This document shows positions 1 to 64,000 of a stretch of DNA of 64,000 nucleotides, one piece after another. The stretch is from positions 1,984,001 to 2,048,000 of the forward strand of contig NZ_LN868939.1 in the NCBI RefSeq assembly GCF_001182745.1, in the 5' to 3' direction. Source of the DNA: Nocardia farcinica (GTDB taxonomy: Bacteria; Actinomycetota; Actinomycetes; Mycobacteriales; Mycobacteriaceae). A program made the position numbers and the translations under genes. Within the stretch, counting starts at the first letter, position 1, and each line of letters opens with the position of its first letter. The notes below the pieces were generated by a model. It ran no database searches, was not told where the DNA came from, and saw only the letters and a list, made by a program, of their open reading frames with translations.

Positions 1-86
1 CCGCCGCCGTCGCAGCACATCAGCGCTACACCGCGGCCGTGACAACGAACCTGGAGATGCTCGGCCGCGGTGGATCACCGTCATGA
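1..86 (+). CDS. C-terminal end of a small T7SS-partner-like protein (partial)
   Basis: The reading frame open from base 3 encodes 27 residues ending in the TGA at 84-86; the beginning lies outside the window. The tail is Ala-rich with a Tyr-Thr-Ala-Ala-Val helix and a short Gly/Ser-rich end, which resembles the C-terminus of EspC-like or WXG100-like secretion partners. The stop overlaps the next start as ATGA, so the two are very likely co-translated. The family call rests on a short tail plus context and is an inference. Confidence 0.5.
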   Translation, partial: AAVAAHQRYTAAVTTNLEMLGRGGSPS

Positions 87-1414
87 CGGTGCTCGATGTT
101 GCGCCGCAGGTCTACTATGACGCGGCCGTCGCGTGCAACAGGGCAGCGGCCGGCTTCATCGGCGCGTTTCAGAGCAAGATGCAGTCTCTCGACGAAACAC
201 GAGGGATGGCGGGCAGTATCGGCGACGGGAAGATCTGGGCAGAGTCCTATGATCAGCAGGCAGGTGACCTGTGGAAGCTATCGCTCGATCTCACCATGGC
301 GCTCGACGGCTACGCACAAGTCCTGAATCAGGCCGGTTACAACCATGCCCTCGCCGATCACGATCCCGCCGGCGGCCAGCCCGAACCCCAGATGCCTACC
401 CTGACAGCATCTTTCGGCTACACGGCTCTGGAGCTGATATCGACCCTTCCGACCTCTGCGGGCGGCGACGGGCGCGGACTGCTCGACGACGGTCTCGAAC
501 TCGCGGCCAAGGTCGGAATACCGATCCCCGACGGCGACACGACGAAGATGTCACTGGCCGCCGATGTATGGCACACGCTGTCCACCCACGAGTCCGTCGC
601 CGCCGTCGCGACCGAACTCGAACGCGCTGCGGCGATGTTCGAACAGGTCACCTCGCCCGATGCCGATTTCATCGACGAAGATCTCCGTGAACTGAAAACC
701 GCCGCCTTCGATCTCGCCGGTGCCTACGGCGAAATGGCCCAGTCCTGCCGCGACCAGAAAGCAGCTCACGACGCGCTGCGGAAAGAGCTCGAGAGACTAC
801 TCGGAGATCTCGCGAAGGAAATCGCTGTCGAAGTGACCGTGAGCCTCACATTGTCGGTCCTCGCCTCGTGCGTGAGTTTCGGCGTCGGCGGTGCTGCGGT
901 AGCGGCGAGAACCGCAGCCGCAGTTGCCAAGATCATCGACAAATTCACCGATCTCATCAAAATCGCGGTCAATGCGGCGGCGCTCCGCACAGTCGTTGTC
1001 CTCGAACGTATAACGTCCAGGACGAAAGAGATAATCCTGCGAGTAAAAGACCTCGCCGCCAAACTCCTCGAAAAGGTCAGGAACGCCGGGAAAGCGCCTG
1101 GAACATCTCCGACGAAGATAGACTCGCCGCAGGATGCTGAGGAGGTCATCAAGGCCGCGGATCGCTCAGGATCCGGCCTGAAGCCCGACCCCTATCATCG
1201 CGCCGCTTCATGGCCCGTTGACGACATCGCGGAGAACGCGACTGTGTTCAAGAATGTCGGTGGAGACGGGAAACACTATACACTGGTCCAGATGCCGGGC
1301 GAGGTGAACGGGAAGGCTGGACGTTTCGAGTGGATCGTAGACGAGACCGGAAAGGTTACACATCAGTTGTTTGTACCCAATGGAACAATTAACGGGATAC
1401 CTTCGAAGCCATGA
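83..1414 (+). CDS. T7SS-associated polymorphic toxin-like protein
   Basis: A 443-aa protein with no signal peptide. Residues 1-95 are helical, with the Lys-Ile-Trp-Ala-Glu-Ser-Tyr-Asp stretch (50-57) and a Gly-Tyr-Asn-His segment (85-88) typical of long actinobacterial WXG100-like export domains. Residues 155-335 are predicted coiled or helical, with a hydrophobic Gly/Ala-rich part at 252-283. A separate C-terminal module at about 345-443 carries a conserved-looking beta-rich segment (GRFEWIVD at 413-420, THQLFVPNG at 426-434). This layout of export domain, linker and variable tip is that of polymorphic toxins. The enzymatic activity of the tip is not recognised. The ATG overlaps the upstream stop, and the downstream putative immunity gene overlaps this stop. 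Codon use is visibly more AT-rich than in the backbone genes, suggesting acquisition. Confidence 0.7.
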   Translation: MTVLDVAPQVYYDAAVACNRAAAGFIGAFQSKMQSLDETRGMAGSIGDGKIWAESYDQQAGDLWKLSLDLTMALDGYAQVLNQAGYNHALADHDPAGGQPEPQMPTLTASFGYTALELISTLPTSAGGDGRGLLDDGLELAAKVGIPIPDGDTTKMSLAADVWHTLSTHESVAAVATELERAAAMFEQVTSPDADFIDEDLRELKTAAFDLAGAYGEMAQSCRDQKAAHDALRKELERLLGDLAKEIAVEVTVSLTLSVLASCVSFGVGGAAVAARTAAAVAKIIDKFTDLIKIAVNAAALRTVVVLERITSRTKEIILRVKDLAAKLLEKVRNAGKAPGTSPTKIDSPQDAEEVIKAADRSGSGLKPDPYHRAASWPVDDIAENATVFKNVGGDGKHYTLVQMPGEVNGKAGRFEWIVDETGKVTHQLFVPNGTINGIPSKP

Positions 1415-1941
1415 GTGATCCGATCGAGCACACAGCAAAATTCAGAATCCCGGCGTCTTTCATCGTCGACTGGGCCCGCTTGACTCCGGGAGAGCTTCAT
1501 TACGGCTACACCAACCAATGGATATCATCCGCGGATGTGGTCGAGTTGGCGTTGGGGAGTATTGTGCCTTCCGGTTCCAAGATGGGTATCGTGGAGGAGA
1601 TCTCTCTGCTGCTCTCGGATGAGCTCGATCGGATCCCTGAGCTGATGGACCAGTTGATCGACCGTGATGACCGCGTGTGGACGTATCTCGCACTCGCTTG
1701 GGTTCACGAGAACCAGGAAGAATTCGATGATCCGTTCAAGACCGTCGATTTGATATTCGCCGACTTCGGTTACCCGCAGGATGTCGGGGAGTTCGTCACC
1801 TTCATGCCGCCGCCCCCCGGCGGCGTCCCCGGATACCCGGGCCTTCGTCAACGTTGGAAGGACTATCTCGAACAAAACCGGTCCGAATTCTTCTTGTCGA
1901 GAACGCCCGGCGCCCGGAACGACCCTCGGGAAGATGCTTAG
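1411..1941 (+). CDS. DUF2247-like putative immunity protein
   Basis: A 176-aa, acidic, cytosolic protein. It shows the features I associate with DUF2247: a Tyr-Gly-Tyr segment near residue 31, an acidic helical middle, FADFGYP at 116-122, and FMPPPP at 131-136 followed by a Trp-Lys helix. DUF2247-type proteins are often found beside polymorphic toxins. Here the ATG overlaps the stop of the toxin-like gene by 4 bp, the usual toxin/immunity order. The immunity role is inferred from this position; the family assignment is from motif memory and should be confirmed with a profile search. Confidence 0.65.
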   Translation: MSDPIEHTAKFRIPASFIVDWARLTPGELHYGYTNQWISSADVVELALGSIVPSGSKMGIVEEISLLLSDELDRIPELMDQLIDRDDRVWTYLALAWVHENQEEFDDPFKTVDLIFADFGYPQDVGEFVTFMPPPPGGVPGYPGLRQRWKDYLEQNRSEFFLSRTPGARNDPREDA

Positions 1942-2310
1942 TCCGAGGCGAACGCCCACTTGCCGCCACTCTGCTCGGAACTCGAGCACGAGATTGCTGG
2001 CACGATGTCGGGCATTGTGCTGTGAGGTCCTGCCGCTGTTCCAGGGTTCGACGAAATGGTTGATACCGCTGGCGCGTTGCAGGTGAAGTACTCAACGTGT
2101 CCAGTGAATGCACCCTGGCGCAGCGGCCTGATGTTCGCCGAACTCCGCCACCTCGGCGGCGCTCTCGCCCTGCACTGCTACTCCGCATTGCCCCGTGCCC
2201 CCGCTGCGGCGGCAGCGGAGGCCACTACGAAGTGGGCACCTGGGTGTCGTGCTGGGGCTGCGGCGGCACCGGCCAACGTCGAAGTGGCGCAGCAGAATAG
2301 GACCGCCCTG
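1942..2310. other. Intergenic stretch with only a doubtful small ORF
   Basis: About 370 bp between the toxin cassette and the convergent SRPBCC gene. The only coding signal is a Cys-Gly-rich ORF at 2097-2300, listed separately. I see no clear terminator, tRNA or transposase remnant. Confidence 0.5.
2097..2300 (+). CDS. Possible small CXXCXGXG zinc-ribbon protein
   Basis: A 67-codon frame from a GTG. Its second half contains CPRCGGSG and CWGCGGTG, two DnaJ-type CXXCXGXG zinc-knuckle motifs 14 residues apart, which is unlikely in random high-GC sequence. The first 30 residues are Arg/Pro-rich and look non-native, and no convincing ribosome-binding site precedes the start. It could be a small zinc-ribbon protein with a misplaced start, a remnant of a larger gene, or chance. 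Confidence 0.25.
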   Translation: MSSECTLAQRPDVRRTPPPRRRSRPALLLRIAPCPRCGGSGGHYEVGTWVSCWGCGGTGQRRSGAAE

Positions 2311-2838
2311 CTACTGAACTCCGTGTTCGGCTGACCCGCTATCCGGCTCCGTAGCGCCTCGCTGTTCGATGAGCGATTTCAGTCCGTCGAGCCAGGACTG
2401 GATGAGGCCGGTCAGTGTTTCGTTGTCGAGGGGGAGGCCGATGGCGGTGGCGTCCATGGATTCCTGGCAGCGGATGCGGGTGTGGCCGGCGTCGGTCTCG
2501 TCGAACTCGTAGACCGCGATTGCCGAGAATCCCGCGTGGTCTGCGTCGTGTGTGGTCCAGGTGAGTCGGGTGGGCGGCTCGACCACGGCGAAGGTCGAGA
2601 CGACCGGGGCGCCGTCGGCGTGCCAGGTGAAGGAGCGCGCGGTGGCCGCGGGGCCGGTGGTGGCGATATGGGAGATGTCGCCGCGGATGTCCGGCCACTT
2701 CCGGACGTCGGCGAGTGTCTGCCACACCCGCGCTCGTGGTGCGGCGATGTCGATCGTCCCCGCCGCTACGGCGGGGGCGTCGGGGACGACCTGCCCGGTG
2801 CGGGCGAGGCGGTAGGCGGGACTGTGGGTTGCTTCCAT
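2311..2838 (-). CDS. SRPBCC (START-like) family protein
   Basis: A 175-aa soluble protein of the SRPBCC/polyketide-cyclase fold: a helix-grip domain that binds a small hydrophobic ligand in a cavity. After a short N-terminus the sequence has the typical opening strand (about residues 27-36), the Val-Trp-Gln-Thr-Leu-Ala-Asp-Val helix, and late strands ending in a long C-terminal helix. The ATG at 2838 was chosen because it lies just downstream of the palindromic operator and gives a normal family length; longer frames read through the operator. It is divergent from a TetR regulator, which probably represses it. The ligand cannot be told from sequence. Confidence 0.8.
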   Translation of the reverse strand: MEATHSPAYRLARTGQVVPDAPAVAAGTIDIAAPRARVWQTLADVRKWPDIRGDISHIATTGPAATARSFTWHADGAPVVSTFAVVEPPTRLTWTTHDADHAGFSAIAVYEFDETDAGHTRIRCQESMDATAIGLPLDNETLTGLIQSWLDGLKSLIEQRGATEPDSGSAEHGVQ

Positions 2839-2850
2839 GCGAACTCCCAA

Positions 2851-2880
2851 ACGATACAATGTATCGATACACCGTATCGT
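2851..2880. promoter_or_regulatory. Double palindromic TetR-type operator
   Basis: Two copies of CGATAC-N3-GTATCG (2852-2866 and 2865-2879) overlap by 2 bp in the 69-bp gap between the divergent SRPBCC and TetR genes. Such perfect dyads between a TetR gene and its neighbour are the usual autoregulatory operator. Two overlapping dyads suggest cooperative binding of two dimers. Confidence 0.8.
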
Positions 2881-2907
2881 TTCGCCTCGGCTACTGTCAA
2901 CGCGGAG

Positions 2908-3666
2908 GTGTTCGACAACGTGCGATTCGACAGGACGCTGGCGCTGCTCTGGGGTGAGGACGCGACGCGGGTCGGCCGCTCCGGCGCGACGATCGCGGAT
3001 TTCGTCGCGGCCGCGACGGCGATTCTGGATGAGCAAGGCGCGGAAGGACTTTCGATGCGCTCTGTGGCGAATCGACTCGGCGTGCGAACGATGGCGACCT
3101 ATACGTTCGGCAACAAGAACGACCTCGTCGCGCTCGTCGTCGACCGCGCCTACCGCGACATGTACCCGTCGGACAAGCGGCCCGGACGGCTGGCGTGGCG
3201 GCCGGGGTTGACCGAGGTCGCGCACGCGAATCGGGCCCTCGGTCTCGCGCACCCCTGGTTGCACGAACTCCAGGTCGTTCGTTCGCTCATGGGACCCCAC
3301 GAGTTGCGCAAGCGCGATCACGAACTCGCCCCGCTCGAGGCGACGCCGCTCAGCGACGTCGAAAAGGATCAAGTCCTCACGCAGCTGTTGCTCCACGTGG
3401 CGGGCATGACCCGGATCGAGAACTCGCTACGGCGTGAACGCGACGCGACCGGCCTCGACGACGCGCAGTGGTGGCAGGAGGTCATGCCGACACTCGAGCC
3501 GATCGCCGAGGGTGACCCGTTCCCCTTGGCACAGCGCATCGGACTCGCCGCGCAATCCGCCCGCAACGGCCGGTTCTGGACCGACGAGGCATTCGAGTTC
3601 GGCCTCGAACGCCTGCTCGACGGCATAGAAGTCCTCATCGAAAAGCGCTCGGGGGACGGTGGTTGA
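2908..3666 (+). CDS. TetR/AcrR family transcriptional regulator
   Basis: About 252 aa. A helix-turn-helix of the TetR type lies at about residues 25-75 (ATAILDEQGAEGLSMRSVAN then GVRTMATYTFGNK), followed by an all-helical ligand domain. The N-terminal Leu-Ala-Leu-Leu-Trp-Gly is common in the subgroup with a TetR_C ligand domain. Two GTG starts (2908, 2920) are in frame; GGAGG at 2904-2908 fits 2920 better, so the first four residues are uncertain. It probably represses itself and the divergent SRPBCC gene through the operator at 2851-2880. Confidence 0.8.
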   Translation: MFDNVRFDRTLALLWGEDATRVGRSGATIADFVAAATAILDEQGAEGLSMRSVANRLGVRTMATYTFGNKNDLVALVVDRAYRDMYPSDKRPGRLAWRPGLTEVAHANRALGLAHPWLHELQVVRSLMGPHELRKRDHELAPLEATPLSDVEKDQVLTQLLLHVAGMTRIENSLRRERDATGLDDAQWWQEVMPTLEPIAEGDPFPLAQRIGLAAQSARNGRFWTDEAFEFGLERLLDGIEVLIEKRSGDGG

Positions 3667-3847
3667 CCCGAACTGTGTGCTCCGGCGCGGTCCGTACCGA
3701 GGGTCTCCGCGTGCTCGACGCACCCCGGTTGTGAGTCTGTGGCGCGGCCCGATGCTCGCCGAATATCAATCGCCTGACAACGGCGACGTACTTCGATAGT
3801 GTGCCCGCACCAGCTGGTCATTGCCGCGCAACATAATTCGAGGTCTG

Positions 3848-4441
3848 ATGTCGTACGAACCCGCTCCGTTCATCCGCCGATTGGTCGCTCGAATCATCGA
3901 TCTGCTGTTCGCTCTGGTGTTGACCTTCGTGATCGCGGTTCCGGTTTCGATTATCTACGCCGTCGTCGTGGCCACGTCAGGCGAGGCGCAGGAGGGCGTG
4001 ATCACAGCTGCCTGCGTCGCGTTCTGCTATTTCCTCGCGTATGTGGGTCTGGAGGTCTTCCTGTTGATCCGGCGGGGCGGGCAGACCTTGGGCAAGGGGC
4101 TGCTCGGACTTCGTGTGGTACCAGCCGGCGAGTGGGCGCGCCCGCAGCTCTCCCTCCGGGCGGCTACCGCGCGGATGCTGATCATCTTCTTGCCGTTCGT
4201 GTTCTTTTCCCTGTCCGGAAGCATTCCCGAGTCCGGCGCGCTCGACACGATCGCTCTCGTCGGTCTCCTGAGCCTGCTGCTGAGTCTGATCCTGGCTGCG
4301 ATGCCGGTCAACGGCCGACGGGCGCTTCACGACCTGGCTACTGGAAGTCGAGTCGTGCGCGCGGAAAAGCGCAAGATTGTCTGGACGACCGATCTTCCGA
4401 TGGTTCTGCCCGGTCGCGTCGACCTGTCGAAGCGACTCTGA
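3848..4441 (+). CDS. RDD family integral membrane protein
   Basis: A 197-aa membrane protein with the RDD signature: Arg-Leu-Val-Ala-Arg-Ile-Ile-Asp near the N-terminus, a Gly-Gln-Thr-Leu-Gly-Lys-Gly-Leu-Leu-Gly segment in the middle, and Ala-Leu-His-Asp near the end. Three to four hydrophobic segments are visible. RDD proteins are small membrane proteins of mostly unknown function; some act in transport. The ATG at 3848 has GAGG 4 nt upstream and is preferred over the in-frame ATG at 3821. It stands alone between TetR and a convergent gene. Confidence 0.8.
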   Translation: MSYEPAPFIRRLVARIIDLLFALVLTFVIAVPVSIIYAVVVATSGEAQEGVITAACVAFCYFLAYVGLEVFLLIRRGGQTLGKGLLGLRVVPAGEWARPQLSLRAATARMLIIFLPFVFFSLSGSIPESGALDTIALVGLLSLLLSLILAAMPVNGRRALHDLATGSRVVRAEKRKIVWTTDLPMVLPGRVDLSKRL

Positions 4442-4546
4442 GCGCGTCGCCTTGAGCGGACGACATGGCGGTCGGGTCCATCATGACGCTGCCCGTGTGT
4501 GCCCCGGGTCGCCGTAGTGGTTTCATGTGCGAGGAGATGTGTCCGG

Positions 4547-6301
4547 TCAGTTCTCCACGTCGACGCCGAAGCGGGTAGCCAGTGCGGCGAGACCGGTGTC
4601 GTAGCCCTGGCCGACCGACCGCAGGCGCCACGCTTCGCCGCGCAGGTAGACCTCGAGCAAGAGAAGTGTGCGTTCGGTCGTCGCCGCATCGAGCGTTGTT
4701 CGGGCGATCGGGGCAGCATCGGGGCCCGGGGCTGCTTCGACTTCTATGGGACCCAGGTCGGCGAAAGTGGCCTCGGCCTCGTCCAGGGCAGCCGCGAGGA
4801 CGATGCGGCGGCAGTGACCGGGGACGGCGTCGAGACGAAGCGTGATCAGCTGCTCGTTCGGGCCGTCGGTGGTGAGGAGGACGCACTCGTTCTGCGGTTG
4901 GTTGTAGAAGACGAAATCCTCGTCGGCAGAAACGCGGTCCGATTCGCCGAGAACGAAGGCGACGAGGTCGACCTCCCGGGTGACGCTCTGGGACCACGAG
5001 AACTGGAACGTCCACTCGTGACCTGAGGTTTCGATCGGAAGATCGATGACCTGACCGCGTACCAAGTTCTGGGGATCGTCGAGGCGTCCGACCGACGCGG
5101 TCCCGTTCGCGGTGAACAGCTCGGGTCCGTGAATGGGGAGTCCGAGTTCGAGGATTCTCGGGAACCGCCGGTCCGATGTCGCGTTGGCCAGCGCGAGGAT
5201 ATCGGTGACGGTAGCGGACAGGTTGACCGCGGCCGACCCGCCCAGTTCGCCGATCCTTGTGCGCGCCAGCGCCGCTTCCTCGTGCGCGCCGCCGACGACC
5301 AGAATGCGGCGGCCCGCCAGTGGTCCCGGCGCAGTCGGCGGCGTCCTGCGTGGGGCCGATCGAGCTCGGGTGACGGGCGCAGCGGTGTCGCCGGGTTGCA
5401 CGGCGCTCAGCAGTCGAACGAACTCCTCTTCATCGATGGTCGGCGTGCCGTGCTCTGTTGCGCGGCGGGCCTTGGCGGACGAGCCGAGAGGCTGGTTGGT
5501 AACCAGCAGACTGGTGCGGCGGCTGACCGAGCCGACCATGTTGAGTCCGGCTTCATCACCGCACGCGACGAGTTCTGCACGGGTGCGGCGGGTAGAGCCG
5601 GTGATCGCCACCTGCATGCCCTGGACGAGAGGCTTCCCGGGCTCGAAGCGCCCCGGATTCACGTAGGGGCAAGGCGGCTTGGGGCCGACGCGGGCGCGGT
5701 CGTAGCGGACGGTGGTCGCGCGCGCGGGTGAGCAGGGGAGGACCGGCGGGTCGATCCCCATTCGCCGGGCGTCTCCGAGAAGACCGTGCAGCACGCCGAA
5801 GAGCACCCGCGTGTCATCGAGGGAATCGTGGGAGCGGCGCTGGACCACCCCGTAGTGTGCTGCGAGGCTGGCGAGGCGCCGATCCGGAGTTGGGGGCGCG
5901 ACCCGGCGGGCGAGCGCGAGGGTGCACATCCGGCGCGACACCGGCAGTTTGCCGCCGCACCGGCGGAACTCCTGGTCGAGGAAGCCGTAGTCGAAACCGG
6001 CGTTGTGTGCGATCAGCAAGCGGTCGCGCAGTAGTGACTCCAGGGTCTGCTGCACGTCCTCGAACTTCGGGGCGCCGGAGAGCCGTTCGGGCGTGAGTCC
6101 GTGAATGTGGACCGGACCCGGGTCGCAACCGGGGTCGAGCAGGGTGTGGAATTCACCCGAGACCACGCCGGTGTCCTCGACGGTGATCACGGTGACCGAC
6201 AACGCCCGGTGGACTGTGGGAGCGAGGCCGCTCGTCTCCAGGTCGACCAGGGCGCACGCGCCCAGCCGATGGTCGGGGAGCATGGATACTGTGCGCGGCA
6301 T
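4547..6301 (-). CDS. DEDDh exonuclease - tandem BRCT - TerD fusion protein
   Basis: A 584-aa protein with four modules. Residues 15-175 are a DnaQ-like 3'-5' exonuclease with the DEDDh residues visible (D20, E22, D104, H158, D163). Residues 225-302 and about 327-400 look like two BRCT domains. Residues 410-584 are a TerD domain with the Asp-rich calcium-site region (SADEDFVFYNQ at 458-468). The exonuclease and BRCT parts point to DNA repair or proofreading; TerD domains belong to tellurite and stress-response systems. The ATG at 6301 gives a clean exonuclease start; ATGs at 6319 and 6283 are also in frame and no good ribosome-binding site separates them. A TACCCT element 4 nt before 6301 may serve a leaderless transcript. 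Monocistronic and convergent with the RDD gene. Confidence 0.85.
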   Translation of the reverse strand: MPRTVSMLPDHRLGACALVDLETSGLAPTVHRALSVTVITVEDTGVVSGEFHTLLDPGCDPGPVHIHGLTPERLSGAPKFEDVQQTLESLLRDRLLIAHNAGFDYGFLDQEFRRCGGKLPVSRRMCTLALARRVAPPTPDRRLASLAAHYGVVQRRSHDSLDDTRVLFGVLHGLLGDARRMGIDPPVLPCSPARATTVRYDRARVGPKPPCPYVNPGRFEPGKPLVQGMQVAITGSTRRTRAELVACGDEAGLNMVGSVSRRTSLLVTNQPLGSSAKARRATEHGTPTIDEEEFVRLLSAVQPGDTAAPVTRARSAPRRTPPTAPGPLAGRRILVVGGAHEEAALARTRIGELGGSAAVNLSATVTDILALANATSDRRFPRILELGLPIHGPELFTANGTASVGRLDDPQNLVRGQVIDLPIETSGHEWTFQFSWSQSVTREVDLVAFVLGESDRVSADEDFVFYNQPQNECVLLTTDGPNEQLITLRLDAVPGHCRRIVLAAALDEAEATFADLGPIEVEAAPGPDAAPIARTTLDAATTERTLLLLEVYLRGEAWRLRSVGQGYDTGLAALATRFGVDVEN

Positions 6302-6380
6302 GCGAAGGGTATACCGCATCACGGCGGGAAGCGGGTGCAAATCTGTTGACCCGCAAGTAATTCGGGCTGTGGCGGCGGGT

Positions 6381-6412
6381 GATCCCCTGCCTCGGTGGTG
6401 GGGCAGGGGATC
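6381..6412 (-). terminator. Hairpin terminator after gdhA
   Basis: A perfect 11-bp inverted repeat (6381-6391 with 6402-6412) closes a 10-nt loop just past the gdhA stop. There is no strong T run, as usual in high-GC actinobacteria. Confidence 0.75.
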
Positions 6413-6420
6413 AGCCGGGG

Positions 6421-8634
<2,214 letters not shown>

Positions 8635-9681
8635 TCACCACGGGTCGTTGGAGTTCAACGCGACCAGCAGCAGCCGGATGGCGGCCACCCGGCGCTCCTT
8701 GCCGGGCAGCTGATCGAGGGCGCACTCCGGGTCGGTGGGCGGCCCGAGATGGGTACAGCCGCGCGGGCAGTCCTCGATCGCCTCGGCCAGGTCGCTGAAC
8801 GCCGCGATCACGTCGTCGGGGGTGATGTGGGCCAGACCGAAGGACCGCACGCCGGGGGTGTCGATCACCCAGCCGCCGCCGGGCAGCGGCAGCGCGACCG
8901 ACTGGGTGGAGGTGTGTTTGCCCTTGCCCACCCCCGACACCTCGCCGACGGCGCGATCGGCGTCGGGCACCAGGCGGTTCACCAGCGTCGACTTGCCCAC
9001 CCCGGAATGGCCGATGAAGGCGGTGAGGCGGTCGGTGAGCAGGTCGAGCACCGGCTCGAGCGGATCGTCGATGCCGCCGTGCACGATGGTCAGATCCAGG
9101 TCGTCGAAGGCCTCGGCGAAGGCGGAGTCGGCGACGAGATCACGTTTGGTCAGGCACAGCACCGGGTGCAGGCCGCCCACGTACGCCGCGACCATCGCCC
9201 GCTCGACGAAACCGGTGCGTGGCGGCGGATCGGCCAGTGCGACGACGATGAACAGCTGCTCGGCATTGGCGACCACCACCCGCTCGAAGGGGTCGGTGTC
9301 GTCGGCCGTGCGGCGCAGCACGGTCTGCCGCTCGGCCACCCGGACGATGCGGGCCAGCGTGTCGGGTCGGCCGCTGAGGTCGCCCACCACGTCCACCTGG
9401 TCGCCCACCACGATCGGGGTGCGGCCGAGCTCCCTGGCGCGCATGGCCACGATCCGCCGCTGCGGGTCGCCGTCGAGCACGCAGCCCCAGCGGCCGCGGT
9501 CCACCGACACCACCATCGCCTGTTGCGCGTCGGTGTGCTGCGGGCGGATCTTGGTGCGTGGACGCGAGGCTCGGCCCGGTCGAACCCGCACGTCGGATTC
9601 GTCGTAGCCTGCGGCGGAACGGCGTGGGCGGCTCAGTGTGCGGCTCCGCCCTCGTCCGTGGCCGCCAGCATCTCCTCCCAC
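8635..9681 (-). CDS. rsgA: Ribosome small subunit-dependent GTPase RsgA
   Basis: A circularly permuted GTPase that helps mature the 30S subunit. An OB-fold comes first, then G4 TKRD, G1 [10 protein letters not shown]3 DTPGVR, and a C-terminal zinc site (DCPRGCTH then C). The start is uncertain. The family normally begins just before YDESDVRVR; the only ATG upstream is at 9681, inside the end of aroA, while a CTG at 9636 overlaps the aroA stop and the next GTG at 9591 would remove that conserved segment. The gene is translationally coupled to aroA, an arrangement also found in mycobacteria. Confidence 0.9.
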
Positions 9682-10931
9682 AGCTCGACGAAGTTCGGCA
9701 GCGTCTTCGCGGTGGTGCCGATGTCCTCGATCTCGATGCCCTCGACGGCCAGTCCGAGAATCGCGCCCGCGGTGGCCATCCGGTGGTCGGCGTAGGAGTG
9801 CCAGGTGCCGCCGTGCAGGGGCGCGGGCACGATCTCCAGCCCGTCCTCGGTCTCGGTGACCTTGCCGCCGAGCCGGTTGATCTCGGTGGAAAGCGCGGCC
9901 AGCCGGTCGGTCTCGTGACCGCGCAGGTGCGCGATGCCGCGCAGCCGCGAGGGCGAGTCGGCGAGGGCGGCCAGCGCGGCCACCGTGGGGGTCAGCTCGC
10001 CGACGTCGTGCAGGTCGATGTCGATGCCCGCCAGCCGATCCGGCCCGTGCACGGTCAGGACGCCGTCGAAGATGCGCGCCTCGGCACCCATGCGCACGAG
10101 GATCTCGCGGATGACGTCACCGGGCTGGGTGGTCAGCCGCGGCCAGTGCGGGATGCTCACCGAGCCGCCGGTGACGGCCGCGGCGGCCAGGAACGGCGTC
10201 GCGTTGGACAGGTCGGGCTCGACCTCCCAGTCCACCGCGCGGATCTCACCGGGATGCACGACCCAGGTCTGCTCCGCGCGCGGGTTCTCGGGCGCCTCGA
10301 CCCGGACGTCGGCGTGACGCAGCATCTCCACGGTCATCTCGATGTGCGGCAGCGACGGCAGCGGGTTGCCCTCGTGGTGCACGGTGAGGCCGTCGGCGAA
10401 CCGGGCCGCCGACAGCAGCAGGCCGGAGACGAACTGGGACGAGCCGGAGGCGTCGATGGTGACGGTGCCGCCGCGCAGCCCGCCCTTGCCGTGCACGGTG
10501 AACGGCAGTGTGTCGCCGTCGATGTCGGCGCCGAGCCCGCGCAGCGCGTCCAGGATGGTGCGCAGCGGGCGCAGCCGGGCCTGCAGATCGCCGTCGAAGG
10601 CGACCGAGCCGGTGGCCAGGGTCGCGACCGGCGGCAGGAAACGCATCACGGTGCCGGCCAGACCGCAGTCGACGGTGCCGCCACCGAGCGCCGCGGGGGT
10701 GACGGTCAGGGTGTCGGCCTCGCCGGTGATCTCGGTGCCGAGCGCGCGCAGGCCCGCGATCATGAGGTCGGTGTCGCGGCTGCGCAGTGCCCCGGTGATG
10801 GTGGAGGGGCCGTCGGCCAGCGCGGCCAGGATCAGCGCGCGGTTGGTGATCGATTTGGACCCGGGCAGGGTCACGGTCGCGTGTACAGGGACATCGACGT
10901 GGGGCGCTGGCCAATGAGTCACGGGGTCCAT
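9633..10931 (-). CDS. aroA: 3-phosphoshikimate 1-carboxyvinyltransferase (EPSP synthase)
   Basis: A 432-aa enzyme of the shikimate pathway that joins phosphoenolpyruvate to shikimate-3-phosphate. Signatures are [11 protein letters not shown] near the N-terminus, [24 protein letters not shown], and [20 protein letters not shown] with HSYADHRMA near the C-terminus. An ATG at 10946 is also in frame; 10931 was chosen for a family-like N-terminus. It forms an operon with rsgA. Confidence 0.95.
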
Positions 10932-10983
10932 CTTCGCCCATCGCATCGTCGGACACGCGGGCGGATGCGAACTGTGGCCCATT

Positions 10984-11025
10984 CGACGCACGGCACCGAC
11001 CCCGCGTCATCGGTGCCGTGCGTCG
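10984..11025 (-). terminator. Long hairpin between aldehyde dehydrogenase and aroA genes
   Basis: A perfect 15-bp inverted repeat (10984-10998 with 11011-11025) with a 12-nt loop lies 38 bp past the aldehyde dehydrogenase stop and upstream of aroA on the same strand. It should separate the two transcription units. Confidence 0.75.
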
Positions 11026-11062
11026 GTGGCGAGGCGGGGTGCGCCTCGCCGGGTTCGGGGGG

Positions 11063-12571
11063 CTACTTGTTGCGTCCGTGCAGGAACGGGACCATCTTGC
11101 GCAGCAGCTTCATGGTGGAGTCGGTGCGCGAGTAGCTCAGCAGTGCCATGCCGGGGATGGTGAACTTCTGGATCGCGATCGAGTGCGGCCGGGCGAACTC
11201 GCGCAGGCCGGGCTCGCCGTGGATGCGGCCGATGCCGGAATCGCCGACGCCGCCGAAGGGCAGGCCGGGGATGGCGGCGAAGCCGAGCACCGAGTTGACC
11301 GACGTGGCGCCCACCTTCAGCTTGCGGGCGATCTCGAGGCCCTGTTTCTTGGAGTACACCGACGAGGACAGGCCGTACTTGGACTTGTTGGCCAGCTCGA
11401 CGGCCTCGTCCACCGAGTTCACCCCGGTGATGGTGATGGTGGGGCCGAAGGTCTCCTCGGTGACGGCCTCGGAGTTCTCGTCCACGTCCACCAGCACGAC
11501 CGGTTCGATGAACGGGCCCTTGATCGAGTCGGGGCCGCCGAGCACGGCCTTGCCGCCCTTCTGCAGCGCGTCCTCGATGTGGCGGCGCACGATGTCGATC
11601 TGGCTCGGCATCGTCATCGGGCCGTAGGCGGCCTTGTCGTCCGAGCCGGGCTTGACGTCGCGCAGGATGCGGGTGACCTCGGAGACCAGCTGGTCCTTGA
11701 CGGAGTTGTGCACGTAGACGCGCTCGACACCGGCGCAGGTCTGGCCGCTGTTGCCGGTGGCGCCCCACGCGATGGCGTCGGCGGCGGCCTTCACGTCGGC
11801 GTCGGGTGCGACGATGACCGCGTCCTTGCCGCCGCACTCGAGCAGCACCGGGGTCAGGTTCTCCGCGGCGGCGGCCATGATCCGCTTGCCGGTGGCGGTG
11901 GAGCCGGTGAAGGCGATCTTGTCCACCCCGGATTTCACCAGCGCGGCACCGGTGGCGCCGTAGCCGTTGATCGTCTCGAACACGCCCTCGGGCAGCTCGG
12001 GATTGGCCTTCTTGAACGCCTCGGCCAGGAAGTTGCCGATGCCGGTGGAGTACTCGCTCGGCTTGAACACCACGGCGTTGCCCGCGGCCAGCGCGTAGCC
12101 GATGGAACCGTTCGGGGTGTAGACCGGGTAGTTCCACGGACCGATCACGCCGACCACGCCGAGCGGGCGGCTCTCCAGGCGGGCGGCGAAGTTCGACATC
12201 AGCGCGCCGGGGGCGATCTTCTTGGGCCCGAGCACCTTCTTGGCGTTCTTGGCGGCCCAGGCGATGTGCTCGAGCGCCAGCATCAGCTCGAGGAAGGCGT
12301 CGTCGCGCGGCTTGCCGTTCTCCTTGTGGATGAGCTCGGTGAACTCCTCGGCATCGGCGACGAGCCGGCTCGACCAGCGCAGCAGGTGCTTGCGACGCTC
12401 GTCGAAGCTCAGCGCGCCCCACACCTCGGCGGCCTCGCGGGCTTTGGCGACGGCCGCGCGCACCGCGTCCTCGTCGGCGATCGGGTAGGTGGCGATGACC
12501 TCGCCCGTGGCCGGGTTCACCGACTTCAGCGTCGTGTCGGGGGCGGCTGGGGCGGTCTCGGTGGTTGTCAC
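11063..12571 (-). CDS. NAD(P)-dependent aldehyde dehydrogenase (succinic semialdehyde type)
   Basis: A 502-aa aldehyde dehydrogenase. The coenzyme fold carries GPWNYPVY and FTGSTATGKRI; the general base Glu is in LLECGGKD and the nucleophile Cys in GNSGQTCAG. The C-terminal KYGLSSSVYS region is also typical. It resembles actinobacterial proteins annotated as succinic semialdehyde dehydrogenase, but the substrate is inferred. The GTG at 12571 has AGGAG 9 nt upstream. It ends in a strong hairpin and is not part of the aroA operon. Confidence 0.85.
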   Translation of the reverse strand: MTTTETAPAAPDTTLKSVNPATGEVIATYPIADEDAVRAAVAKAREAAEVWGALSFDERRKHLLRWSSRLVADAEEFTELIHKENGKPRDDAFLELMLALEHIAWAAKNAKKVLGPKKIAPGALMSNFAARLESRPLGVVGVIGPWNYPVYTPNGSIGYALAAGNAVVFKPSEYSTGIGNFLAEAFKKANPELPEGVFETINGYGATGAALVKSGVDKIAFTGSTATGKRIMAAAAENLTPVLLECGGKDAVIVAPDADVKAAADAIAWGATGNSGQTCAGVERVYVHNSVKDQLVSEVTRILRDVKPGSDDKAAYGPMTMPSQIDIVRRHIEDALQKGGKAVLGGPDSIKGPFIEPVVLVDVDENSEAVTEETFGPTITITGVNSVDEAVELANKSKYGLSSSVYSKKQGLEIARKLKVGATSVNSVLGFAAIPGLPFGGVGDSGIGRIHGEPGLREFARPHSIAIQKFTIPGMALLSYSRTDSTMKLLRKMVPFLHGRNK

Positions 12572-12732
12572 GTGGGGGCTCTCCTCTTGCCTCGTGCGTT
12601 GGCCGGTCGGTGCGCGTGCCGGAGCGGAAGGGTGTGATCTGCAGCCCATCCGTTGAGAGAATGCTAAGGCAAAACTCTCACCAGGTCACCCACTATCCCT
12701 CCATTGTCCTCGCGGCTGTCGGTGGGAGGTGC

Positions 12733-12738
12733 CACTAT
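12733..12738 (+). promoter_or_regulatory. Putative -10 for leaderless SRAP gene
   Basis: CACTAT lies 7 nt upstream of the ATG at 12746, the spacing expected if transcription starts on the start codon; no Shine-Dalgarno sequence is visible. Confidence 0.4.
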
Positions 12739-12745
12739 CGGAAAT

Positions 12746-13543
12746 ATGTGCGGACGATATGCGACCACGACGAACCCGGCCCGGCTCGCGGTCGAACTGG
12801 ACGCGATCGACGAGACCGGCGGCGACGGAGCCGCGCCGACAGGCGATTTCGCCAACTACAACGTCGCGCCGACGAACCGGGTGCTGACCATCGTGTCCCG
12901 GCACGACCGCGAGCACCCCGACGACGACCCGACCCTGCGGATCCGGCGGATGCGCTGGGGCCTGATCCCGGCGTGGACGAAGGCGGCCGAGCCCGGCGTG
13001 CCCGCGAAGGGCAAACCGCTGTTCAACGCGCGCGCCGACAAGGCGGCGAGCACGCCGTCGTTCCGCGACGCGGTGAAGTACCGGCGCTGCCTGGTCCCGA
13101 TGGACGGCTGGTACGAGTGGCTGGTCGAGCCGGACCCGGCGGGCGGGAAGAAGGTCGTCAAGCGCCCCTACTTCATGACCGACGCCAACGGCGGGCGGCT
13201 GTACATGGCGGGTCTGTGGTCGGTGTGGCGCGATCGCGCGCAGCCCGCGAGCGAGCCGCTGCTGTCGTGCACCATCCTCACCACCGACGCGGTCGGCGAC
13301 CTCACCCGCATCCACGACCGGATGCCGCTGCCGATGCCGCGCGCGCACTGGGACGCCTGGCTCGACCCCGATCACCCCGCCCCCGCCGAACTGCTGGCGA
13401 CGCCGGGGGAGGACGTCGTGCGCGACATCGTCGCGCGGCCGGTGTCGCCGCTGGTGAACAGCGTGAAGAACAACGGACCCGAACTGCTGGCGCCGGTCGA
13501 CGAGCCCGCGGCGGAACTGGCCGGGCAGATCAGCCTGTTGTGA
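12746..13543 (+). CDS. SRAP/HMCES-type abasic-site protein (YedK family)
   Basis: A 265-aa SOS-response-associated peptidase-fold protein that crosslinks to abasic sites in single-stranded DNA. The start is fixed by the catalytic Cys2 in MCGRYA, which must be exposed by Met removal; upstream starts would abolish this. Also visible are NYNVAPTN, MRWGLIP, FNARAD, the catalytic-Glu segment GWYEW, and RIHDRMP. It matches the family length. It is divergent from the aldehyde dehydrogenase and probably leaderless. Confidence 0.9.
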   Translation: MCGRYATTTNPARLAVELDAIDETGGDGAAPTGDFANYNVAPTNRVLTIVSRHDREHPDDDPTLRIRRMRWGLIPAWTKAAEPGVPAKGKPLFNARADKAASTPSFRDAVKYRRCLVPMDGWYEWLVEPDPAGGKKVVKRPYFMTDANGGRLYMAGLWSVWRDRAQPASEPLLSCTILTTDAVGDLTRIHDRMPLPMPRAHWDAWLDPDHPAPAELLATPGEDVVRDIVARPVSPLVNSVKNNGPELLAPVDEPAAELAGQISLL

Positions 13544-13561
13544 CCGCCCGGCCGGGTGCGG

Positions 13562-13885
13562 CTACAGCGGGCAGGGCACCGATTCGGTGGCGAGATTGAG
13601 TCCGCACTTGACCACGCCGGTCACCAGGTCGATCACCTCGGTCACCACCGCGCCGCCCAGATCCTCGGCCTTGCGCGCCCGCTCGTCCTCGGCCCGGTCG
13701 GTGCCGCCGGGGGCGTCGTCGGCACCCTGACCGTCGAAGGGCATGTCCACCGGGACCGCCGCGGGGCCACCCGGCACGGCCAGGGCCGAGGGCGCGGCGA
13801 CCGGGGCCAGCGCGAGAGCCGCGGCGAGAGCGGGAACGACGAGCGCGCGCCGCGAACGGCGGGACAGACGGGCGGACATTCGCAT
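13562..13885 (-). CDS. Small secreted protein of unknown function
   Basis: About 107 aa. An Arg-rich n-region (SRRSRRALVV) and an Ala-rich hydrophobic core end in a likely signal-peptidase site after Pro-Ser-Ala-Leu-Ala; the twin arginines make Tat export possible. The mature part is acidic, with a C-terminal KCGLNLATESVPCPL holding two Cys that may pair. No family is recognised. The ATG at 13885 has GAGGA 5 nt upstream. Confidence 0.6.
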   Translation of the reverse strand: MRMSARLSRRSRRALVVPALAAALALAPVAAPSALAVPGGPAAVPVDMPFDGQGADDAPGGTDRAEDERARKAEDLGGAVVTEVIDLVTGVVKCGLNLATESVPCPL

Positions 13886-14036
13886 CACATCCTCGGGTCG
13901 GACGACTCGGACCATGCTGGGTTACCGCGGAATCAGTAACGCACACCGAGGCGGGCACGTCGCGTCCGCGCGGCGTGTCGCGCGGCGATTCGCCTGCGCG
14001 GGGACGCACGGGTGCGGCGGTGCCTGGCGCCGTCGG

Positions 14037-14528
14037 TCAGGCGGTGACCGGCGCGGTCACCGCCTCGGTGAGGCGCACCAGCTCGGCGGGTGCCAGTTCG
14101 ATCTCCAGGCCGCGCCTGCCCGCGCTGCACAGCACCCGGTCCCACCGCAGCGCCGACTCGTCGATCACGGTCGGCAGGGCCTTGCGCTGGCCGAGCGGGG
14201 AGATGCCGCCCAGCACGTAGCCGGTGCTGCGCTCGGCCTTGGCCCGGTCGGCCAGGCTCGCCTTCGGTGCCCCCAGCGCGGCGGCCGCGGCCTTGAGCGA
14301 GAGGGTCTGCGGCACCGGGAGCACGGCCACCGCGAGCGTTCCGGTGGACAGTTCGAGGACCAGGGTCTTGAAGATCTGCGCGGGCTCGACGCCGAGGTCG
14401 GCGGCCAGCGCGTCCACCGCCTCGGTGCCGAAGGACTCCGCGCGCGGATCGTGCTTGTAGGAGTGCACGCGATGGGCCACACCGGCCTTGGTCAGCGTGC
14501 GGATCGCGGGGGTCGACGCGCCTGCCAT
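14037..14528 (-). CDS. ybaK: Cys-tRNA(Pro)/aminoacyl-tRNA deacylase, YbaK/EbsC family
   Basis: A 163-aa trans-editing enzyme that hydrolyses mischarged Cys-tRNA(Pro). Visible family features are IRTLTKAGVAHRVHSY at the start, QIFKTLVLE, KAAAAALGAPKASLAD, and the GYVLGGISPLGQRK loop with the invariant Gly-Gly-Ile-Ser-Pro. The ATG at 14528 follows a TAAGGT element by 6 nt. It stands alone. Confidence 0.9.
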   Translation of the reverse strand: MAGASTPAIRTLTKAGVAHRVHSYKHDPRAESFGTEAVDALAADLGVEPAQIFKTLVLELSTGTLAVAVLPVPQTLSLKAAAAALGAPKASLADRAKAERSTGYVLGGISPLGQRKALPTVIDESALRWDRVLCSAGRRGLEIELAPAELVRLTEAVTAPVTA

Positions 14529-14534
14529 GCCGAC

Positions 14535-14540
14535 ACCTTA
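14535..14540 (-). promoter_or_regulatory. Putative leaderless -10 for ybaK
   Basis: TAAGGT (minus strand) fits TANNNT and lies 6 nt before the ybaK ATG. Confidence 0.5.
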
Positions 14541-14654
14541 GGGGCGCGCCGCGCGTCCGCCGCAACTCGTTTTCCGCCGCGCGCACGCGCGAGGGGCGGA
14601 ACGCGACGCGACCACGTCCGCCTTCCGGTCTCGGCGGCCGCCGTCCGGGTTTCG

Positions 14655-14680
14655 GGAACACCGCGCGGACCGATCATGTT
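14655..14680 (+). promoter_or_regulatory. SigH-type autoregulatory promoter
   Basis: GGAAC (14655-14659) and GTT (14678-14680) are separated by exactly 18 bp, the consensus for SigR of Streptomyces and SigH of mycobacteria. Transcription would start near 14687, upstream of all candidate sigH starts. Confidence 0.75.
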
Positions 14681-14757
14681 GCATGCGATACGGCCGCGGC
14701 GCCGGGACCGCCCGGAATCGTGCCGGAAACCGTTTGGACGATGCGAAGGAGATGCCG

Positions 14758-15531
14758 GTGTCGGTACTGCTCGACGAGCGCCCGCTGTGGACCGCGGTGT
14801 CACCGACGGACGCCGGGTTCCCGCTCGATGGTGACTTGCCGGTAGATTTGGCAAGGACGCCGATCGAAGGGACAGGTGTGACGAGCGACGATGACGTGGT
14901 GTCCGACGCCGGCACGGCGGACGCCGAGACGGCCGGCACCCCCGTCGACGAAGCCGAGCTGGCGCAGCGGTTCGAGCGTGACGCGCTCCCGCTGCTCGAC
15001 CAGCTCTACGGCGCTGCGCTGCGCATGACCAGGAACCCGGCCGACGCCGAGGACCTGGTCCAGGAGACCTACGTCAAGGCGTTCCAGGGCTTCAAGTCCT
15101 TCAAGGAGGGCACCAACCTGCGTGCCTGGCTCTACCGGATCCTGACCAACACCTACATCAACTCCTACCGCAAGAAGCAGCGCCAGCCCGCCCAGTACCC
15201 GACCGACGAGATCACCGACTGGCAGCTGGCCGCGACCGCCGAGCACACCTCCACCGGCCTGCGCTCGGCCGAGGTGGAGGCGCTGGACGCGCTGCCCGAC
15301 GACGACATCAAGGCGGCGCTGCAGGAACTGCCCGAAGAGTTCCGGATGGCGGTGTACTACGCCGACGTGGAAGGTTTCCCCTACAAGGAGATCGCCGAGA
15401 TCATGGGCACGCCCATCGGTACGGTGATGTCCCGGCTGCACCGCGGCCGCAAGCAACTCAAGGGTTTGCTCGCCGACGTGGCGCGCGAACGGGGGTTCAA
15501 CCGCAGTGAGCGCCAGGAGGTCAAGCAGTGA
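14758..15531 (+). CDS. sigH: ECF RNA polymerase sigma factor SigH/SigR
   Basis: An extracytoplasmic-function sigma factor for thiol-oxidative and heat stress. Region 2 ([20 protein letters not shown], then [18 protein letters not shown]) and region 4 ([18 protein letters not shown], then [15 protein letters not shown]) are nearly identical to mycobacterial SigH. From the GTG at 14758, with AAGGAG 6 nt upstream, the product is 257 aa. A second GTG at 14878, with AAGGGA 5 nt upstream, gives 217 aa, the size of the known SigH. The long form resembles the unstable sigma-R-prime isoform of Streptomyces. The stop overlaps rshA, encoding its anti-sigma factor. Confidence 0.92.
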
Positions 15532-15815
15532 GTGTCGAGCGCGACCCCGATATGGAGCTGGACTGCACGGCCGTGCTGGCCGACGTGTGGCTGATGCTCG
15601 ACGGCGAATGCGACGACGCCACCCGGGCCCGGCTGCAGCACCACATGGACCACTGCTCGCCGTGCATCGAGGCCTACGGCATCGAGGAGAAGCTCAAGAG
15701 CCTGCTCAGCCGCAAGTGCGGCGGTGACAAGGCCCCCGATTCGCTGCGCGATCGGCTCAAGATCGAGATCCGCAGGTCGGTGACGATCACCGGCATCGAG
15801 ACCACCGAGGCCTGA
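15528..15815 (+). CDS. rshA: Zinc-binding redox-sensing anti-sigma factor (RsrA/RshA family)
   Basis: A 95-aa cytosolic anti-sigma factor that holds SigH inactive when reduced and releases it when its thiols are oxidised. The zinc motif His39-x3-Cys43-x2-Cys46 (HMDHCSPC) is intact, with an additional Cys13 and a late Cys. The GTG overlaps the sigH stop as GTGA, and AGGAGG lies upstream within sigH, so the two proteins should be made in step. Confidence 0.93.
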
Positions 15816-15831
15816 GCGCCCCCGAACCGAA

Positions 15832-15873
15832 CCGAGCGGCACGCCTTCTCCGTGGGAGAGGCGTGCCGCTCGG
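15832..15873. terminator. Bidirectional hairpin between rshA and bL37
   Basis: A long inverted repeat pairs 15832-15845 with 15860-15873 (14 bp) and then 5 more bp around a GTG loop. It sits between the convergent rshA and bL37 genes and can serve both. Confidence 0.75.
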
Positions 15874-15914
15874 TATCGATACCGGCAACGGCCGAGATCC
15901 GGCCGCCGGCGTGC

Positions 15915-15989
15915 TCAGGCGTTGGGCCGCTTGCCGTGGTTGGCTGCGTTTCCCTTGCGACTGCGCTTCTTCCGTCCGCGCTTACCCAT
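15915..15989 (-). CDS. 50S ribosomal protein bL37 (24 aa)
   Basis: A 24-residue, extremely basic peptide (begins MGKRGRKKRSRKG, ends HGKRPNA). Size, composition and position next to sigH-rshA match the small ribosomal protein bL37 first seen in mycobacterial ribosome structures. The ATG at 15989 has GGAGA 5 nt upstream. It is too short for ordinary ORF calling. Identity comes from memory of the mycobacterial peptide. Confidence 0.75.
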   Translation of the reverse strand: MGKRGRKKRSRKGNAANHGKRPNA

Positions 15990-16081
15990 CGGTATCTCCT
16001 CTCTGATTGAAGCCCATTGTTTCATGTGTGGTTGGCTGTACCGTCGGCGGATACTAGGCGAACCGATTCGAATGGGGTGTC

Positions 16082-16297
16082 ATGGCTGAGGAAGTGCGCG
16101 CGGAGATGGTGTCCACGGTGCTGACCGTGGAGGTCGCGGTCGGCGACAAGGTCGAACAGGATCAGACGCTGATCCTGCTGGAGTCCATGAAGATGGAGAT
16201 TCCGGTGATCGCCGAGGTCGGCGGCGAGGTCACCGCCGTCGAGGTCGAGCCGGGCCAGGTGCTGCAAGCGGGCGACCTGATCGCCGTCATCTCCTAG
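16082..16297 (+). CDS. Biotin/lipoyl attachment domain protein (TB7.3-like)
   Basis: A 71-aa single-domain protein. The biotinylation motif ESMKMEIP places the acceptor Lys at residue 37, and the two beta-hairpins either side match biotinyl domains of acyl-CoA carboxylases. Mycobacteria have the same free-standing protein (TB7.3) beside pdtaS. It probably carries biotin, but the partner carboxylase is not in the window. It ends 21 bp before pdtaS on the same strand. Confidence 0.9.
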   Translation: MAEEVRAEMVSTVLTVEVAVGDKVEQDQTLILLESMKMEIPVIAEVGGEVTAVEVEPGQVLQAGDLIAVIS

Positions 16298-16318
16298 CAC
16301 GCGGGGCGGTAGACCCAC

Positions 16319-17833
16319 GTGGCGACACTGAGCGAACTCCTCGCCGAGCACACCGACCTACCCGGCCTGGCCGTGGACCACCTGCAACGGGTGGTGGGCG
16401 ACTGGCAGCTGCTCGCGGACCTGTCCTTCGCCGATCTGCTGCTGTGGGTCGGTGCGGGACCGGTGGAGGACGGGGCGGACATCGTCTGTGTCGCCCAGTG
16501 CCGCCCGACCACCGCCGCGACCGTGCACGTCGAGGACATGGTGGGCACCGTGGCCTCGCGCGCGGACCATCCGCAGGTGTTCGAGGCACTGCTCACCGGC
16601 AAGGTGGTGCGCGCCGACAGCGCGGGGGAGGCGACCGGGGTCTACCACCCGCACCCGGTGCACGCGGTGCGCGAGGCGGTGCCGGTGCGGTGCGGCGACA
16701 ACGTGATCGCGGTGCTCTCCCGCGACACCGACATGCAGCGGTCCCGGGTGCGCAGCACGCTGGAGATCGCCTACGTCGCCTGCGCCGACGACCTGTGCCA
16801 GATGATCGCCGAGGGCACCTTCCCCACGCCGGAGGACCGGGCGGCGACCCATTCCAGCCCGCGCGCGGGGGACGGGTTCATCCGGCTGGACACCGAGGGC
16901 ATCGTCGTCTACGCCAGCCCGAACGCGCTGTCGGCCTATCACCGGATGGGGCTGCAGAGCGATCTGGCCGGGCAGGATCTGGCCGAGACCACCCGCTCGC
17001 TCATCACCGATCCCTTCGACGCCCAGGAAGTGGTCGGCGACATCCAGGCCGCGCTGGCCGGGCGGACCGGGCGCCGCATGGAGGTGGAGGCGCGCGGGGC
17101 GACCGTGCTGCTGCGCACCCTGGTGCTGCGCCCGCACGGCAAGCTGGCCGGCGCCGCCGTGCTGGTCCGTGACGTCACCGAGGTGAAGCGGCGCGACCGG
17201 GCACTGCTGTCGAAGGACGCGACGATCCGCGAGATCCACCACCGGGTCAAGAACAATCTGCAGACGGTCGCCGCGCTGCTGCGGCTACAGGCCAGGCGCA
17301 CCGAGAACGAGGAGGCCCAGGTCGCGCTCACCGAGTCGGTGCGCCGGGTGACCTCGATCGCGTCGGTGCACGAGATGCTGTCGATGTCGGTGGACGAGGA
17401 GGTCGATCTCGACGAGGTCGTCGACCGGCTGCTGCCGATCATGGCCGATGTCGCCACCGTGCACACCACCCGCATCAAGGTGCGCCGCGCGGGTTCACTG
17501 GGCGTCTTCTCCGCCGAGCGGGCGACCCCGCTGGTCATGGTGCTCACCGAGCTGGTGCAGAACGCGATCGAGCACGCCTTCGACTCCGGCCAGACCGGTA
17601 CCGTGACGATTCGCTCGGAGCGGTCGGCCCGCTGGCTGGACGTGATCATCAGCGACGACGGGCGTGGCCTGCCGCCGGGCTTCAGCCTGGAGGCCTCCGA
17701 CCGCCTGGGCCTGCAGATCGTGCGCACGCTGGTCACCGCGGAACTGGGCGGTTCCATCGGCCTGCACCCCGGTGCCGATGTCGGCACCGACGCGGTCCTG
17801 CGGGTCCCCCTCGGCCGCCGATCGGGCCGCTAG
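16319..17833 (+). CDS. pdtaS: Cytosolic sensor histidine kinase PdtaS
   Basis: A 504-aa histidine kinase without membrane segments. An N-terminal GAF-like sensor occupies about residues 1-150 and a PAS domain about 175-300. The HisKA_2 phosphoacceptor lies in IREIHHRVKNNLQT, followed by an HATPase domain with LTELVQNAIEHAF (N box) and DDGRGLPPGF (G1). Size and neighbours match mycobacterial PdtaS, which phosphorylates the ANTAR antiterminator PdtaR; no pdtaR is in the window. The start is a GTG. Confidence 0.9.
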   Translation: MATLSELLAEHTDLPGLAVDHLQRVVGDWQLLADLSFADLLLWVGAGPVEDGADIVCVAQCRPTTAATVHVEDMVGTVASRADHPQVFEALLTGKVVRADSAGEATGVYHPHPVHAVREAVPVRCGDNVIAVLSRDTDMQRSRVRSTLEIAYVACADDLCQMIAEGTFPTPEDRAATHSSPRAGDGFIRLDTEGIVVYASPNALSAYHRMGLQSDLAGQDLAETTRSLITDPFDAQEVVGDIQAALAGRTGRRMEVEARGATVLLRTLVLRPHGKLAGAAVLVRDVTEVKRRDRALLSKDATIREIHHRVKNNLQTVAALLRLQARRTENEEAQVALTESVRRVTSIASVHEMLSMSVDEEVDLDEVVDRLLPIMADVATVHTTRIKVRRAGSLGVFSAERATPLVMVLTELVQNAIEHAFDSGQTGTVTIRSERSARWLDVIISDDGRGLPPGFSLEASDRLGLQIVRTLVTAELGGSIGLHPGADVGTDAVLRVPLGRRSGR

Positions 17834-17855
17834 AAACGGGCCCCTGACATACAAC

Positions 17856-17886
17856 AGCCCGGCACTTCGTACGCGAGTGCCGGGCT
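17856..17886 (+). terminator. Hairpin terminator of pdtaS
   Basis: A perfect 11-bp repeat (17856-17866 with 17876-17886) with a 9-nt loop, 22 bp after the pdtaS stop. Confidence 0.75.
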
Positions 17887-17893
17887 CTATCGC

Positions 17894-17924
17894 GCTACCG
17901 GGCCTCCACCACCGGCCCGGTAGC
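17894..17924 (-). terminator. Hairpin terminator of whiB1
   Basis: A second perfect 11-bp repeat (17894-17904 with 17914-17924) with a 9-nt loop, placed just beyond the whiB1 stop. With the preceding hairpin it insulates two convergent genes. Confidence 0.75.
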
Positions 17925-17938
17925 TCCGTGTCGTCGGC

Positions 17939-18193
17939 TCAGACGACGGTGCGGGTGCGGGTGCGGGCGTTACGCCGCTTGAGCGCCCTGCGCTCGTCCT
18001 CGCTCATTCCACCCCAGACGCCCGCGTCTTGTCCGGACTTCAGGGCCCAGGACAGGCAGTCGGCGGTGACGGGGCAGCGAGCGCAGACCAGCTTGGCATC
18101 GGCAATCTGCGCGAGCGCCGGACCACTGTTTCCCACCGGGAAGAACAGTTCGGGGTCCTCGTCGCGACAGATGGCCTTGTGGCGCCAGTCCAT
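17939..18193 (-). CDS. whiB1: Iron-sulfur transcriptional regulator WhiB1
   Basis: An 84-aa WhiB-family protein. The four cluster ligands are Cys9, Cys37, Cys40 and Cys46, exactly the mycobacterial WhiB1 spacing; GVWGG (58-62) is the family turn and a basic tail (residues 69-81) binds DNA. WhiB1 is an essential, nitric-oxide-sensitive partner of the housekeeping sigma factor. The ATG at 18193 was chosen by the conserved MDWRHKAIC start. A long upstream region holds a CRP-type site. Confidence 0.95.
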   Translation of the reverse strand: MDWRHKAICRDEDPELFFPVGNSGPALAQIADAKLVCARCPVTADCLSWALKSGQDAGVWGGMSEDERRALKRRNARTRTRTVV

Positions 18194-18282
18194 TCCTCTG
18201 CTCCTTTGCTGGGCGCCGCAAGGGGCGCCTGTCGTTTGTGGATCGTTTACTTGTGCGACCTGAATGTTTCCGCACGGTTGCT

Positions 18283-18298
18283 TGTGAATGCTTTCACG
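18283..18298 (-). promoter_or_regulatory. CRP-type binding site upstream of whiB1
   Basis: TGTGA-N6-TCACG differs from the CRP consensus TGTGA-N6-TCACA by one base and lies 90 bp upstream of the whiB1 start. The mycobacterial whiB1 promoter is known to be controlled by a cAMP receptor protein, which supports the call. Confidence 0.7.
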
Positions 18299-18443
18299 AA
18301 CACCGTAGATGTCAATAGGTTTCCGGTGCACCGTGGGGAAGCTCACGCGATCGGGGTCCCCGCATGGGGTTCCCGCCCGCTCCTTTGTACTCGCTCCGCC
18401 CGGTTCGTGCAGCACAACCGGGACTTTTTTCACACTTGCGAGG

Positions 18444-19391
18444 TCACTCGCGTGGCCGCGGGGCCACCACGTCGAGTACCCCGGGGACGGCGGTGAAATC
18501 CACCACGTTGCGTTTCCCGATGAAGTCGCCGTCGATTTGCAGGCCGATCGGCTCCTTGGCCTCGATATGCACCGCCGGGACGTCGTCCTCGCGAAACAAT
18601 TTGCGGGAGTGTGGGTTTCCCTCGGGGGCCAGCAGTTGCCCGGCCACGAACAGGGTCGGGGCCAGTGCCATCGACCGCATGGCGAACACGCCGAGGCCGG
18701 ACTCGAACGTGGTGCCGGGATTGGTGCGCACCGGCGTGGAGTTCAGATAGGTCCAGGGATTGGTGTTCGTCACGAAGGCGTAATGCACGTCGTCGACCGG
18801 ATCGTGTCCGGGAATTTCGATTCGGGCCTGTGGCGCATGTCTCCGGGCGCGGAAGAATTGTCGAACTGTTGTTCGAAGATAGCGTGCGGGAGTCGCGGCG
18901 TGGCCTTTGGCGCGGCTGGCGTCGATGGCCTCGCACACGTCGGCGTCCAGGCCGACGCCCGCGCTGAAGGTGAACCATCGGTCGTCGGCCAACCCGAGGC
19001 CGATGCGGCGGTCGCGGTCGAGGGTCAGCAGGTCGATCAGCTGGTTGGTCGCGGTGACCGGATCGGGGGAGATGCCGAGGGCGCGGGCGAAGACGTTGGC
19101 CGAGCCGCCGGGGATCACGCCGAGGCGCGGCCGCCAGATCTGGTCGTCGTCGAGCGCGGGCAGCGGCAGGAAGCCGTTGATGGTCTCGTTGACCGTCCCG
19201 TCGCCGCCGTGCACGACGATCAGGTCCAGCTGGTTGGTGGAGGCCCACTGGGCGAGTTCGGCGGCGTGGCCGCGGTGCTGGGTGTGCGCGACGGTCAACT
19301 GGGTGCGGCTCTCCAGCGCGTGGGCGAGCAGGTCGCGCGTGGCCGGGGTGGTGGAGGTGGCGTTCGGGTTGACGATCAGCAGCGTGCGCAC
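18444..19391 (-). CDS. Diacylglycerol kinase-family lipid kinase
   Basis: A 315-aa protein with the DAGK catalytic fold: LLIVNPNATS at the start, VVHGGDGTVNETING (the GGDG nucleotide loop) and GVIPGGSANVFARAL. It phosphorylates a lipid such as diacylglycerol; the exact substrate is unknown. The GTG at 19391 gives the normal short N-terminus before the first strand, and a TAGGCT element lies 7 nt upstream. Longer frames upstream are not protein-like. A homologue sits next to whiB1 in mycobacteria. Confidence 0.88.
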   Translation of the reverse strand: MRTLLIVNPNATSTTPATRDLLAHALESRTQLTVAHTQHRGHAAELAQWASTNQLDLIVVHGGDGTVNETINGFLPLPALDDDQIWRPRLGVIPGGSANVFARALGISPDPVTATNQLIDLLTLDRDRRIGLGLADDRWFTFSAGVGLDADVCEAIDASRAKGHAATPARYLRTTVRQFFRARRHAPQARIEIPGHDPVDDVHYAFVTNTNPWTYLNSTPVRTNPGTTFESGLGVFAMRSMALAPTLFVAGQLLAPEGNPHSRKLFREDDVPAVHIEAKEPIGLQIDGDFIGKRNVVDFTAVPGVLDVVAPRPRE

Positions 19392-19398
19392 GCCAGGC

Positions 19399-19404
19399 AG
19401 CCTA
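19399..19404 (-). promoter_or_regulatory. Putative leaderless -10 for the lipid kinase gene
   Basis: TAGGCT (minus strand) lies 7 nt before the GTG at 19391. Confidence 0.55.
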
Positions 19405-19472
19405 GTTGCGGGTACGGCCGCGCCGGGCATCCGGCCGACGGCCCGCGGACCGGTCGGCGGCGCCGGACATCG

Positions 19473-19478
19473 TAGGCT
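19473..19478 (+). promoter_or_regulatory. Putative leaderless -10 for the membrane protein gene
   Basis: TAGGCT lies 7 nt before the GTG at 19486, so the two divergent genes carry the same hexamer at the same spacing. Confidence 0.55.
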
Positions 19479-19485
19479 TGGCCGC

Positions 19486-19920
19486 GTGGCGGACAGCGGC
19501 AAAGGTGAGATTTCGGCGGACGTGACACCGGCCACGGTGCGCGGCGCGGGGGCGTTGGTGGCGCTGGAGGGCGGCGTCGCGGTGGCCGTGGCGATCGTCC
19601 TGGTGGTGCGCGGCCTGCTCGGCCACGATCAGTCCCAGGCCAGCGGTTACGGCACCGCGGCCTGGTTCGGCATCCTCGGCGGCGCGGTGCTGGCCGCGGG
19701 CGTCGGCCTGCTGCTCGGGCACCGCTGGGGTCGCGCGATCGCGGTGATCGCCCAGGTCCTGCTGCTACCGGTGGTGTGGTCGCTGCTGACGGACTCGCAT
19801 CAGCCGCTGTGGGGGAGCCTGCTCGGCGTCGTGGTCGTCGGCGCGTTGGTGCTGCTGTTCGCGCCGCCGTCGAACCGGTGGATGGCGCAGGACTACGGCG
19901 GCGCCGACGGCACCGGCTAG
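19486..19920 (+). CDS. Conserved four-helix membrane protein
   Basis: A 144-aa integral membrane protein with four predicted helices (about residues 20-42, 55-77, 82-102, 108-128) and short loops. It has no catalytic motif. A comparable protein lies at this place in mycobacteria (Rv3217c as recalled). The GTG at 19486 was chosen by the -10 spacing. Its stop overlaps the stop of the convergent endonuclease V gene by 2 bp. Function unknown. Confidence 0.75.
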   Translation: MADSGKGEISADVTPATVRGAGALVALEGGVAVAVAIVLVVRGLLGHDQSQASGYGTAAWFGILGGAVLAAGVGLLLGHRWGRAIAVIAQVLLLPVVWSLLTDSHQPLWGSLLGVVVVGALVLLFAPPSNRWMAQDYGGADGTG

Positions 19921-20597
19921 CCGCCCGTCGCCGCCCGCAGCGCCGCGCGGCACAGCCGGTCCGCCTGCCGGGTGGTCTCCGGCTGGCGATACCGGGGCGT
20001 GAGCGCGAGGACCTGCTCCCGCGCGGTGGGCAGATCGATGTGGTGGCCGACCGAGACGAACACCGGCTTGACGTCGTCGCGGGTGCGCAGCGCGAGCCCG
20101 ACGACCTCGCCGTCGAGCACGAGCTCGGCGGCGTCGCCGCGCCGCCGGCCCGGTTCGGTCCACGCACCCCAGGCGTTCTTCGCCACTCCGATGGTCGGTA
20201 GGCCGGTGCGCACACCGACGTGACAGGCCAGCCCGAAGCGGCGCGGATGGGCCAGTCCCTGCGCGTCGCAGACCAGCAGGTCGGGTGTGGTGCGCAACTG
20301 TTCGAGGGCCGACAGGGTGGTGGGCAGTTCGCGGAAGGCGAGCAGGCCCGGCACGTACGGGAACCGCACCGGGCCGTGCGCGACGGCCGACTCGATCGGC
20401 TCCAGCGTGGCCGTGTCGAGCACCACCACGGCGGTCGCGACGAGGCCCGCCGCGTCGTCGTAGGCCGAATCCACCCCGGCCACGGTGGCGAAGACGGGCG
20501 GGCGCGGGTTCGCCGCCACCACCCGTGCGCGCAGGTCGTCCTGCACCGCCATGGCCTCCTCGGCGGTCGTGGGCAGGGTGACCGGGGTGAGCTGCAC
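19917..20597 (-). CDS. nfi: Endonuclease V (deoxyinosine 3' endonuclease)
   Basis: A 226-aa repair enzyme that nicks DNA near deoxyinosine. The catalytic Asp is in VAGVDSAYDD, followed by PYVPGLLAFRELP, LLVCDAQGLAHPRRFGLA (second acidic residue) and IGVAKN, all family signatures. The GTG at 20597 starts 5 bp after the acetyltransferase stop, giving the standard length. It is the last gene of a three-gene operon. Confidence 0.92.
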   Translation of the reverse strand: MQLTPVTLPTTAEEAMAVQDDLRARVVAANPRPPVFATVAGVDSAYDDAAGLVATAVVVLDTATLEPIESAVAHGPVRFPYVPGLLAFRELPTTLSALEQLRTTPDLLVCDAQGLAHPRRFGLACHVGVRTGLPTIGVAKNAWGAWTEPGRRRGDAAELVLDGEVVGLALRTRDDVKPVFVSVGHHIDLPTAREQVLALTPRYRQPETTRQADRLCRAALRAATGG

Positions 20598-20602
20598 GGC
20601 GG

Positions 20603-21088
20603 TCAGGCGGTCGCGGCGACCGCGGCGAGTTCGGGACCGGAGAGCCGGTAGCCCACCCACTCGTGCTGCTCCTGGGCGCCCAGGGACCGGTAGAACTCGA
20701 TCGAGGGCGTGTTCCAGGTCAGCACCGACCACGCCACCCGGCTGTAGCCGTTGTCCACCGCCTCCTTGGCGAGCGCGGCGATCAGCGCCTTGCCGAGGCC
20801 CTGCCCGCGCGTGCCCGGCTCGACGTACAGATCCTCCAGGTAGATGCCGTGCACGCCGTCCCAGGTGGAGAAGTTGAGAAACCAGATCGCGCAACCGACC
20901 ACCCGGCCGCCGTCCTCGGCGACGTGCGCGAACAGCGCGGGCGCCGGACCGAACAGCGCGGTGTGCAGCTGCTCGGTGGTGAGCGTGCACTCGTGCCGGG
21001 CGCGCTCGTACTCGGCGAGGTCGTGCACGAGCCGGACCAGGTCGGGCACGTCGGCGGGGGTGGCGCGGCGGATCTGCGCGGCGGTCAC
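20603..21088 (-). CDS. GNAT family N-acetyltransferase (SAT-like)
   Basis: A 161-aa acetyl-CoA-dependent acetyltransferase. YLEDLYVEPGTRGQGLGKAL contains the acetyl-CoA loop Arg-Gly-Gln-Gly-Leu-Gly, and NTPSIEFYRSLGA is the last GNAT helix. The Asn-Phe-Ser-Thr-Trp and Ile-Tyr-Leu-Glu-Asp-Leu features place it near the spermidine/thialysine acetyltransferase group, so an amine substrate is likely. The GTG overlaps the stop of the phosphatase gene as GTGA. Confidence 0.88.
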   Translation of the reverse strand: MTAAQIRRATPADVPDLVRLVHDLAEYERARHECTLTTEQLHTALFGPAPALFAHVAEDGGRVVGCAIWFLNFSTWDGVHGIYLEDLYVEPGTRGQGLGKALIAALAKEAVDNGYSRVAWSVLTWNTPSIEFYRSLGAQEQHEWVGYRLSGPELAAVAATA

Positions 21089-21696
21089 GGGGCGGCTCCC
21101 TCGGTGGTCGGAATCCAGTTGTGCGCGAGGACGGCCCTGGCGTCGTGGTGGAAGCCCAGCACACTCAGCGCGGCGGTGTTCATCGCGAAGCGGCGGCCCT
21201 CGACGACGTCGAACTCCGCCCAGCGCGCGATGAGGCTGCGGGAGAAATGGCCGTGGCCGATCAGCAGCACATCCCGCTCCGGCAGCACGGCATCGACGGC
21301 GGCCAGCACCCGATCGGCCCTGGCCTGCACCTGCGCGCGGGTCTCACCGCCGGGAACGGTGCCGGTCCAGATGGTCCATCCCGGATCGGTGCGCTGGATC
21401 TCCACGCTGGTGCGGCCCTCGTAGTCGCCGTAGTCCCATTCGGCCAGATCGTCGTCGACCGGGCTGCCGCCGAAGCCGACGAGTTCGGCGGTGCGGACCG
21501 CGCGCAGGCGGGGACTGGTCAGCACGAACGGATCCAGCAGGTCCAGGCGCGCCAGCAACGCTCCGGCGGCCCTGGCCTGCGCCTCCCCGCGCTCGGTCAG
21601 CGGCAGGTCGGTGCGGCCGGTGTGCCGGCCCAGCGCCGACCACTCGGTCTCGCCGTGCCGCAGCAGCACCAGCCGGGCGTTCTCTCGTGTTGGCAT
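21085..21696 (-). CDS. Histidine phosphatase family acid phosphatase
   Basis: A 203-aa member of the phosphoglycerate-mutase-like superfamily. The phospho-His motif is LLRHGETEW, the second catalytic His is in LIGHGHFSRSL, and EWDYGDYEG supplies the acid. Length and motifs match mycobacterial Rv3214 (misnamed gpm2 or entD), a phosphatase rather than a mutase. ATGs at 21705 and 21708 are also in frame; 21696 gives the closest match to that N-terminus. First gene of the phosphatase-GNAT-nfi operon. Confidence 0.85.
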   Translation of the reverse strand: MPTRENARLVLLRHGETEWSALGRHTGRTDLPLTERGEAQARAAGALLARLDLLDPFVLTSPRLRAVRTAELVGFGGSPVDDDLAEWDYGDYEGRTSVEIQRTDPGWTIWTGTVPGGETRAQVQARADRVLAAVDAVLPERDVLLIGHGHFSRSLIARWAEFDVVEGRRFAMNTAALSVLGFHHDARAVLAHNWIPTTEGAAP

Positions 21697-21753
21697 GCCC
21701 TCCATCATGATCACCCGCCGGTCGCGGCCGGGCGGCGGCACCCGTGCCCGGCG

Positions 21754-22983
21754 TCAGCCGAGTGCATGCATGGTCGTGCCGCGCTGTTCGAGCACGGTGG
21801 TGCCGAGGACGGCGAGCGAGATGGGGGAGTTGTCGTAACCGGGGCGCTCGACCGGCAGGCGCGCCAGTTCCGCCCCGGTGCCGGGATCGACGGCGACGAT
21901 CGCGTCCGCCACCGGAATGAGCAACCGTCCCGCCATCGAGGCCGGGGTGCCCAGCGCACCCGGCACCGTCCACATCGGCTGCAGGGAGCCCGCCTGCAGG
22001 GCCAACACCTCGGTGCCGGTGAACACCAGATAGGCCGAGCCGATCCGGACGGCCTGCGCGTGCTCACCCATAGGAGCCGAAAGCTGGTGCACGAGTAGGG
22101 GATTGCCGCTGCCGTCGAAGATCGACAGCCGCGGCGGCACGGTGTCGGCGCCGAGCGTGGCGCCCGGCTGATACAGCACGATCTTGGTGTCCGACACCGC
22201 GATCACGCGCGTGCCAGGTGCGTCCGCGTCGGCGCCGGTCAGCACCCGCGAGCCGTACTCCTCGGGCACGGTGTTGTCCTTCGGTGCCGGATTCAACACC
22301 GTCAGCCGCGCGCCCGCGTCTTCCGGGCAGCGTTCCAGCACCGCCAGCCGGGAGGAACTCGACGCCGCGGACAGCAGCGAACAATCCTTGCGCGGCTGGG
22401 TTTTCACATTCACCGGCGCGTCCACGTAGCCGTACTCCAAGGTACGGACCAGATCGGAACGCCACACCTCGAGCCGTCGATCGCCCTGGGCGAGCACATA
22501 GGTGCCGTCCACCGACAGGCGCACGCTGTCGTCCATGTAGCTGCTGCGAGCGGTGCGGCGCGCACCGCTGTCGCCGGCCAGCATCGTCGCCTGGCTGCAC
22601 CCGCGCTGGTCGCGGTACACGGCCACGACCATGCCGAACTGCGACTCCACCCCGCACAACGGCATGTCGCGGCGATACCGCCACACCTCGGCGCCGGTCG
22701 CCGGATCGCGACCGGTCACCGTGCCGTCCGCCGCCGTGACCACCGTGCCGCCCGCCACCAGGGCGCGGCCGGTCGCGTCGTCGGGGGCGTGCCACAGCTC
22801 CCGCAGCGCGGTGGGCAGTTGCTCGGCGGCGGGCGGGGTGGTCGCGGGCTGGGACGCCGTCACCGACTCGGTGCCGGTGGCGTCGCCCCGCGCCCACACG
22901 ACGACCCCCGCCAGCGCCACCGCGACGGCGATGGCGACGGCGGCGATGATGTCGGCGCGCGTTCGCCGCTCGGGTGCGAGCAC
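21754..22983 (-). CDS. Membrane-anchored PQQ-like beta-propeller protein
   Basis: A 409-aa protein with one N-terminal membrane helix (about residues 12-31) and a long extracytoplasmic part built of repeated strands such as GTVTGRDPATGAEVWRYRR and ADAIVAVDPGTGAELARLP, the look of a PQQ-like propeller. Several Cys may form disulfides. Mycobacteria have a similar Ala/Val-rich protein (Rv3212) beside the same helicase gene. Function unknown; a scaffold or envelope role is plausible. The GTG follows TAGTCT by 7 nt. Confidence 0.78.
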   Translation of the reverse strand: MLAPERRTRADIIAAVAIAVAVALAGVVVWARGDATGTESVTASQPATTPPAAEQLPTALRELWHAPDDATGRALVAGGTVVTAADGTVTGRDPATGAEVWRYRRDMPLCGVESQFGMVVAVYRDQRGCSQATMLAGDSGARRTARSSYMDDSVRLSVDGTYVLAQGDRRLEVWRSDLVRTLEYGYVDAPVNVKTQPRKDCSLLSAASSSSRLAVLERCPEDAGARLTVLNPAPKDNTVPEEYGSRVLTGADADAPGTRVIAVSDTKIVLYQPGATLGADTVPPRLSIFDGSGNPLLVHQLSAPMGEHAQAVRIGSAYLVFTGTEVLALQAGSLQPMWTVPGALGTPASMAGRLLIPVADAIVAVDPGTGAELARLPVERPGYDNSPISLAVLGTTVLEQRGTTMHALG

Positions 22984-22990
22984 GACTGCG

Positions 22991-22996
22991 AGACTA
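22991..22996 (-). promoter_or_regulatory. Putative leaderless -10 for the propeller gene
   Basis: TAGTCT (minus strand) lies 7 nt before the GTG at 22983, in the 27-bp gap after the helicase stop. Confidence 0.5.
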
Positions 22997-23010
22997 GCGG
23001 ATCCGGCGAG

Positions 23011-26000
23011 CTACGCCGAAGCCGACGACCCCGCCGTCACCTCCACCTGCTGCTCGCCCGCCGCCTTCTTCCTGGTCCGCTTCGGAGCGGGCTGCGCACC
23101 CGATTCGGGCTCGTCGGCCGTGCGGGTCCGCCGCCGTGGGGCAGCGCCCTCCGCCGACTCAGTCGCCTCGGTGTCAGCCGTCTTCCGCGTCCGGCGGCGC
23201 GGTGTGGCGTCGGCGTCGGTGGTTGCCGTCGCTTCGGTGTCGGCCGTCGTGGTGGTGGCCTTCCGGGTGCGGCGGCGTGGTGCCGGTTCGGCGTCGGCGG
23301 TTGCCGGTGCCTCGGTGTCGGCCGTCGTGGTGGCGGTCTTCCGGGTGCGGCGGCGTGGTGCCGGTTCGGCGTCGGTGGTTGCCGTCGCGTCATCGGCGGG
23401 TGCCTGCCCGGACGCCGGGGTATCGGCCGCGGCCGCGGGGTCGGCGGTCGAGACGGTCGCGGCACCGGTCTCGGCCGTCGCGGCGGCCGACTTCCGAGTG
23501 GCGCGGCGCCGCGGGGCCGGTGCCGCGTCGGCGGAGGCGGTATCCGCCGGAGCGGCGGCCGCGCTGCTTGCCGCTCCGCCATCAGCCGCAGTGCTCGCCG
23601 TCGGGGCGGTCAGGTCGGCCGTCGATGTGTCCGCCGCTTGGGCAGCGGTCAGATCGGCCGGTGCGGTGGTGACCTTGCGGGTGCGTCGGCGGGGTGCCGG
23701 TGCTTCCTCGCTCGGTGCCGCCGCTTCGCCGGTGCTCGCGGCCGCTGTCGCCGAGACCGCGTCGGTCGCGGTGGCCGCGGCTGGAGTTGCGGTGGTGGCC
23801 TTGCGGGTGCGTCGCCGGGGTGCCGGTGCTTCCTCGCTCGATGTCGCCGCTTCGCCGGTATCAGCGGTGGCCGTGGCCGCGACGACGTCTTCGGTGGCCG
23901 CCTTGCGCGTGCGTCGGCGCGGTGCGGGTGCTTCCTCGCTCGGCGCCGCCGCGTCACCGGCGTGCACCGGGTCCGAAGCCGAGGCCGCGTCCCCGGTGGT
24001 CGTGTCCGCGGCCGGAGTCGCCGAGGCGGCCTTGCGGGTGCGTCGGCGCGGTGCCGGTGTCTCCTCGCTCGATGTCGCCGCTGCGCCGGTGCTCCCGGTT
24101 GCCGAGGCGGCATCGGGCGTGCCGGCGTCGTTCGAGGCGGCGTCGGCCGAGGCGGCCGTGGCTGCCTTGCGCGTGCGTCGGCGGGGAGCGGCCTCGGTCG
24201 CCGCCGGAGCGGTGCCGATGTCACCCGCCGCCGGGGCGGTGCCGTTGTCACCCGCTGCCGGGGCGCTGTCGGCGGATGCCGTGCCGCTGCCGCTGTCGGC
24301 TGGAGCCGCGGCACTGCCGGTGTCCGCCGGGGCCGCGATGGTGCCGGCGTCGACCGTTGTCGCGGTGCCCGCCTCGGGTGCGGTCGCATCGGCCGTGCCG
24401 GCGGTGGCGGTGGCCGCGCGGGTGCGGGTGCGGCGGCGGGGAGCCGCGGGCGCGCCGGTTGCTTCCTCCGCGGTCGCTGCGGCAACCGCAGCGGTGGCAT
24501 CGGCGGTGGCGTCGGTGGCGGCGCCTTCGGCCGAGTCGGCCGAGTCGGCCGGGCGGCTGTCGTCGGCCGTCGCGGTGCCCTTCCGGGTCCGGCGTCGGGC
24601 GGGACGTTCCGTCGCCCCCGTGGGCTCGGCGACCGTCGGTTCCGCGGCGACCGTCGGTTCCGTATCGAGGCCGGCGGAGGTCGCGGTGGTGCCCGCCTCG
24701 TCGGCCGCGGTGACCGGGGTGGTCTCCGTCGGGGCCCGGCCGGTATCGCCGGCCGCCGAGTCGGCGGTCGAATCGACCTGCTGCACAACGGCATTCGCTT
24801 CGGACGACGACCCGCGCCGCCGACGCCTGCGCTTGCGCCGCGACGACGAACCACCTTCGCCGCCGCCGTGCTCCTGGCTCTGCGACGGTGTCGGGGCCGC
24901 GTCCGCTACCGCCGCGGTCTCGTCCAGCGGTTCACCGTTCTCGGCGGCACCGTTCGGGGACACACCGTCCGGTGCGCCACCGTTCTGCGTCGCATCGATC
25001 GGCTTGCCACGCAGCGTGCGCCTGCGGTTGCGCTTGCGCGGGGTGCGGGCCGGACGCTCGGCGACGGTCTCGTCCGCGGTGCGTGCCGGGGCGGCGCGGC
25101 GGACCTTGCCGGTGACCCCTTCGGGAATGCCCAGATCCGAAAACAGGTGAGGGGAGCGCGAATACGTCTCGACCGGTTCCGGGATGCCGAGGCCGAGGGC
25201 GGCGTCGATGGCGGCCCAGCGGTTGAGCTCGTCCCAGTCGATGAGGGTCACCGCGACGCCGGTGCGGCCCGCTCGGCCGGTGCGGCCGATGCGGTGCACG
25301 TAGGTCTTCTCGTCCTCGGGGCACTGGTAGTTGATGACGTGGGTGACGTCGTCGATGTCGATGCCGCGCGCGGCGACATCGGTCGCGACGAGCACGTCGA
25401 TGACGCCCTTGCGGAACTTGTCCAGCGCCTTCTCGCGCTGCACCTGCCCGAGATCGCCGTGCACGGCGCCGACGGCGAAACCGCGCTCGGCCAGGTCGTC
25501 GGCCACCTTCTGGGCGGTGCGTTTGGTGCGGGTGAAGATCATGGTGGCGCCGCGCCCCTCGGCCTGCAGCACCCGTGCGATCAGTTCGGCCTTGTCCAGC
25601 GCGTGCGCGCGGTAGACGAACTGCGCGGTGCGGTCGTGCACGGCCGAATCGTGCGGCTCCTCGGCCCGGATGTGGGTCGGGCGGGTGAGGAACGTGCGGG
25701 CCAGGGTGATGATCGGGCCCGGCATGGTGGCCGAGAACAGCATGGTCTGCCGCTTGGCCGGGACCATGGTGAGGATGCGCTCGATATCGGGCAGGAAGCC
25801 CAGATCCAGCATCTCGTCGGCCTCGTCGAGCACCAGCACGCCGATCTTGCCGAGGATGAGGTGGTTCTGCTTGGCCAGATCGAGCAGGCGGCCGGGCGTG
25901 CCGACGACCACGTCGACGCCCTCGCGCAGCGCGGCGATCTGGGAGTCGTAGGGTCGGCCGCCGTAGATGGCGGTCACCTTCAGCGCGCCCTTGTGGTTGC

Positions 26001-26412
26001 GCAGGTACTTGCCCGCTCGCACCAGATCGTCGGTGACCTGGATGCACAGCTCCCGGGTCGGCACGATCACCAGCGCGCGCGGGGTGCCGTCCAGGGGCGT
26101 GGTGCCGGAGTCGGCGGTGGCGATGCGGTGCAGCAGCGGCACGCCGAAACCGAAGGTCTTGCCCATGCCGGTGCGGGCCTGGCCGATGAGGTCCTCGCCG
26201 GCCAGCGCCAGCGGCAGGGTGAGTTCCTGAATCGCGAAAGTGCGTTCGATGCCGATCTCGGCGAGCGCGCGCACGATTTCGTCGCGGACCCCCAATTCGG
26301 CGAAAGTCGGGGGAGTGTGAGTCGTGTCCAGTTCGGCGGTCAGCATCGTGTCCGTCAGACCGGGTTCCTGCTCGATGGTGATCTTGCTCAGGATCGTGCC
26401 TTTCCTCGTCAT
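23011..26412 (-). CDS. DEAD-box RNA helicase with giant repetitive C-terminal tail
   Basis: A 1133-aa protein. Residues 1-430 are a complete DEAD-box helicase: Q motif (FAIQELTLPLA), Walker A (QARTGMGKT), PTREL, DEAD in VLVLDEADEMLDLGF, SAT, and HRIGRTGRAG. The mycobacterial counterpart (Rv3211, recalled as about 530 aa) ends shortly after this core. Here about 600 further residues of low complexity follow, mainly Ala/Thr/Asp/Glu/Pro punctuated by 13 basic repeats of the form PAPRRRTRK. Such tails bind RNA and may drive condensates. Start uncertain: the ATG at 26412 was chosen, with a CTG (preceded by AGGAAAGG) and an ATG at 26346 also in frame. The 5' region is unusually long. Confidence 0.9.
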   Translation of the reverse strand: MTRKGTILSKITIEQEPGLTDTMLTAELDTTHTPPTFAELGVRDEIVRALAEIGIERTFAIQELTLPLALAGEDLIGQARTGMGKTFGFGVPLLHRIATADSGTTPLDGTPRALVIVPTRELCIQVTDDLVRAGKYLRNHKGALKVTAIYGGRPYDSQIAALREGVDVVVGTPGRLLDLAKQNHLILGKIGVLVLDEADEMLDLGFLPDIERILTMVPAKRQTMLFSATMPGPIITLARTFLTRPTHIRAEEPHDSAVHDRTAQFVYRAHALDKAELIARVLQAEGRGATMIFTRTKRTAQKVADDLAERGFAVGAVHGDLGQVQREKALDKFRKGVIDVLVATDVAARGIDIDDVTHVINYQCPEDEKTYVHRIGRTGRAGRTGVAVTLIDWDELNRWAAIDAALGLGIPEPVETYSRSPHLFSDLGIPEGVTGKVRRAAPARTADETVAERPARTPRKRNRRRTLRGKPIDATQNGGAPDGVSPNGAAENGEPLDETAAVADAAPTPSQSQEHGGGEGGSSSRRKRRRRRRGSSSEANAVVQQVDSTADSAAGDTGRAPTETTPVTAADEAGTTATSAGLDTEPTVAAEPTVAEPTGATERPARRRTRKGTATADDSRPADSADSAEGAATDATADATAAVAAATAEEATGAPAAPRRRTRTRAATATAGTADATAPEAGTATTVDAGTIAAPADTGSAAAPADSGSGTASADSAPAAGDNGTAPAAGDIGTAPAATEAAPRRRTRKAATAASADAASNDAGTPDAASATGSTGAAATSSEETPAPRRRTRKAASATPAADTTTGDAASASDPVHAGDAAAPSEEAPAPRRRTRKAATEDVVAATATADTGEAATSSEEAPAPRRRTRKATTATPAAATATDAVSATAAASTGEAAAPSEEAPAPRRRTRKVTTAPADLTAAQAADTSTADLTAPTASTAADGGAASSAAAAPADTASADAAPAPRRRATRKSAAATAETGAATVSTADPAAAADTPASGQAPADDATATTDAEPAPRRRTRKTATTTADTEAPATADAEPAPRRRTRKATTTTADTEATATTDADATPRRRTRKTADTEATESAEGAAPRRRTRTADEPESGAQPAPKRTRKKAAGEQQVEVTAGSSASA
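23060..24615 (-). repeat. Thirteen basic PRRRTRK-type repeats within the helicase gene
   Basis: Copies of the core RRRTRK (variants RRRTRT, RRRATRK, KRTRKK) recur every 20-70 codons, separated by Ala/Thr/Glu/Asp-rich spacers; several spacers share TSSEEAPAP or TTADTEA. Spacing is irregular and the reading frame is kept throughout, so this is a coding repeat that has probably grown by slippage or recombination. Confidence 0.85.
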
Positions 26413-26925
26413 CGCGTCACGCGCGCACGAGGCGTGGGGCGGACCGGTCGGTCCACGACGACCACGTATCCGCCTGTGATACTCACCGGGGCCGCTGCCG
26501 GATGTACTCGCGTGCCGTGGTGGACGGCAGCTGCGCGGGCATTGTCGGCCCTGAGCAATCGGCGCGGCGCGGGGGTGATGCGGATCTGGTGCGCGCACAT
26601 TTCCGGACAACGCAGCGGTCCGGCCACCTGGTGCGACCGGGCGGTCATCCGTGTGCGGACCGCCGTCCCGGCGTGCTCTTCGAGGTGGGCGCGGGAGCGA
26701 AATTCTCCGTTGTCCACCTTGATTGTAGCGTGATAATGTGCTCCGCCCGAATTCCCGGTCCGGTCATTTCCCCGCAAAAGTTCCGCCCCGGCTGACGTGC
26801 CCTCGATTTCCGGTGTGCGACAGACCGTTTCGGCCGCGCCGCGCGACCACGGCGGCCGGTCCGCGACACCGCCGGGACGGGGGCTTGCTGTAACCCTCGG
26901 TAGCGGGTTGTGAGAGATTCTTGCC
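26413..26925. other. 513-bp divergent intergenic region
   Basis: No ORF here looks protein-like. An AT-rich island at 26700-26760 contains TTGTCC-N16-GATAAT (26710-26737, plus strand), a fair promoter for the hydrolase gene. On the minus strand TACAAT (26722-26727) could be the -10 for the helicase, leaving a 5' leader of over 300 nt, as is common for RNA-helicase mRNAs. Confidence 0.45.
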
Positions 26926-28011
26926 GTGAGCCTCGCAGACACTCTCACCCTCGCCGCCCGCAACGCCTGGGCGCTGACCTTCGGTCCCGGGGTGGAAGCA
27001 CCCGAACCGACCCGGTCCACCGTCCTCTGGGACGCCCCACACCGGGAGCTGCGCCGTTTCGAGCGCGACGAAGCCCGCGACGGCGCCGCGGCCGAGGGCA
27101 CCGACCCGGTCCTGCTGGTGCCGCCGCTGGCCGCCCCCGCCTCCTGCTTCGACCTGCGCCCCGACCAGAGCCTGGCGCGCTTCCTGCTCGGCACCGGCCG
27201 CACGCCGTACGTGGTCGACTACGGCGAGATCACCTTCGCCGACCGCCGGATGGGTTTCGAGGACTGGATCAACGACATCCTGCCCGAGGCCGTGCTGCGC
27301 ACCAGCGCCGATCGGGACGGCGCCGCCGTCGACCTGGTGGGCTGGTCGCTCGGCGGCACCCTGGCCCTGCTCACCGCCGCCGCGCATCCGCAGCTGCCGA
27401 TCGGCTCGATCACCGCGGTCGGCTCGCCGCTCGACTACGACCGGATGACCGGCATGCCGCAGGTGCGCGCGGTCGCCAAGCTGGACGGCGGACTGGCCGT
27501 CTCCACCGCGGTCCGCGCCGCGGGCGGCATCCCCGCGCCGCTGACCCGGGCCGCCTACCGGGTCACCGCGTGGAACCGGGAACTGACCCGGCCGCTGTTC
27601 GTCGCGAGCAACATCGCTCGCACCGAGGCACTGGCCAAGATGGAGTCCATCGACCGCTTCATGGCGCAGATGCCCGGCTATCCCGGCCGGTTCTACGGGC
27701 AGCTGTGGGGCAGGCTGATCCTGAACAACGACATCGGCCGCGGCGTGCTGCGCCTGGGCGGACGCGAGATCGCGCTGGCGGCGGTGACGGCGCCGGTGCT
27801 GCTGGTCGGCGGGCCCGCCGACGTGATCACCCCGGCACCGGCGGTCGAAGCGGGCACCCGCACCCTCACCGGCGCGGCGTTCGTGCGCTACGAGACGGCG
27901 CCGGGCAGCCACCTGGGCATCCTCACCGGCGAAACCGCCCGCGAGACCACCTGGACCTACCTGGACGAGTTCCTCACCGAGGCGGCCACCATGCGCGAAT
28001 CGGTGTCCTGA
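26926..28011 (+). CDS. Alpha/beta hydrolase of the PHA synthase/depolymerase-like group
   Basis: A 361-aa protein with an alpha/beta-hydrolase core. The elbow is GWSLGG (Ser near residue 143), the acid probably in VLLVGGPADVITPAP and the His in APGSHLGILTG. The spacing and the VVDYGEITFADR segment resemble class III PhaC-type proteins, but the nucleophile is Ser in a lipase box rather than the Cys of true PHA synthases, so it is more likely an esterase or thioesterase. The start is a GTG. It precedes a ferritin-like gene by 37 bp. Confidence 0.75.
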   Translation: MSLADTLTLAARNAWALTFGPGVEAPEPTRSTVLWDAPHRELRRFERDEARDGAAAEGTDPVLLVPPLAAPASCFDLRPDQSLARFLLGTGRTPYVVDYGEITFADRRMGFEDWINDILPEAVLRTSADRDGAAVDLVGWSLGGTLALLTAAAHPQLPIGSITAVGSPLDYDRMTGMPQVRAVAKLDGGLAVSTAVRAAGGIPAPLTRAAYRVTAWNRELTRPLFVASNIARTEALAKMESIDRFMAQMPGYPGRFYGQLWGRLILNNDIGRGVLRLGGREIALAAVTAPVLLVGGPADVITPAPAVEAGTRTLTGAAFVRYETAPGSHLGILTGETARETTWTYLDEFLTEAATMRESVS

Positions 28012-28035
28012 CCCGCGCGGACCTTCGCGCGCCGC

Positions 28036-28041
28036 TACTCT
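28036..28041 (+). promoter_or_regulatory. Putative leaderless -10 for the ferritin-like gene
   Basis: TACTCT lies 7 nt before the ATG at 28049. Confidence 0.55.
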
Positions 28042-28048
28042 TGGCGAC

Positions 28049-28753
28049 ATGGGAGCACAGTCATCCGCAGCGGTCGGTGTCTCGTCGTCGCAGCAGTCCG
28101 CGAGTCCGGCCATTCCCGCCGAACATCCCGGCGTGACCGAACTGTTCGCGGTGCTCGCCTACGGTGAGATCTCGGCCTTCTACCGGCTCGCGGAGGAAGC
28201 CAAGCTCTCGCCGACGCTGCGCGGCAAGGTCGCGGTGGCGGAGATGGCCGCGGCGGAGATGGCGCACTTCCGTACCCTGCAGCAGGCGATGGCCGAGCGC
28301 GGGGTGGACGTGTTCGACGCGATGGCGCCGTTCGTGCGAGCCCTGGACGACTACCACGCCTCCACCGATCCCTCGACCTGGCTCGAGTCGATGGTGAAGT
28401 TCTACGTCGGCGACGGGATCGCCGCGGACTTCTACACCGAGATCGCGGGCGCGCTCACCCCCGAGGTCACCGCGGTGGTGCGCGACGTGCTGGCCGAGAC
28501 CAGCCACTCGGAGTTCGTGGTCGAGGAGGTGCGCCGGGCGGTCCGCGACAACCGCTCCGAGCGTGACCGGCTCACCCTGTGGGGCAGGCGCCTGCTCGGT
28601 GAGGCGATCACCCAGGCGCAGTATGTGATGGCCCAGCGCGACGAGCTCACCGAACTGGTGCTCTCCGCGACCGGCGACCTCAACGGCATCGCGGCGTTGT
28701 TCGAGCGCATGCAGGCCAGCCACGCCCAGCGCATGGCGGTGCTCGGCATCTGA
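28049..28753 (+). CDS. Ferritin-like fold-containing protein
   Basis: A 234-aa all-helical protein. Conserved acidic and His pairs suited to a di-metal centre are visible in LAYGEISAFYRLAEE, AEMAAAEMAHFRTL (Glu plus Glu-x-x-His), and LAETSHSEFVVEEV. This matches actinobacterial ferritin-like proteins (Rv3210c position). The first 25 residues are Ser/Ala-rich and probably disordered. The chemistry is unknown; tRNA hydroxylase or iron-binding roles are possible from the fold. It probably has its own leaderless promoter. Confidence 0.8.
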   Translation: MGAQSSAAVGVSSSQQSASPAIPAEHPGVTELFAVLAYGEISAFYRLAEEAKLSPTLRGKVAVAEMAAAEMAHFRTLQQAMAERGVDVFDAMAPFVRALDDYHASTDPSTWLESMVKFYVGDGIAADFYTEIAGALTPEVTAVVRDVLAETSHSEFVVEEVRRAVRDNRSERDRLTLWGRRLLGEAITQAQYVMAQRDELTELVLSATGDLNGIAALFERMQASHAQRMAVLGI

Positions 28754-28858
28754 GCGGCGCCGGGTTCGCTCAGAGCGCAGCGGTCGGTGTGCCGGGCCGG
28801 ACACACGCTGCACTAGCCTGGTCCGGACAGCACAGAACTCAAGGTTCGGAGGTTGGCC

Positions 28859-29086
28859 GTGGAGGTCAAGATCGGTATTTCGGATAGCCCCCGCGAGCTC
28901 GTGATCACCAGCTCGCAGACGCCCGACGAGGTCGAGGCCCTGGTGTCCGAGGCACTGAGCGGCTCGACTGGCGTCGTGAAGCTCTCCGACGACAAGGGGC
29001 GCAAGTTCCTGATCCAGGCCGCCAAGGTCGCCTATGTGGAGATCGGCACCTCGACCGTCGGCCGGGTCGGCTTCGCCGCCGTCTGA
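28859..29086 (+). CDS. DUF3107 protein (TB9.4-like)
   Basis: A 75-aa cytosolic protein beginning EVKIGISDSPREL and ending VGRVGFAAV, both diagnostic of DUF3107. In mycobacteria the same gene sits next to the TetR gene Rv3208. The GTG at 28859 has GGAGG 6 nt upstream; an in-frame TTG at 28853 would sit on the ribosome-binding site. Function unknown. Confidence 0.88.
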   Translation: MEVKIGISDSPRELVITSSQTPDEVEALVSEALSGSTGVVKLSDDKGRKFLIQAAKVAYVEIGTSTVGRVGFAAV

Positions 29087-29100
29087 CTGTCGAAAACCAC

Positions 29101-29140
29101 CGAGCCCTCGATGTTCCGAAACCGGAACGTCGAGGGCTCG
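29101..29140. terminator. Bidirectional hairpin between DUF3107 and TetR genes
   Basis: An 18-bp stem (29101-29118 with 29123-29140, one G-T pair) with an AAAC loop and TTT after it on the plus strand; AAA precedes it, so it can also stop the convergent tetR transcript. Confidence 0.85.
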
Positions 29141-29157
29141 TTTCGTGGGGTGGGCGG

Positions 29158-31277
<2,120 letters not shown>

Positions 31278-31373
31278 CCTCGCCCGCGGTGCGCGACCAT
31301 ACTGGGGAAGAACGGCGCGCGTCTCGACGTTGCACATCGGGATTCGGCCAATTCGATTCGAGGAGTCCTGGAC

Positions 31374-32558
31374 GTGTCATCATCGAAGTCCCTGCCGCCA
31401 CTGGTCGAGCCGGCCGCGGAACTGAGCAAGGACGAGATCGCCCGCTACAGCCGTCACCTGATCATCCCGGACGTCGGGGTGGACGGGCAGAAGCGTTTGA
31501 AGAACGCGAAGGTGCTGGTGATCGGCGCAGGCGGGCTGGGTTCGCCCGCGCTGCTGTACCTGGCCGCCGCGGGTGTCGGCACGCTGGGCATCGTGGAGTT
31601 CGACGAGGTCGATTCCTCCAACCTGCAGCGCCAGATCATCCACGGTGAGTCCGACATCGGCCGTCCCAAGGCCGACAGCGCGCGCGATTCCATCCTGGAA
31701 ATCAACTCCGGCGTCGACGTGCGGCTGCACAAGATCCGGCTGGAGCCGGAGAACGCCGTCGAACTGTTCCGTGAGTACGACCTGATCCTGGACGGCACCG
31801 ACAACTTCGCCACCCGCTACCTGGTCAACGACGCCGCCGTGCTGGCGGGCAAGCCCTACGTGTGGGGCTCGATCTACCGGTTCGAGGGCCAGGTCTCGGT
31901 GTTCTGGGAGGACGCGCCGGACGGGCGCGGCATCAACTACCGCGACCTGTACCCGGAGGCCCCGCCGCCCGGCATGGTGCCCTCCTGCGCCGAGGGCGGC
32001 GTGCTCGGCGTGCTGTGCGCGTCCATCGGTTCGATCATGGTGACCGAGGCGATCAAGCTGATCACCGGCATCGGCGACCCGCTGCTGGGCCGGCTGATGG
32101 TCTACGACGCACTGGACATGACCTACCGCACCATCAAGTTGCGCCGCGACCCGGACCGGCAGCCGATCACCGAGCTGATCGACTACGAGGCGTTCTGCGG
32201 CGTGGTGTCGGAGGAGGGCCAGGCCGCCGCGGCCGGCTCGACCATCACCGCCCGCGAGCTCAAGGAGCTGCTGGACGCGGGCAAGGAGATCGAGCTGATC
32301 GACGTGCGCGAGCCGGTGGAGTGGGACATCGTGCACATCGAGGGCGCGAAGCTGATCCCCAAGGACCGCATCCTGTCCGGGGAGGCGCTGTCCGAGCTGC
32401 CGCAGAACCGGCCGATCGTGCTGCACTGCAAGACCGGCATCCGGTCCGCGGAGGCATTGGCGGTGCTCAAGAACGCCGGCTTCACCGACGCCACGCACGT
32501 GCAGGGCGGAATCGTGGCCTGGGCCAACCAGATCGACCCGTCGCTGCCGGTTTACTGA
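31374..32558 (+). CDS. moeZ: Adenylyltransferase/sulfurtransferase MoeZ
   Basis: A 394-aa two-domain enzyme. Residues 1-265 form an E1-like ThiF/MoeB domain (GAGGLGSPALLYLAAAGVG, ATP-binding Arg-Gln after SNLQRQ), and 285-394 a rhodanese domain with active-site Cys in LHCKTGIRSAE. It activates sulfur-carrier proteins by adenylylation and thiocarboxylation, including MoaD for molybdopterin, and so supports the nitrate reductase encoded downstream. The GTG has AGGAG 9 nt upstream. Confidence 0.93.
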   Translation: MSSSKSLPPLVEPAAELSKDEIARYSRHLIIPDVGVDGQKRLKNAKVLVIGAGGLGSPALLYLAAAGVGTLGIVEFDEVDSSNLQRQIIHGESDIGRPKADSARDSILEINSGVDVRLHKIRLEPENAVELFREYDLILDGTDNFATRYLVNDAAVLAGKPYVWGSIYRFEGQVSVFWEDAPDGRGINYRDLYPEAPPPGMVPSCAEGGVLGVLCASIGSIMVTEAIKLITGIGDPLLGRLMVYDALDMTYRTIKLRRDPDRQPITELIDYEAFCGVVSEEGQAAAAGSTITARELKELLDAGKEIELIDVREPVEWDIVHIEGAKLIPKDRILSGEALSELPQNRPIVLHCKTGIRSAEALAVLKNAGFTDATHVQGGIVAWANQIDPSLPVY

Positions 32559-32641
32559 GTCGCCCGGCACGGCCCCGTACCTCGGCCGATCGCGGACGCT
32601 GCGTCTCGGCGCGGCGCCCGAATCGGGCACCGGAGCGGCGT

Positions 32642-32647
32642 TACCGT
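32642..32647 (+). promoter_or_regulatory. Putative leaderless -10 for the TIGR02569-like gene
   Basis: TACCGT lies 7 nt before the GTG at 32655. Confidence 0.55.
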
Positions 32648-32654
32648 ACCGGTT

Positions 32655-33506
32655 GTGACTTCTGTGGAACCTCCCGAACACGTGCGCGCCACGTTCGGTC
32701 TGCGCGAGGTGACGCCGAGCTATCTCGGCGACTGGGACGGTGGCTGGCGCTGCGGTGACGTGGTGCTGTCCCCGGTCGCCGATCACGCCAGGGCGGCGTG
32801 GTCGGCCCGGGTGCGCGAGACGTTGCGGGTGGACGGCGTGCGGCTGGCCCGGCCCGTGCGGGCCACCGACGGCCGGTATGTGGTGTCGGGCTGGCGTGCC
32901 GACACCTATCTGGCGGGCAGCCCGGAACCCCGCCACGACGAGGTGGTGTCGGTGTCGCTGCGCCTGCACCAGGCCACCGCGCGGTTGGAGCGCCCGCGGT
33001 TCCTGGTACAGCCACCCATCGCGCCCTGGGTGGATGTGGACATCTTCGTCGCCGCCGACCGCGCCGCCTGGGAGCAGGTGCCGTTGCGCACCCTGCGCGC
33101 GGGCGGGATGGCCACGCCGACCTCCCCGGACGGGCACCGCAGCCTGGAGTTGATCGGTCAGCTGGCCACCCTGCGCAAGCCGGTGCGCAGTCCCGCGCAG
33201 CTGGTGCACGGTGATCTGTTCGGCACCGTGCTGTTCGAGGGTGCGGCGACGCCGGGACTGACCGACATCACCCCCTACTGGCGTCCGGCCGCGTGGGCGG
33301 CGGGCGTGGTGGTGGTCGACGCGCTGTCCTGGGGCGGGGCCGACGACGGTCTGCTCGAGCGGTGGTCGGACCTGCCGGAGTGGCCGCAGATGTTGTTGCG
33401 GGCGGTCATGTTCCGGCTCGCGGTGCACGCGTTGCATCCACGGTCGACGCCGCAGGCCTTCCCCGGCCTGGCGCGCACCGCGGACATGGTGCGCTTCCTG
33501 CTCTGA
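32655..33506 (+). CDS. TIGR02569-like, kinase-fold actinobacterial protein
   Basis: A 283-aa protein resembling TIGR02569 (Rv3205c-like). It has a degenerate phosphotransferase-like layout: VHGDLFGTVLF takes the place of a catalytic HGDxxxxN loop (the Asn is lost), and LTDITPYWRP takes the place of the metal-binding D. Both changes suggest weak or absent kinase activity. It is the last backbone gene before the nitrate block. Confidence 0.75.
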   Translation: MTSVEPPEHVRATFGLREVTPSYLGDWDGGWRCGDVVLSPVADHARAAWSARVRETLRVDGVRLARPVRATDGRYVVSGWRADTYLAGSPEPRHDEVVSVSLRLHQATARLERPRFLVQPPIAPWVDVDIFVAADRAAWEQVPLRTLRAGGMATPTSPDGHRSLELIGQLATLRKPVRSPAQLVHGDLFGTVLFEGAATPGLTDITPYWRPAAWAAGVVVVDALSWGGADDGLLERWSDLPEWPQMLLRAVMFRLAVHALHPRSTPQAFPGLARTADMVRFLL

Positions 33507-33531
33507 CGTCCGGCGCCCCGGAATGCCCGAA

Positions 33532-33563
33532 GGCCGCCGCGCGTCCGGAGCCGAGCGGCGGCC
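33532..33563. terminator. Hairpin between the kinase-like and narK genes
   Basis: A perfect 9-bp GC stem (33532-33540 with 33555-33563) lies between convergent genes. Confidence 0.6.
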
Positions 33564-33581
33564 GTCGAGCCTGATGAGAGG

Positions 33582-35066
33582 TCATACGTTGGCGTAGGCC
33601 AGCGAGGTGAACCGGCCGATCGCGAACGACGAGCGCAGGTAGTAGAACCAGGTCACCCCGGCCATCACCAGGAACGCCGCGGCGTAGGCCCAGAACGCGG
33701 GCGCCATGCTGCCGAAGTTGATGTTGGACAACCGCAGTGCCTGCTGGAGCAGGTAGCCGCCGGAGGCGCCGATCGCTCCGATCACGCCGATCGCCGCGCC
33801 CGCCTGCCGCTTGGCCGAGGCCGCCGCGTCGGCCGGGTCGATGCCGTGTTCGGCGGCGTACTTCTTGGATTCCGCGCTGAAGATGGACGGGATCATCCGG
33901 TAGGTCGAGCCGTTGCCGATGCCGGTGAGCACGAACAGCACCAGGAAGGCGATCAGGTAGAGCGGGAAGCTCTTCAGCTCCAGTGCCGCCATGATCGCGG
34001 CCACCGCGACCGCCATGCCGCCGAAGACGAACACGGTGATCCGTGCCCCGCCCACCTTGTCGGAGATCCAGCCGCCGAACGGACGGCTGAACGAGCCGAC
34101 CAGCGCGCCGAGGAAGGCGAGGTTGCCCAGCGTGGTGATCCAGCCGATCCCGGCCAGGCTCGGGAAGTTGGCCTTGATCAGCGTCGGGAAGGCGAAGGAG
34201 AAGCCGATGAACGAGCCGAAGGTGCCGATGTAGAGGAACGACATCACCCAGGTGTGCCGGTTGGTCAGCGCGAGCTTGTAGGACTTCCCATCGGATTTCG
34301 CGGTGGCGATGCTGTCCATGTAGCGCAGCGCGCCGACCGTGGCGATCAGGATGAACGGCACCCATACCAGCACCGAGAGCGTGATGCCGAAACGGTAGCC
34401 GGCGGGGTCCTTCGCGGTGAGGTGGGTGCCGAGGGTGATCAGCAGCGGCAGCACCAGCTGGGTCTGCGCGACGCCGAGATTGCCTCCGGCGGCGTTGATT
34501 CCGAGCGCCGCGCCCTTCTTGCCCTCGGGGAAGAAGAACGAGATGTTGGCCATCGACGAGGAGAAGTTGCCGCCGCCGAATCCCGCCAGCGCCGCCAGCA
34601 CCATGAACACCCACATCGGGGTGCCCGGCTGGTTGACGAACCAGGCCAGGCCCAGGGTCGGTACCAGCAGCATCGCCGCGCTGAACGCGGTGAAGGCGCG
34701 GCCGCCGAACCGTGGGATGGCGAAGGTGTAGGGAATGCGCAGGGCCGCGCCGACCAACGTCGGTGTCGAGGTGAGCAGCAGTGCGTTGCTCACCGCGACC
34801 GGGTTGCCCTGGCCGAGTCCGGCCAGGAACGGGAAGCCCGCCGCGCCCATGCTGGTGACGACGGTGCCCCAGATGACCCAGACACTGAAGCCCAGGTTCT
34901 CGGCGAACACCGAGAAGGCGAGATTCTTTCGCGCGGTGCGCTTTCCGCCGGCTTCCCAGAATTCGGGATTGTCCGGCTCCCAGTGTTCGAGCCAGCGTCC
35001 GCGCGTGTGGTGCGTGAACACCGGTGTGCCCGGCTGCCGGCCGGTGGCTGCGGCTGTGGCGGTCAT
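33582..35066 (-). CDS. narK: Nitrate/nitrite MFS transporter, NarK family (first copy)
   Basis: A 494-aa, about 12-helix transporter. NarK signatures are GFGGGNFSSSMANISFFFP and the second glycine-rich motif GINAAGGNLGV, plus FGSFIGFSFAFP. The N-terminal EHWEPDNPEFWEAGGKRTARKNL is shared with the second narK at 37511, so they are paralogues. Nitrate uptake or nitrite export cannot be told apart here. The ATG at 35066 has AGAGGA 5 nt upstream. A palindrome at 35185-35200 may control it. Confidence 0.93.
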   Translation of the reverse strand: MTATAAATGRQPGTPVFTHHTRGRWLEHWEPDNPEFWEAGGKRTARKNLAFSVFAENLGFSVWVIWGTVVTSMGAAGFPFLAGLGQGNPVAVSNALLLTSTPTLVGAALRIPYTFAIPRFGGRAFTAFSAAMLLVPTLGLAWFVNQPGTPMWVFMVLAALAGFGGGNFSSSMANISFFFPEGKKGAALGINAAGGNLGVAQTQLVLPLLITLGTHLTAKDPAGYRFGITLSVLVWVPFILIATVGALRYMDSIATAKSDGKSYKLALTNRHTWVMSFLYIGTFGSFIGFSFAFPTLIKANFPSLAGIGWITTLGNLAFLGALVGSFSRPFGGWISDKVGGARITVFVFGGMAVAVAAIMAALELKSFPLYLIAFLVLFVLTGIGNGSTYRMIPSIFSAESKKYAAEHGIDPADAAASAKRQAGAAIGVIGAIGASGGYLLQQALRLSNINFGSMAPAFWAYAAAFLVMAGVTWFYYLRSSFAIGRFTSLAYANV

Positions 35067-35184
35067 CGGCTTCCTCTCGACGCCTCGTGATCGGTCGAGT
35101 CGACGGTAGAAGCCGGTTGTTGCGGGCCCGTGGCCTTCGATTGCGTTCCCGGCAATTCCCACTCACATCGCGGGCGCGCACTCG

Positions 35185-35200
35185 GTGACCGGTTGGTTAC
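35185..35200 (-). promoter_or_regulatory. Candidate operator upstream of narK
   Basis: GTGACC-GGTT-GGTTAC is a near-perfect dyad 119 bp before the narK start. Read as GTGAC-N6-GTTAC it is also a degenerate GlnR half-site pair (second box 3 of 5). Either GlnR or the adjacent GntR protein could bind; this is an inference. Confidence 0.4.
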
Positions 35201-35231
35201 GTCGGTGCCGCACCGCGGGACCGGTCGGCAT

Positions 35232-35903
35232 TCAGCGGTCGGGGTACTCGGCGATCAGTCCGGCGAGAAAGCAGCGCGCCGCCTGCGCGGCGCGGTCGGC
35301 GTCGCCGTCGATCACGGCCTGGACGAGTTCGCGGTGCTCGGCATCGTAGGAGGCGTCGGATCGGGACGTGCGCGAACGGATCACCTGCTCGATGGTGGGC
35401 AGCAGCGAGTCGTAGAACTCGAGGTACACCGCGTTGTGGCTGGCGACCACGATGGCGCGGTGCAGTTCCACGTCGGCGGTGATCGCGGGGTGGTTGTCCT
35501 CGTCCCAGGCCTGGCCGCTGCGTTCGTCGAGCAGCGTGCGCAGGGCGGTGATGTCGGCCTCGTCGCGGCGGCGGGCGGCCAGTGCGGCGGCGGTGGTGTC
35601 CAGGGCCAGTCGCAGCTCGAGGACGTCGCGTTCCTCGGCGTCGGCGAAGTACTTGCCGAGCGTGCCGCCGACCTCGGAGGCGGCGATGACGTAGGTGCCC
35701 GAGCCCTGGCGGCGTTCGAGCATGCCCGCGTGCACCAGGGCCTGGACGGCCTCGCGCACGGTGTTGCGGCCGGTGCCGGTGAGCTCGGTGAGCTCGGGCT
35801 CGGTGGGAATGCGCGAGCCGATCGGCCAACGGCCGGAACGAATCTCGGCACGCAGCTGTTCTGTTACCTGGGCGATGAGGCTGGTGCGCCGAACGGGTTG
35901 CAC
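35232..35903 (-). CDS. GntR family regulator, FadR/FCD subfamily
   Basis: About 223 aa. An N-terminal winged helix (RSGRWPIGSRIPTEPELTEL, then GTGRNTVREAVQALVHAGML) is followed by an FCD ligand domain whose metal-site residues (Asp and His in DVELHRAIV, later His in AEHRELVQAV) are present. The GTG at 35903 sits 6 nt after TACCCT and gives the family N-terminus QPVRRTSLIAQ; the ATG at 35954 would add 17 atypical residues. It is divergent from an MFS gene, which it probably controls. Confidence 0.85.
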   Translation of the reverse strand: MQPVRRTSLIAQVTEQLRAEIRSGRWPIGSRIPTEPELTELTGTGRNTVREAVQALVHAGMLERRQGSGTYVIAASEVGGTLGKYFADAEERDVLELRLALDTTAAALAARRRDEADITALRTLLDERSGQAWDEDNHPAITADVELHRAIVVASHNAVYLEFYDSLLPTIEQVIRSRTSRSDASYDAEHRELVQAVIDGDADRAAQAARCFLAGLIAEYPDR

Positions 35904-35909
35904 TGGAAC

Positions 35910-35915
35910 AGGGTA
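35910..35915 (-). promoter_or_regulatory. Putative leaderless -10 for the GntR gene
   Basis: TACCCT (minus strand) lies 6 nt before the GTG at 35903. Confidence 0.45.
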
Positions 35916-35919
35916 CAGC

Positions 35920-35950
35920 CCGGAACGACCAGCTTGCTCTTGTCGTCCGG
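35920..35950. promoter_or_regulatory. Candidate GntR operator between divergent genes
   Basis: CCGGAACGAC (35920-35929) and GTCGTCCGG (35942-35950) are inverted repeats with one bulged base, placed between the two divergent -10 elements and over the -35 of the MFS gene. Confidence 0.45.
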
Positions 35951-35962
35951 TCATCCTATGAT
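35934..35962 (+). promoter_or_regulatory. Promoter of the MFS gene (-35/-10)
   Basis: TTGCTC (35934-35939), 17 bp, TATGAT (35957-35962), then 6 nt to the GTG at 35969: a near-consensus promoter for a leaderless mRNA. Confidence 0.65.
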
Positions 35963-35968
35963 TTCTCG

Positions 35969-37219
35969 GTGACAGCGACCTACTCTCCGGACACCGCGAC
36001 CCCCGACACCACCCGCGAACGCAAGCGCGCCCTGCTCGAAGGCCGCCTGCTGGTGCTGGCCGCGATCGTGATGTCGGCCTCGGTACTGCGTGTCGCGGTC
36101 ACCGCGTTCAGTCCGCTCGCCGAGCGCATCGGCGCGGAGATCGGCTATTCGACCGCGGTCGTCGGCGTCTTCGGCATGATCCCCACCGCCATGTTCGCCG
36201 TCTCGGGCCTGCTCACCCCGGCGCTCGTGCGCCGCATCGGCCTGGAACGCACCGCCCTGATCGCCATGCTGCTGGCCGGCGCGGGCATGCTCGTGCGCGC
36301 GCTGATGAGCAGCACCGCCGGGCTGCTGGTCTTCTCCGCGGTGGCCCTCGGTGGCATGGGCATCGGCAACGTGGTGATCCCGCCCCTGGTCAAGCGCTAC
36401 TTCCCGGACCGGCTCGCGGTGCTCAGCTCGCTCTACATCACCATGGTGCAGATCGGCACCGTGGTGCCCGCGCTGATCGCGGTCCCCGTGGCCGATTCGC
36501 ACGGCTGGCGGATCTCCATCGGGCTGTGGGCCCTGCTCGGCTTCGCCGCCGCGCTGCCCTGGCTCGGGGTGCTGCGCGGCCGCAAGGGCCACGACGTCGC
36601 CGACACCACCGCCCTGCCGGCGGGCGGGCCCGCGCCCGGGCGGGTGTGGCGCTCGCCGGTGGCCTGGGGCATGGCGGGCATGTTCGGCATGACCTCGCTG
36701 ACCACCTACGCGGTGTTCGCGTGGCTGCCGCGCGTGCTCGCCGACGCGGGCGCCGGTGATGCCTTCGGCGGCACGATGGTGGCGCTGTTCGCGCTCGTCG
36801 GCCTCGTCGCCGCGCTCTCGGCGCCGACCGTGGTGGCGCGGCTGGCCAACCCGTTCCCCGTGGTGGTGGGCTGTGCGGCGCTGTTCCTCATCGCCTTCAC
36901 CGGTCTGCTGGTGGCGCCGATGGGCGCGCCCGTGCTCTGGGTGGTGATCCTCGGACTCGGACCCAGCACCTTCCCGATGGCGCTGACGCTGATCAACATG
37001 CGCACCAAGACGCCGCAGGGCTCGGCGGCGCTGTCCGGGTTCACCCAGGGCGTCGGGTACGCGGTCGCCTGCGTCGGCCCGCTGCTGTTCGGCATGTTGC
37101 ACACCGCCACCGGCGGCTGGCTCGCGCCCTTCGGGATGCTCACCGTGGCGGTCCTGGTGCTGCTGGCCGGCGCCTGGCAGGCGTGTAAGCCGCGCATGCT
37201 CGAGGACACCTGGCACTGA
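35969..37219 (+). CDS. MFS transporter, CynX/NimT type
   Basis: A 416-aa transporter with about 12 helices. The Arg-Val-Ala-Val-Thr-Ala-Phe-Ser-Pro segment in helix 1 and the loop VKRYFPDRLAVLSSLY are typical of the cyanate/nitroimidazole (CynX/NimT) branch. The substrate may be an organic or inorganic nitrogen anion, judging by branch and location beside narK; this is an inference. It is divergent from, and probably repressed by, the GntR protein. Confidence 0.83.
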   Translation: MTATYSPDTATPDTTRERKRALLEGRLLVLAAIVMSASVLRVAVTAFSPLAERIGAEIGYSTAVVGVFGMIPTAMFAVSGLLTPALVRRIGLERTALIAMLLAGAGMLVRALMSSTAGLLVFSAVALGGMGIGNVVIPPLVKRYFPDRLAVLSSLYITMVQIGTVVPALIAVPVADSHGWRISIGLWALLGFAAALPWLGVLRGRKGHDVADTTALPAGGPAPGRVWRSPVAWGMAGMFGMTSLTTYAVFAWLPRVLADAGAGDAFGGTMVALFALVGLVAALSAPTVVARLANPFPVVVGCAALFLIAFTGLLVAPMGAPVLWVVILGLGPSTFPMALTLINMRTKTPQGSAALSGFTQGVGYAVACVGPLLFGMLHTATGGWLAPFGMLTVAVLVLLAGAWQACKPRMLEDTWH

Positions 37220-37246
37220 GCCGTTGCGCACCTGAAGAACCCCGCG

Positions 37247-37279
37247 GGCCGCGCGACCGCGCACAGCGGTTGCGCGGCC
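37247..37279 (+). terminator. Hairpin terminator of the MFS gene
   Basis: A 14-bp stem with one G-T pair (37247-37260 with 37266-37279) and a 5-nt loop, 27 bp after the stop. Confidence 0.75.
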
Positions 37280-37344
37280 GTGCGCGAGCGCGCATGCTGT
37301 CCAGGTCACACTCACAGCCGCCCGACCGCGGTTCGCGCCCGTTC

Positions 37345-37382
37345 GTGACGCGCTGAAAACCGCTGTGTCACACGGGCGAAAC
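37345..37382 (+). promoter_or_regulatory. Four-box GlnR binding site
   Basis: GTGAC-N6-AAAAC-N6-GTCAC-N6-GAAAC matches the actinobacterial GlnR consensus (GTnAC-n6-GaAAC, twice) in all four boxes and all three 6-bp spacings; only the first base of the second box differs. It lies 128 bp upstream of narK2-nirBD, where GlnR activation is known in mycobacteria and Streptomyces. Confidence 0.88.
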
Positions 37383-37510
37383 ATCGGCGCCGAACTCACC
37401 CGAGCGCGCCGTCGCGGGTGAGCAACCGTTGATTCGGCCGTCATGTACGGCAGCATTTCGGCAATACCCGCTCCCTACCGTTGGGGCCAACCGATTTTGG
37501 GAGGCCCTTG

Positions 37511-38977
37511 TTGAGCACGCTGACGCGTAACCGCAACATCGAGCACTGGGATGCCGAAGACGTCGAGGCATGGGAGGCCGGTGGCAAGCACATCGCCCGG
37601 CGCAACCTGATCTGGTCGGTCTTCGCCGAGCACGTCGGATTCTCGATCTGGTCGATCTGGTCGGTGATGGTGCTGTTCATGCCCGCCGAGAAGTACGGCA
37701 TCGACGCGGCGGGCAAGTTCTTCCTGATGGCGGTGCCGACCCTGGTCGGTGCGGTGCTGCGCATCCCCTACACCGTCGCCACCGCCCGCTTCGGTGGCCG
37801 CAACTGGACCGTCTTCTCGGCGTTGCTGCTGCTGGTGCCCACGCTGCTGACGCTGTACTTCATCAACCAGCCCGGCACCTCGTACACCACCTTCCTGGTG
37901 GTGGCGGCCTTCGCCGGTGTCGGTGGCGGCAACTTCGCCTCGTCGATGACCAACATCAACGCCTTCTACCCGCAGCGGCTCAAGGGCTGGGCGCTCGGGC
38001 TGAACGCCGGCGGCGGCAACATCGGCGTGCCGGTCATCCAGCTGATCGGCCTGCTGGTCATCGCCACCCTCGGCAACGAGTACGCCAGCCTGATCTGCGC
38101 GATCTACCTGGTGCTGATCGCGATCACCGGCCTGGGCGCCGCGCTGTACATGGACAACCTGCGCAACCAGAAGGCCGACCTGTCCGACATGGTGACCGCG
38201 CTGAAGGTGCCGCAGTCCTGGGCGATCGCGTTCCTCTACATCGGCACGTTCGGATCGTTCATCGGCTACAGCTTCGCCTTCGGCCAGATCCTGCAGATCA
38301 GCTTCAAGGCCGGTGGCGACACCGCCGCGCAGGCCGCGCTGCACGCCGCCCAGATCGCCTTCATCGGCCCGCTGCTCGGCTCACTGGCCCGCCCCTACGG
38401 CGGCAAGTGGGCCGACCGGATCGGCGGCAGCCGCGTCGCGCTGGTCACCTTCGGCGCGATGATGGCCGCGGCCGCGCTGGTGATCGGGGCCAGCACCGTG
38501 GCCGACGGCAACGGCGGCGTCGCAGGCGGCGCGGTGATGGCGGTGCTCGTGATCGGTTTCGTCGCCCTGTTCGTGCTCTCGGGCATCGGCAACGGCGCGG
38601 TCACCAAGATCATCCCGTCGGTGTTCGACGCCAAGTCGCGCAGCCTCGACCTGAGCCCCGCCGATCGGGCCGCCTGGTCGCAGAACACCTCCGGCGCGCT
38701 GATCGGTTTCGTCGGCGCCATCGGAGCGCTGGGCGGCGTCGGCATCAACCTGGTCCTGCGCTCCTCCTACGCCTCGACCAACTCGGCCACCACCGCGTTC
38801 TGGGTCTTCCTGGCCTTCTACGTGGTGTGCGCCGCGGTCACCTGGCTGGTCTTCCTGCGCCGTCCGAGCCTGCGCTCGGTGGCCGACGACGATGTGGTCG
38901 TCGAGGCCGAGGCCCTCGTTCGCCGCGCCGAACAGGCCGTTCCCGCCACCTCGTCCGTCCCGTCGGCCCGCGCCTGA
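37511..38977 (+). CDS. narK: Nitrate/nitrite MFS transporter, NarK family (second copy)
   Basis: A 488-aa transporter of about 12 helices and paralogue of the 33582 gene. NarK motifs are GVGGGNFASSMTNINAFYP and GLNAGGGNIGVPVIQ, with FGSFIGYSFAFGQ. The start is a TTG at 37511 with GGGAGG 6 nt upstream; TTGs at 37508 and 37481 are possible but fit less well. It lies 28 bp upstream of nirB and should supply the nitrate or nitrite that NirBD reduces. Confidence 0.93.
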   Translation: MSTLTRNRNIEHWDAEDVEAWEAGGKHIARRNLIWSVFAEHVGFSIWSIWSVMVLFMPAEKYGIDAAGKFFLMAVPTLVGAVLRIPYTVATARFGGRNWTVFSALLLLVPTLLTLYFINQPGTSYTTFLVVAAFAGVGGGNFASSMTNINAFYPQRLKGWALGLNAGGGNIGVPVIQLIGLLVIATLGNEYASLICAIYLVLIAITGLGAALYMDNLRNQKADLSDMVTALKVPQSWAIAFLYIGTFGSFIGYSFAFGQILQISFKAGGDTAAQAALHAAQIAFIGPLLGSLARPYGGKWADRIGGSRVALVTFGAMMAAAALVIGASTVADGNGGVAGGAVMAVLVIGFVALFVLSGIGNGAVTKIIPSVFDAKSRSLDLSPADRAAWSQNTSGALIGFVGAIGALGGVGINLVLRSSYASTNSATTAFWVFLAFYVVCAAVTWLVFLRRPSLRSVADDDVVVEAEALVRRAEQAVPATSSVPSARA

Positions 38978-39005
38978 CGCCCGCATCCATTCCTGGGAGG
39001 TCCAC

Positions 39006-41555
39006 ATGAACCCCGCAACCACCGAGCGCAAGACCGTGGTGGTCGTCGGCCACGGCATGGTCGGGCACCGCTTCGTCGAGGCGCTTCGCTCCCGCGACGA
39101 GTCCGGCACCTGGCAGGTCGTGATCCTGAGCGAGGAACGGCTGCCCGCCTACGACCGGGTCGGGCTCTCGTCCTACGTCGGCGCCTGGGACCCGGCCGCG
39201 CTGGCGCTGCCCGGCAACGACTACGCCGGTGACGACCTGGTGGAGCTGCGGCTCGGCCAGCGCGCCGAGGCCATCGACCGGCAGGCGCGCAAGGTCACCA
39301 CCTCCACCGGCGAGACCATCGGCTACGACGCGCTGGTGCTGGCCACCGGCTCCTACGCCTTCGTCCCGCCGGTGCCCGGCCACGACCTCGACGGCTGCTT
39401 CGTCTACCGCACCATCGACGACCTGGACGGCATCCGCGCCACCGCCGAGGCGGCCGGGCCCGGTGCGCACGGCGTGGTCATCGGCGGTGGCCTGCTCGGC
39501 CTGGAGGCGGCCAACGCGCTCAAGCTGCTCGGGATGACCCCGCACGTCGTCGAATACAACAACCGCCTGATGCCCGCCCAGGTCGACGAGGGCGGCGGCG
39601 CCATCCTCGAGCGCCTGGTGACCGATCTCGGCCTGACCGTGCACACCGGCGTGGGCACGCAGTCCATCGAGCGCGCCGAGGACGGCACGCTGCGGCTGAC
39701 GCTGTCCGACGACTCCACCATCGATGCCTCGATGGTGGTGTTCTCCGCGGGCATCCGCCCCAACGACCGGATCGCCCGCGAAGCCGGGCTCGAGGTCGGC
39801 CCGCGCGGCGGCATCGTCACCGACCTGTCGCTGCAGACCTCCGACCCGAACATCTGGGCCGTCGGCGAATGCGCCGCGGTCGAGGGCACCTGCTACGGCC
39901 TGGTCGCCCCCGGCTACACCACCGCCGAGATCGTCGCCGACCGCCTGCTGGGCGGCCGGGGCGAATTCCCGGGCGCCGACATGTCCACCAAGCTCAAGCT
40001 GATGGGCGTGGACGTGGCCAGCTTCGGCGACGCGCACGGCGTCACCGAGGGCGCGCTCTCGGTGGTGCTGCACGACGCCGCCAAGGGCACCTACGCCAAG
40101 CTCGTCGTCTCCGACGACGCCACGACCCTGCTGGGCGGCATCCTGGTCGGCGACGCCAGCCAGTACGCCGCGCTGCGCCCGCTCGTCGGCCGCCCGCTGC
40201 CCGCCGCACCGGCGGCGCTGATCTCGCCCGCCGGCGCGGAACTGGGCGCCGACGCGCTGCCCGACGACGCGCAGATCTGCTCCTGCAACAACGTCTCCAA
40301 GGGCGCGATCTGCGGCGCGATCGCCGAGGGCGCCTGCGACATCCCCGCGATCAAGAGCTGCACCACCGCGGGCACCTCCTGCGGCGGCTGCGTGCCGATG
40401 CTGAAGAAGCTGCTCGAGCAGTCCGGCGTGGCGATGTCCAAGGCGCTGTGCGAGCACTTCGAACAGTCGCGCGCCGAACTGTTCCAGATCGTCCAGGTGA
40501 CCGGCATCCGCACCTTCTCCGGCCTGATCGCCAAGTACGGCAAGGGCAGCGGCTGCGACATCTGCAAGCCGACCGTGGCCTCCATCCTGGCCTCGACCTC
40601 GAGCGATCACATCCTCGACGGCGAGATGGCCGCGCTACAGGACACCAACGACCACTTCCTGGCCAACCTGCAGAAGAACGGCACCTACTCGGTGGTGCCG
40701 CGGATGCCCGGCGGCGAGGTCACCGCCGAGCAGCTGATCACCATCGGCGAGGTGGCCAAGGAGTTCGGCCTCTACGTCAAGGTCACCGGCGGCCAGCGCA
40801 TCGACCTGTTCGGGGCGCGGGTGGAGCAGCTGCCGCGGATCTGGCAGCGGCTGGTGGACGCGGGCATGGAATCCGGCCACGCCTACGGCAAGTCGTTGCG
40901 CACCGTGAAGAGCTGCGTGGGCTCCACCTGGTGCCGCTACGGCCAGCAGGACTCGGTGGGCATGGCGGTGCTGCTCGAAAAGCGTTACCGCGGACTGCGT
41001 TCCCCGCACAAGCTGAAGCTGGCGGTGTCGGGCTGCGCCCGCGAATGCGCCGAGGCCCGCGGCAAGGACGTCGGCGTGATCGCCACCGAGAACGGCTGGA
41101 ACCTCTACGTCGGCGGCAACGGTGGCCTGACCCCCAAGCACGCGGTGCTGCTGGCCGGCGAACTCGACGACGAGACGCTGATCCGCTACATCGACCGCTA
41201 CCTGATGTTCTACATCCGCACCGCCGACCGGCTGCAGCGCACGGCGCCCTGGCAGGAGGCGCTCGAGGGCGGCATCGACTACCTGAAGCAGGTGATCTGC
41301 GAGGACAGCCTCGGCATCGCCGACGAGCTGGAGGCGGCGATGGCCCGCCACGTCGAGGGGTACAAGGACGAATGGGCCGCGGTGCTCGAGGACGAGGAGA
41401 AGCTCGCCCGCTTCGTCTCCTTCGTCAACGCGCCGGAGGAGGCCGACCCGACCATCGCCTTCGACGACAGCGGCGAGCGCAAGGTGCCGGTGCTGCTCGG
41501 CATGCCGGAGGTGGCGCCCCGCGTGGAATCCGTCACAGCCGCGCAGGCGAAATAA
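39006..41555 (+). CDS. nirB: Nitrite reductase (NADH) large subunit NirB
   Basis: An 849-aa siroheme enzyme that reduces nitrite to ammonium in the cytosol. In order: FAD/NAD(P)H oxidoreductase (1-310, opening VVVVGHGMVGHRF), a BFD-type [2Fe-2S] domain (Cys pairs in CSCNN and SCGGC near 425-470), and ferredoxin-like plus siroheme/[4Fe-4S] halves with ligands in CVGSTWC and GCAREC. GGGAGG is 5 nt before the ATG. It forms an operon with narK, nirD, the NnaR-like gene and the chelatase. Confidence 0.96.
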   Translation: MNPATTERKTVVVVGHGMVGHRFVEALRSRDESGTWQVVILSEERLPAYDRVGLSSYVGAWDPAALALPGNDYAGDDLVELRLGQRAEAIDRQARKVTTSTGETIGYDALVLATGSYAFVPPVPGHDLDGCFVYRTIDDLDGIRATAEAAGPGAHGVVIGGGLLGLEAANALKLLGMTPHVVEYNNRLMPAQVDEGGGAILERLVTDLGLTVHTGVGTQSIERAEDGTLRLTLSDDSTIDASMVVFSAGIRPNDRIAREAGLEVGPRGGIVTDLSLQTSDPNIWAVGECAAVEGTCYGLVAPGYTTAEIVADRLLGGRGEFPGADMSTKLKLMGVDVASFGDAHGVTEGALSVVLHDAAKGTYAKLVVSDDATTLLGGILVGDASQYAALRPLVGRPLPAAPAALISPAGAELGADALPDDAQICSCNNVSKGAICGAIAEGACDIPAIKSCTTAGTSCGGCVPMLKKLLEQSGVAMSKALCEHFEQSRAELFQIVQVTGIRTFSGLIAKYGKGSGCDICKPTVASILASTSSDHILDGEMAALQDTNDHFLANLQKNGTYSVVPRMPGGEVTAEQLITIGEVAKEFGLYVKVTGGQRIDLFGARVEQLPRIWQRLVDAGMESGHAYGKSLRTVKSCVGSTWCRYGQQDSVGMAVLLEKRYRGLRSPHKLKLAVSGCARECAEARGKDVGVIATENGWNLYVGGNGGLTPKHAVLLAGELDDETLIRYIDRYLMFYIRTADRLQRTAPWQEALEGGIDYLKQVICEDSLGIADELEAAMARHVEGYKDEWAAVLEDEEKLARFVSFVNAPEEADPTIAFDDSGERKVPVLLGMPEVAPRVESVTAAQAK

Positions 41556-41619
41556 CGGCTTAACGACGCGGAAACAGGACGCCGGTACCAATGAACCAGG
41601 CGTTCGGAGGAGGAACCCG

Positions 41620-42015
41620 ATGACCGTAATCGACACACCCAGCATCTCGCCCGCCACGGCCACCGGTTGGACGCAAGCCTGCCGACTCGATTTCCTGATC
41701 CCCGGCCGCGGTGTCGCGGTGCTGCTGCGCGGCGGACGGCAGGCCGCGCTGTTCCTGCTGCCCGACGGCACGCTCTACGCCGTCGGCAACATCGATCCGT
41801 TCGGCCGCGCGGCGGTGATGTCGCGCGGGATAGTCGGCGATCGCGGCGGTGTGCCCGTCGTCGCCTCGCCACTGCTCAAGCAGGCGTTCTCGTTGCTCGA
41901 CGGGCACTGCCTGGACGACGAATCGGCGGCGCTGCCGGTGTATGCGGTGCGCGTCGACGACGGCATCGTCTCGGTATCCAACGAGCCGGTCGCGCTCGAA
42001 TCCTCGGACGGATGA
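41620..42015 (+). CDS. nirD: Nitrite reductase (NADH) small subunit NirD
   Basis: A 131-aa Rieske-fold subunit lacking the Cys/His cluster ligands, as usual for assimilatory NirD. VAVLLRGGRQAALFLLPDGTLYAV and the NIDPFGRAAVMSRGIVGD loop are family hallmarks. It completes NirBD. An AGGAGG lies shortly upstream of the ATG. It ends 7 bp before the NnaR-like gene. Confidence 0.94.
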   Translation: MTVIDTPSISPATATGWTQACRLDFLIPGRGVAVLLRGGRQAALFLLPDGTLYAVGNIDPFGRAAVMSRGIVGDRGGVPVVASPLLKQAFSLLDGHCLDDESAALPVYAVRVDDGIVSVSNEPVALESSDG

Positions 42016-42022
42016 ACCACCT

Positions 42023-43261
42023 ATGAGCACTATCGACGCGGGCGCCCCCCTCGCCGGATTCACCGTCGGCATCACGGCGGCGCGGCGCGCCGAGGAATTC
42101 GCCACCCTGTTGACCCGGCGGGGCGCGACCATCGTGTCCGCACCGGCCATCCGCATCATTCCGCTGGCCGACGACACCGAACTCGAGCGGGTCACCCGCA
42201 CGCTGGTCGCCGAACCGCCGCAGATCGCCGTGGCCACCACCGGCATCGGTTTCCGCGGCTGGATGGAGGCCGCCGAGGGCTGGGGGCTGGCCGAGGACCT
42301 GCGCGGCACCCTGGCCGGGACCAGGTTGCTGGCCCGCGGCCCGAAGGCCAAGGGCGCCATCCGGGCCGCCGAACTGCGCGAGGAGTGGTCGCCGGCCTCG
42401 GAATCCTCCGCCGAGGTACTCGACCACCTGCTCGCCGAAGGCGTGGAGGGGGTGCGGATCGCGGTGCAGTTGCACGGGGCCACCACCGAATGGGAGCCGG
42501 TGCCCGACTTCTGCGAGGTGTTGCGCTGCGCCGGCGCCGATGTGGTGCCGGTGCCGGTGTACCGCTGGATTCCGCCCGCCGACCAGGGGCCGATGGATCA
42601 GCTGATCGAGGCGATCGTCACCGCGAGCCTGGACTGCGTGACCTTCACCAGCGCGCCCGCGGTGGCCTCGATGCTGATGCGCGCCAAGGAAACCGGGCTG
42701 CTGGAAGGCGTGCTGCACGCCCTGCGCACCCGGGTGCTGCCCGCGTGCGTCGGCCCGATCACCGCCGCGCCGCTGGAAGAACTCGGCGTGCCGACCTCCA
42801 TGCCCGGCCGGGCCAGGCTGGGCGCGCTGGCCCGCCATGTGGCCGAGGAACTGCCGCGCCGCGCCAACCGCATCCAGGCCGCCGGACACACCATCAGTGT
42901 GCGCGGTGGGTGCGTGGTCGTCGACGGACAGGTGCGCCAGCTCGCGCCTGCCCCGATGGCGTTGATGCGCTCGCTGGCCCGCCAGCCCGGCCGCGTGGTC
43001 TCGCGCGAAGACCTGCTCGCCGCGCTGCCCGGCGGCGGTGAGGACACGCACGCGGTGGAGACCGCCATCGCCCGCCTGCGCGCCGGACTCGGCACGCCCA
43101 AGGCGATCCAGACCGTGGTCAAGCGCGGCTACCGGCTGGCGCTCGACACCGCCGACTGCGCCGACGACAACGCCGTGCCGCCGCGCGCGCCCGCCCGCAC
43201 CCCGTCGGTGGGCACCCCGCTGCGGTCGGCGCGGTACGCGCAGCCGTTGGGGTCGTGGTGA
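42023..43261 (+). CDS. nnaR: HemD-domain/winged-helix regulator of nitrate assimilation (NnaR-like)
   Basis: A 412-aa protein. Residues 1-255 have the uroporphyrinogen-III synthase (HemD) fold (FTVGITAARRAEEFATLL at the start, FTSAPAVASMLMRAK in the second lobe). Residues about 285-370 form an OmpR-type winged helix (VVDGQVRQLAPAPMALMRSL, then IQTVVKRGYRLAL). The same fusion, located beside nirBD, is NnaR of Mycobacterium smegmatis, a co-activator with GlnR. A regulatory rather than biosynthetic role is inferred from that. The stop overlaps the chelatase start. Confidence 0.85.
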   Translation: MSTIDAGAPLAGFTVGITAARRAEEFATLLTRRGATIVSAPAIRIIPLADDTELERVTRTLVAEPPQIAVATTGIGFRGWMEAAEGWGLAEDLRGTLAGTRLLARGPKAKGAIRAAELREEWSPASESSAEVLDHLLAEGVEGVRIAVQLHGATTEWEPVPDFCEVLRCAGADVVPVPVYRWIPPADQGPMDQLIEAIVTASLDCVTFTSAPAVASMLMRAKETGLLEGVLHALRTRVLPACVGPITAAPLEELGVPTSMPGRARLGALARHVAEELPRRANRIQAAGHTISVRGGCVVVDGQVRQLAPAPMALMRSLARQPGRVVSREDLLAALPGGGEDTHAVETAIARLRAGLGTPKAIQTVVKRGYRLALDTADCADDNAVPPRAPARTPSVGTPLRSARYAQPLGSW

Positions 43262-43977
43262 ACGCGCCCGCCCTGGTGCTGGTCGCGCACGGCACCAGGA
43301 GCACCCGGGGGGTCGAGATGATCGCCGCGCTCGCCGAGGCGGTCTCGCGGGAGCTGCGCGGACCGGTGGTGCGCACCGCGTTCGTCGACGTGCTCGGCCC
43401 TTCGCCCGCCGAGGTGCTGCGGGACCTGCGCGCCACCGCGCCGGGCACGCCCGCCGTGGTGATTCCGGCCTTCCTGGCCTCGGGTTATCACGTCTACCAG
43501 GACGTTCCGCGGGAAGTGGCGGAGAGCGCGCATCCGGCCGCGACGGTGACCCCGGCGATGGGGCCCGATCCCGCGCTGGCCCGGATCATGGCGCTGCGCG
43601 TGCGGGCGGCCGGCTGGCGGCCCGGCGACGCGGTCGTCGTCGCGGCGGCCGGATCCTCCGATCCGCGCGCGCGGGCCGACGTGCGCCGCGCGGCCGCGCT
43701 GCTGGCCGAGCAGCTGCACGCGCCGGTGCGGATCGGTTACGTGGCCACCGGCGCGCCGCGGGTCCCGGAAGTGGTTGCCGATCTTCGCGATTCGGGCGCC
43801 GACCGGGTGTTCGTCGCCTCCTATCTGCTGGCGCACGGGCTGTTCCAGCAGCGCCTGCACGAGGCGGGCGCGGACGGTGTGGCGGCGCCGATCGGCGTGC
43901 ATCCCGCCGTCGTCCGGTTGCTGGCCGAGCGCTACCGCACTGCCGCGGCCGAATCCGTCGCGGTGCGGGTGCGCTGA
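43258..43977 (+). CDS. Sirohydrochlorin chelatase (CbiX/SirB family)
   Basis: A 239-aa chelatase with two tandem half-domains. The first begins ALVLVAHGTRS with the metal-binding His, and IPAFLASGYHVYQDVP supplies the second; the later half repeats the pattern in FVASYLLAHGLFQQRL. It would insert iron into sirohydrochlorin to make siroheme, the NirB cofactor. The GTG overlaps the upstream stop as GTGA; a GTG at 43255 is adjacent. Confidence 0.9.
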   Translation: MNAPALVLVAHGTRSTRGVEMIAALAEAVSRELRGPVVRTAFVDVLGPSPAEVLRDLRATAPGTPAVVIPAFLASGYHVYQDVPREVAESAHPAATVTPAMGPDPALARIMALRVRAAGWRPGDAVVVAAAGSSDPRARADVRRAAALLAEQLHAPVRIGYVATGAPRVPEVVADLRDSGADRVFVASYLLAHGLFQQRLHEAGADGVAAPIGVHPAVVRLLAERYRTAAAESVAVRVR

Positions 43978-44017
43978 ATTCTCCTCGCGGTTCGCCCCTT
44001 TCCGGCGCGGCGCGGAC

Positions 44018-44023
44018 TACCCT
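44018..44023 (+). promoter_or_regulatory. Putative leaderless -10 for the 90-aa protein gene
   Basis: TACCCT lies 7 nt before the ATG at 44031, although GGAG is also present. Confidence 0.5.
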
Positions 44024-44030
44024 CGGAGAC

Positions 44031-44303
44031 ATGGCCGAGCGGGAGCGCGTGCCGGAGCGGGCACGGGAGCGAATACTGCGCGATCACGCGCGCACCGTCG
44101 CGCGCCGGGTGGCCTCGGGCGCGGCATGCGAGGTGACCGTGGCGGGCAGGCGGCTGTCGGTGCTGGCGCCGCGGCGAAAATCCTGCCCCGACTGGGCCCG
44201 GCTGCGGGTCGCGGTGCCGCACGCCGAATCCCTGCGGCCCCGGCTCGATCACGCCCTGACCCTGGCCGCGCGCGACGAGCGCCCCGACGGGCCCGCGCTC
44301 TGA
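44031..44303 (+). CDS. Small basic protein of unknown function
   Basis: A 90-aa, Arg- and Glu-rich soluble protein: a charged N-terminal helix (AERERVPERARERILRDHA), a short beta-like middle (CEVTVAGRRLSVLAPRR), and a C-terminal helix. It has two Cys and no signal peptide. No family is recognised. Coding is supported by the promoter spacing and sensible composition; it could be tied to the preceding siroheme gene, but nothing shows this. Confidence 0.55.
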   Translation: MAERERVPERARERILRDHARTVARRVASGAACEVTVAGRRLSVLAPRRKSCPDWARLRVAVPHAESLRPRLDHALTLAARDERPDGPAL

Positions 44304-44372
44304 CACGCCGAGCCGACGAGCGGCGATGACGAAAGCCGGACACACCGTCTGCCGGTGCGCGAGACTGGTGGC

Positions 44373-45347
44373 ATGCGTCGGCTCGTGAGCTGTTCGATTG
44401 CTGTCCTGGCGCTGTGCGCCGCCCTCCTCACCGCACCCACGGCCGCCGCCGCGCCCGGCTCGGCCATCCTCGACGTGCGCCCCCTGGGCGGCAGGCAGCT
44501 CGAGGTCGTGGTGCATTCGGCGGCGATGAACCGCCCGATCACCCTGTGGATGTCGCACCCCGGTCCCGGCGCACCCGCCCTCTACCTGCTCAACGCGGTC
44601 GACGGCGGCGAGGACGGCGGCCCGTGGATGAACCGCACCGATGTGGCCGCGTTCTTCGCCGACAAGAACGTCAACGTGATCGTGCCGATGGGCGGCCGCG
44701 CCAGCTACTACACCGACTGGGTCGCCGACGACCCGGTGCTCGGCCGCAACAAGTGGAGCACCTTCCTCACCGCCGAGCTGCCGCCGTTGCTGGAACAGCG
44801 GTTCGGTATGACCGGCCGCAATGCCGTTGCCGGGCTGTCGATGTCGGCCACCTCCGCGCTGAACCTGGCGCTCGACGCCCCCGGCCGCTACCAGGCGGTC
44901 GGCGCCTACAGCGGCTGTGCCCGCACCAGCGACCCCGCCGGTCGCGCCCTCATCTACGCCGAACTCGCCGTGTTCGGCGCCAACGCCACCAACATGTGGG
45001 GCGGCCCCGACAGCCCGCTGTGGGCCGCCCACGACCCGGTGCTGCGCGCGGAAGAACTGCGCGGACTGGCCATCTACGTCTCCGCGGGTGACGGCCGACC
45101 GGGCAGGCACGAAACCCTCACCGCGCCCGGCATCGACGGCAACCCGATCGACCTGCTCGACCGCATGGTCGTCGGTGGCCTGATGGAGACGGTGATCGGC
45201 GGCTGCACCCGCCCGCTGGTCGACCGCCTCACCAGCCTGGCCATCCCCGCCACGCTCGCGCTGCGTCCCGGCACCCATTCGTGGCCGTACTGGCAGGACG
45301 ACCTGCACGACTCCTGGCCGATGTTCGCCGCCGCCATCGGCGCCTGA
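44373..45347 (+). CDS. Secreted antigen-85-type mycolyltransferase/esterase
   Basis: A 324-aa exported alpha/beta hydrolase. The signal peptide covers residues 1-28 (cleavage after Ala-Ala-Ala-Ala). The nucleophile elbow is GLSMSATSA, close to the GLSMAASSA of antigen 85, with the late His in GTHSWPYW. FMT-like VNVIVPMGGRASYYTDW is also shared. Such enzymes transfer mycolic acids to arabinogalactan and trehalose, which supports a mycolate-containing host. It has no functional link to the nitrite genes before it. Confidence 0.87.
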   Translation: MRRLVSCSIAVLALCAALLTAPTAAAAPGSAILDVRPLGGRQLEVVVHSAAMNRPITLWMSHPGPGAPALYLLNAVDGGEDGGPWMNRTDVAAFFADKNVNVIVPMGGRASYYTDWVADDPVLGRNKWSTFLTAELPPLLEQRFGMTGRNAVAGLSMSATSALNLALDAPGRYQAVGAYSGCARTSDPAGRALIYAELAVFGANATNMWGGPDSPLWAAHDPVLRAEELRGLAIYVSAGDGRPGRHETLTAPGIDGNPIDLLDRMVVGGLMETVIGGCTRPLVDRLTSLAIPATLALRPGTHSWPYWQDDLHDSWPMFAAAIGA

Positions 45348-45368
45348 CCACACCGCGCGAGGACTCCC

Positions 45369-45701
45369 ATGCCTTTCGATCCCGACCTCGCCGAGCGGCT
45401 GCGCGCCGTGCTCGCGGGCACGCCCGCCCTGGCCGAGAAGCGCATGTTCGGCGGTCTGGCCTTCCTCGTCGGCGGCAACCTCGCGGTCGCGGCCAGCCAT
45501 GACGGCGGTCTGCTGGTGCGGGTCGACCCCGCCGAGGGGGAGCGCCTCCTCGACGACCGGCGCGTCATGCCGATGGTGATGGGCGGGCGCGAGATGCGGG
45601 GCTGGCTGCGGGTCGCGCCCGCCGCCGTCGACACCGACGCGGCCCTGCGGGCCTGGGTCGACCGCGGCGTGTTCTACGCGCGATCCCTGCCCCCGAAGTA
45701 G
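45369..45701 (+). CDS. TfoX N-terminal domain protein
   Basis: A 110-aa protein with the TfoX_N signature: EKRMFGGLAFLVGGNLAVAA near the start, LLVRVDPAEGERLL in the middle, and a C-terminal AWVDRGVFYARSLPPK. TfoX_N proteins resemble half of the competence regulator Sxy, but in actinobacteria their role is unknown. GAGGA precedes the ATG, 21 bp after the mycolyltransferase gene. Confidence 0.85.
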   Translation: MPFDPDLAERLRAVLAGTPALAEKRMFGGLAFLVGGNLAVAASHDGGLLVRVDPAEGERLLDDRRVMPMVMGGREMRGWLRVAPAAVDTDAALRAWVDRGVFYARSLPPK

Positions 45702-45821
45702 CCGCGAGACGATCGCCGGAAAAAAATCGCGGAGATGTGTCGAGGGGCCGGTGGTGGCTCCGACCGAAGGGTGACAGCACGGGCGGCAACGCCCACCCAC
45801 CCTGACACGAGGAGCGACATC

Positions 45822-46262
45822 ATGAGCGTCACCACCTTCTTCTGGTTCGACTCGCAGGCCGAGCAGGCGGCCGACACCTACGTCGGGCTGATCCCCGGCT
45901 CGCGCGTCATCGACGTGACCCGCAATCCCGACGGCTCGGCCTTCATCGTCACCCTGGAACTGGACGGGCACCCGGTCACCTTCATGAACGGCGGCCCCGG
46001 CCACCCCCAGACCGACGCCGCGTCCCTGCAGATCGTGGTCGACACGCAGGAGGAGGTCGACCGCCTGTGGGACGCGCTCACCGACGGCGGCGCCCCCGGC
46101 CCCTGCGGCTGGCTCGTCGACCGCTACGGCATGCACTGGCAGGTCGTCCCCGCCGCCCTCCCCACCCTCCTGTCCGGCCCCGGCGCCCCCGCCGTCGCCA
46201 CCGCCCTGCGCACCATGACCAAGATCGACCTGAAAACCCTCCAGGACGCGGCCGAGGGGTGA
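45822..46262 (+). CDS. VOC superfamily protein, PhnB/3-demethylubiquinone-methyltransferase-like
   Basis: A 146-aa single-domain vicinal-oxygen-chelate fold protein: TTFFWFDSQAEQAADTYVGL at the start, VTFMNGGP, and the closing GWLVDRYGMHWQVVP. The group is often annotated as 3-demethylubiquinone-9 3-methyltransferase, a name without support here. The ATG at 45822 has GAGGAG upstream. It ends in a bidirectional hairpin before narI. Confidence 0.82.
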   Translation: MSVTTFFWFDSQAEQAADTYVGLIPGSRVIDVTRNPDGSAFIVTLELDGHPVTFMNGGPGHPQTDAASLQIVVDTQEEVDRLWDALTDGGAPGPCGWLVDRYGMHWQVVPAALPTLLSGPGAPAVATALRTMTKIDLKTLQDAAEG

Positions 46263-46264
46263 AC

Positions 46265-46303
46265 ATCGGTGGGCTCCGTCGGGTTTCGACGGGGCCCACC
46301 GAT
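46265..46303. terminator. Bidirectional hairpin between VOC gene and narGHJI operon
   Basis: A 17-bp stem with one G-T pair (46265-46281 with 46287-46303) and a 5-nt loop, touching both convergent stops. Confidence 0.85.
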
Positions 46304-46306
46304 GGT

Positions 46307-47065
46307 TCAGCGCCAGTGCTCCGGGGTCACCGGGGCGTCCCAGGCCCGCGCGTAGCGGCGGGTGTCGGGGGCGTTGGTCTCCTTGGCTCGGTAGACGATG
46401 TAGGGGCGGGTGAGGTAGCCGACGGGGGCGCTGAACATGTGCACCAGGCGGGTGTAGGGCCAGACGGCGACCAGGGCGAGGACGACCAGGCCGTGCAGCT
46501 GGAAGGTCCAGGGCGTGTCGACCATGAGCTCGGGTTGCGGGTCGAGGGTGAACAGGCTGCGGAACCAGGGGGAGACGGTGGCGCGGTAGTCGTAGGTGCC
46601 CCACAGCAGGTTGCTGCCCCAGGTGTTGAGCAGGCCGGTGACCAGGGCGGCGGCCAGCAGGACGTACATCACCTTGTCGTTGGTGGTGGTGGCCTTGCGC
46701 ACGGCGGGCACGGTGACCCGCCGGTACAGCAGGATCGCCACTCCGGCCAGCACCGCCGCGCCCGCGATCGATCCGGCCCCCACGGCGATGACGTGGTAGG
46801 TGTGTTCGGAGATCCCCACCGCGCTCGTCCACGACGCCGGGATCAGCACGCCGAGCACGTGCCCGAAGAACACACCGAGCATGCCGAAGTGGAACAGCGG
46901 GCTGCCCAGCCGCAGCAGCCGCGACTCGTAGATCTGCGAGGAGCGGGTGGTCCAGCCGAACTGGTCGTTGCGGTAACGCCAGATGTGGCCGAGCACGAAC
47001 GAGGTGATCGCGATGTAGGGCAGGATCAGCCACAGTTCGGCGGGCAGGTTGGGGCTGGCGTTCAT
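46307..47065 (-). CDS. narI: Respiratory nitrate reductase gamma subunit NarI
   Basis: A 252-aa cytochrome b subunit with five membrane helices; it oxidises menaquinol and passes electrons to NarH. Heme-ligand His residues are visible in SPLFHFGMLGVFFGHVLG and in LHGLVV with LVHMFSAP. Its ATG overlaps the narJ stop as ATGA. Last gene of narGHJI. Confidence 0.95.
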   Translation of the reverse strand: MNASPNLPAELWLILPYIAITSFVLGHIWRYRNDQFGWTTRSSQIYESRLLRLGSPLFHFGMLGVFFGHVLGVLIPASWTSAVGISEHTYHVIAVGAGSIAGAAVLAGVAILLYRRVTVPAVRKATTTNDKVMYVLLAAALVTGLLNTWGSNLLWGTYDYRATVSPWFRSLFTLDPQPELMVDTPWTFQLHGLVVLALVAVWPYTRLVHMFSAPVGYLTRPYIVYRAKETNAPDTRRYARAWDAPVTPEHWR

Positions 47066-47742
47066 CGGCGGCCTTCCGAGTGCGTGAACAGGGTGGGGTC
47101 CATGGCGAAGGGTTCGAGCCCCACCTCCTCCTCCGGTGGGCCCTGCGCGGCGAGTTCGGCGATGCGCCGCCGGTCGGCGGTGGTCGGCGGCGGCAGGGTC
47201 GCCAGCACCGCGGCCAGCGCGCCCGCATAGGGCGAACCGTTGTCGGACAACGACAGTCGCAGCAGTTCCAGCACCGGCACGTGCTCGCCGAGCAGCCGCT
47301 CGCCGCCGACCGGGTCGACGGTGGCGGCGAATTCGAGCAGCACCGGCAGGTGATCGGGCAGCTCCTGCTCGCCCGGGTCCACCCCGGCGTGCCGGTAGGC
47401 GTGCTTGAAGCGCAGCAGCGCCATGCCGCGCTTGCGGGTGTCGCCGTAGGCGTAGAAGGTCAGGTGCAGGCTGGCGCGCTTGCGCAGGTCGAAGGTCGCG
47501 ACGTAGTCGGCGGCCAGGTCCAGCGGCGGCGTCACCCGTAGGTGGGTGAGCAGCGCGTCCAACGGACCGCGCACCGGGTCGGGCAATTCCGTTGCCGCTG
47601 CGGTCAATTCGTCGAGCAGTTCGAGCAGCGGCGGGCCGGGATAGTCGAGCGCGAGCGCGGCCAGCCGCCAGACCAACCGCCGATCGCGCTCGGACATCGC
47701 CACCGCGGGCTCGGGCCTGCGGCGCAGTTTCAGCAGGCTCAC
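47062..47742 (-). CDS. narJ: Nitrate reductase molybdenum cofactor assembly chaperone NarJ
   Basis: A 226-aa all-helical chaperone that keeps apo-NarG ready for cofactor insertion. RLAALALDYPGPPLLELL at the start and LDLAADYVATFDLRKRASLHLTFY are family hallmarks. The GTG at 47742 overlaps the narH stop as GTGA; an ATG 15 codons later is an alternative. It overlaps narI at its end. Confidence 0.93.
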   Translation of the reverse strand: MSLLKLRRRPEPAVAMSERDRRLVWRLAALALDYPGPPLLELLDELTAAATELPDPVRGPLDALLTHLRVTPPLDLAADYVATFDLRKRASLHLTFYAYGDTRKRGMALLRFKHAYRHAGVDPGEQELPDHLPVLLEFAATVDPVGGERLLGEHVPVLELLRLSLSDNGSPYAGALAAVLATLPPPTTADRRRIAELAAQGPPEEEVGLEPFAMDPTLFTHSEGRR

Positions 47743-49445
47743 AACGGCGCTCCCGTCACGTCGGGGGAGTGCGCGGCGGAGTCGGCGGCGGCGCCGTTGC
47801 CGCCACCGACCCCGTGCCCGGCGGCGCTGCCGTGCCCGTCCGCCGAACCGTTCGGCGAGGGCACCAGCCCCGCGGTGCTCTTGCCGTCCCAGTTCAACAG
47901 GTTGATCCGCCCCGACTTGCCCGCGGGCGCGGCCTCGTTGGTGTCGGTGAGATGGAACTTCTCCACCATCTGGTCGAAGGCGGTCATCCCCGGCCCGCCG
48001 TCGGTGTCGAGGCTGCACCCGGTGGCCAGCGAGTCCAGTTCGTGGGCGCGCGCGGTGGCGCCCTGCGGGATGACGTACCGGTCCTCGTACTTGGCGATGG
48101 CCAGCAGTCGGTACAGCGCCTCGATCTCCTCCGGCTCCAGCCGCACCGACGGCGCGATCGCCGGATCGGGCTCCTCGCCGAGGTTCACCGAGCGCATGAA
48201 CGAGCGCATGCCCGCCAGTCGCTGCAACGCCGCCCGCACCGGACCCACCTCACCGGCGGTGAACAGTTCGGCCAGGTACTCCACCGGGATGCGCAGTGCG
48301 TCGATCGCGCCGAACAGGTTGCGCGCGTCCTCACCGTCGTGGCCGGTCTCGGTGAGCACGTCCACCACCGGCGACAGCGGCGGCACGTACCAGACCATCG
48401 GCATGGTCCGGTACTCCGGATGCAGCGGCAGCGCGATCTGGTAGTCGACGATCAGCCGGTAGACCGGCGAATCCTGCGCGGCCTGAAGCCAATCCGGTGA
48501 GATACCGGCCCGCTCCGCCTCGGCGATCACGCGCGGGTCGTGCGGGTTGAGGAACACACCCAGCTGCGCCGGGTACAGGTCGGCGGTGTCGGTGACGGAG
48601 GCGGCCTCGAGCACCTTGTCCGCGTCGTAGAGCATCACGCCGATGTAGCGCAACCTGCCCACGCAGGTCTCCGAGCACACCGTCGGGATGCCGACCTCCA
48701 CCCGCGGGTAGCAGAAGGTGCACTTCTCGGCCTTGCCGGTCTTGTGGTTGAAGTAGATCTTCTTGTACGGGCAGCCGGTGACGCACTGGCGCCAACCGCG
48801 GCAGGCGTCCTGGTCGACGAGCACGATGCCGTCCTCGGCGCGCTTGTAGATCGCGCCGGAGGGGCACGAGGCCGCGCACGAGGGGTTGAGGCAGTGCTCG
48901 CAGATGCGCGGCAGGTAGAACATGAAGGTCTGCTCGAACTCGAGTTTCACCTGCTCGGACAGCCGGTTCAGCAGCGGGTCGCGGCCCACCTGCTCCGGGC
49001 CCGAACCCAGGTCGTCGTCCCAGTTGGCGCCCCAGGTCACCTGGGTGTCCGCGCCGGTGATCAGCGACTTGGGCCGCGCCACCGGGGTGGTGTCGGTGGG
49101 CGGGGCGGACAGCAGGTTGTCGTACTCGTAGCTCCACGGGTCGTAGTAGTCCGACACCGTGGGCAGATCGGGGTTGGCGAAGATGTTGAGCAACCGCTTC
49201 ATCCGCGACCCGGATTTCAGGGTGAGCTTGCCGCGCTTGGTGAGCGTCCAGCCGCCCTTCCATTTCTCCTGGTCCTGGTACTGCCGGGGATAGCCCTGCC
49301 CGGGCCGGGTCTCGACGTTGTTGAACCAGACGTACTCGGTGCCGCCGCGATTGGTCCAGGCCTGTTTGCAGGTGACCGAGCAGGTGTGGCAGCCGATGCA
49401 CTTGTCGAGGTTCATCACCATCGCCAGCTGTGCCATGACGCGCAT
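47739..49445 (-). CDS. narH: Respiratory nitrate reductase beta subunit NarH
   Basis: A 568-aa iron-sulfur subunit passing electrons from NarI to NarG. Four cluster-binding sets are visible: CIGCHTC, CEHCLNPSCAASC, CRGWRQCVTGC (Trp in place of one Cys, as for the [3Fe-4S] cluster) and CTFC. The C-terminus beyond about residue 510 is Gly/Ala/His-rich and probably disordered. The ATG at 49445 lies 1 bp after the narG stop. Confidence 0.95.
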   Translation of the reverse strand: MRVMAQLAMVMNLDKCIGCHTCSVTCKQAWTNRGGTEYVWFNNVETRPGQGYPRQYQDQEKWKGGWTLTKRGKLTLKSGSRMKRLLNIFANPDLPTVSDYYDPWSYEYDNLLSAPPTDTTPVARPKSLITGADTQVTWGANWDDDLGSGPEQVGRDPLLNRLSEQVKLEFEQTFMFYLPRICEHCLNPSCAASCPSGAIYKRAEDGIVLVDQDACRGWRQCVTGCPYKKIYFNHKTGKAEKCTFCYPRVEVGIPTVCSETCVGRLRYIGVMLYDADKVLEAASVTDTADLYPAQLGVFLNPHDPRVIAEAERAGISPDWLQAAQDSPVYRLIVDYQIALPLHPEYRTMPMVWYVPPLSPVVDVLTETGHDGEDARNLFGAIDALRIPVEYLAELFTAGEVGPVRAALQRLAGMRSFMRSVNLGEEPDPAIAPSVRLEPEEIEALYRLLAIAKYEDRYVIPQGATARAHELDSLATGCSLDTDGGPGMTAFDQMVEKFHLTDTNEAAPAGKSGRINLLNWDGKSTAGLVPSPNGSADGHGSAAGHGVGGGNGAAADSAAHSPDVTGAPL

Positions 49446-49446
49446 G

Positions 49447-52400
49447 TCAGTACTCCACTTCCTGGGACCGGCGGCGAATGGTCGTCACCTCGTCGCGCTG
49501 ATTACCGGTGGGTCCGTGGTAGTTCAGCGCGAAGGACTGTTGGGCGTAACCGCCGATGAGATGGGAGGGCTTGATCATGATCCGGGTCAGCGCGTTGTGG
49601 ATGCCGCCGCGCTTGCCCTTGCCGACCCGCTCGGTGGGCGTGGGCCAGTCGAATCCGCTCGGGTCGGTGCCCTCGATGCGCGGCACGTCCACCGCGCGGT
49701 CCTGGGCGTGATACATGAACACGGTGCCCTCGGGCATGCGGTGCGAGACGATCGCGCGGGCGACCACGACGCCGTTGCGGTTGACCGCCTCGATCCAGTC
49801 GTTGTCGCGCACGCCGATCTTGGCCGCGTCCCGGTCCGACATCCAGATCGTCTGCCCGCCGCGCGAGAGCGTCAGCATGTGCAGGTTGTCCTGGTAGGCG
49901 GAGTGGATGGACCACTTGGAGTGCGGGGTCAGATAGCGCACCGTCACACCGCGTTCGGAGACCTCCCCGACGCCGGGCTCCCGGAACAGCGCGGTCATGT
50001 CCAGCGGCGGCCGGAAGATCGGCAGCTGCTCGCCGAGTTCGATCATCCAGTCGTGGTCGAGGTAGAAGTGCTGGCGGCCGGTGAGGGTGTGCCAGGGCTT
50101 GAGCCGTTCGGTGTTGATGGTGAACGGTGAGTACCGCCGCCCGCCGGTTTCGCTGCCCGACCACTCCGGGGAGGTGATCACCGGCACCGGCCGGGCCTGG
50201 GTGTCGGCGAAGGTGATCCGCTTCCCCTCGGCCTCGGCGGCCAGATCGGCGAGCCGAGTGCCGGTGCGCCGCTCGAGGGCGTGGAAGCCCTCGACCGCGA
50301 GCCGGCCGTTGGTGGTGCCCGACAGCGCCAGGATCGCCTCGGCGGCGTGGGTGTCCTTGGCCAGCGAGGGGCGGCCCCGCGCCACCCCCGACACCACGGT
50401 GCCGTTCACCCCGGCCAGGTACTCCACCTCGGCGTCGGGCAGCGTCGTGACGCCCTTGGTCGTCAGGCCCAGCTGCTCGACCAGCGGGCCGAGCGCGGCC
50501 ATCTTCTCGGCCAGTTTCGGGTAGTCGCGCTCGACCATCACCAGCTTCGGCATGGTCTTGCCCGGAATCGGCTCGCACTCGCCGGCTTTCCAGTCGAGCA
50601 CGCGGCCACCGGCCTGGGCGAGCGCGTCGGGGGAGTCGTGTTGCAACGGCACCGCGACGATGTCCTTGCGCACCCCCAGGTGCTTCTCGGCCATCCAGGA
50701 GAACCCGCGCGCGATCCGGTGGAACGCCTCGAAATCGGTCTTGGCCTCCCACGGCGGGGAGATCGCCGGCGAGAAGGCGTGCACGAACGGGTGCATGTCG
50801 GTGGAGGACAGATCGTGCTTCTCGTACCAGGTGGCCGCGGGGAGCACGATGTCGGAGAACAGCGTGGTGCTGGTCATCCGGAAATCCAGGCTCAGCAGCA
50901 GATCCAGCTTGCCGGTGGCGGCCTGCTCGCGCCAGACCAGTTCCTGCGGGCGCACGCCGGTGGCGTCGGTGGTCTGCAGGTTGGCGTCCGCGCCGAGCAG
51001 GTGACGGTGGAAGTACTCGTTGCCCTTGCCGGAGGAGCCGAGCAGATTGGCCCGCCACACCGTCAGACAGCGCGGGAAGTTCTCCGGGGCGTCGGGGTCC
51101 TCGCAGGCGAAACGCAGGTTCTGCGCCTTCAGTTCGGCCACCACGTGATCGGCGGCGGCCACGCCCTTCGCCTCGGCCTCGTCGGCCAGGTCGAGCGGGT
51201 TGCGGTCGAAGGTCGGGTAGCTCGGCATCCAGCCCAGCCGGCTGGCCAGCGCGATGTTGTCGGCGGCGGTGCGCCCGGCGAAGCGGCCCTTGCCCAGCGG
51301 CGAGGCGAACGATTCGGCGGTGAACGGGTCGTAGCGCCACTGGTCGTTGGTCAGGTACCAGAACACCGTGCCCTGCATCTGGCGCGGCGGCCGCTGCCAG
51401 TCCAGACCGAAGGCCAGCGTCGCCCAGCCGGTCACGGGACGGCACTTCTCCTGCCCGACGTAGTGCGCCCAGCCACCGCCGTTGACGCCCTGGCAGCCGG
51501 TGAGCAGCGTCAGGGTGAAGAACGCGCGGTAGATCTGGTCGGAGTGGAACCAGTGGTTGGTGCCTGCGCCCATCAGGATCATCGACCGGCCGCCGGAGCG
51601 TTCGGCATTGTCGGCGAATTCCCGGGCGATGCGCTCGGCCTGCACGGCCGGGACACCGGTGATGGTCTCCTGCCAGGCCGGGGTGTAGGGGGCGGTGGCG
51701 TCGTCGTAACCGGTCGGCCAGTCGCCGGGTAGACCCGCGCGGCCCACGCCGTATTGGGCGAGCAACAGATCGAACACCGTGGTCACCCGCCGCCCCGCGA
51801 CGGTCACCGTCGGCACGCCGCGCACCAGCACGCCCGGCTGGTCGGCGTCGTAGCGCGGCAGTCGGACCGCGACCGGTTCGGCGTCGGCGCGGCCGTACAG
51901 GGTCAGCAGCGGTTCGACGCCCTCGAGGTCGAGGTTCCACCGGCCCGCGTCGGATTCGGTGAAGCGGTGGCCCAGCGAACCGTTGGGCACCACCGGCATG
52001 CCGTCGGCCTCGAGCAGCACCGGCTTGTGCGCGGCGTTGTCGTCGACGCGGCCCAGATCGGCGGCGGTGAGGAACTTGCCCGCCAGCGCGCCGTCGTGGT
52101 GGTAGTTCCCTTCGGCGTCCCAACCCCGCGGGTCGTCGAGGCAGACCAGGTAGGGCAGGTCGGTGTAGCGGGTGACGTAGTCGAGGAACCGCGGGGTGGC
52201 GCGCTCGACGAAGAACTCCCGCAGGATCACGTGCCCCATCGACATGGCAAGGGCGGCATCGGTTCCGGGGCGGGCCGCGACCCACTCGTCGGCGAACTTG
52301 GTGTTGTCGGCATAGTCCGGGGAGACCACCACCACCTTCTGGCCCCGGTAGCGCGCCTCGGTCATGTAGTGCGCGTCCGGGGTGCGGGTCACCGGGACGT

Positions 52401-53229
52401 TGGAGCCCCACATGATCAGGTATCCGGCGTCGAACCAGTCCGCCGATTCCGGCACGTCGGTCTGGTCGCCGAACACCTGCGGCGAGGCCACCGGCAGATC
52501 GGCGTACCAGTCGTAGAACGACAGCATCGAGCCGCCGAGCAGCGAGATGAACCGCGCCCCGACCGCGTGGCTCACCATCGACATGGCCGGAATCGGCGAG
52601 AAACCGGCCACCCGGTCCGGTCCGTACTTCTTGATCGTGTGCACGTGGGCGGCGGCGGCGATCTCGGCCGCCTCCCACCACTCGGCGCGCACGAAACCGC
52701 CCTTACCGCGCGCGGATTTGTAGCGCGCCGCCTTCTCCGGGGCCTCGACCACGTCGGCCCAGGCCAGGACCGGGTCCTTGAGCCGCTCCTTGGCCTCGCG
52801 ATAGAGCTCGAGCAGCGTGCCGCGCACGTACGGGTAGCGCACGCGGGCAGGGGAATAGGTGTACCAGGAGAACGACGCGCCCCGGGGGCAGCCGCGCGGC
52901 TCGTACTCCGGCTTGTCGGCGCCCACCGAGGGATAGTCGGTCTGCTGCGACTCCCAGGTGATCACGCCGTCCTTGACGTAGATCTTCCACGAGCACGAGC
53001 CGGTGCAGTTCACGCCGTGGGTGGACCGCACCACCTTGTCGTGTGCCCAGCGGTCGCGGTAGAACTCGTCGGCGGCGCGGCCGCCGACCTTGTGCAGGGA
53101 GCGTTGATCCGCCGACACCTCACCGCGCTGGAAGTACCGGCCCAGCCGGAGCAGGGCATCGCCCGCGTCGGCCGGGCGCGACGGCACCCCGTCCGCGGAT
53201 GCCGAATGTGAAGTGCGCGAATGAACCAC
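49447..53229 (-). CDS. narG: Respiratory nitrate reductase alpha subunit NarG
   Basis: A 1260-aa molybdenum enzyme reducing nitrate to nitrite on the cytoplasmic face. The FS0 [4Fe-4S] ligands are His71, Cys75, Cys79 and Cys114, and the molybdenum Asp is in SFYDWYADLP. No twin-arginine export signal is present, which fits the cytoplasm-facing type. The GTG at 53229 follows AAGGGGG and was preferred to upstream in-frame codons that read into the leader. It heads narGHJI, which needs MobA-MoeA and MoeZ products. Confidence 0.95.
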   Translation of the reverse strand: MVHSRTSHSASADGVPSRPADAGDALLRLGRYFQRGEVSADQRSLHKVGGRAADEFYRDRWAHDKVVRSTHGVNCTGSCSWKIYVKDGVITWESQQTDYPSVGADKPEYEPRGCPRGASFSWYTYSPARVRYPYVRGTLLELYREAKERLKDPVLAWADVVEAPEKAARYKSARGKGGFVRAEWWEAAEIAAAAHVHTIKKYGPDRVAGFSPIPAMSMVSHAVGARFISLLGGSMLSFYDWYADLPVASPQVFGDQTDVPESADWFDAGYLIMWGSNVPVTRTPDAHYMTEARYRGQKVVVVSPDYADNTKFADEWVAARPGTDAALAMSMGHVILREFFVERATPRFLDYVTRYTDLPYLVCLDDPRGWDAEGNYHHDGALAGKFLTAADLGRVDDNAAHKPVLLEADGMPVVPNGSLGHRFTESDAGRWNLDLEGVEPLLTLYGRADAEPVAVRLPRYDADQPGVLVRGVPTVTVAGRRVTTVFDLLLAQYGVGRAGLPGDWPTGYDDATAPYTPAWQETITGVPAVQAERIAREFADNAERSGGRSMILMGAGTNHWFHSDQIYRAFFTLTLLTGCQGVNGGGWAHYVGQEKCRPVTGWATLAFGLDWQRPPRQMQGTVFWYLTNDQWRYDPFTAESFASPLGKGRFAGRTAADNIALASRLGWMPSYPTFDRNPLDLADEAEAKGVAAADHVVAELKAQNLRFACEDPDAPENFPRCLTVWRANLLGSSGKGNEYFHRHLLGADANLQTTDATGVRPQELVWREQAATGKLDLLLSLDFRMTSTTLFSDIVLPAATWYEKHDLSSTDMHPFVHAFSPAISPPWEAKTDFEAFHRIARGFSWMAEKHLGVRKDIVAVPLQHDSPDALAQAGGRVLDWKAGECEPIPGKTMPKLVMVERDYPKLAEKMAALGPLVEQLGLTTKGVTTLPDAEVEYLAGVNGTVVSGVARGRPSLAKDTHAAEAILALSGTTNGRLAVEGFHALERRTGTRLADLAAEAEGKRITFADTQARPVPVITSPEWSGSETGGRRYSPFTINTERLKPWHTLTGRQHFYLDHDWMIELGEQLPIFRPPLDMTALFREPGVGEVSERGVTVRYLTPHSKWSIHSAYQDNLHMLTLSRGGQTIWMSDRDAAKIGVRDNDWIEAVNRNGVVVARAIVSHRMPEGTVFMYHAQDRAVDVPRIEGTDPSGFDWPTPTERVGKGKRGGIHNALTRIMIKPSHLIGGYAQQSFALNYHGPTGNQRDEVTTIRRRSQEVEY

Positions 53230-53305
53230 GACGCCCCCTTCGAGCGGTGAGATCGGGTGGTTGCACCGACTGTAAGGAGGGCGGCAGGCGCGTCCAAACG
53301 AATCT

Positions 53306-53333
53306 CTCACACCGCGCTCGGAGCGCGGGTGAG
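53306..53333 (-). repeat. Inverted repeat in the narG leader
   Basis: CTCAC-A-CCGCGCTC pairs with GAGCGCGG-GTGAG, giving 13 pairs with one bulged A, about 80 bp upstream of the narG start. It could be a protein-binding dyad or an RNA hairpin in the 5' leader. Confidence 0.55.
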
Positions 53334-53464
53334 CTGTGAGATCGCGGCAACGTCGTGGTCACCCGGCCCGGCGGCGCCGCTCGCACCGGGTGGGGCGCGA
53401 CCTGCGGTTATCGCCGGGGAACGGGGTTGGCCGGGGCGGGTGCGGTACCCGGCGCCCCGATCCG

Positions 53465-53480
53465 GTGAATCTTTGGAAAC
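53465..53480. promoter_or_regulatory. Candidate GlnR half-site upstream of narG
   Basis: GTGAA-N6-GAAAC matches 9 of the 10 consensus positions (the variable third base counted as a match), but no second pair follows at the expected 6-bp spacing. Weak on its own. Confidence 0.3.
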
Positions 53481-54209
53481 CGGGGCTTCTCGGGCACTTT
53501 ACAATCGTTAACACAATCCGGGCGGTCGGCTCGGGACGCCCGCTGTGGCCGGGCGCACCGCGACGGGATGTTCGCCGCGTGTTCACCCGACGGTGTGCGG
53601 ACACCGGGAAGACCCGCGTTTACCGCCGCGACCGGCCCGCCGCGCGGGTGTCCTGGCCCGCGCGCTCGCCCTCGCCGCCGAGTAGACGCACGCGAATGCG
53701 CACGCGATCCGGTCGCGTCGTTTCCGCGCCGAAGTTGCCACTCGCCCCATCGTGCGGGTTGTCGGCTGAATTTCGCTGGTAATGGCTCTGTTTCGAAAAC
53801 GGCTGGGTAATAGCTCTCCACCGGCCGCTACGGTAGGGTGAGCGGCGCGTAGATCGAGGACTGTTCGGTTCGGCTCAGGAGCGTTGGGTGCGGGACGCGG
53901 GAGTCGTCGCGGAGGGGCGCGACGAGACGGTGCACGGTGCGCCGACCGCTCCCGGGCGTCCGCGTGAGCCGCCCGTTCGTATATCCGTGTCCGCCGGTCC
54001 CATTCGTTCGGGGAGCATTGCCGATAGTTTGCTGATTTGGCTAATTGCTGCCGAATATTTCGGAGATCAATCAGTTAAAATCCCCGTTCATGGGCATTCG
54101 TCCGATACCCGTCTGATTCGAGTGGCCGCGATTCCCGTCGCGCGGCGGGCCTGCCGGGTGGAGCAACGCACAACACGATACGTCTACGGTCCTCGAGGAG
54201 CGGATTGCT

Positions 54210-55034
54210 GTGGCACACAAGTCGATCGATGCCGGACCCGGAGATCTGCTGCGCCCGCCGAGCTTCGGCGGCCTGCTGCGCAAGCTGCGTGACGAGCGCC
54301 GTATTTCCCGGGAAAAGCTGGCATTCGCGGCCGGGGTGAGCGCCAGCTACATCACCCACCTGGAGGGCGGCGACCGCGAGCACCCCACCAAGGCGGTGGT
54401 GGAAGCGCTGGTCGGTTACCTGGATCGGATCAGCCCGCTCACCGCCGCCGAACGCAGGCACCTCTACGACCTGGCCGGCCTGTCCGAGGACGCCTATCCC
54501 AGCGTCGAGGAGCTGCGCGCCGACATCGGCGAGGCCACCAGGGCGGGCCTGGCGGTGCACGAGCCGAACCCCGCCGCCTACCTCGACACCCGCTGGAACC
54601 TCTTGTATTGCAACGACACCTACGCGGCCACCTTTCCCGGCCTGGCCGAGGACGTGAACATCCTGCACTGGCTGTTCGGCAACGAGATCTCCCGGCAGGT
54701 ACTGGTCGAATGGCAGCGGGAAGCGGTGCTGACGGTGGAATGGTTGCGCGGCCTCATCGGGCAGTCCGGGGACACGCGGTGGTCCGCCGACCTGCTGGCC
54801 GACCTCGGCCGGTTCCCGGAGTTCCGCGCCATCTGGGCCGCGGGCGGCACCGTCTACGGCCGCGACAGCCCGGACATGCACCTGCGTGACGTACGGACCG
54901 GCGAGTGCTTCACCCTCGCCGTGCAGATGTTCCGGCTGGATTCGGGCAGCCATCCCGGCCGGGTGCAGTTCTTCCTCGGCATCCGCAACGCCTGCCCGAA
55001 CACCGGCGCCCCGCATCCCGCCGCGGCGGGTTAG
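54210..55034 (+). CDS. XRE-type regulator with MmyB-like ligand domain
   Basis: A 274-aa protein. Residues about 18-80 are a helix-turn-helix of the Cro/CI type (FGGLLRKLRDERRISREKLA, then GVSASYITHLEGGDR). Residues about 105-255 match the MmyB-like PAS-type domain (AAYLDTRWNLLYCNDTYAATF, later ADLGRFPEFRAIWAA) that binds small molecules in actinomycete regulators. The start is a GTG. It is divergent from narG across a long gap and lies 374 bp upstream of an unknown gene. No target is evident. Confidence 0.85.
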   Translation: MAHKSIDAGPGDLLRPPSFGGLLRKLRDERRISREKLAFAAGVSASYITHLEGGDREHPTKAVVEALVGYLDRISPLTAAERRHLYDLAGLSEDAYPSVEELRADIGEATRAGLAVHEPNPAAYLDTRWNLLYCNDTYAATFPGLAEDVNILHWLFGNEISRQVLVEWQREAVLTVEWLRGLIGQSGDTRWSADLLADLGRFPEFRAIWAAGGTVYGRDSPDMHLRDVRTGECFTLAVQMFRLDSGSHPGRVQFFLGIRNACPNTGAPHPAAAG

Positions 55035-55408
55035 ACCCCCGCCGCCGTTCCGATACCTATTCGTTACCCGGCAATTGCGCAGCACAGAGGCGGTTCCGTG
55101 CCGGATCACAGGAAACCCGGGCGCGGATCGCACGAATGTCACGATGCGTCGCTGTCCCGGCGGATATGGTGACGAAATGCGTTGCCGGAGAAATGCGGAA
55201 CCGGATGCGTGCCGCGCCCCGCGGGCAGTTGCACTGGCCGGTGTAAGTACTTCGCAGGGCACGCGAGATCGAATGGATCAACTGGACATCAGGCAACGAA
55301 ACGTATTCGATCCGTTTATCGCCGGCACCGGGAATTGGGCGGCAGCGCAGGGGATCGGCACCGGGGGCGGCGACGGATTGCGCGAACATTGCGGGGAGTG
55401 AGTGCTTC
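55035..55408. other. 374-bp intergenic region
   Basis: Somewhat AT-richer than its surroundings. No coding frame has good composition and I see no hairpin or dyad; it presumably carries the promoter of the 312-aa protein. Confidence 0.45.
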
Positions 55409-56347
55409 ATGGTCGATGACATCGGATTGGTACCCCACATCTCGCTCGCGGCGGCCGCCGACTGCACCAACGGCACCTTCGCGGTCTGCGGCGACGAGGG
55501 CCGCGCCCTCTGGTACGGCCCGTTCCTGGACAGCGACGCCGACCACCCGCACGGGGACCGGTTCGCCGGCACCATGGCCGCCGCGGCGCGCGCGGTCTGG
55601 CTGGCCGGCCGCGCCCGCGCCGACGCGGGGCACAGCGAGGCGACGCTACACCTGGTGCTGACCGATCCCGACGTCGACACCGTCACCCTGGCCTGTGCGG
55701 CCGCCATGTCCGGCCTGGTCCTGGACCTGGTGATCTCCGAGGACAACCCGGCCCTGGACTGGTGCCAGGTCTTCGGCAGCCTCGATTGGAATCCGGGCGC
55801 GCTGGTGAATCTGGTGGACGCGGAGGCGCCGGACGGGCGGCTGGGCAGGCATCTGCGGGCGGTGGACAGCTACCCGTATGCGAACGATGAACCGAAGGAG
55901 GCGTTTCCCATGATCCGCACTTCAGGTGAGGGCGCCGGACCGGTCGAGCAGGACGCGAGCATGGAACTGCGTTCGGCGCTCGAGGCGCTGCTCCTGCACG
56001 ACGCCGTCGGCATCGACGCCAAGATGCGCCACGCGATCGCGGCGACCGTGCACCTGGCGGTCGACACCCCGCACGGCCCGCCCGACGACGCCGAGGAATT
56101 CCTCGGCAGGCTCGACGCGTCGTGGCTGATCGCGGCGTGGGCAGGCCACGACACCGAGATGTCGCTCATCGCCACCCTGGCCGCGGGCGACGTGCCCGCG
56201 CTGTCGTGGTGCGAGCTGATGTTCACCACGGCACTGGCACCGTGGTCCACCAACCCGGCGGCGGTGCAGGCCCGCCGGATCTTCGACGCCGTACCCGCGG
56301 GCCGCCTCGGCGCGGTGCTGCCCCAGGCCCGCGTGTTCGGCGCCTAG
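55409..56347 (+). CDS. Conserved-looking protein of unknown function
   Basis: A 312-aa soluble, acidic protein. The first half alternates strands and helices (HISLAAAADCTNGTFAVCGD, LHLVLTDPDVDTVTLACAAA), and the second half is helical and Trp-rich (LDASWLIAAWAGHD, ALSWCELMFTTALAPW). Four or more Cys are scattered without a metal motif. I do not recognise the family; a DUF4192-like resemblance was considered but not supported by a motif. GGGGAG lies about 10 nt before the ATG. It ends 5 bp from the convergent mtnC. Confidence 0.65.
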   Translation: MVDDIGLVPHISLAAAADCTNGTFAVCGDEGRALWYGPFLDSDADHPHGDRFAGTMAAAARAVWLAGRARADAGHSEATLHLVLTDPDVDTVTLACAAAMSGLVLDLVISEDNPALDWCQVFGSLDWNPGALVNLVDAEAPDGRLGRHLRAVDSYPYANDEPKEAFPMIRTSGEGAGPVEQDASMELRSALEALLLHDAVGIDAKMRHAIAATVHLAVDTPHGPPDDAEEFLGRLDASWLIAAWAGHDTEMSLIATLAAGDVPALSWCELMFTTALAPWSTNPAAVQARRIFDAVPAGRLGAVLPQARVFGA

Positions 56348-56352
56348 GCGCG

Positions 56353-57051
56353 TCAGGACACCGGCGTCCGCGCGAGGTCGAGCTCGTCGAAGGAGCCGAT
56401 CCAGCGGTGCGGTGGTCGCGGCGGGTTGGGTTCGCCCGGCCGGTGGACACCCACGGCCGACCAGCCCGCCGCCACCGCGGCGTCGAGTTCGTCGGCATGG
56501 TCGGACAGGAACAGCAGCTGCCCGGCCTCGACCCCGAGCGCCTCGGCGATGCGCCGATACGACCCCGCCTCGCGCTTCGGGCCCGCCGTCGTCAGGTCGA
56601 AATGCGCGCTGATCAACGAGCCCAGCTCGCCGCCGCGGGCATGGGCGAACCAATCCCGCTGATTGCGAAGCGAACCCGAGGAGTACACGCAGAGGCGGTG
56701 CCCGGCGGCGTGCCAGGCGCGCAACGCGGGCGGCACGTCGGGGAAGAACTCGCCGTGCAGCGCCCCGGTGGCGAAGCCCTCGTGACAGATCAGGCCCTGC
56801 GCCTCCTTCAACGGCTCGGCCTTGACGTCGGAACCCAGCCACTCCCGCAGGATCCGGGCGACCTCGTCGGTATCGGCGTCGGGCCGTCCGGCCAGCTCCC
56901 GGGTCGCGGCCAGGATCGGCGCGGCCGCGTCGTCGCGGTGCCGCGCCAGCCACTCGGGCAGCCTGGCCCGGGTGTACCCGTAGAGATCCTCGCGGACCGC
57001 GCTGGTGGGGCTGGTGGTGCCCTCGATGTCGAGAACGATCGCGGTGGTCAC
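56353..57051 (-). CDS. mtnC: Enolase-phosphatase E1 (methionine salvage)
   Basis: A 232-aa HAD-superfamily enzyme that enolises and dephosphorylates diketo-methylthiopentyl phosphate to acireductone. The nucleophile is in VLDIEGTTSP, the second motif is VYSSGSLRNQ, and FLSDHADELDAA is the acidic motif. The GTG overlaps the mtnD stop as GTGA. Last gene of the salvage operon. Confidence 0.92.
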   Translation of the reverse strand: MTTAIVLDIEGTTSPTSAVREDLYGYTRARLPEWLARHRDDAAAPILAATRELAGRPDADTDEVARILREWLGSDVKAEPLKEAQGLICHEGFATGALHGEFFPDVPPALRAWHAAGHRLCVYSSGSLRNQRDWFAHARGGELGSLISAHFDLTTAGPKREAGSYRRIAEALGVEAGQLLFLSDHADELDAAVAAGWSAVGVHRPGEPNPPRPPHRWIGSFDELDLARTPVS

Positions 57052-57623
57052 GGCGCGGTGAGCAGGTCGTCGAGGGTGGGGAAGCCCGCGCTGATGCGGT
57101 CGCCGGTGAAGTCGCCGACCCAGCCGTCGGCCTCCTCGAAGAACCGCACGGCGATGAAGTCGGGGCGCTCGCCCATGTCGAACCAGTGCAGCGTGCCCGC
57201 CGGCACCGACATCAGGTCGCCGCCCTCGCACACCACGGCCAACACCTCGGCGCCGAGGTGCAGGTAGAAGCACCCGCGACCGGCGGCGAAGAAGCGCACC
57301 TCGTCCTCGGCGTGCCGGTGCTCGTCGAGGAACTTGGTGCGCGCGGCCCGCGCGGTCTGCGGCCACTGCGGGTCCGCGTCGTCGGGGTGGATGCGGGCGA
57401 CGTCGATGTGGCGGTAGCGGCCGTCGGCGTTCAGCGCGGCGATCCGGTCGGCGTAGTGGGCGAGCAGGTCGTCGGAGGACAGCGCGGCGGCGTCGTCGAG
57501 CACCGGCCAGCGGTCGAACGTGATGCCGTGCGCGGCCAGTTCCGCCGCGACGGCGGCCTCCTCGGTCGTGCGCAGCCGCACCCGGGCGGCGTCGTCGGCG
57601 GCCATCACCTGCAACAGGGTCAT
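57048..57623 (-). CDS. mtnD: Acireductone dioxygenase
   Basis: A 191-aa cupin that converts acireductone to the keto acid of methionine (with Fe) or off-pathway products (with Ni). The metal ligands are in EHRHAEDEVRFF (His-x-His-x4-Glu) and the later His in VPAGTLHWFD. The ATG overlaps the mtnAB stop as ATGA. Confidence 0.94.
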   Translation of the reverse strand: MTLLQVMAADDAARVRLRTTEEAAVAAELAAHGITFDRWPVLDDAAALSSDDLLAHYADRIAALNADGRYRHIDVARIHPDDADPQWPQTARAARTKFLDEHRHAEDEVRFFAAGRGCFYLHLGAEVLAVVCEGGDLMSVPAGTLHWFDMGERPDFIAVRFFEEADGWVGDFTGDRISAGFPTLDDLLTAP

Positions 57624-59281
57624 GTCGGTCCCATCTCGAGTACGTGGGTCTGCGGGGCGAACGCGTGCTCTCGGCCCGTGCGAAGTACCAACTCGCACAG
57701 GGCCTCCAGACACTCGGCGCGATCACGTGCCTGGGTCAGATTCTCCCCCCAGGTGGTGATGCCGTGCCCGGCGATACACAACACAGGCGGCGCGCCGGGA
57801 TGTTCGGCGAGTCGGCGCTCGATATCGGCGGCGATGCGCGGCACGTCCCGCCAGTTGGGGAAGATCGCCAGGTCGATCGCGGTGGGATCGGTGCCGCCCA
57901 GACCCTTGATGAGTTCGTAGTCGGTGATCCGGAGGACGCGTACCTCGTCGGCGGCGCCGGCCCTGGTCGCCAGTGCGGTCGCGAACGGCGAGTGCACGTG
58001 CACCACGGCCGCGGCGCCGGTGGCGCGGTAGACGGCGGTGTGGATGGTGGTCTCGGCGGACGGTCTGCGGTCCTGACCGGGCAACGGCGTCGAATCGGCG
58101 ATCGCGACCCGCACCATGTCGGTCGCCGACAGTTCGCCTTTGGCCAGGCCGCTGGCGGTCACCACGGCGGTGTCGCCGGTGCGCACGGAGAGATTGCCCG
58201 CCGTGCCCGGCATCCAGCCGCGCGCGTAGAGCTCACGGGCGGTGGCGGCGATCCGCGCGCCCGGTTCCGCCGCGACCGTGCCGTGCACGACGCCGTGCTC
58301 GGTGACCACCGCGGTGACCAGGTCGGCGGGAGTGACGTCGAAGGCCGGGTTGAACGCGGCCGTGCCGACCGGCGCGGTGGCGGTGCCCGCGAACGCGGTG
58401 ACCTCCTCCGCGGCGCGTTCCTCCACCACGATGTCGCGCCAGCTCGCGGTTGCCGGGTCGCGGGTCGACTCGGGGGCGACCACGACGAACGGAATCCCGT
58501 GCCGGTGCGCGGCCAACGCGACGGCATAGGTGCCGATCTTGTTCGCCACGTCGCCGCGCGCGGTCACCCGGTCGGCGCCCACCAGTACGCAGTCCACCAG
58601 CCCGGTCGCCATGGCCCAGGCCGCCGCGGAATCGATGGTGAGCCGGTGCGGGATACCCGCCTCGGCCAGCTCCCAGGTGGTGAGGCGGGCGCCCTGGAGC
58701 AGCGGGCGGGTCTCGTCGACGAGCACCTCCTCGATCGCTCCGCGTTCGGCCAGCACCCGCAGCGCGCCGATGGCGGTGCCGAAGGCGCTGGTGGCGAGCC
58801 GGCCGGTGTTGCAGTGGGTGAGCACGCGCAGCGGGCGTGGTCCGCACAGGCGCTGCACCAGGTCGGCGGCGTGGGTGGCGGCCGCCCGGTTGACCCGGCC
58901 GTCCTCGGCGAGCATGTCGAGGGTCTCGGCGAGCACCGCGTCGGCGCCCTCGGCGATGCGCGGGCGCACCCGGTCCACCGCCCAGGCGAGGTTGACCGCG
59001 GTCGGGCGGGCGGCGGCGATCCGGTCGGCCTCGGCCCGCACGGCGGCCACGTCGACGATGCCGTCGCGGGTGTGCGCGCGGGTGGCCAGCACCACCGCGA
59101 AAGCGCCCGCGATACCGATGGCGGGGGCGCCGCGGATCGCGAGCGTCTTGATCGCGTCGATGATCTGATCGGCGGTGCGCAGGCGCAACGGGCGCGCCTC
59201 GTGCGGCAGGCCGCGCTGGTCGACGGTGACCAGGGCACCGTCATCCCAGGTCAGCGAACTGTCATCGATCGGGCGCATCAC
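57620..59281 (-). CDS. Fused methylthioribose-1-phosphate isomerase / methylthioribulose-1-phosphate dehydratase
   Basis: A 553-aa bifunctional enzyme catalysing two successive steps of methionine salvage. Residues 1-340 are MtnA: IRGAPAIGIAGAFAVVLA, THCNTGRLAT (catalytic Cys), LVGADRV (catalytic Asp) and NKIGTYAVALAA. Residues 350-553 are MtnB, an aldolase-II-fold zinc enzyme: GWMPGTAGNLSVR, VVHVHSPFATAL (His-x-His) and CIAGHGITTWG. The junction has no stop or frameshift. The GTG at 59281 (ATG at 59278) follows TAGGCT by 7 nt. First gene of mtnAB-mtnD-mtnC. Confidence 0.92.
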   Translation of the reverse strand: MMRPIDDSSLTWDDGALVTVDQRGLPHEARPLRLRTADQIIDAIKTLAIRGAPAIGIAGAFAVVLATRAHTRDGIVDVAAVRAEADRIAAARPTAVNLAWAVDRVRPRIAEGADAVLAETLDMLAEDGRVNRAAATHAADLVQRLCGPRPLRVLTHCNTGRLATSAFGTAIGALRVLAERGAIEEVLVDETRPLLQGARLTTWELAEAGIPHRLTIDSAAAWAMATGLVDCVLVGADRVTARGDVANKIGTYAVALAAHRHGIPFVVVAPESTRDPATASWRDIVVEERAAEEVTAFAGTATAPVGTAAFNPAFDVTPADLVTAVVTEHGVVHGTVAAEPGARIAATARELYARGWMPGTAGNLSVRTGDTAVVTASGLAKGELSATDMVRVAIADSTPLPGQDRRPSAETTIHTAVYRATGAAAVVHVHSPFATALATRAGAADEVRVLRITDYELIKGLGGTDPTAIDLAIFPNWRDVPRIAADIERRLAEHPGAPPVLCIAGHGITTWGENLTQARDRAECLEALCELVLRTGREHAFAPQTHVLEMGPT

Positions 59282-59288
59282 CGGCCAC

Positions 59289-59319
59289 AGCCTAGCGACC
59301 CGGCCGTTCGGGACGGCAA
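59289..59319 (-). promoter_or_regulatory. Promoter of the mtn operon
   Basis: On the minus strand TTGCCG (59319-59314), 19 bp, TAGGCT (59294-59289), then 7 nt to the GTG: a leaderless promoter. I see no SAM-type riboswitch in this short gap. Confidence 0.55.
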
Positions 59320-59326
59320 CCGGGCA

Positions 59327-61057
59327 TCAGCGGGGCAGGGGCAGGATCTCCACCGGATCACCGTCGCGGGCGCCGGGCGCGACGACGGCCAATCCGTCGC
59401 GATCGATCAGGCCGCCGAGATGGGCGGTGCGCACCGCGGCGTCGCCGAGCCAGCCGCCCTCGGCGGCGCGCGCGGGCACGACGCGGGTGACGGGTGCGGC
59501 GACCGCGGCCGCGTTGGCGAGCGGAACGAGCAGCGGCCGCGGCGGCTGCGCCCCGGTGCGGGCGGCGACGAGCGCGGGGGTCAGCGCCAGTGCGGTCGCC
59601 ACGGCGGCGAACGGATTCCCGGGCAGCCCGAGAACTGTTGTGCCGGAATCTGTTTCGGCGACGATGGTGGATCCGCCCGGGCGCATCCGCAGGCGCGGCA
59701 CCACGATCGTCGCGTCCGCCCGGTCCAGCGCACCGCGCAGCTGGTCGGCCGCGCCGCGCCCGGTCGCGCCGACCACCACCAGCAGATCGCAGTCGTCCGC
59801 GGCGGCCAGCACCTCGTCGAAACCGTTCGGGGTGTCGCGCAGGTGCACCAGGTCGACGGTGCGCACCCCGCAGGCGGTGAGCAGATCGGGCAGGACCGGC
59901 CCGATCGAGTCACGGGTCTGCCCGGCGCGCAGCGGGCCCGTGCTGCGGATCTCGTCGCCGGTCACCACGATCCGGGCGCGCACCGGCCCGCGCACGGCGG
60001 CCTCGGTGACCTCCACGCTCGCGGCGGCCGACACCAGCGCGAGGGTGACCGGGGTGCCCGCCGAAGCGACCAGGTCGCCGACCTCGCGGTCCTCGCCGCG
60101 GCGGCGGATGTCCTCGCGCAGCGGGGTGTCGGGCAGCCGGTGCAGCAGCTGGTCGGGGGACAGCTCGGCGAACTCGTCGCGCACCACCCGGTCGGTGCCC
60201 TCCGGCACGTGCGCGCCGGTGGCGATGCGCACCGCCTCGCCGGGCCGCAACCCCGCGGGCCGCTGCCCGCCCGCGAAGCCGATGTCGCGGCGCAGGCGCC
60301 ACGGCCCATCCCCGGCGACCGCGTACCCGTCCATCGCGGAGACGTCGAAGCGCGGCAGCGCCTCGGCAGCGGTCAGCGGCTCGGCCAGCGCGGCGCCCCG
60401 CGCGTCGCGCAGCACACCGCGGTGGACGGGCAGCGCGGTCAGTTCCGCCCGCAGCGCGGCCCGGGCCTGCGCCAGGTCGAGCGGTTCGCCCGCCCGCACG
60501 CGGGCCCGCCGCACCTCGTCCTCGGTGTCGCAGTCGGTCACGCCGTCGAGTTCGACGGTCACGCTGCCCGCGGGCACCAGCGCCTTCATCGGCTGGTTCA
60601 CCACCGAGTCGAGGCCGTCGAGCGCGGCGCGCAGGGCCGGGCGCCGCCACACCCCGGCGAGATACTGCGGCCGCCCGGAACGGTCGGCGGCGAACACCGC
60701 CTGCGCATCGGAATCGGCTGCGACGCGCAGCAATTCGGCGACGGTCGCGCCGGTGAGGAAGGGCATGTCGGCGGCGAGCACGACGACCAGCGGCGCCGCC
60801 GAGTCCGCCAGTGCCCGCAGCCCCGCCTCGATCGCGGCCACCGGCCCCGAGCCCGGCGGAGACTCACGTACCTGGCGGATATCCGGATCCAGGCCGGGGC
60901 GGTGCGGCCCGACCACCACCCGCGCCGCGCACCCGGCGACGGCCGCGAGCGCCGCCTCGAGCATCGAGCGGCCACCGACCATCAGGCCGGGCTTGTCCAC
61001 GCCGCCCATCCGGCTGGCGCGCCCGCCCGCCAGCACGATCGCGTCCGCGGGTGTCAC
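59327..61057 (-). CDS. MobA-MoeA fusion for molybdenum cofactor synthesis
   Basis: About 576 aa. Residues 1-185 are a MobA-type nucleotidyltransferase (AIVLAGGRASRMGGVDKP, then VLAADMPFLTG) that adds GMP to the cofactor. Residues 195-576 are MoeA (FDVSAMDGYAV, VVTGDEI, GLPGNPFAA), which inserts molybdenum. MoeA acts before MobA, so the fusion may channel the intermediate. The GTG at 61057 has GGAG about 8 nt upstream; an ATG at 61096 is also in frame. Placement near narGHJI fits its need for the guanylated cofactor. Confidence 0.9.
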   Translation of the reverse strand: MTPADAIVLAGGRASRMGGVDKPGLMVGGRSMLEAALAAVAGCAARVVVGPHRPGLDPDIRQVRESPPGSGPVAAIEAGLRALADSAAPLVVVLAADMPFLTGATVAELLRVAADSDAQAVFAADRSGRPQYLAGVWRRPALRAALDGLDSVVNQPMKALVPAGSVTVELDGVTDCDTEDEVRRARVRAGEPLDLAQARAALRAELTALPVHRGVLRDARGAALAEPLTAAEALPRFDVSAMDGYAVAGDGPWRLRRDIGFAGGQRPAGLRPGEAVRIATGAHVPEGTDRVVRDEFAELSPDQLLHRLPDTPLREDIRRRGEDREVGDLVASAGTPVTLALVSAAASVEVTEAAVRGPVRARIVVTGDEIRSTGPLRAGQTRDSIGPVLPDLLTACGVRTVDLVHLRDTPNGFDEVLAAADDCDLLVVVGATGRGAADQLRGALDRADATIVVPRLRMRPGGSTIVAETDSGTTVLGLPGNPFAAVATALALTPALVAARTGAQPPRPLLVPLANAAAVAAPVTRVVPARAAEGGWLGDAAVRTAHLGGLIDRDGLAVVAPGARDGDPVEILPLPR

Positions 61058-61127
61058 CGGGACTGCTCCGGCGCGTAGCACGACATGGTGGCCCATGCTA
61101 TCGGCCGTCGCGGCGCCGAGCGCTGCG

Positions 61128-61871
61128 TCATACGCCCGTGTAGTCGGCGGCGGCGCGCAGCAGACAGAACTCGTTGTGCTCGGGATCGGCGAGAACGGCG
61201 TGCGGCGCCCGCGGGGCGGGGATCACCGCGGTGGCACCCGCGGCGCGGAGCCGGTCGAGCTCGGCCTCGTGGTCGTCGGCGAAGGCGGCCAGGTCCAGGT
61301 GCACCCGACTGCCGCGGCCGTGCGCGTCGTCGCCGCGGACGAAGGCCAGCCAGGCACCGAGGTCGGTCGCGGCGCGCAGCGCCACCGTCGCGGAGCTGCG
61401 GTAGCGCACCGGCCAGCCGCAGGCCGTGGCCCAGAACTCCGCGAGCCCAACCGGATTCACGGTGTCGACGACGATCGCGGCCACCGCGCCGGTGTCGACG
61501 AACTGCTCGCGCTGCTCCAGCACACAGAACACGTTGCCCTCGGGATCGGCGAGCACCGTCCACGGCACCGCACCCTGTCCGATGTCCACGCGCCGCGCGC
61601 CCAGCGCCAACGCCCGGTCCACCTGTAGCTCCTGATGGGCGCGCGAGCGGCTCACCAGGTCGACGTGGATGCGGTTCTTGCCCGGGTCCACGGGGCGCTC
61701 GGCGGCCAGGAACGTCAGCGCGAGATCCACCCCGGCCGGGTCCGGCGCGGCCACCTCCACCAGGCCGGGCCGGTCCAGCAGGACTGTCCAGCCGAGCAAT
61801 TCGGCCCAGAATCCGGCCAGCCGACGCGGCTGCCGCGCGTCGAAGGCCACACCCGCCACTCGAACCGACAT
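61128..61871 (-). CDS. Tandem glyoxalase-like (VOC) domain protein
   Basis: A 247-aa protein of two VOC repeats (about 1-120 and 128-247), each with the Leu-Ala-x-Phe-Trp-Ala segment, a HVDLV or HLDLA strand, and ending DPEGNVFCVL or DPEHNEFCLL, as in the Glyoxalase_6 group. Metal-site residues are only partly kept, so activity is uncertain. The ATG at 61871 follows TACCGT by 6 nt. Confidence 0.83.
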   Translation of the reverse strand: MSVRVAGVAFDARQPRRLAGFWAELLGWTVLLDRPGLVEVAAPDPAGVDLALTFLAAERPVDPGKNRIHVDLVSRSRAHQELQVDRALALGARRVDIGQGAVPWTVLADPEGNVFCVLEQREQFVDTGAVAAIVVDTVNPVGLAEFWATACGWPVRYRSSATVALRAATDLGAWLAFVRGDDAHGRGSRVHLDLAAFADDHEAELDRLRAAGATAVIPAPRAPHAVLADPEHNEFCLLRAAADYTGV

Positions 61872-61877
61872 CACTCC

Positions 61878-61883
61878 ACGGTA
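61878..61883 (-). promoter_or_regulatory. Putative leaderless -10 for the VOC gene
   Basis: TACCGT (minus strand) lies 6 nt before the ATG at 61871, in the 39-bp gap after the ATL stop. Confidence 0.45.
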
Positions 61884-61910
61884 GCGCCCGGTTCGCGTTT
61901 CGAGAACGGG

Positions 61911-62207
61911 TCACTCGAGGGGGAACCGGGCCGCGCGCAGGTCGACGCGGCCGTCCCGGACCGGGACGCCCTCGGCGACGAGCAGGCCCAATTGCCGGTG
62001 CGCCAGGTGCGCCGCGGGCTTGCCGCCCGCGCCGACCACCCGGTGCCAGGGCAGGTCGGCGGCGTCGGTGCGCATGATCCAGCCGACCGTCCGCGGGGTG
62101 GACAACCCGGCCGCGGCGGCCAGGTCGCCGTAGGTCACCACGCGGCCCGGCGGGACGCTCGCGACCAGCTCGCGCACCCGCTCGATCTGCGCCTCGGAGG
62201 TGGGCAT
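61911..62207 (-). CDS. Alkyltransferase-like protein (ATL)
   Basis: A 98-aa protein with the MGMT DNA-binding domain only. PPGRVVTYGDLAAAAG carries the Tyr and the helix-turn-helix; the active-site motif is LPWHRVVGAGGK, with Trp in place of the Cys of true methyltransferases. ATLs bind O6-alkylguanine and hand it to nucleotide excision repair. The ATG directly follows the hydrolase stop with no gap, so the two are co-translated. Confidence 0.9.
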   Translation of the reverse strand: MPTSEAQIERVRELVASVPPGRVVTYGDLAAAAGLSTPRTVGWIMRTDAADLPWHRVVGAGGKPAAHLAHRQLGLLVAEGVPVRDGRVDLRAARFPLE

Positions 62208-62993
62208 TCAGAGCAGCCCGCGGATCAGGGCCGCGGTCTCGGCGGGACGGGCCAGCGGAACCATGTGGTCGCAGTCGAACTCGTGGATGGTCAACGCGGG
62301 CCCGAGCCGCTCGGCCAGTGCCGCGCGGAAGGCCGGGGTGACGAACGGCGGCTGCACCAGCATCGCCTGCACCAGCACCGTGGGCAGGCCCGCGGGCGGC
62401 AGCACGAACGGTCGCGCCAGCTGACCCCAGTACGAGGTGACCGCGGGCAGGCTCAGCCGCCAGCCGACCCGGCCAGGACGCGTGGGCACCAGGTGCTCGT
62501 CGAGTTCGGCGTCCAGCAGCCGCGGTGCCACGTCGTGCCAGGCGCTGGCCAGCTTGTCGCGGCGGGCGGCGGCCACGTCGGGATAGTCGGGTTCGTCGAG
62601 GGTGCGCTGGGCGATGTCGGCGAGCCGGTCGGGCTGGATCGCGATCGCCGGGTCGAGCAGCACGAGCGCGCGGACGAGGTCGGGATGGCGCGCGGCCAGG
62701 TGCACGCCGGTCGCGCCGCCGAAGGAGTGGCCGGCGACGAGGACGGGCCCGTCCGTCTCGGCCCGCAGCAGTTCGGCCAGATCGGCCACGACGGTCTCGA
62801 AATCCCACGGCGGCAGCGCGGTGGAGCGTCCGTGACCACGCAGGTCGGGGGCGATGATCCGCACGTCGGGCAGGTGTTCCTCGGCGAGCGCCGCCCAGCG
62901 GGCGCCGTGTCCGGTCAGGCCGTGCAGGGCGAGCACCACCGGCGCGTCCGGTGGCCCGAAGCGGTGAACGTGAAGGGTCGACACGCGCACCAT
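62208..62993 (-). CDS. Alpha/beta hydrolase (LipV-like)
   Basis: A 261-aa serine hydrolase. The elbow is VLVAGHSFGGATG, the oxyanion region ALHGLTGHGARW, PDLRGHGRS is typical, and the catalytic His is in DCDHMVPLA. It matches the place of mycobacterial lipV, an acid-inducible lipase; substrate not determined. The ATG at 62993 was chosen, with GTGs two and four codons later as options. It is divergent from the helicase gene and in operon with the ATL. Confidence 0.85.
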   Translation of the reverse strand: MVRVSTLHVHRFGPPDAPVVLALHGLTGHGARWAALAEEHLPDVRIIAPDLRGHGRSTALPPWDFETVVADLAELLRAETDGPVLVAGHSFGGATGVHLAARHPDLVRALVLLDPAIAIQPDRLADIAQRTLDEPDYPDVAAARRDKLASAWHDVAPRLLDAELDEHLVPTRPGRVGWRLSLPAVTSYWGQLARPFVLPPAGLPTVLVQAMLVQPPFVTPAFRAALAERLGPALTIHEFDCDHMVPLARPAETAALIRGLL

Positions 62994-63084
62994 TGTGTCC
63001 GCCGGCGCGCGGCGGGGCTCGGCCCGGTGGTGACCGGGGCGACCGCCGGCGGGCCGTGCCGGCGATCGTGTCGGCCCGGTCTGT

Positions 63085-63090
63085 TGCAAT
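63085..63090 (+). promoter_or_regulatory. Putative leaderless -10 for the adnA-like gene
   Basis: TGCAAT lies 7 nt before the GTG at 63098. Confidence 0.4.
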
Positions 63091-63097
63091 AGCCCGC

Positions 63098-64000
63098 GTG
63101 GTGCGATCGGATAGCGCGGTGCGACTGGTTCGCCGGAACGTCACAGCACCCAGGGCCCGGCTCTGGGGCGCCGAGGTGCGCCCGCTGCTCGCCGCGATCG
63201 CCGGCCCGCCACCCGCCCGGCCCCGCTGGCGGCCCTGGCAGGTGCTCGGCGGACCGGGCACCGGCAAGACGGCGTTGCTGGTCGACCTGGCCGCGGGCCG
63301 GATCGCGGCGGGCGCCGACCCGGCGTCGGTGCTGGTCCTCACCCACTCCAAACAGGCGGCGGCCGACCTGCGCGACGCCGTCACGGTGCGGCTGGCCGGG
63401 CACGACAGCCCGACCGGCGGCGTGCCCGGCGCCACCACCGAACCGTTGGTGCGCACCCTGCACTCCTACGCTTTCTCGGTGCTGCGCAGGCACGCGAGTG
63501 CGCACGGCAACCCGCCGCCGCGTTTGCTGACCGGTGCCGAGCAGGATGCCGTGCTGCGCGAGATGCTGCGCGGTGACCTCGCCGACATCGCCGAGGGCGC
63601 CACCGGCTTGTGGCCGCAGCGCCTGCACGCCGCACTCGGCCTGGACGGATTCGCCCAGCAGTTGCGCGATCTCATGCTGCGCGCCACCGAGCGCGGGCTG
63701 GGCCCGGAGGATCTGGAGCGGTTAGGTCGCGAGCACGACCGGCCCGAATGGGTGGCGGCGGGCCGGTTCCTGCTGCGATACGAACAGGCGTTGCTGTTGC
63801 GCTGGTCGGTCGGTGTGGAGGCACCCGAGGCGACCGCGCCCGCCCTCGACGCCGCCGAACTCCTCGGCGCCTGCCTGGACGCGCTGGCCACCGACGCGGA
63901 ACTGCTCGCGGCCGAACGGGCCAGGATCCGCTACCTGTTCGTCGACGACGCCCAGCACCTCGATCCGCAGGCGGCCACCCTGATCCGGGTGGTCGGCGCC
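63098..64000 (+). CDS. adnA: UvrD/AdnA-type ATP-dependent DNA helicase (5' part)
   Basis: An open frame of 301 codons that runs off the window end. Walker A is GGPGTGKTALL, motif Ia follows in LVLTHSKQAA, and the degenerate Walker B is LFVDDAQHLDPQ, the superfamily-1 UvrD pattern (VDDAQ in place of VDEAQ). In mycobacteria the gene after lipV and the ATL encodes AdnA, half of the AdnAB end-resection helicase-nuclease. The nuclease domain expected at the C-terminus lies outside the window. GTGs at 63098 and 63101 are both usable. Confidence 0.85.
   Translation, partial: MVRSDSAVRLVRRNVTAPRARLWGAEVRPLLAAIAGPPPARPRWRPWQVLGGPGTGKTALLVDLAAGRIAAGADPASVLVLTHSKQAAADLRDAVTVRLAGHDSPTGGVPGATTEPLVRTLHSYAFSVLRRHASAHGNPPPRLLTGAEQDAVLREMLRGDLADIAEGATGLWPQRLHAALGLDGFAQQLRDLMLRATERGLGPEDLERLGREHDRPEWVAAGRFLLRYEQALLLRWSVGVEAPEATAPALDAAELLGACLDALATDAELLAAERARIRYLFVDDAQHLDPQAATLIRVVGA

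Follow-up and report, generated by a model that had tools for sequence, protein, structure and literature searches.

How does a bacterial RNA helicase come to carry a tail longer than its own catalytic core, and what might such a tail do? The question is raised by a gene on the minus strand of a 64,000-nucleotide stretch of Nocardia farcinica DNA (hereafter the window; its genome, spread over 5 contigs, measures 6.46 Mb), which extends from 23011 to 26412 and encodes a DEAD-box RNA helicase with an expanded C-terminal tail (1133 aa from the ATG at 26412). Other starts are available to the reading frame, namely an in-frame ATG at 26346 and a TTG at 26610 that gives a longer ORF. The core together with the N-terminus (aa 1-414; 25171..26412, minus) carries the motifs GMGKT, DEADEMLD, FSATMPG and HRIGRTGR, and was matched above cut-off by the Pfam families DEAD (5.8e-45) and Helicase_C (1.2e-32). 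The two RecA-like domains with the GxGKT, DEAD, SAT and HRIGRTGR signatures of a DEAD-box RNA helicase are thus all present by Pfam and motifs, and the best solved relative by sequence is CshA (5ivl), which agrees with the family that a first, sequence-only reading of this DNA had named. The closest named core among the matches listed is from Nocardia (89% identity). As for a finer assignment, the protein falls under the curated cut-off of the NCBIfam equivalogs CshA, RhlE, DbpA, SrmB and RhlB; the top score was that of CshA (397 bits vs a cut-off of 646), and the best 25 of 32 families were all below theirs. An identity as DeaD/CsdA was ruled out because Pfam finds in it neither the DbpA RNA-binding nor the DeaD dimerisation domain. 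At least two further DEAD-box proteins are encoded in the genome, one of which (L248) has DbpA-type RNA-binding and DeaD dimerisation domains. On the opposite strand the helicase gene is overlain by two very long ORFs (865 aa, 22553-25150, plus; 1314 aa, 22789-26733, plus); no Pfam match was obtained for either, and they are probably by-products of GC-rich codons.

The downstream neighbour of the helicase gene encodes a PQQ/BamB-like protein (21754..22983, minus; Pfam PF13360 just under cut-off), and a histidine phosphatase gene also lies downstream of the helicase. A relative of the PQQ/BamB-like protein was found at 25 of 80 kept helicase loci, a sample picked by similarity whose counts are uninformative on frequencies. 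These include 9/9 mycobacterial loci, all of which have both downstream genes, as in the RhlE group, and cores 70-77% identical to that of the window. The PQQ-like and phosphatase-like neighbourhood fits that of rhlE (Rv3211), and the nine loci are presumably Rv3211, the M. smegmatis counterpart of which would be MSMEG_1930. Two reviews describe the M. tuberculosis degradosome as comprising RhlE, RNase E, RNase J and PNPase (PMC7509114, PMC8628891). MSMEG_1930 is presented in one paper as a helicase that contributes to cold-stress adaptation and is repressed by CrsL (PMC12709188); another lists it as a predicted helicase whose levels stay steady in hypoxia (PMC6606801). The helicase of the window is probably an actinobacterial degradosome-type enzyme, in the position that RhlE has in mycobacteria.

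The tail begins at ETYS (aa 415), runs to aa 1133 (23014..25170, minus) and is nearly all predicted to be disordered. With 719 aa against the 414 aa of the core it is indeed the longer part of the protein. At its base lies an Arg-rich anchor, PRKRNRRRTLR (25009..25047, minus), which is also found in short-tailed relatives, and further on a poly-basic run, RRKRRRRRR (24814..24840, minus). The repeat array itself occupies 23065..24597 (minus) and contains twelve RRR(A)TR(K/T) blocks and a degenerate one, KRTRKK (23065-23082, minus), a count on the minus strand that bears out the thirteen repeats first proposed at 23060..24615. Blocks 1, 3 to 7 and 9 to 11 read RRRTRK, with first bases on the minus strand at 24597, 24183, 24048, 23919, 23817, 23691, 23355, 23277 and 23199, respectively; block 2 reads RRRTRTR (first base 24438, minus), block 8 RRRATRK (23511, minus) and block 12 RRRTRT (23136, minus). 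They are separated by spacers made of Ala, Thr, Ser, Pro, Gly, Asp and Glu. When the anchor and the poly-basic run upstream of the array are included, the whole tail holds 15 basic blocks. The blocks had been called evenly charged, which holds for the overall charge, close to neutral, but not for their spacing, which is uneven (mean 45 aa, CV 0.45). A 78-bp unit within the array is present in 2.7 copies with 87% matches, indicating recent duplication, and the RRRTRK codon pattern has 10 exact matches genome-wide, nine of them in the helicase gene and the tenth at L127. Two other short tandem repeats occur in the window, at 30210-30261 and 60352-60390, with units of 15 and 18 bp.

The composition of the tail is as unusual as its length. 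In its last 659 aa, K+R (76) and D+E (89) nearly balance and F, W and Y are absent, and the charged fraction of the tail is 0.25-0.26. The same 659 aa hold 14 basic blocks, whereas 2000 shuffled versions of them averaged 0.73 and never exceeded 4, and the charge-segregation score of the tail lies 12.9 SD above 300 shuffles. Its kappa is 0.39, a rough value on a coarse scale; this and the predicted disorder would suit a KKE/D-like charge-block polyampholyte (kappa about 0.1-0.4), although the charged fraction is low. An AlphaFold model, computed from 43 sequences (the window protein and 42 chosen among at least 120 matches), has a mean pLDDT of 53.9 overall; most of residues 28-437 is folded, the N-terminus and a few loops of the core being exceptions, and from about residue 438 to the end pLDDT is mostly below 50 with zero secondary structure. 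The disorder prediction that had been suggested as a check therefore points to a disordered tail. The charge-hydropathy rule places the core on the folded side and the tail at the boundary (0.4206 vs 0.4204), so that for the tail it is undecided and the call of disorder comes from the AlphaFold model and the composition.

An Arg-aromatic or RGG phase-separating tail, which we take as a comparison class of helicase tails with Tyr/Phe stickers, was ruled out, as the blocks read RRRTRK and the last 659 aa have no F, W or Y. The lack of aromatics in this stretch disfavours self-driven phase separation of the Arg-aromatic kind, and RNA-driven coacervation would, by analogy, be likelier than self-condensation for such a tail. 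With no net charge, only about one residue in four charged and no aromatics, the tail should need RNA in order to condense, if it condenses at all.

The blocks and the spacers have diverged in different ways. When the 12 copies were aligned on the block and compared in all pairs, the 462 comparisons of block codons gave 196 synonymous and 62 replacement differences and the 1122 of flanking spacer codons 159 and 791, respectively, pairs being non-independent and the motif-based finding of copies favouring block identity. In seven hand-picked aligned unit pairs the figures were 14 synonymous and 0 replacement differences for the blocks and 15 and 56 for the spacers. Silent differences have accumulated, so the blocks are not alike merely through very recent copying.

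Near-identical records retrieved by protein search allow the tail to be followed over short distances; P0001 to P0003 are database records that are not tied to named strains. P0001 has 0/414 core differences from the window, and its twelve blocks, of which one reads RRRARK, occupy the same positions; tail residues are changed at 33/595 positions in spacers and 2/111 in blocks. P0002, at 1/414 core differences, lacks 119 aa, which correspond to exactly three blocks removed in phase, with 22/497 spacer and 0/90 block residues changed in the remaining tail. The suggestion that repeat number varies is thereby confirmed, at the level of records and not of named strains. The deletion junction of P0002 sits within a repeated SSEEAPAPRRRTRK-like stretch and would fit recombination between repeats. 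For block versus spacer substitution in close records, Fisher tests gave p 0.15 and 0.035, one of two being significant with the window as shared reference. The third record, P0003 (933 aa), has a core identical to that of P0001 and loses its reading frame within the array, a break that may be genuine or an artefact of sequencing. Three N. amikacinitolerans records have 6 blocks each; comparison of P0008 with P0010 and with P0021 shows 11 gapped positions in the tail in either case, and 1/396 and 5/396 core differences, respectively. In the sister species G032, known from a separate assembly, the tail measures 626 aa. The tail of another close relative, P0004, contains beside its Arg blocks a Lys-Ala-Thr stretch of the AAKKTAAKK type, which we liken to histone-H1-like repeats.

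At the scale of the genus, 148 Nocardia genomes were drawn, of which 143 had a helicase match at E 1e-150 or better; 142 matches were examined (G122, at a contig edge, was left out), two are tailless because the contig ends, and 133 of the 140 tails are complete with a stop codon. In these 133 orthologues the tail varies from 119 to 1009 aa, with 94 below 200 aa, 9 at 200-299 and 30 of at least 300, and block number follows length (r = 0.98), as was found when the comparison of tail length and repeat count proposed at the outset was made among relatives. Long tails have about one block per 49 residues. The anchor pattern is present in 102/133 tails and a poly-basic run beyond tail residue 60 in 133/133. 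In the window the extreme C-terminus is GSSASA (23014..23031, minus), and an -SA ending was found in 72/133 tails (26/30 long and 46/103 shorter ones). It recurs although the remaining tail is hypervariable, and could possibly be a docking or proteolysis signal. The net charge per residue of the 30 long tails has a mean of 0.004 and an SD of 0.022 (range -0.041 to 0.051). Precise tuning of the charge is not supported, as this spread equals the binomial expectation of 0.024 for charges placed at random around zero.

Long tails arose more than once. A tree of core DNA (145 rows including five outgroups, short search) requires four switches of tail class, of which well supported branches force three or more, and the outgroups are short-tailed. 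A single clade of all 34 long-tailed rows (30 complete and 4 contig-cut but already above 300 aa), a group set by length before the tree was made, was rejected (p-AU 0.0018); the 14 long-tailed rows outside the largest clade were also rejected as one group, with a p-AU of 0.028 that is optimistic because this group was named after seeing the tree. The wording of the blocks also differs by clade, being RRRTRK in that of the window, RKRTRR, RKRATK and RRRASR in the large clade and KPRRTRK in Streptomyces, and the Lys:Arg ratio in blocks is 412:804 in the large long-tailed Nocardia clade vs 74:307 in the clade of the window. Streptomyces, which the core tree does not include, has tails of at least 300 aa at 13/18 loci (two contig-cut) and shorter ones at 5, and in the 58 loci from other genera the tail always stays below 300 aa (four of the 58 are cut). 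A separate Streptomyces origin would be consistent with these 58 loci, which, like the 18, come from the similarity-picked 80. The long Streptomyces tails resemble that of the window in having RRRTRK-type blocks about every 31-42 aa (six tails measured) and differ from it in that the blocks are closer together and net charge is slightly positive. Recent species-specific duplications were observed as well, with an exact repeat of 44 aa in L089 and one of 63 aa in a Streptomyces tail. In a contig labelled as a Spirochaetaceae MAG (L061), a helicase of actinobacterial type with 61% identity was found, and this contig is probably mis-binned.

RNase E was considered as a possible partner. In the genome of the window (L247:1246-4881, minus) its catalytic part is flanked on either side by acidic, Ala-rich extensions that contain Arg runs; an IF2_N match (PF04760) was also noted near its N-terminus. 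The enzyme was detected in 144/148 Nocardia genomes, with frames that span 1023 to 1565 aa when five short frames and one split gene are excluded. Median frame length was 1112 aa in 32 long-tailed and 1158 aa in 102 short-tailed species (p 0.002, relatedness ignored), and frames above 1230 aa occur in 21/102 short-tailed vs 1/32 long-tailed species. These counts omit one RNase E split over two contigs, five cut or short frames (two in long-tailed species) and any genome in which the helicase match was lacking or its core truncated, and three species with contig-cut tails below 300 aa are counted as short. Co-expansion of RNase E with the helicase tail was not found; the raw trend is opposite, and supported branches give only three independent pairs. 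A trade-off between the two lengths is possible, and relatedness may explain it.

Comparison with known systems places the tail in a familiar kind with some features of its own. Like it, two of the mycobacterial tails (L008, L013) have an anchor, which there reads RRRTRGG, and a single poly-basic run; all nine are 103-131 aa long with 2 basic blocks, whereas the tail of the window has 719 aa and 15. The closest experimentally studied analogue found is the Lys-rich KKE/D tail of eukaryotic (yeast) snoRNP proteins and of the helicase Dbp3, whose charge blocks form salt-sensitive coacervates with RNA in vitro (PMC11528048). Such tails are likewise terminal and disordered with alternating charge blocks, and one of them sits on an RNA helicase; they differ in being eukaryotic, in using Lys and not Arg, and in their high charged fraction and positive net charge (PMC11528048). 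By analogy with them, RNA-dependent coacervation of the Nocardia tail is plausible. DEAD-box proteins are reported to mark condensates in bacteria as well, in E. coli with DeaD, where SrmB and RhlE co-localise (PMC12758526); in contrast, the DeaD-like protein of the window's genome is a separate one, and the tailed helicase is without DeaD domains. No paper on these long helicase tails was present among the matches listed in the open-licence literature (titles and abstract openings), which is weak evidence of absence. Charged disordered helicase tails are a known kind; what stands out here is that repeat number shifts over a nearly frozen core, and that long tails have more than one origin.

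The reading that we put forward, and to which we lend about as much belief as doubt, is that the tail is a multivalent, length-tunable polyampholyte that tethers a degradosome-type RNA-remodelling helicase to RNA, perhaps also to other charged tails, and that it was expanded by in-phase tandem duplication. A short basic tail would have been turned into a multivalent polyampholyte by such duplications. Each RRRTRK-type block may make a weak, sequence-nonspecific contact with RNA phosphates. The acidic spacers would hold the chain in solution, bring its charge close to neutral and compete for the Arg blocks, so that binding should be weak and multivalent and should depend on salt and RNA. Avidity and reach would be set by repeat number, and recombination between repeats that are nearly identical could therefore alter the strength of the tether with the ATPase untouched. 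Several points count against this reading: with near-zero net charge and about a quarter of residues charged, it would be weaker than a plain basic RNA-binding tail; aromatics are lacking; the charge of long tails scatters as chance would have it; the block-versus-spacer contrast in close records is significant in one of two comparisons; the charge-hydropathy rule leaves the tail undecided; 94/133 Nocardia species manage with a tail below 200 aa; and long helicase tails come without longer RNase E frames.

The main and serious alternative, somewhat improbable in our estimate, is a neutral or nearly neutral expansion, in which GC-rich tandem repeats in an unconstrained disordered tail gain and lose copies through unequal recombination, the extra copies are idle, and the blocks seem to be kept through constraints of solubility and codon bias. 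It accounts well for big length swings between close relatives, for recent species-specific duplications such as those of 44 aa (L089) and 63 aa (Streptomyces), for the many replacements tolerated by the spacers and for a charge spread that equals chance. It fits less well with block codons that diverge silently with few replacements, and with a like architecture in different wording in lineages that do not form one clade; the tracking of length by block number also speaks against it, although duplication of block plus spacer alone would yield the same correlation. That the array was inflated by an assembly error, the refutation which had been foreseen for the repeat count, is very improbable indeed. 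Such repeats can be misread or broken, as the frame loss of P0003 illustrates, but the assembly has five contigs, the separate record P0001 shows twelve blocks at the same places and G032 has its long tail in an assembly of its own.

A tail that binds RNA is also to be set against one that binds something else. Charge complementarity might hold degradosome or ribosome partners, for example the RNase E tails, in a protein-protein scaffold; this we regard as unlikely. The similar Arg runs in the acidic extensions of the genome's RNase E would suit it, as would the place that reviews give to mycobacterial RhlE in the degradosome (PMC7509114, PMC8628891). Against these stand the absence of co-expansion with RNase E and of a conserved partner motif beyond the anchor, the poly-Arg run and the C-terminal end. 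Basic repeats might instead park the helicase on DNA or nascent transcripts in the manner of histone H1 or of HupB, which they may resemble, and this we consider quite improbable. The window's Arg-Thr blocks and near-neutral spacers, and the membership of the enzyme in an RNA helicase family, disagree with such a nucleoid role, even with the AAKKTAAKK-type stretch of P0004 and the Lys-richer blocks of the large long-tailed Nocardia clade in its favour.

If the RNA tether is the right reading, it could be taken further. An idea that we offer only tentatively and hold to be unlikely is that the tail is an evolvable rheostat, by which Nocardia and Streptomyces lineages would repeatedly re-set the valency of an RNA-decay helicase through gain or loss of whole blocks, and thus the size or material state of RNA-decay condensates, with the enzyme itself frozen. 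Whether charged disordered tails of bacterial helicases act through valency is hard to test by designed truncations alone. P0003 suggests caution with short-read assemblies over such arrays. The genus nevertheless offers a natural length series, from 119 to 1009 aa, in which near-identical relatives stand three blocks apart.
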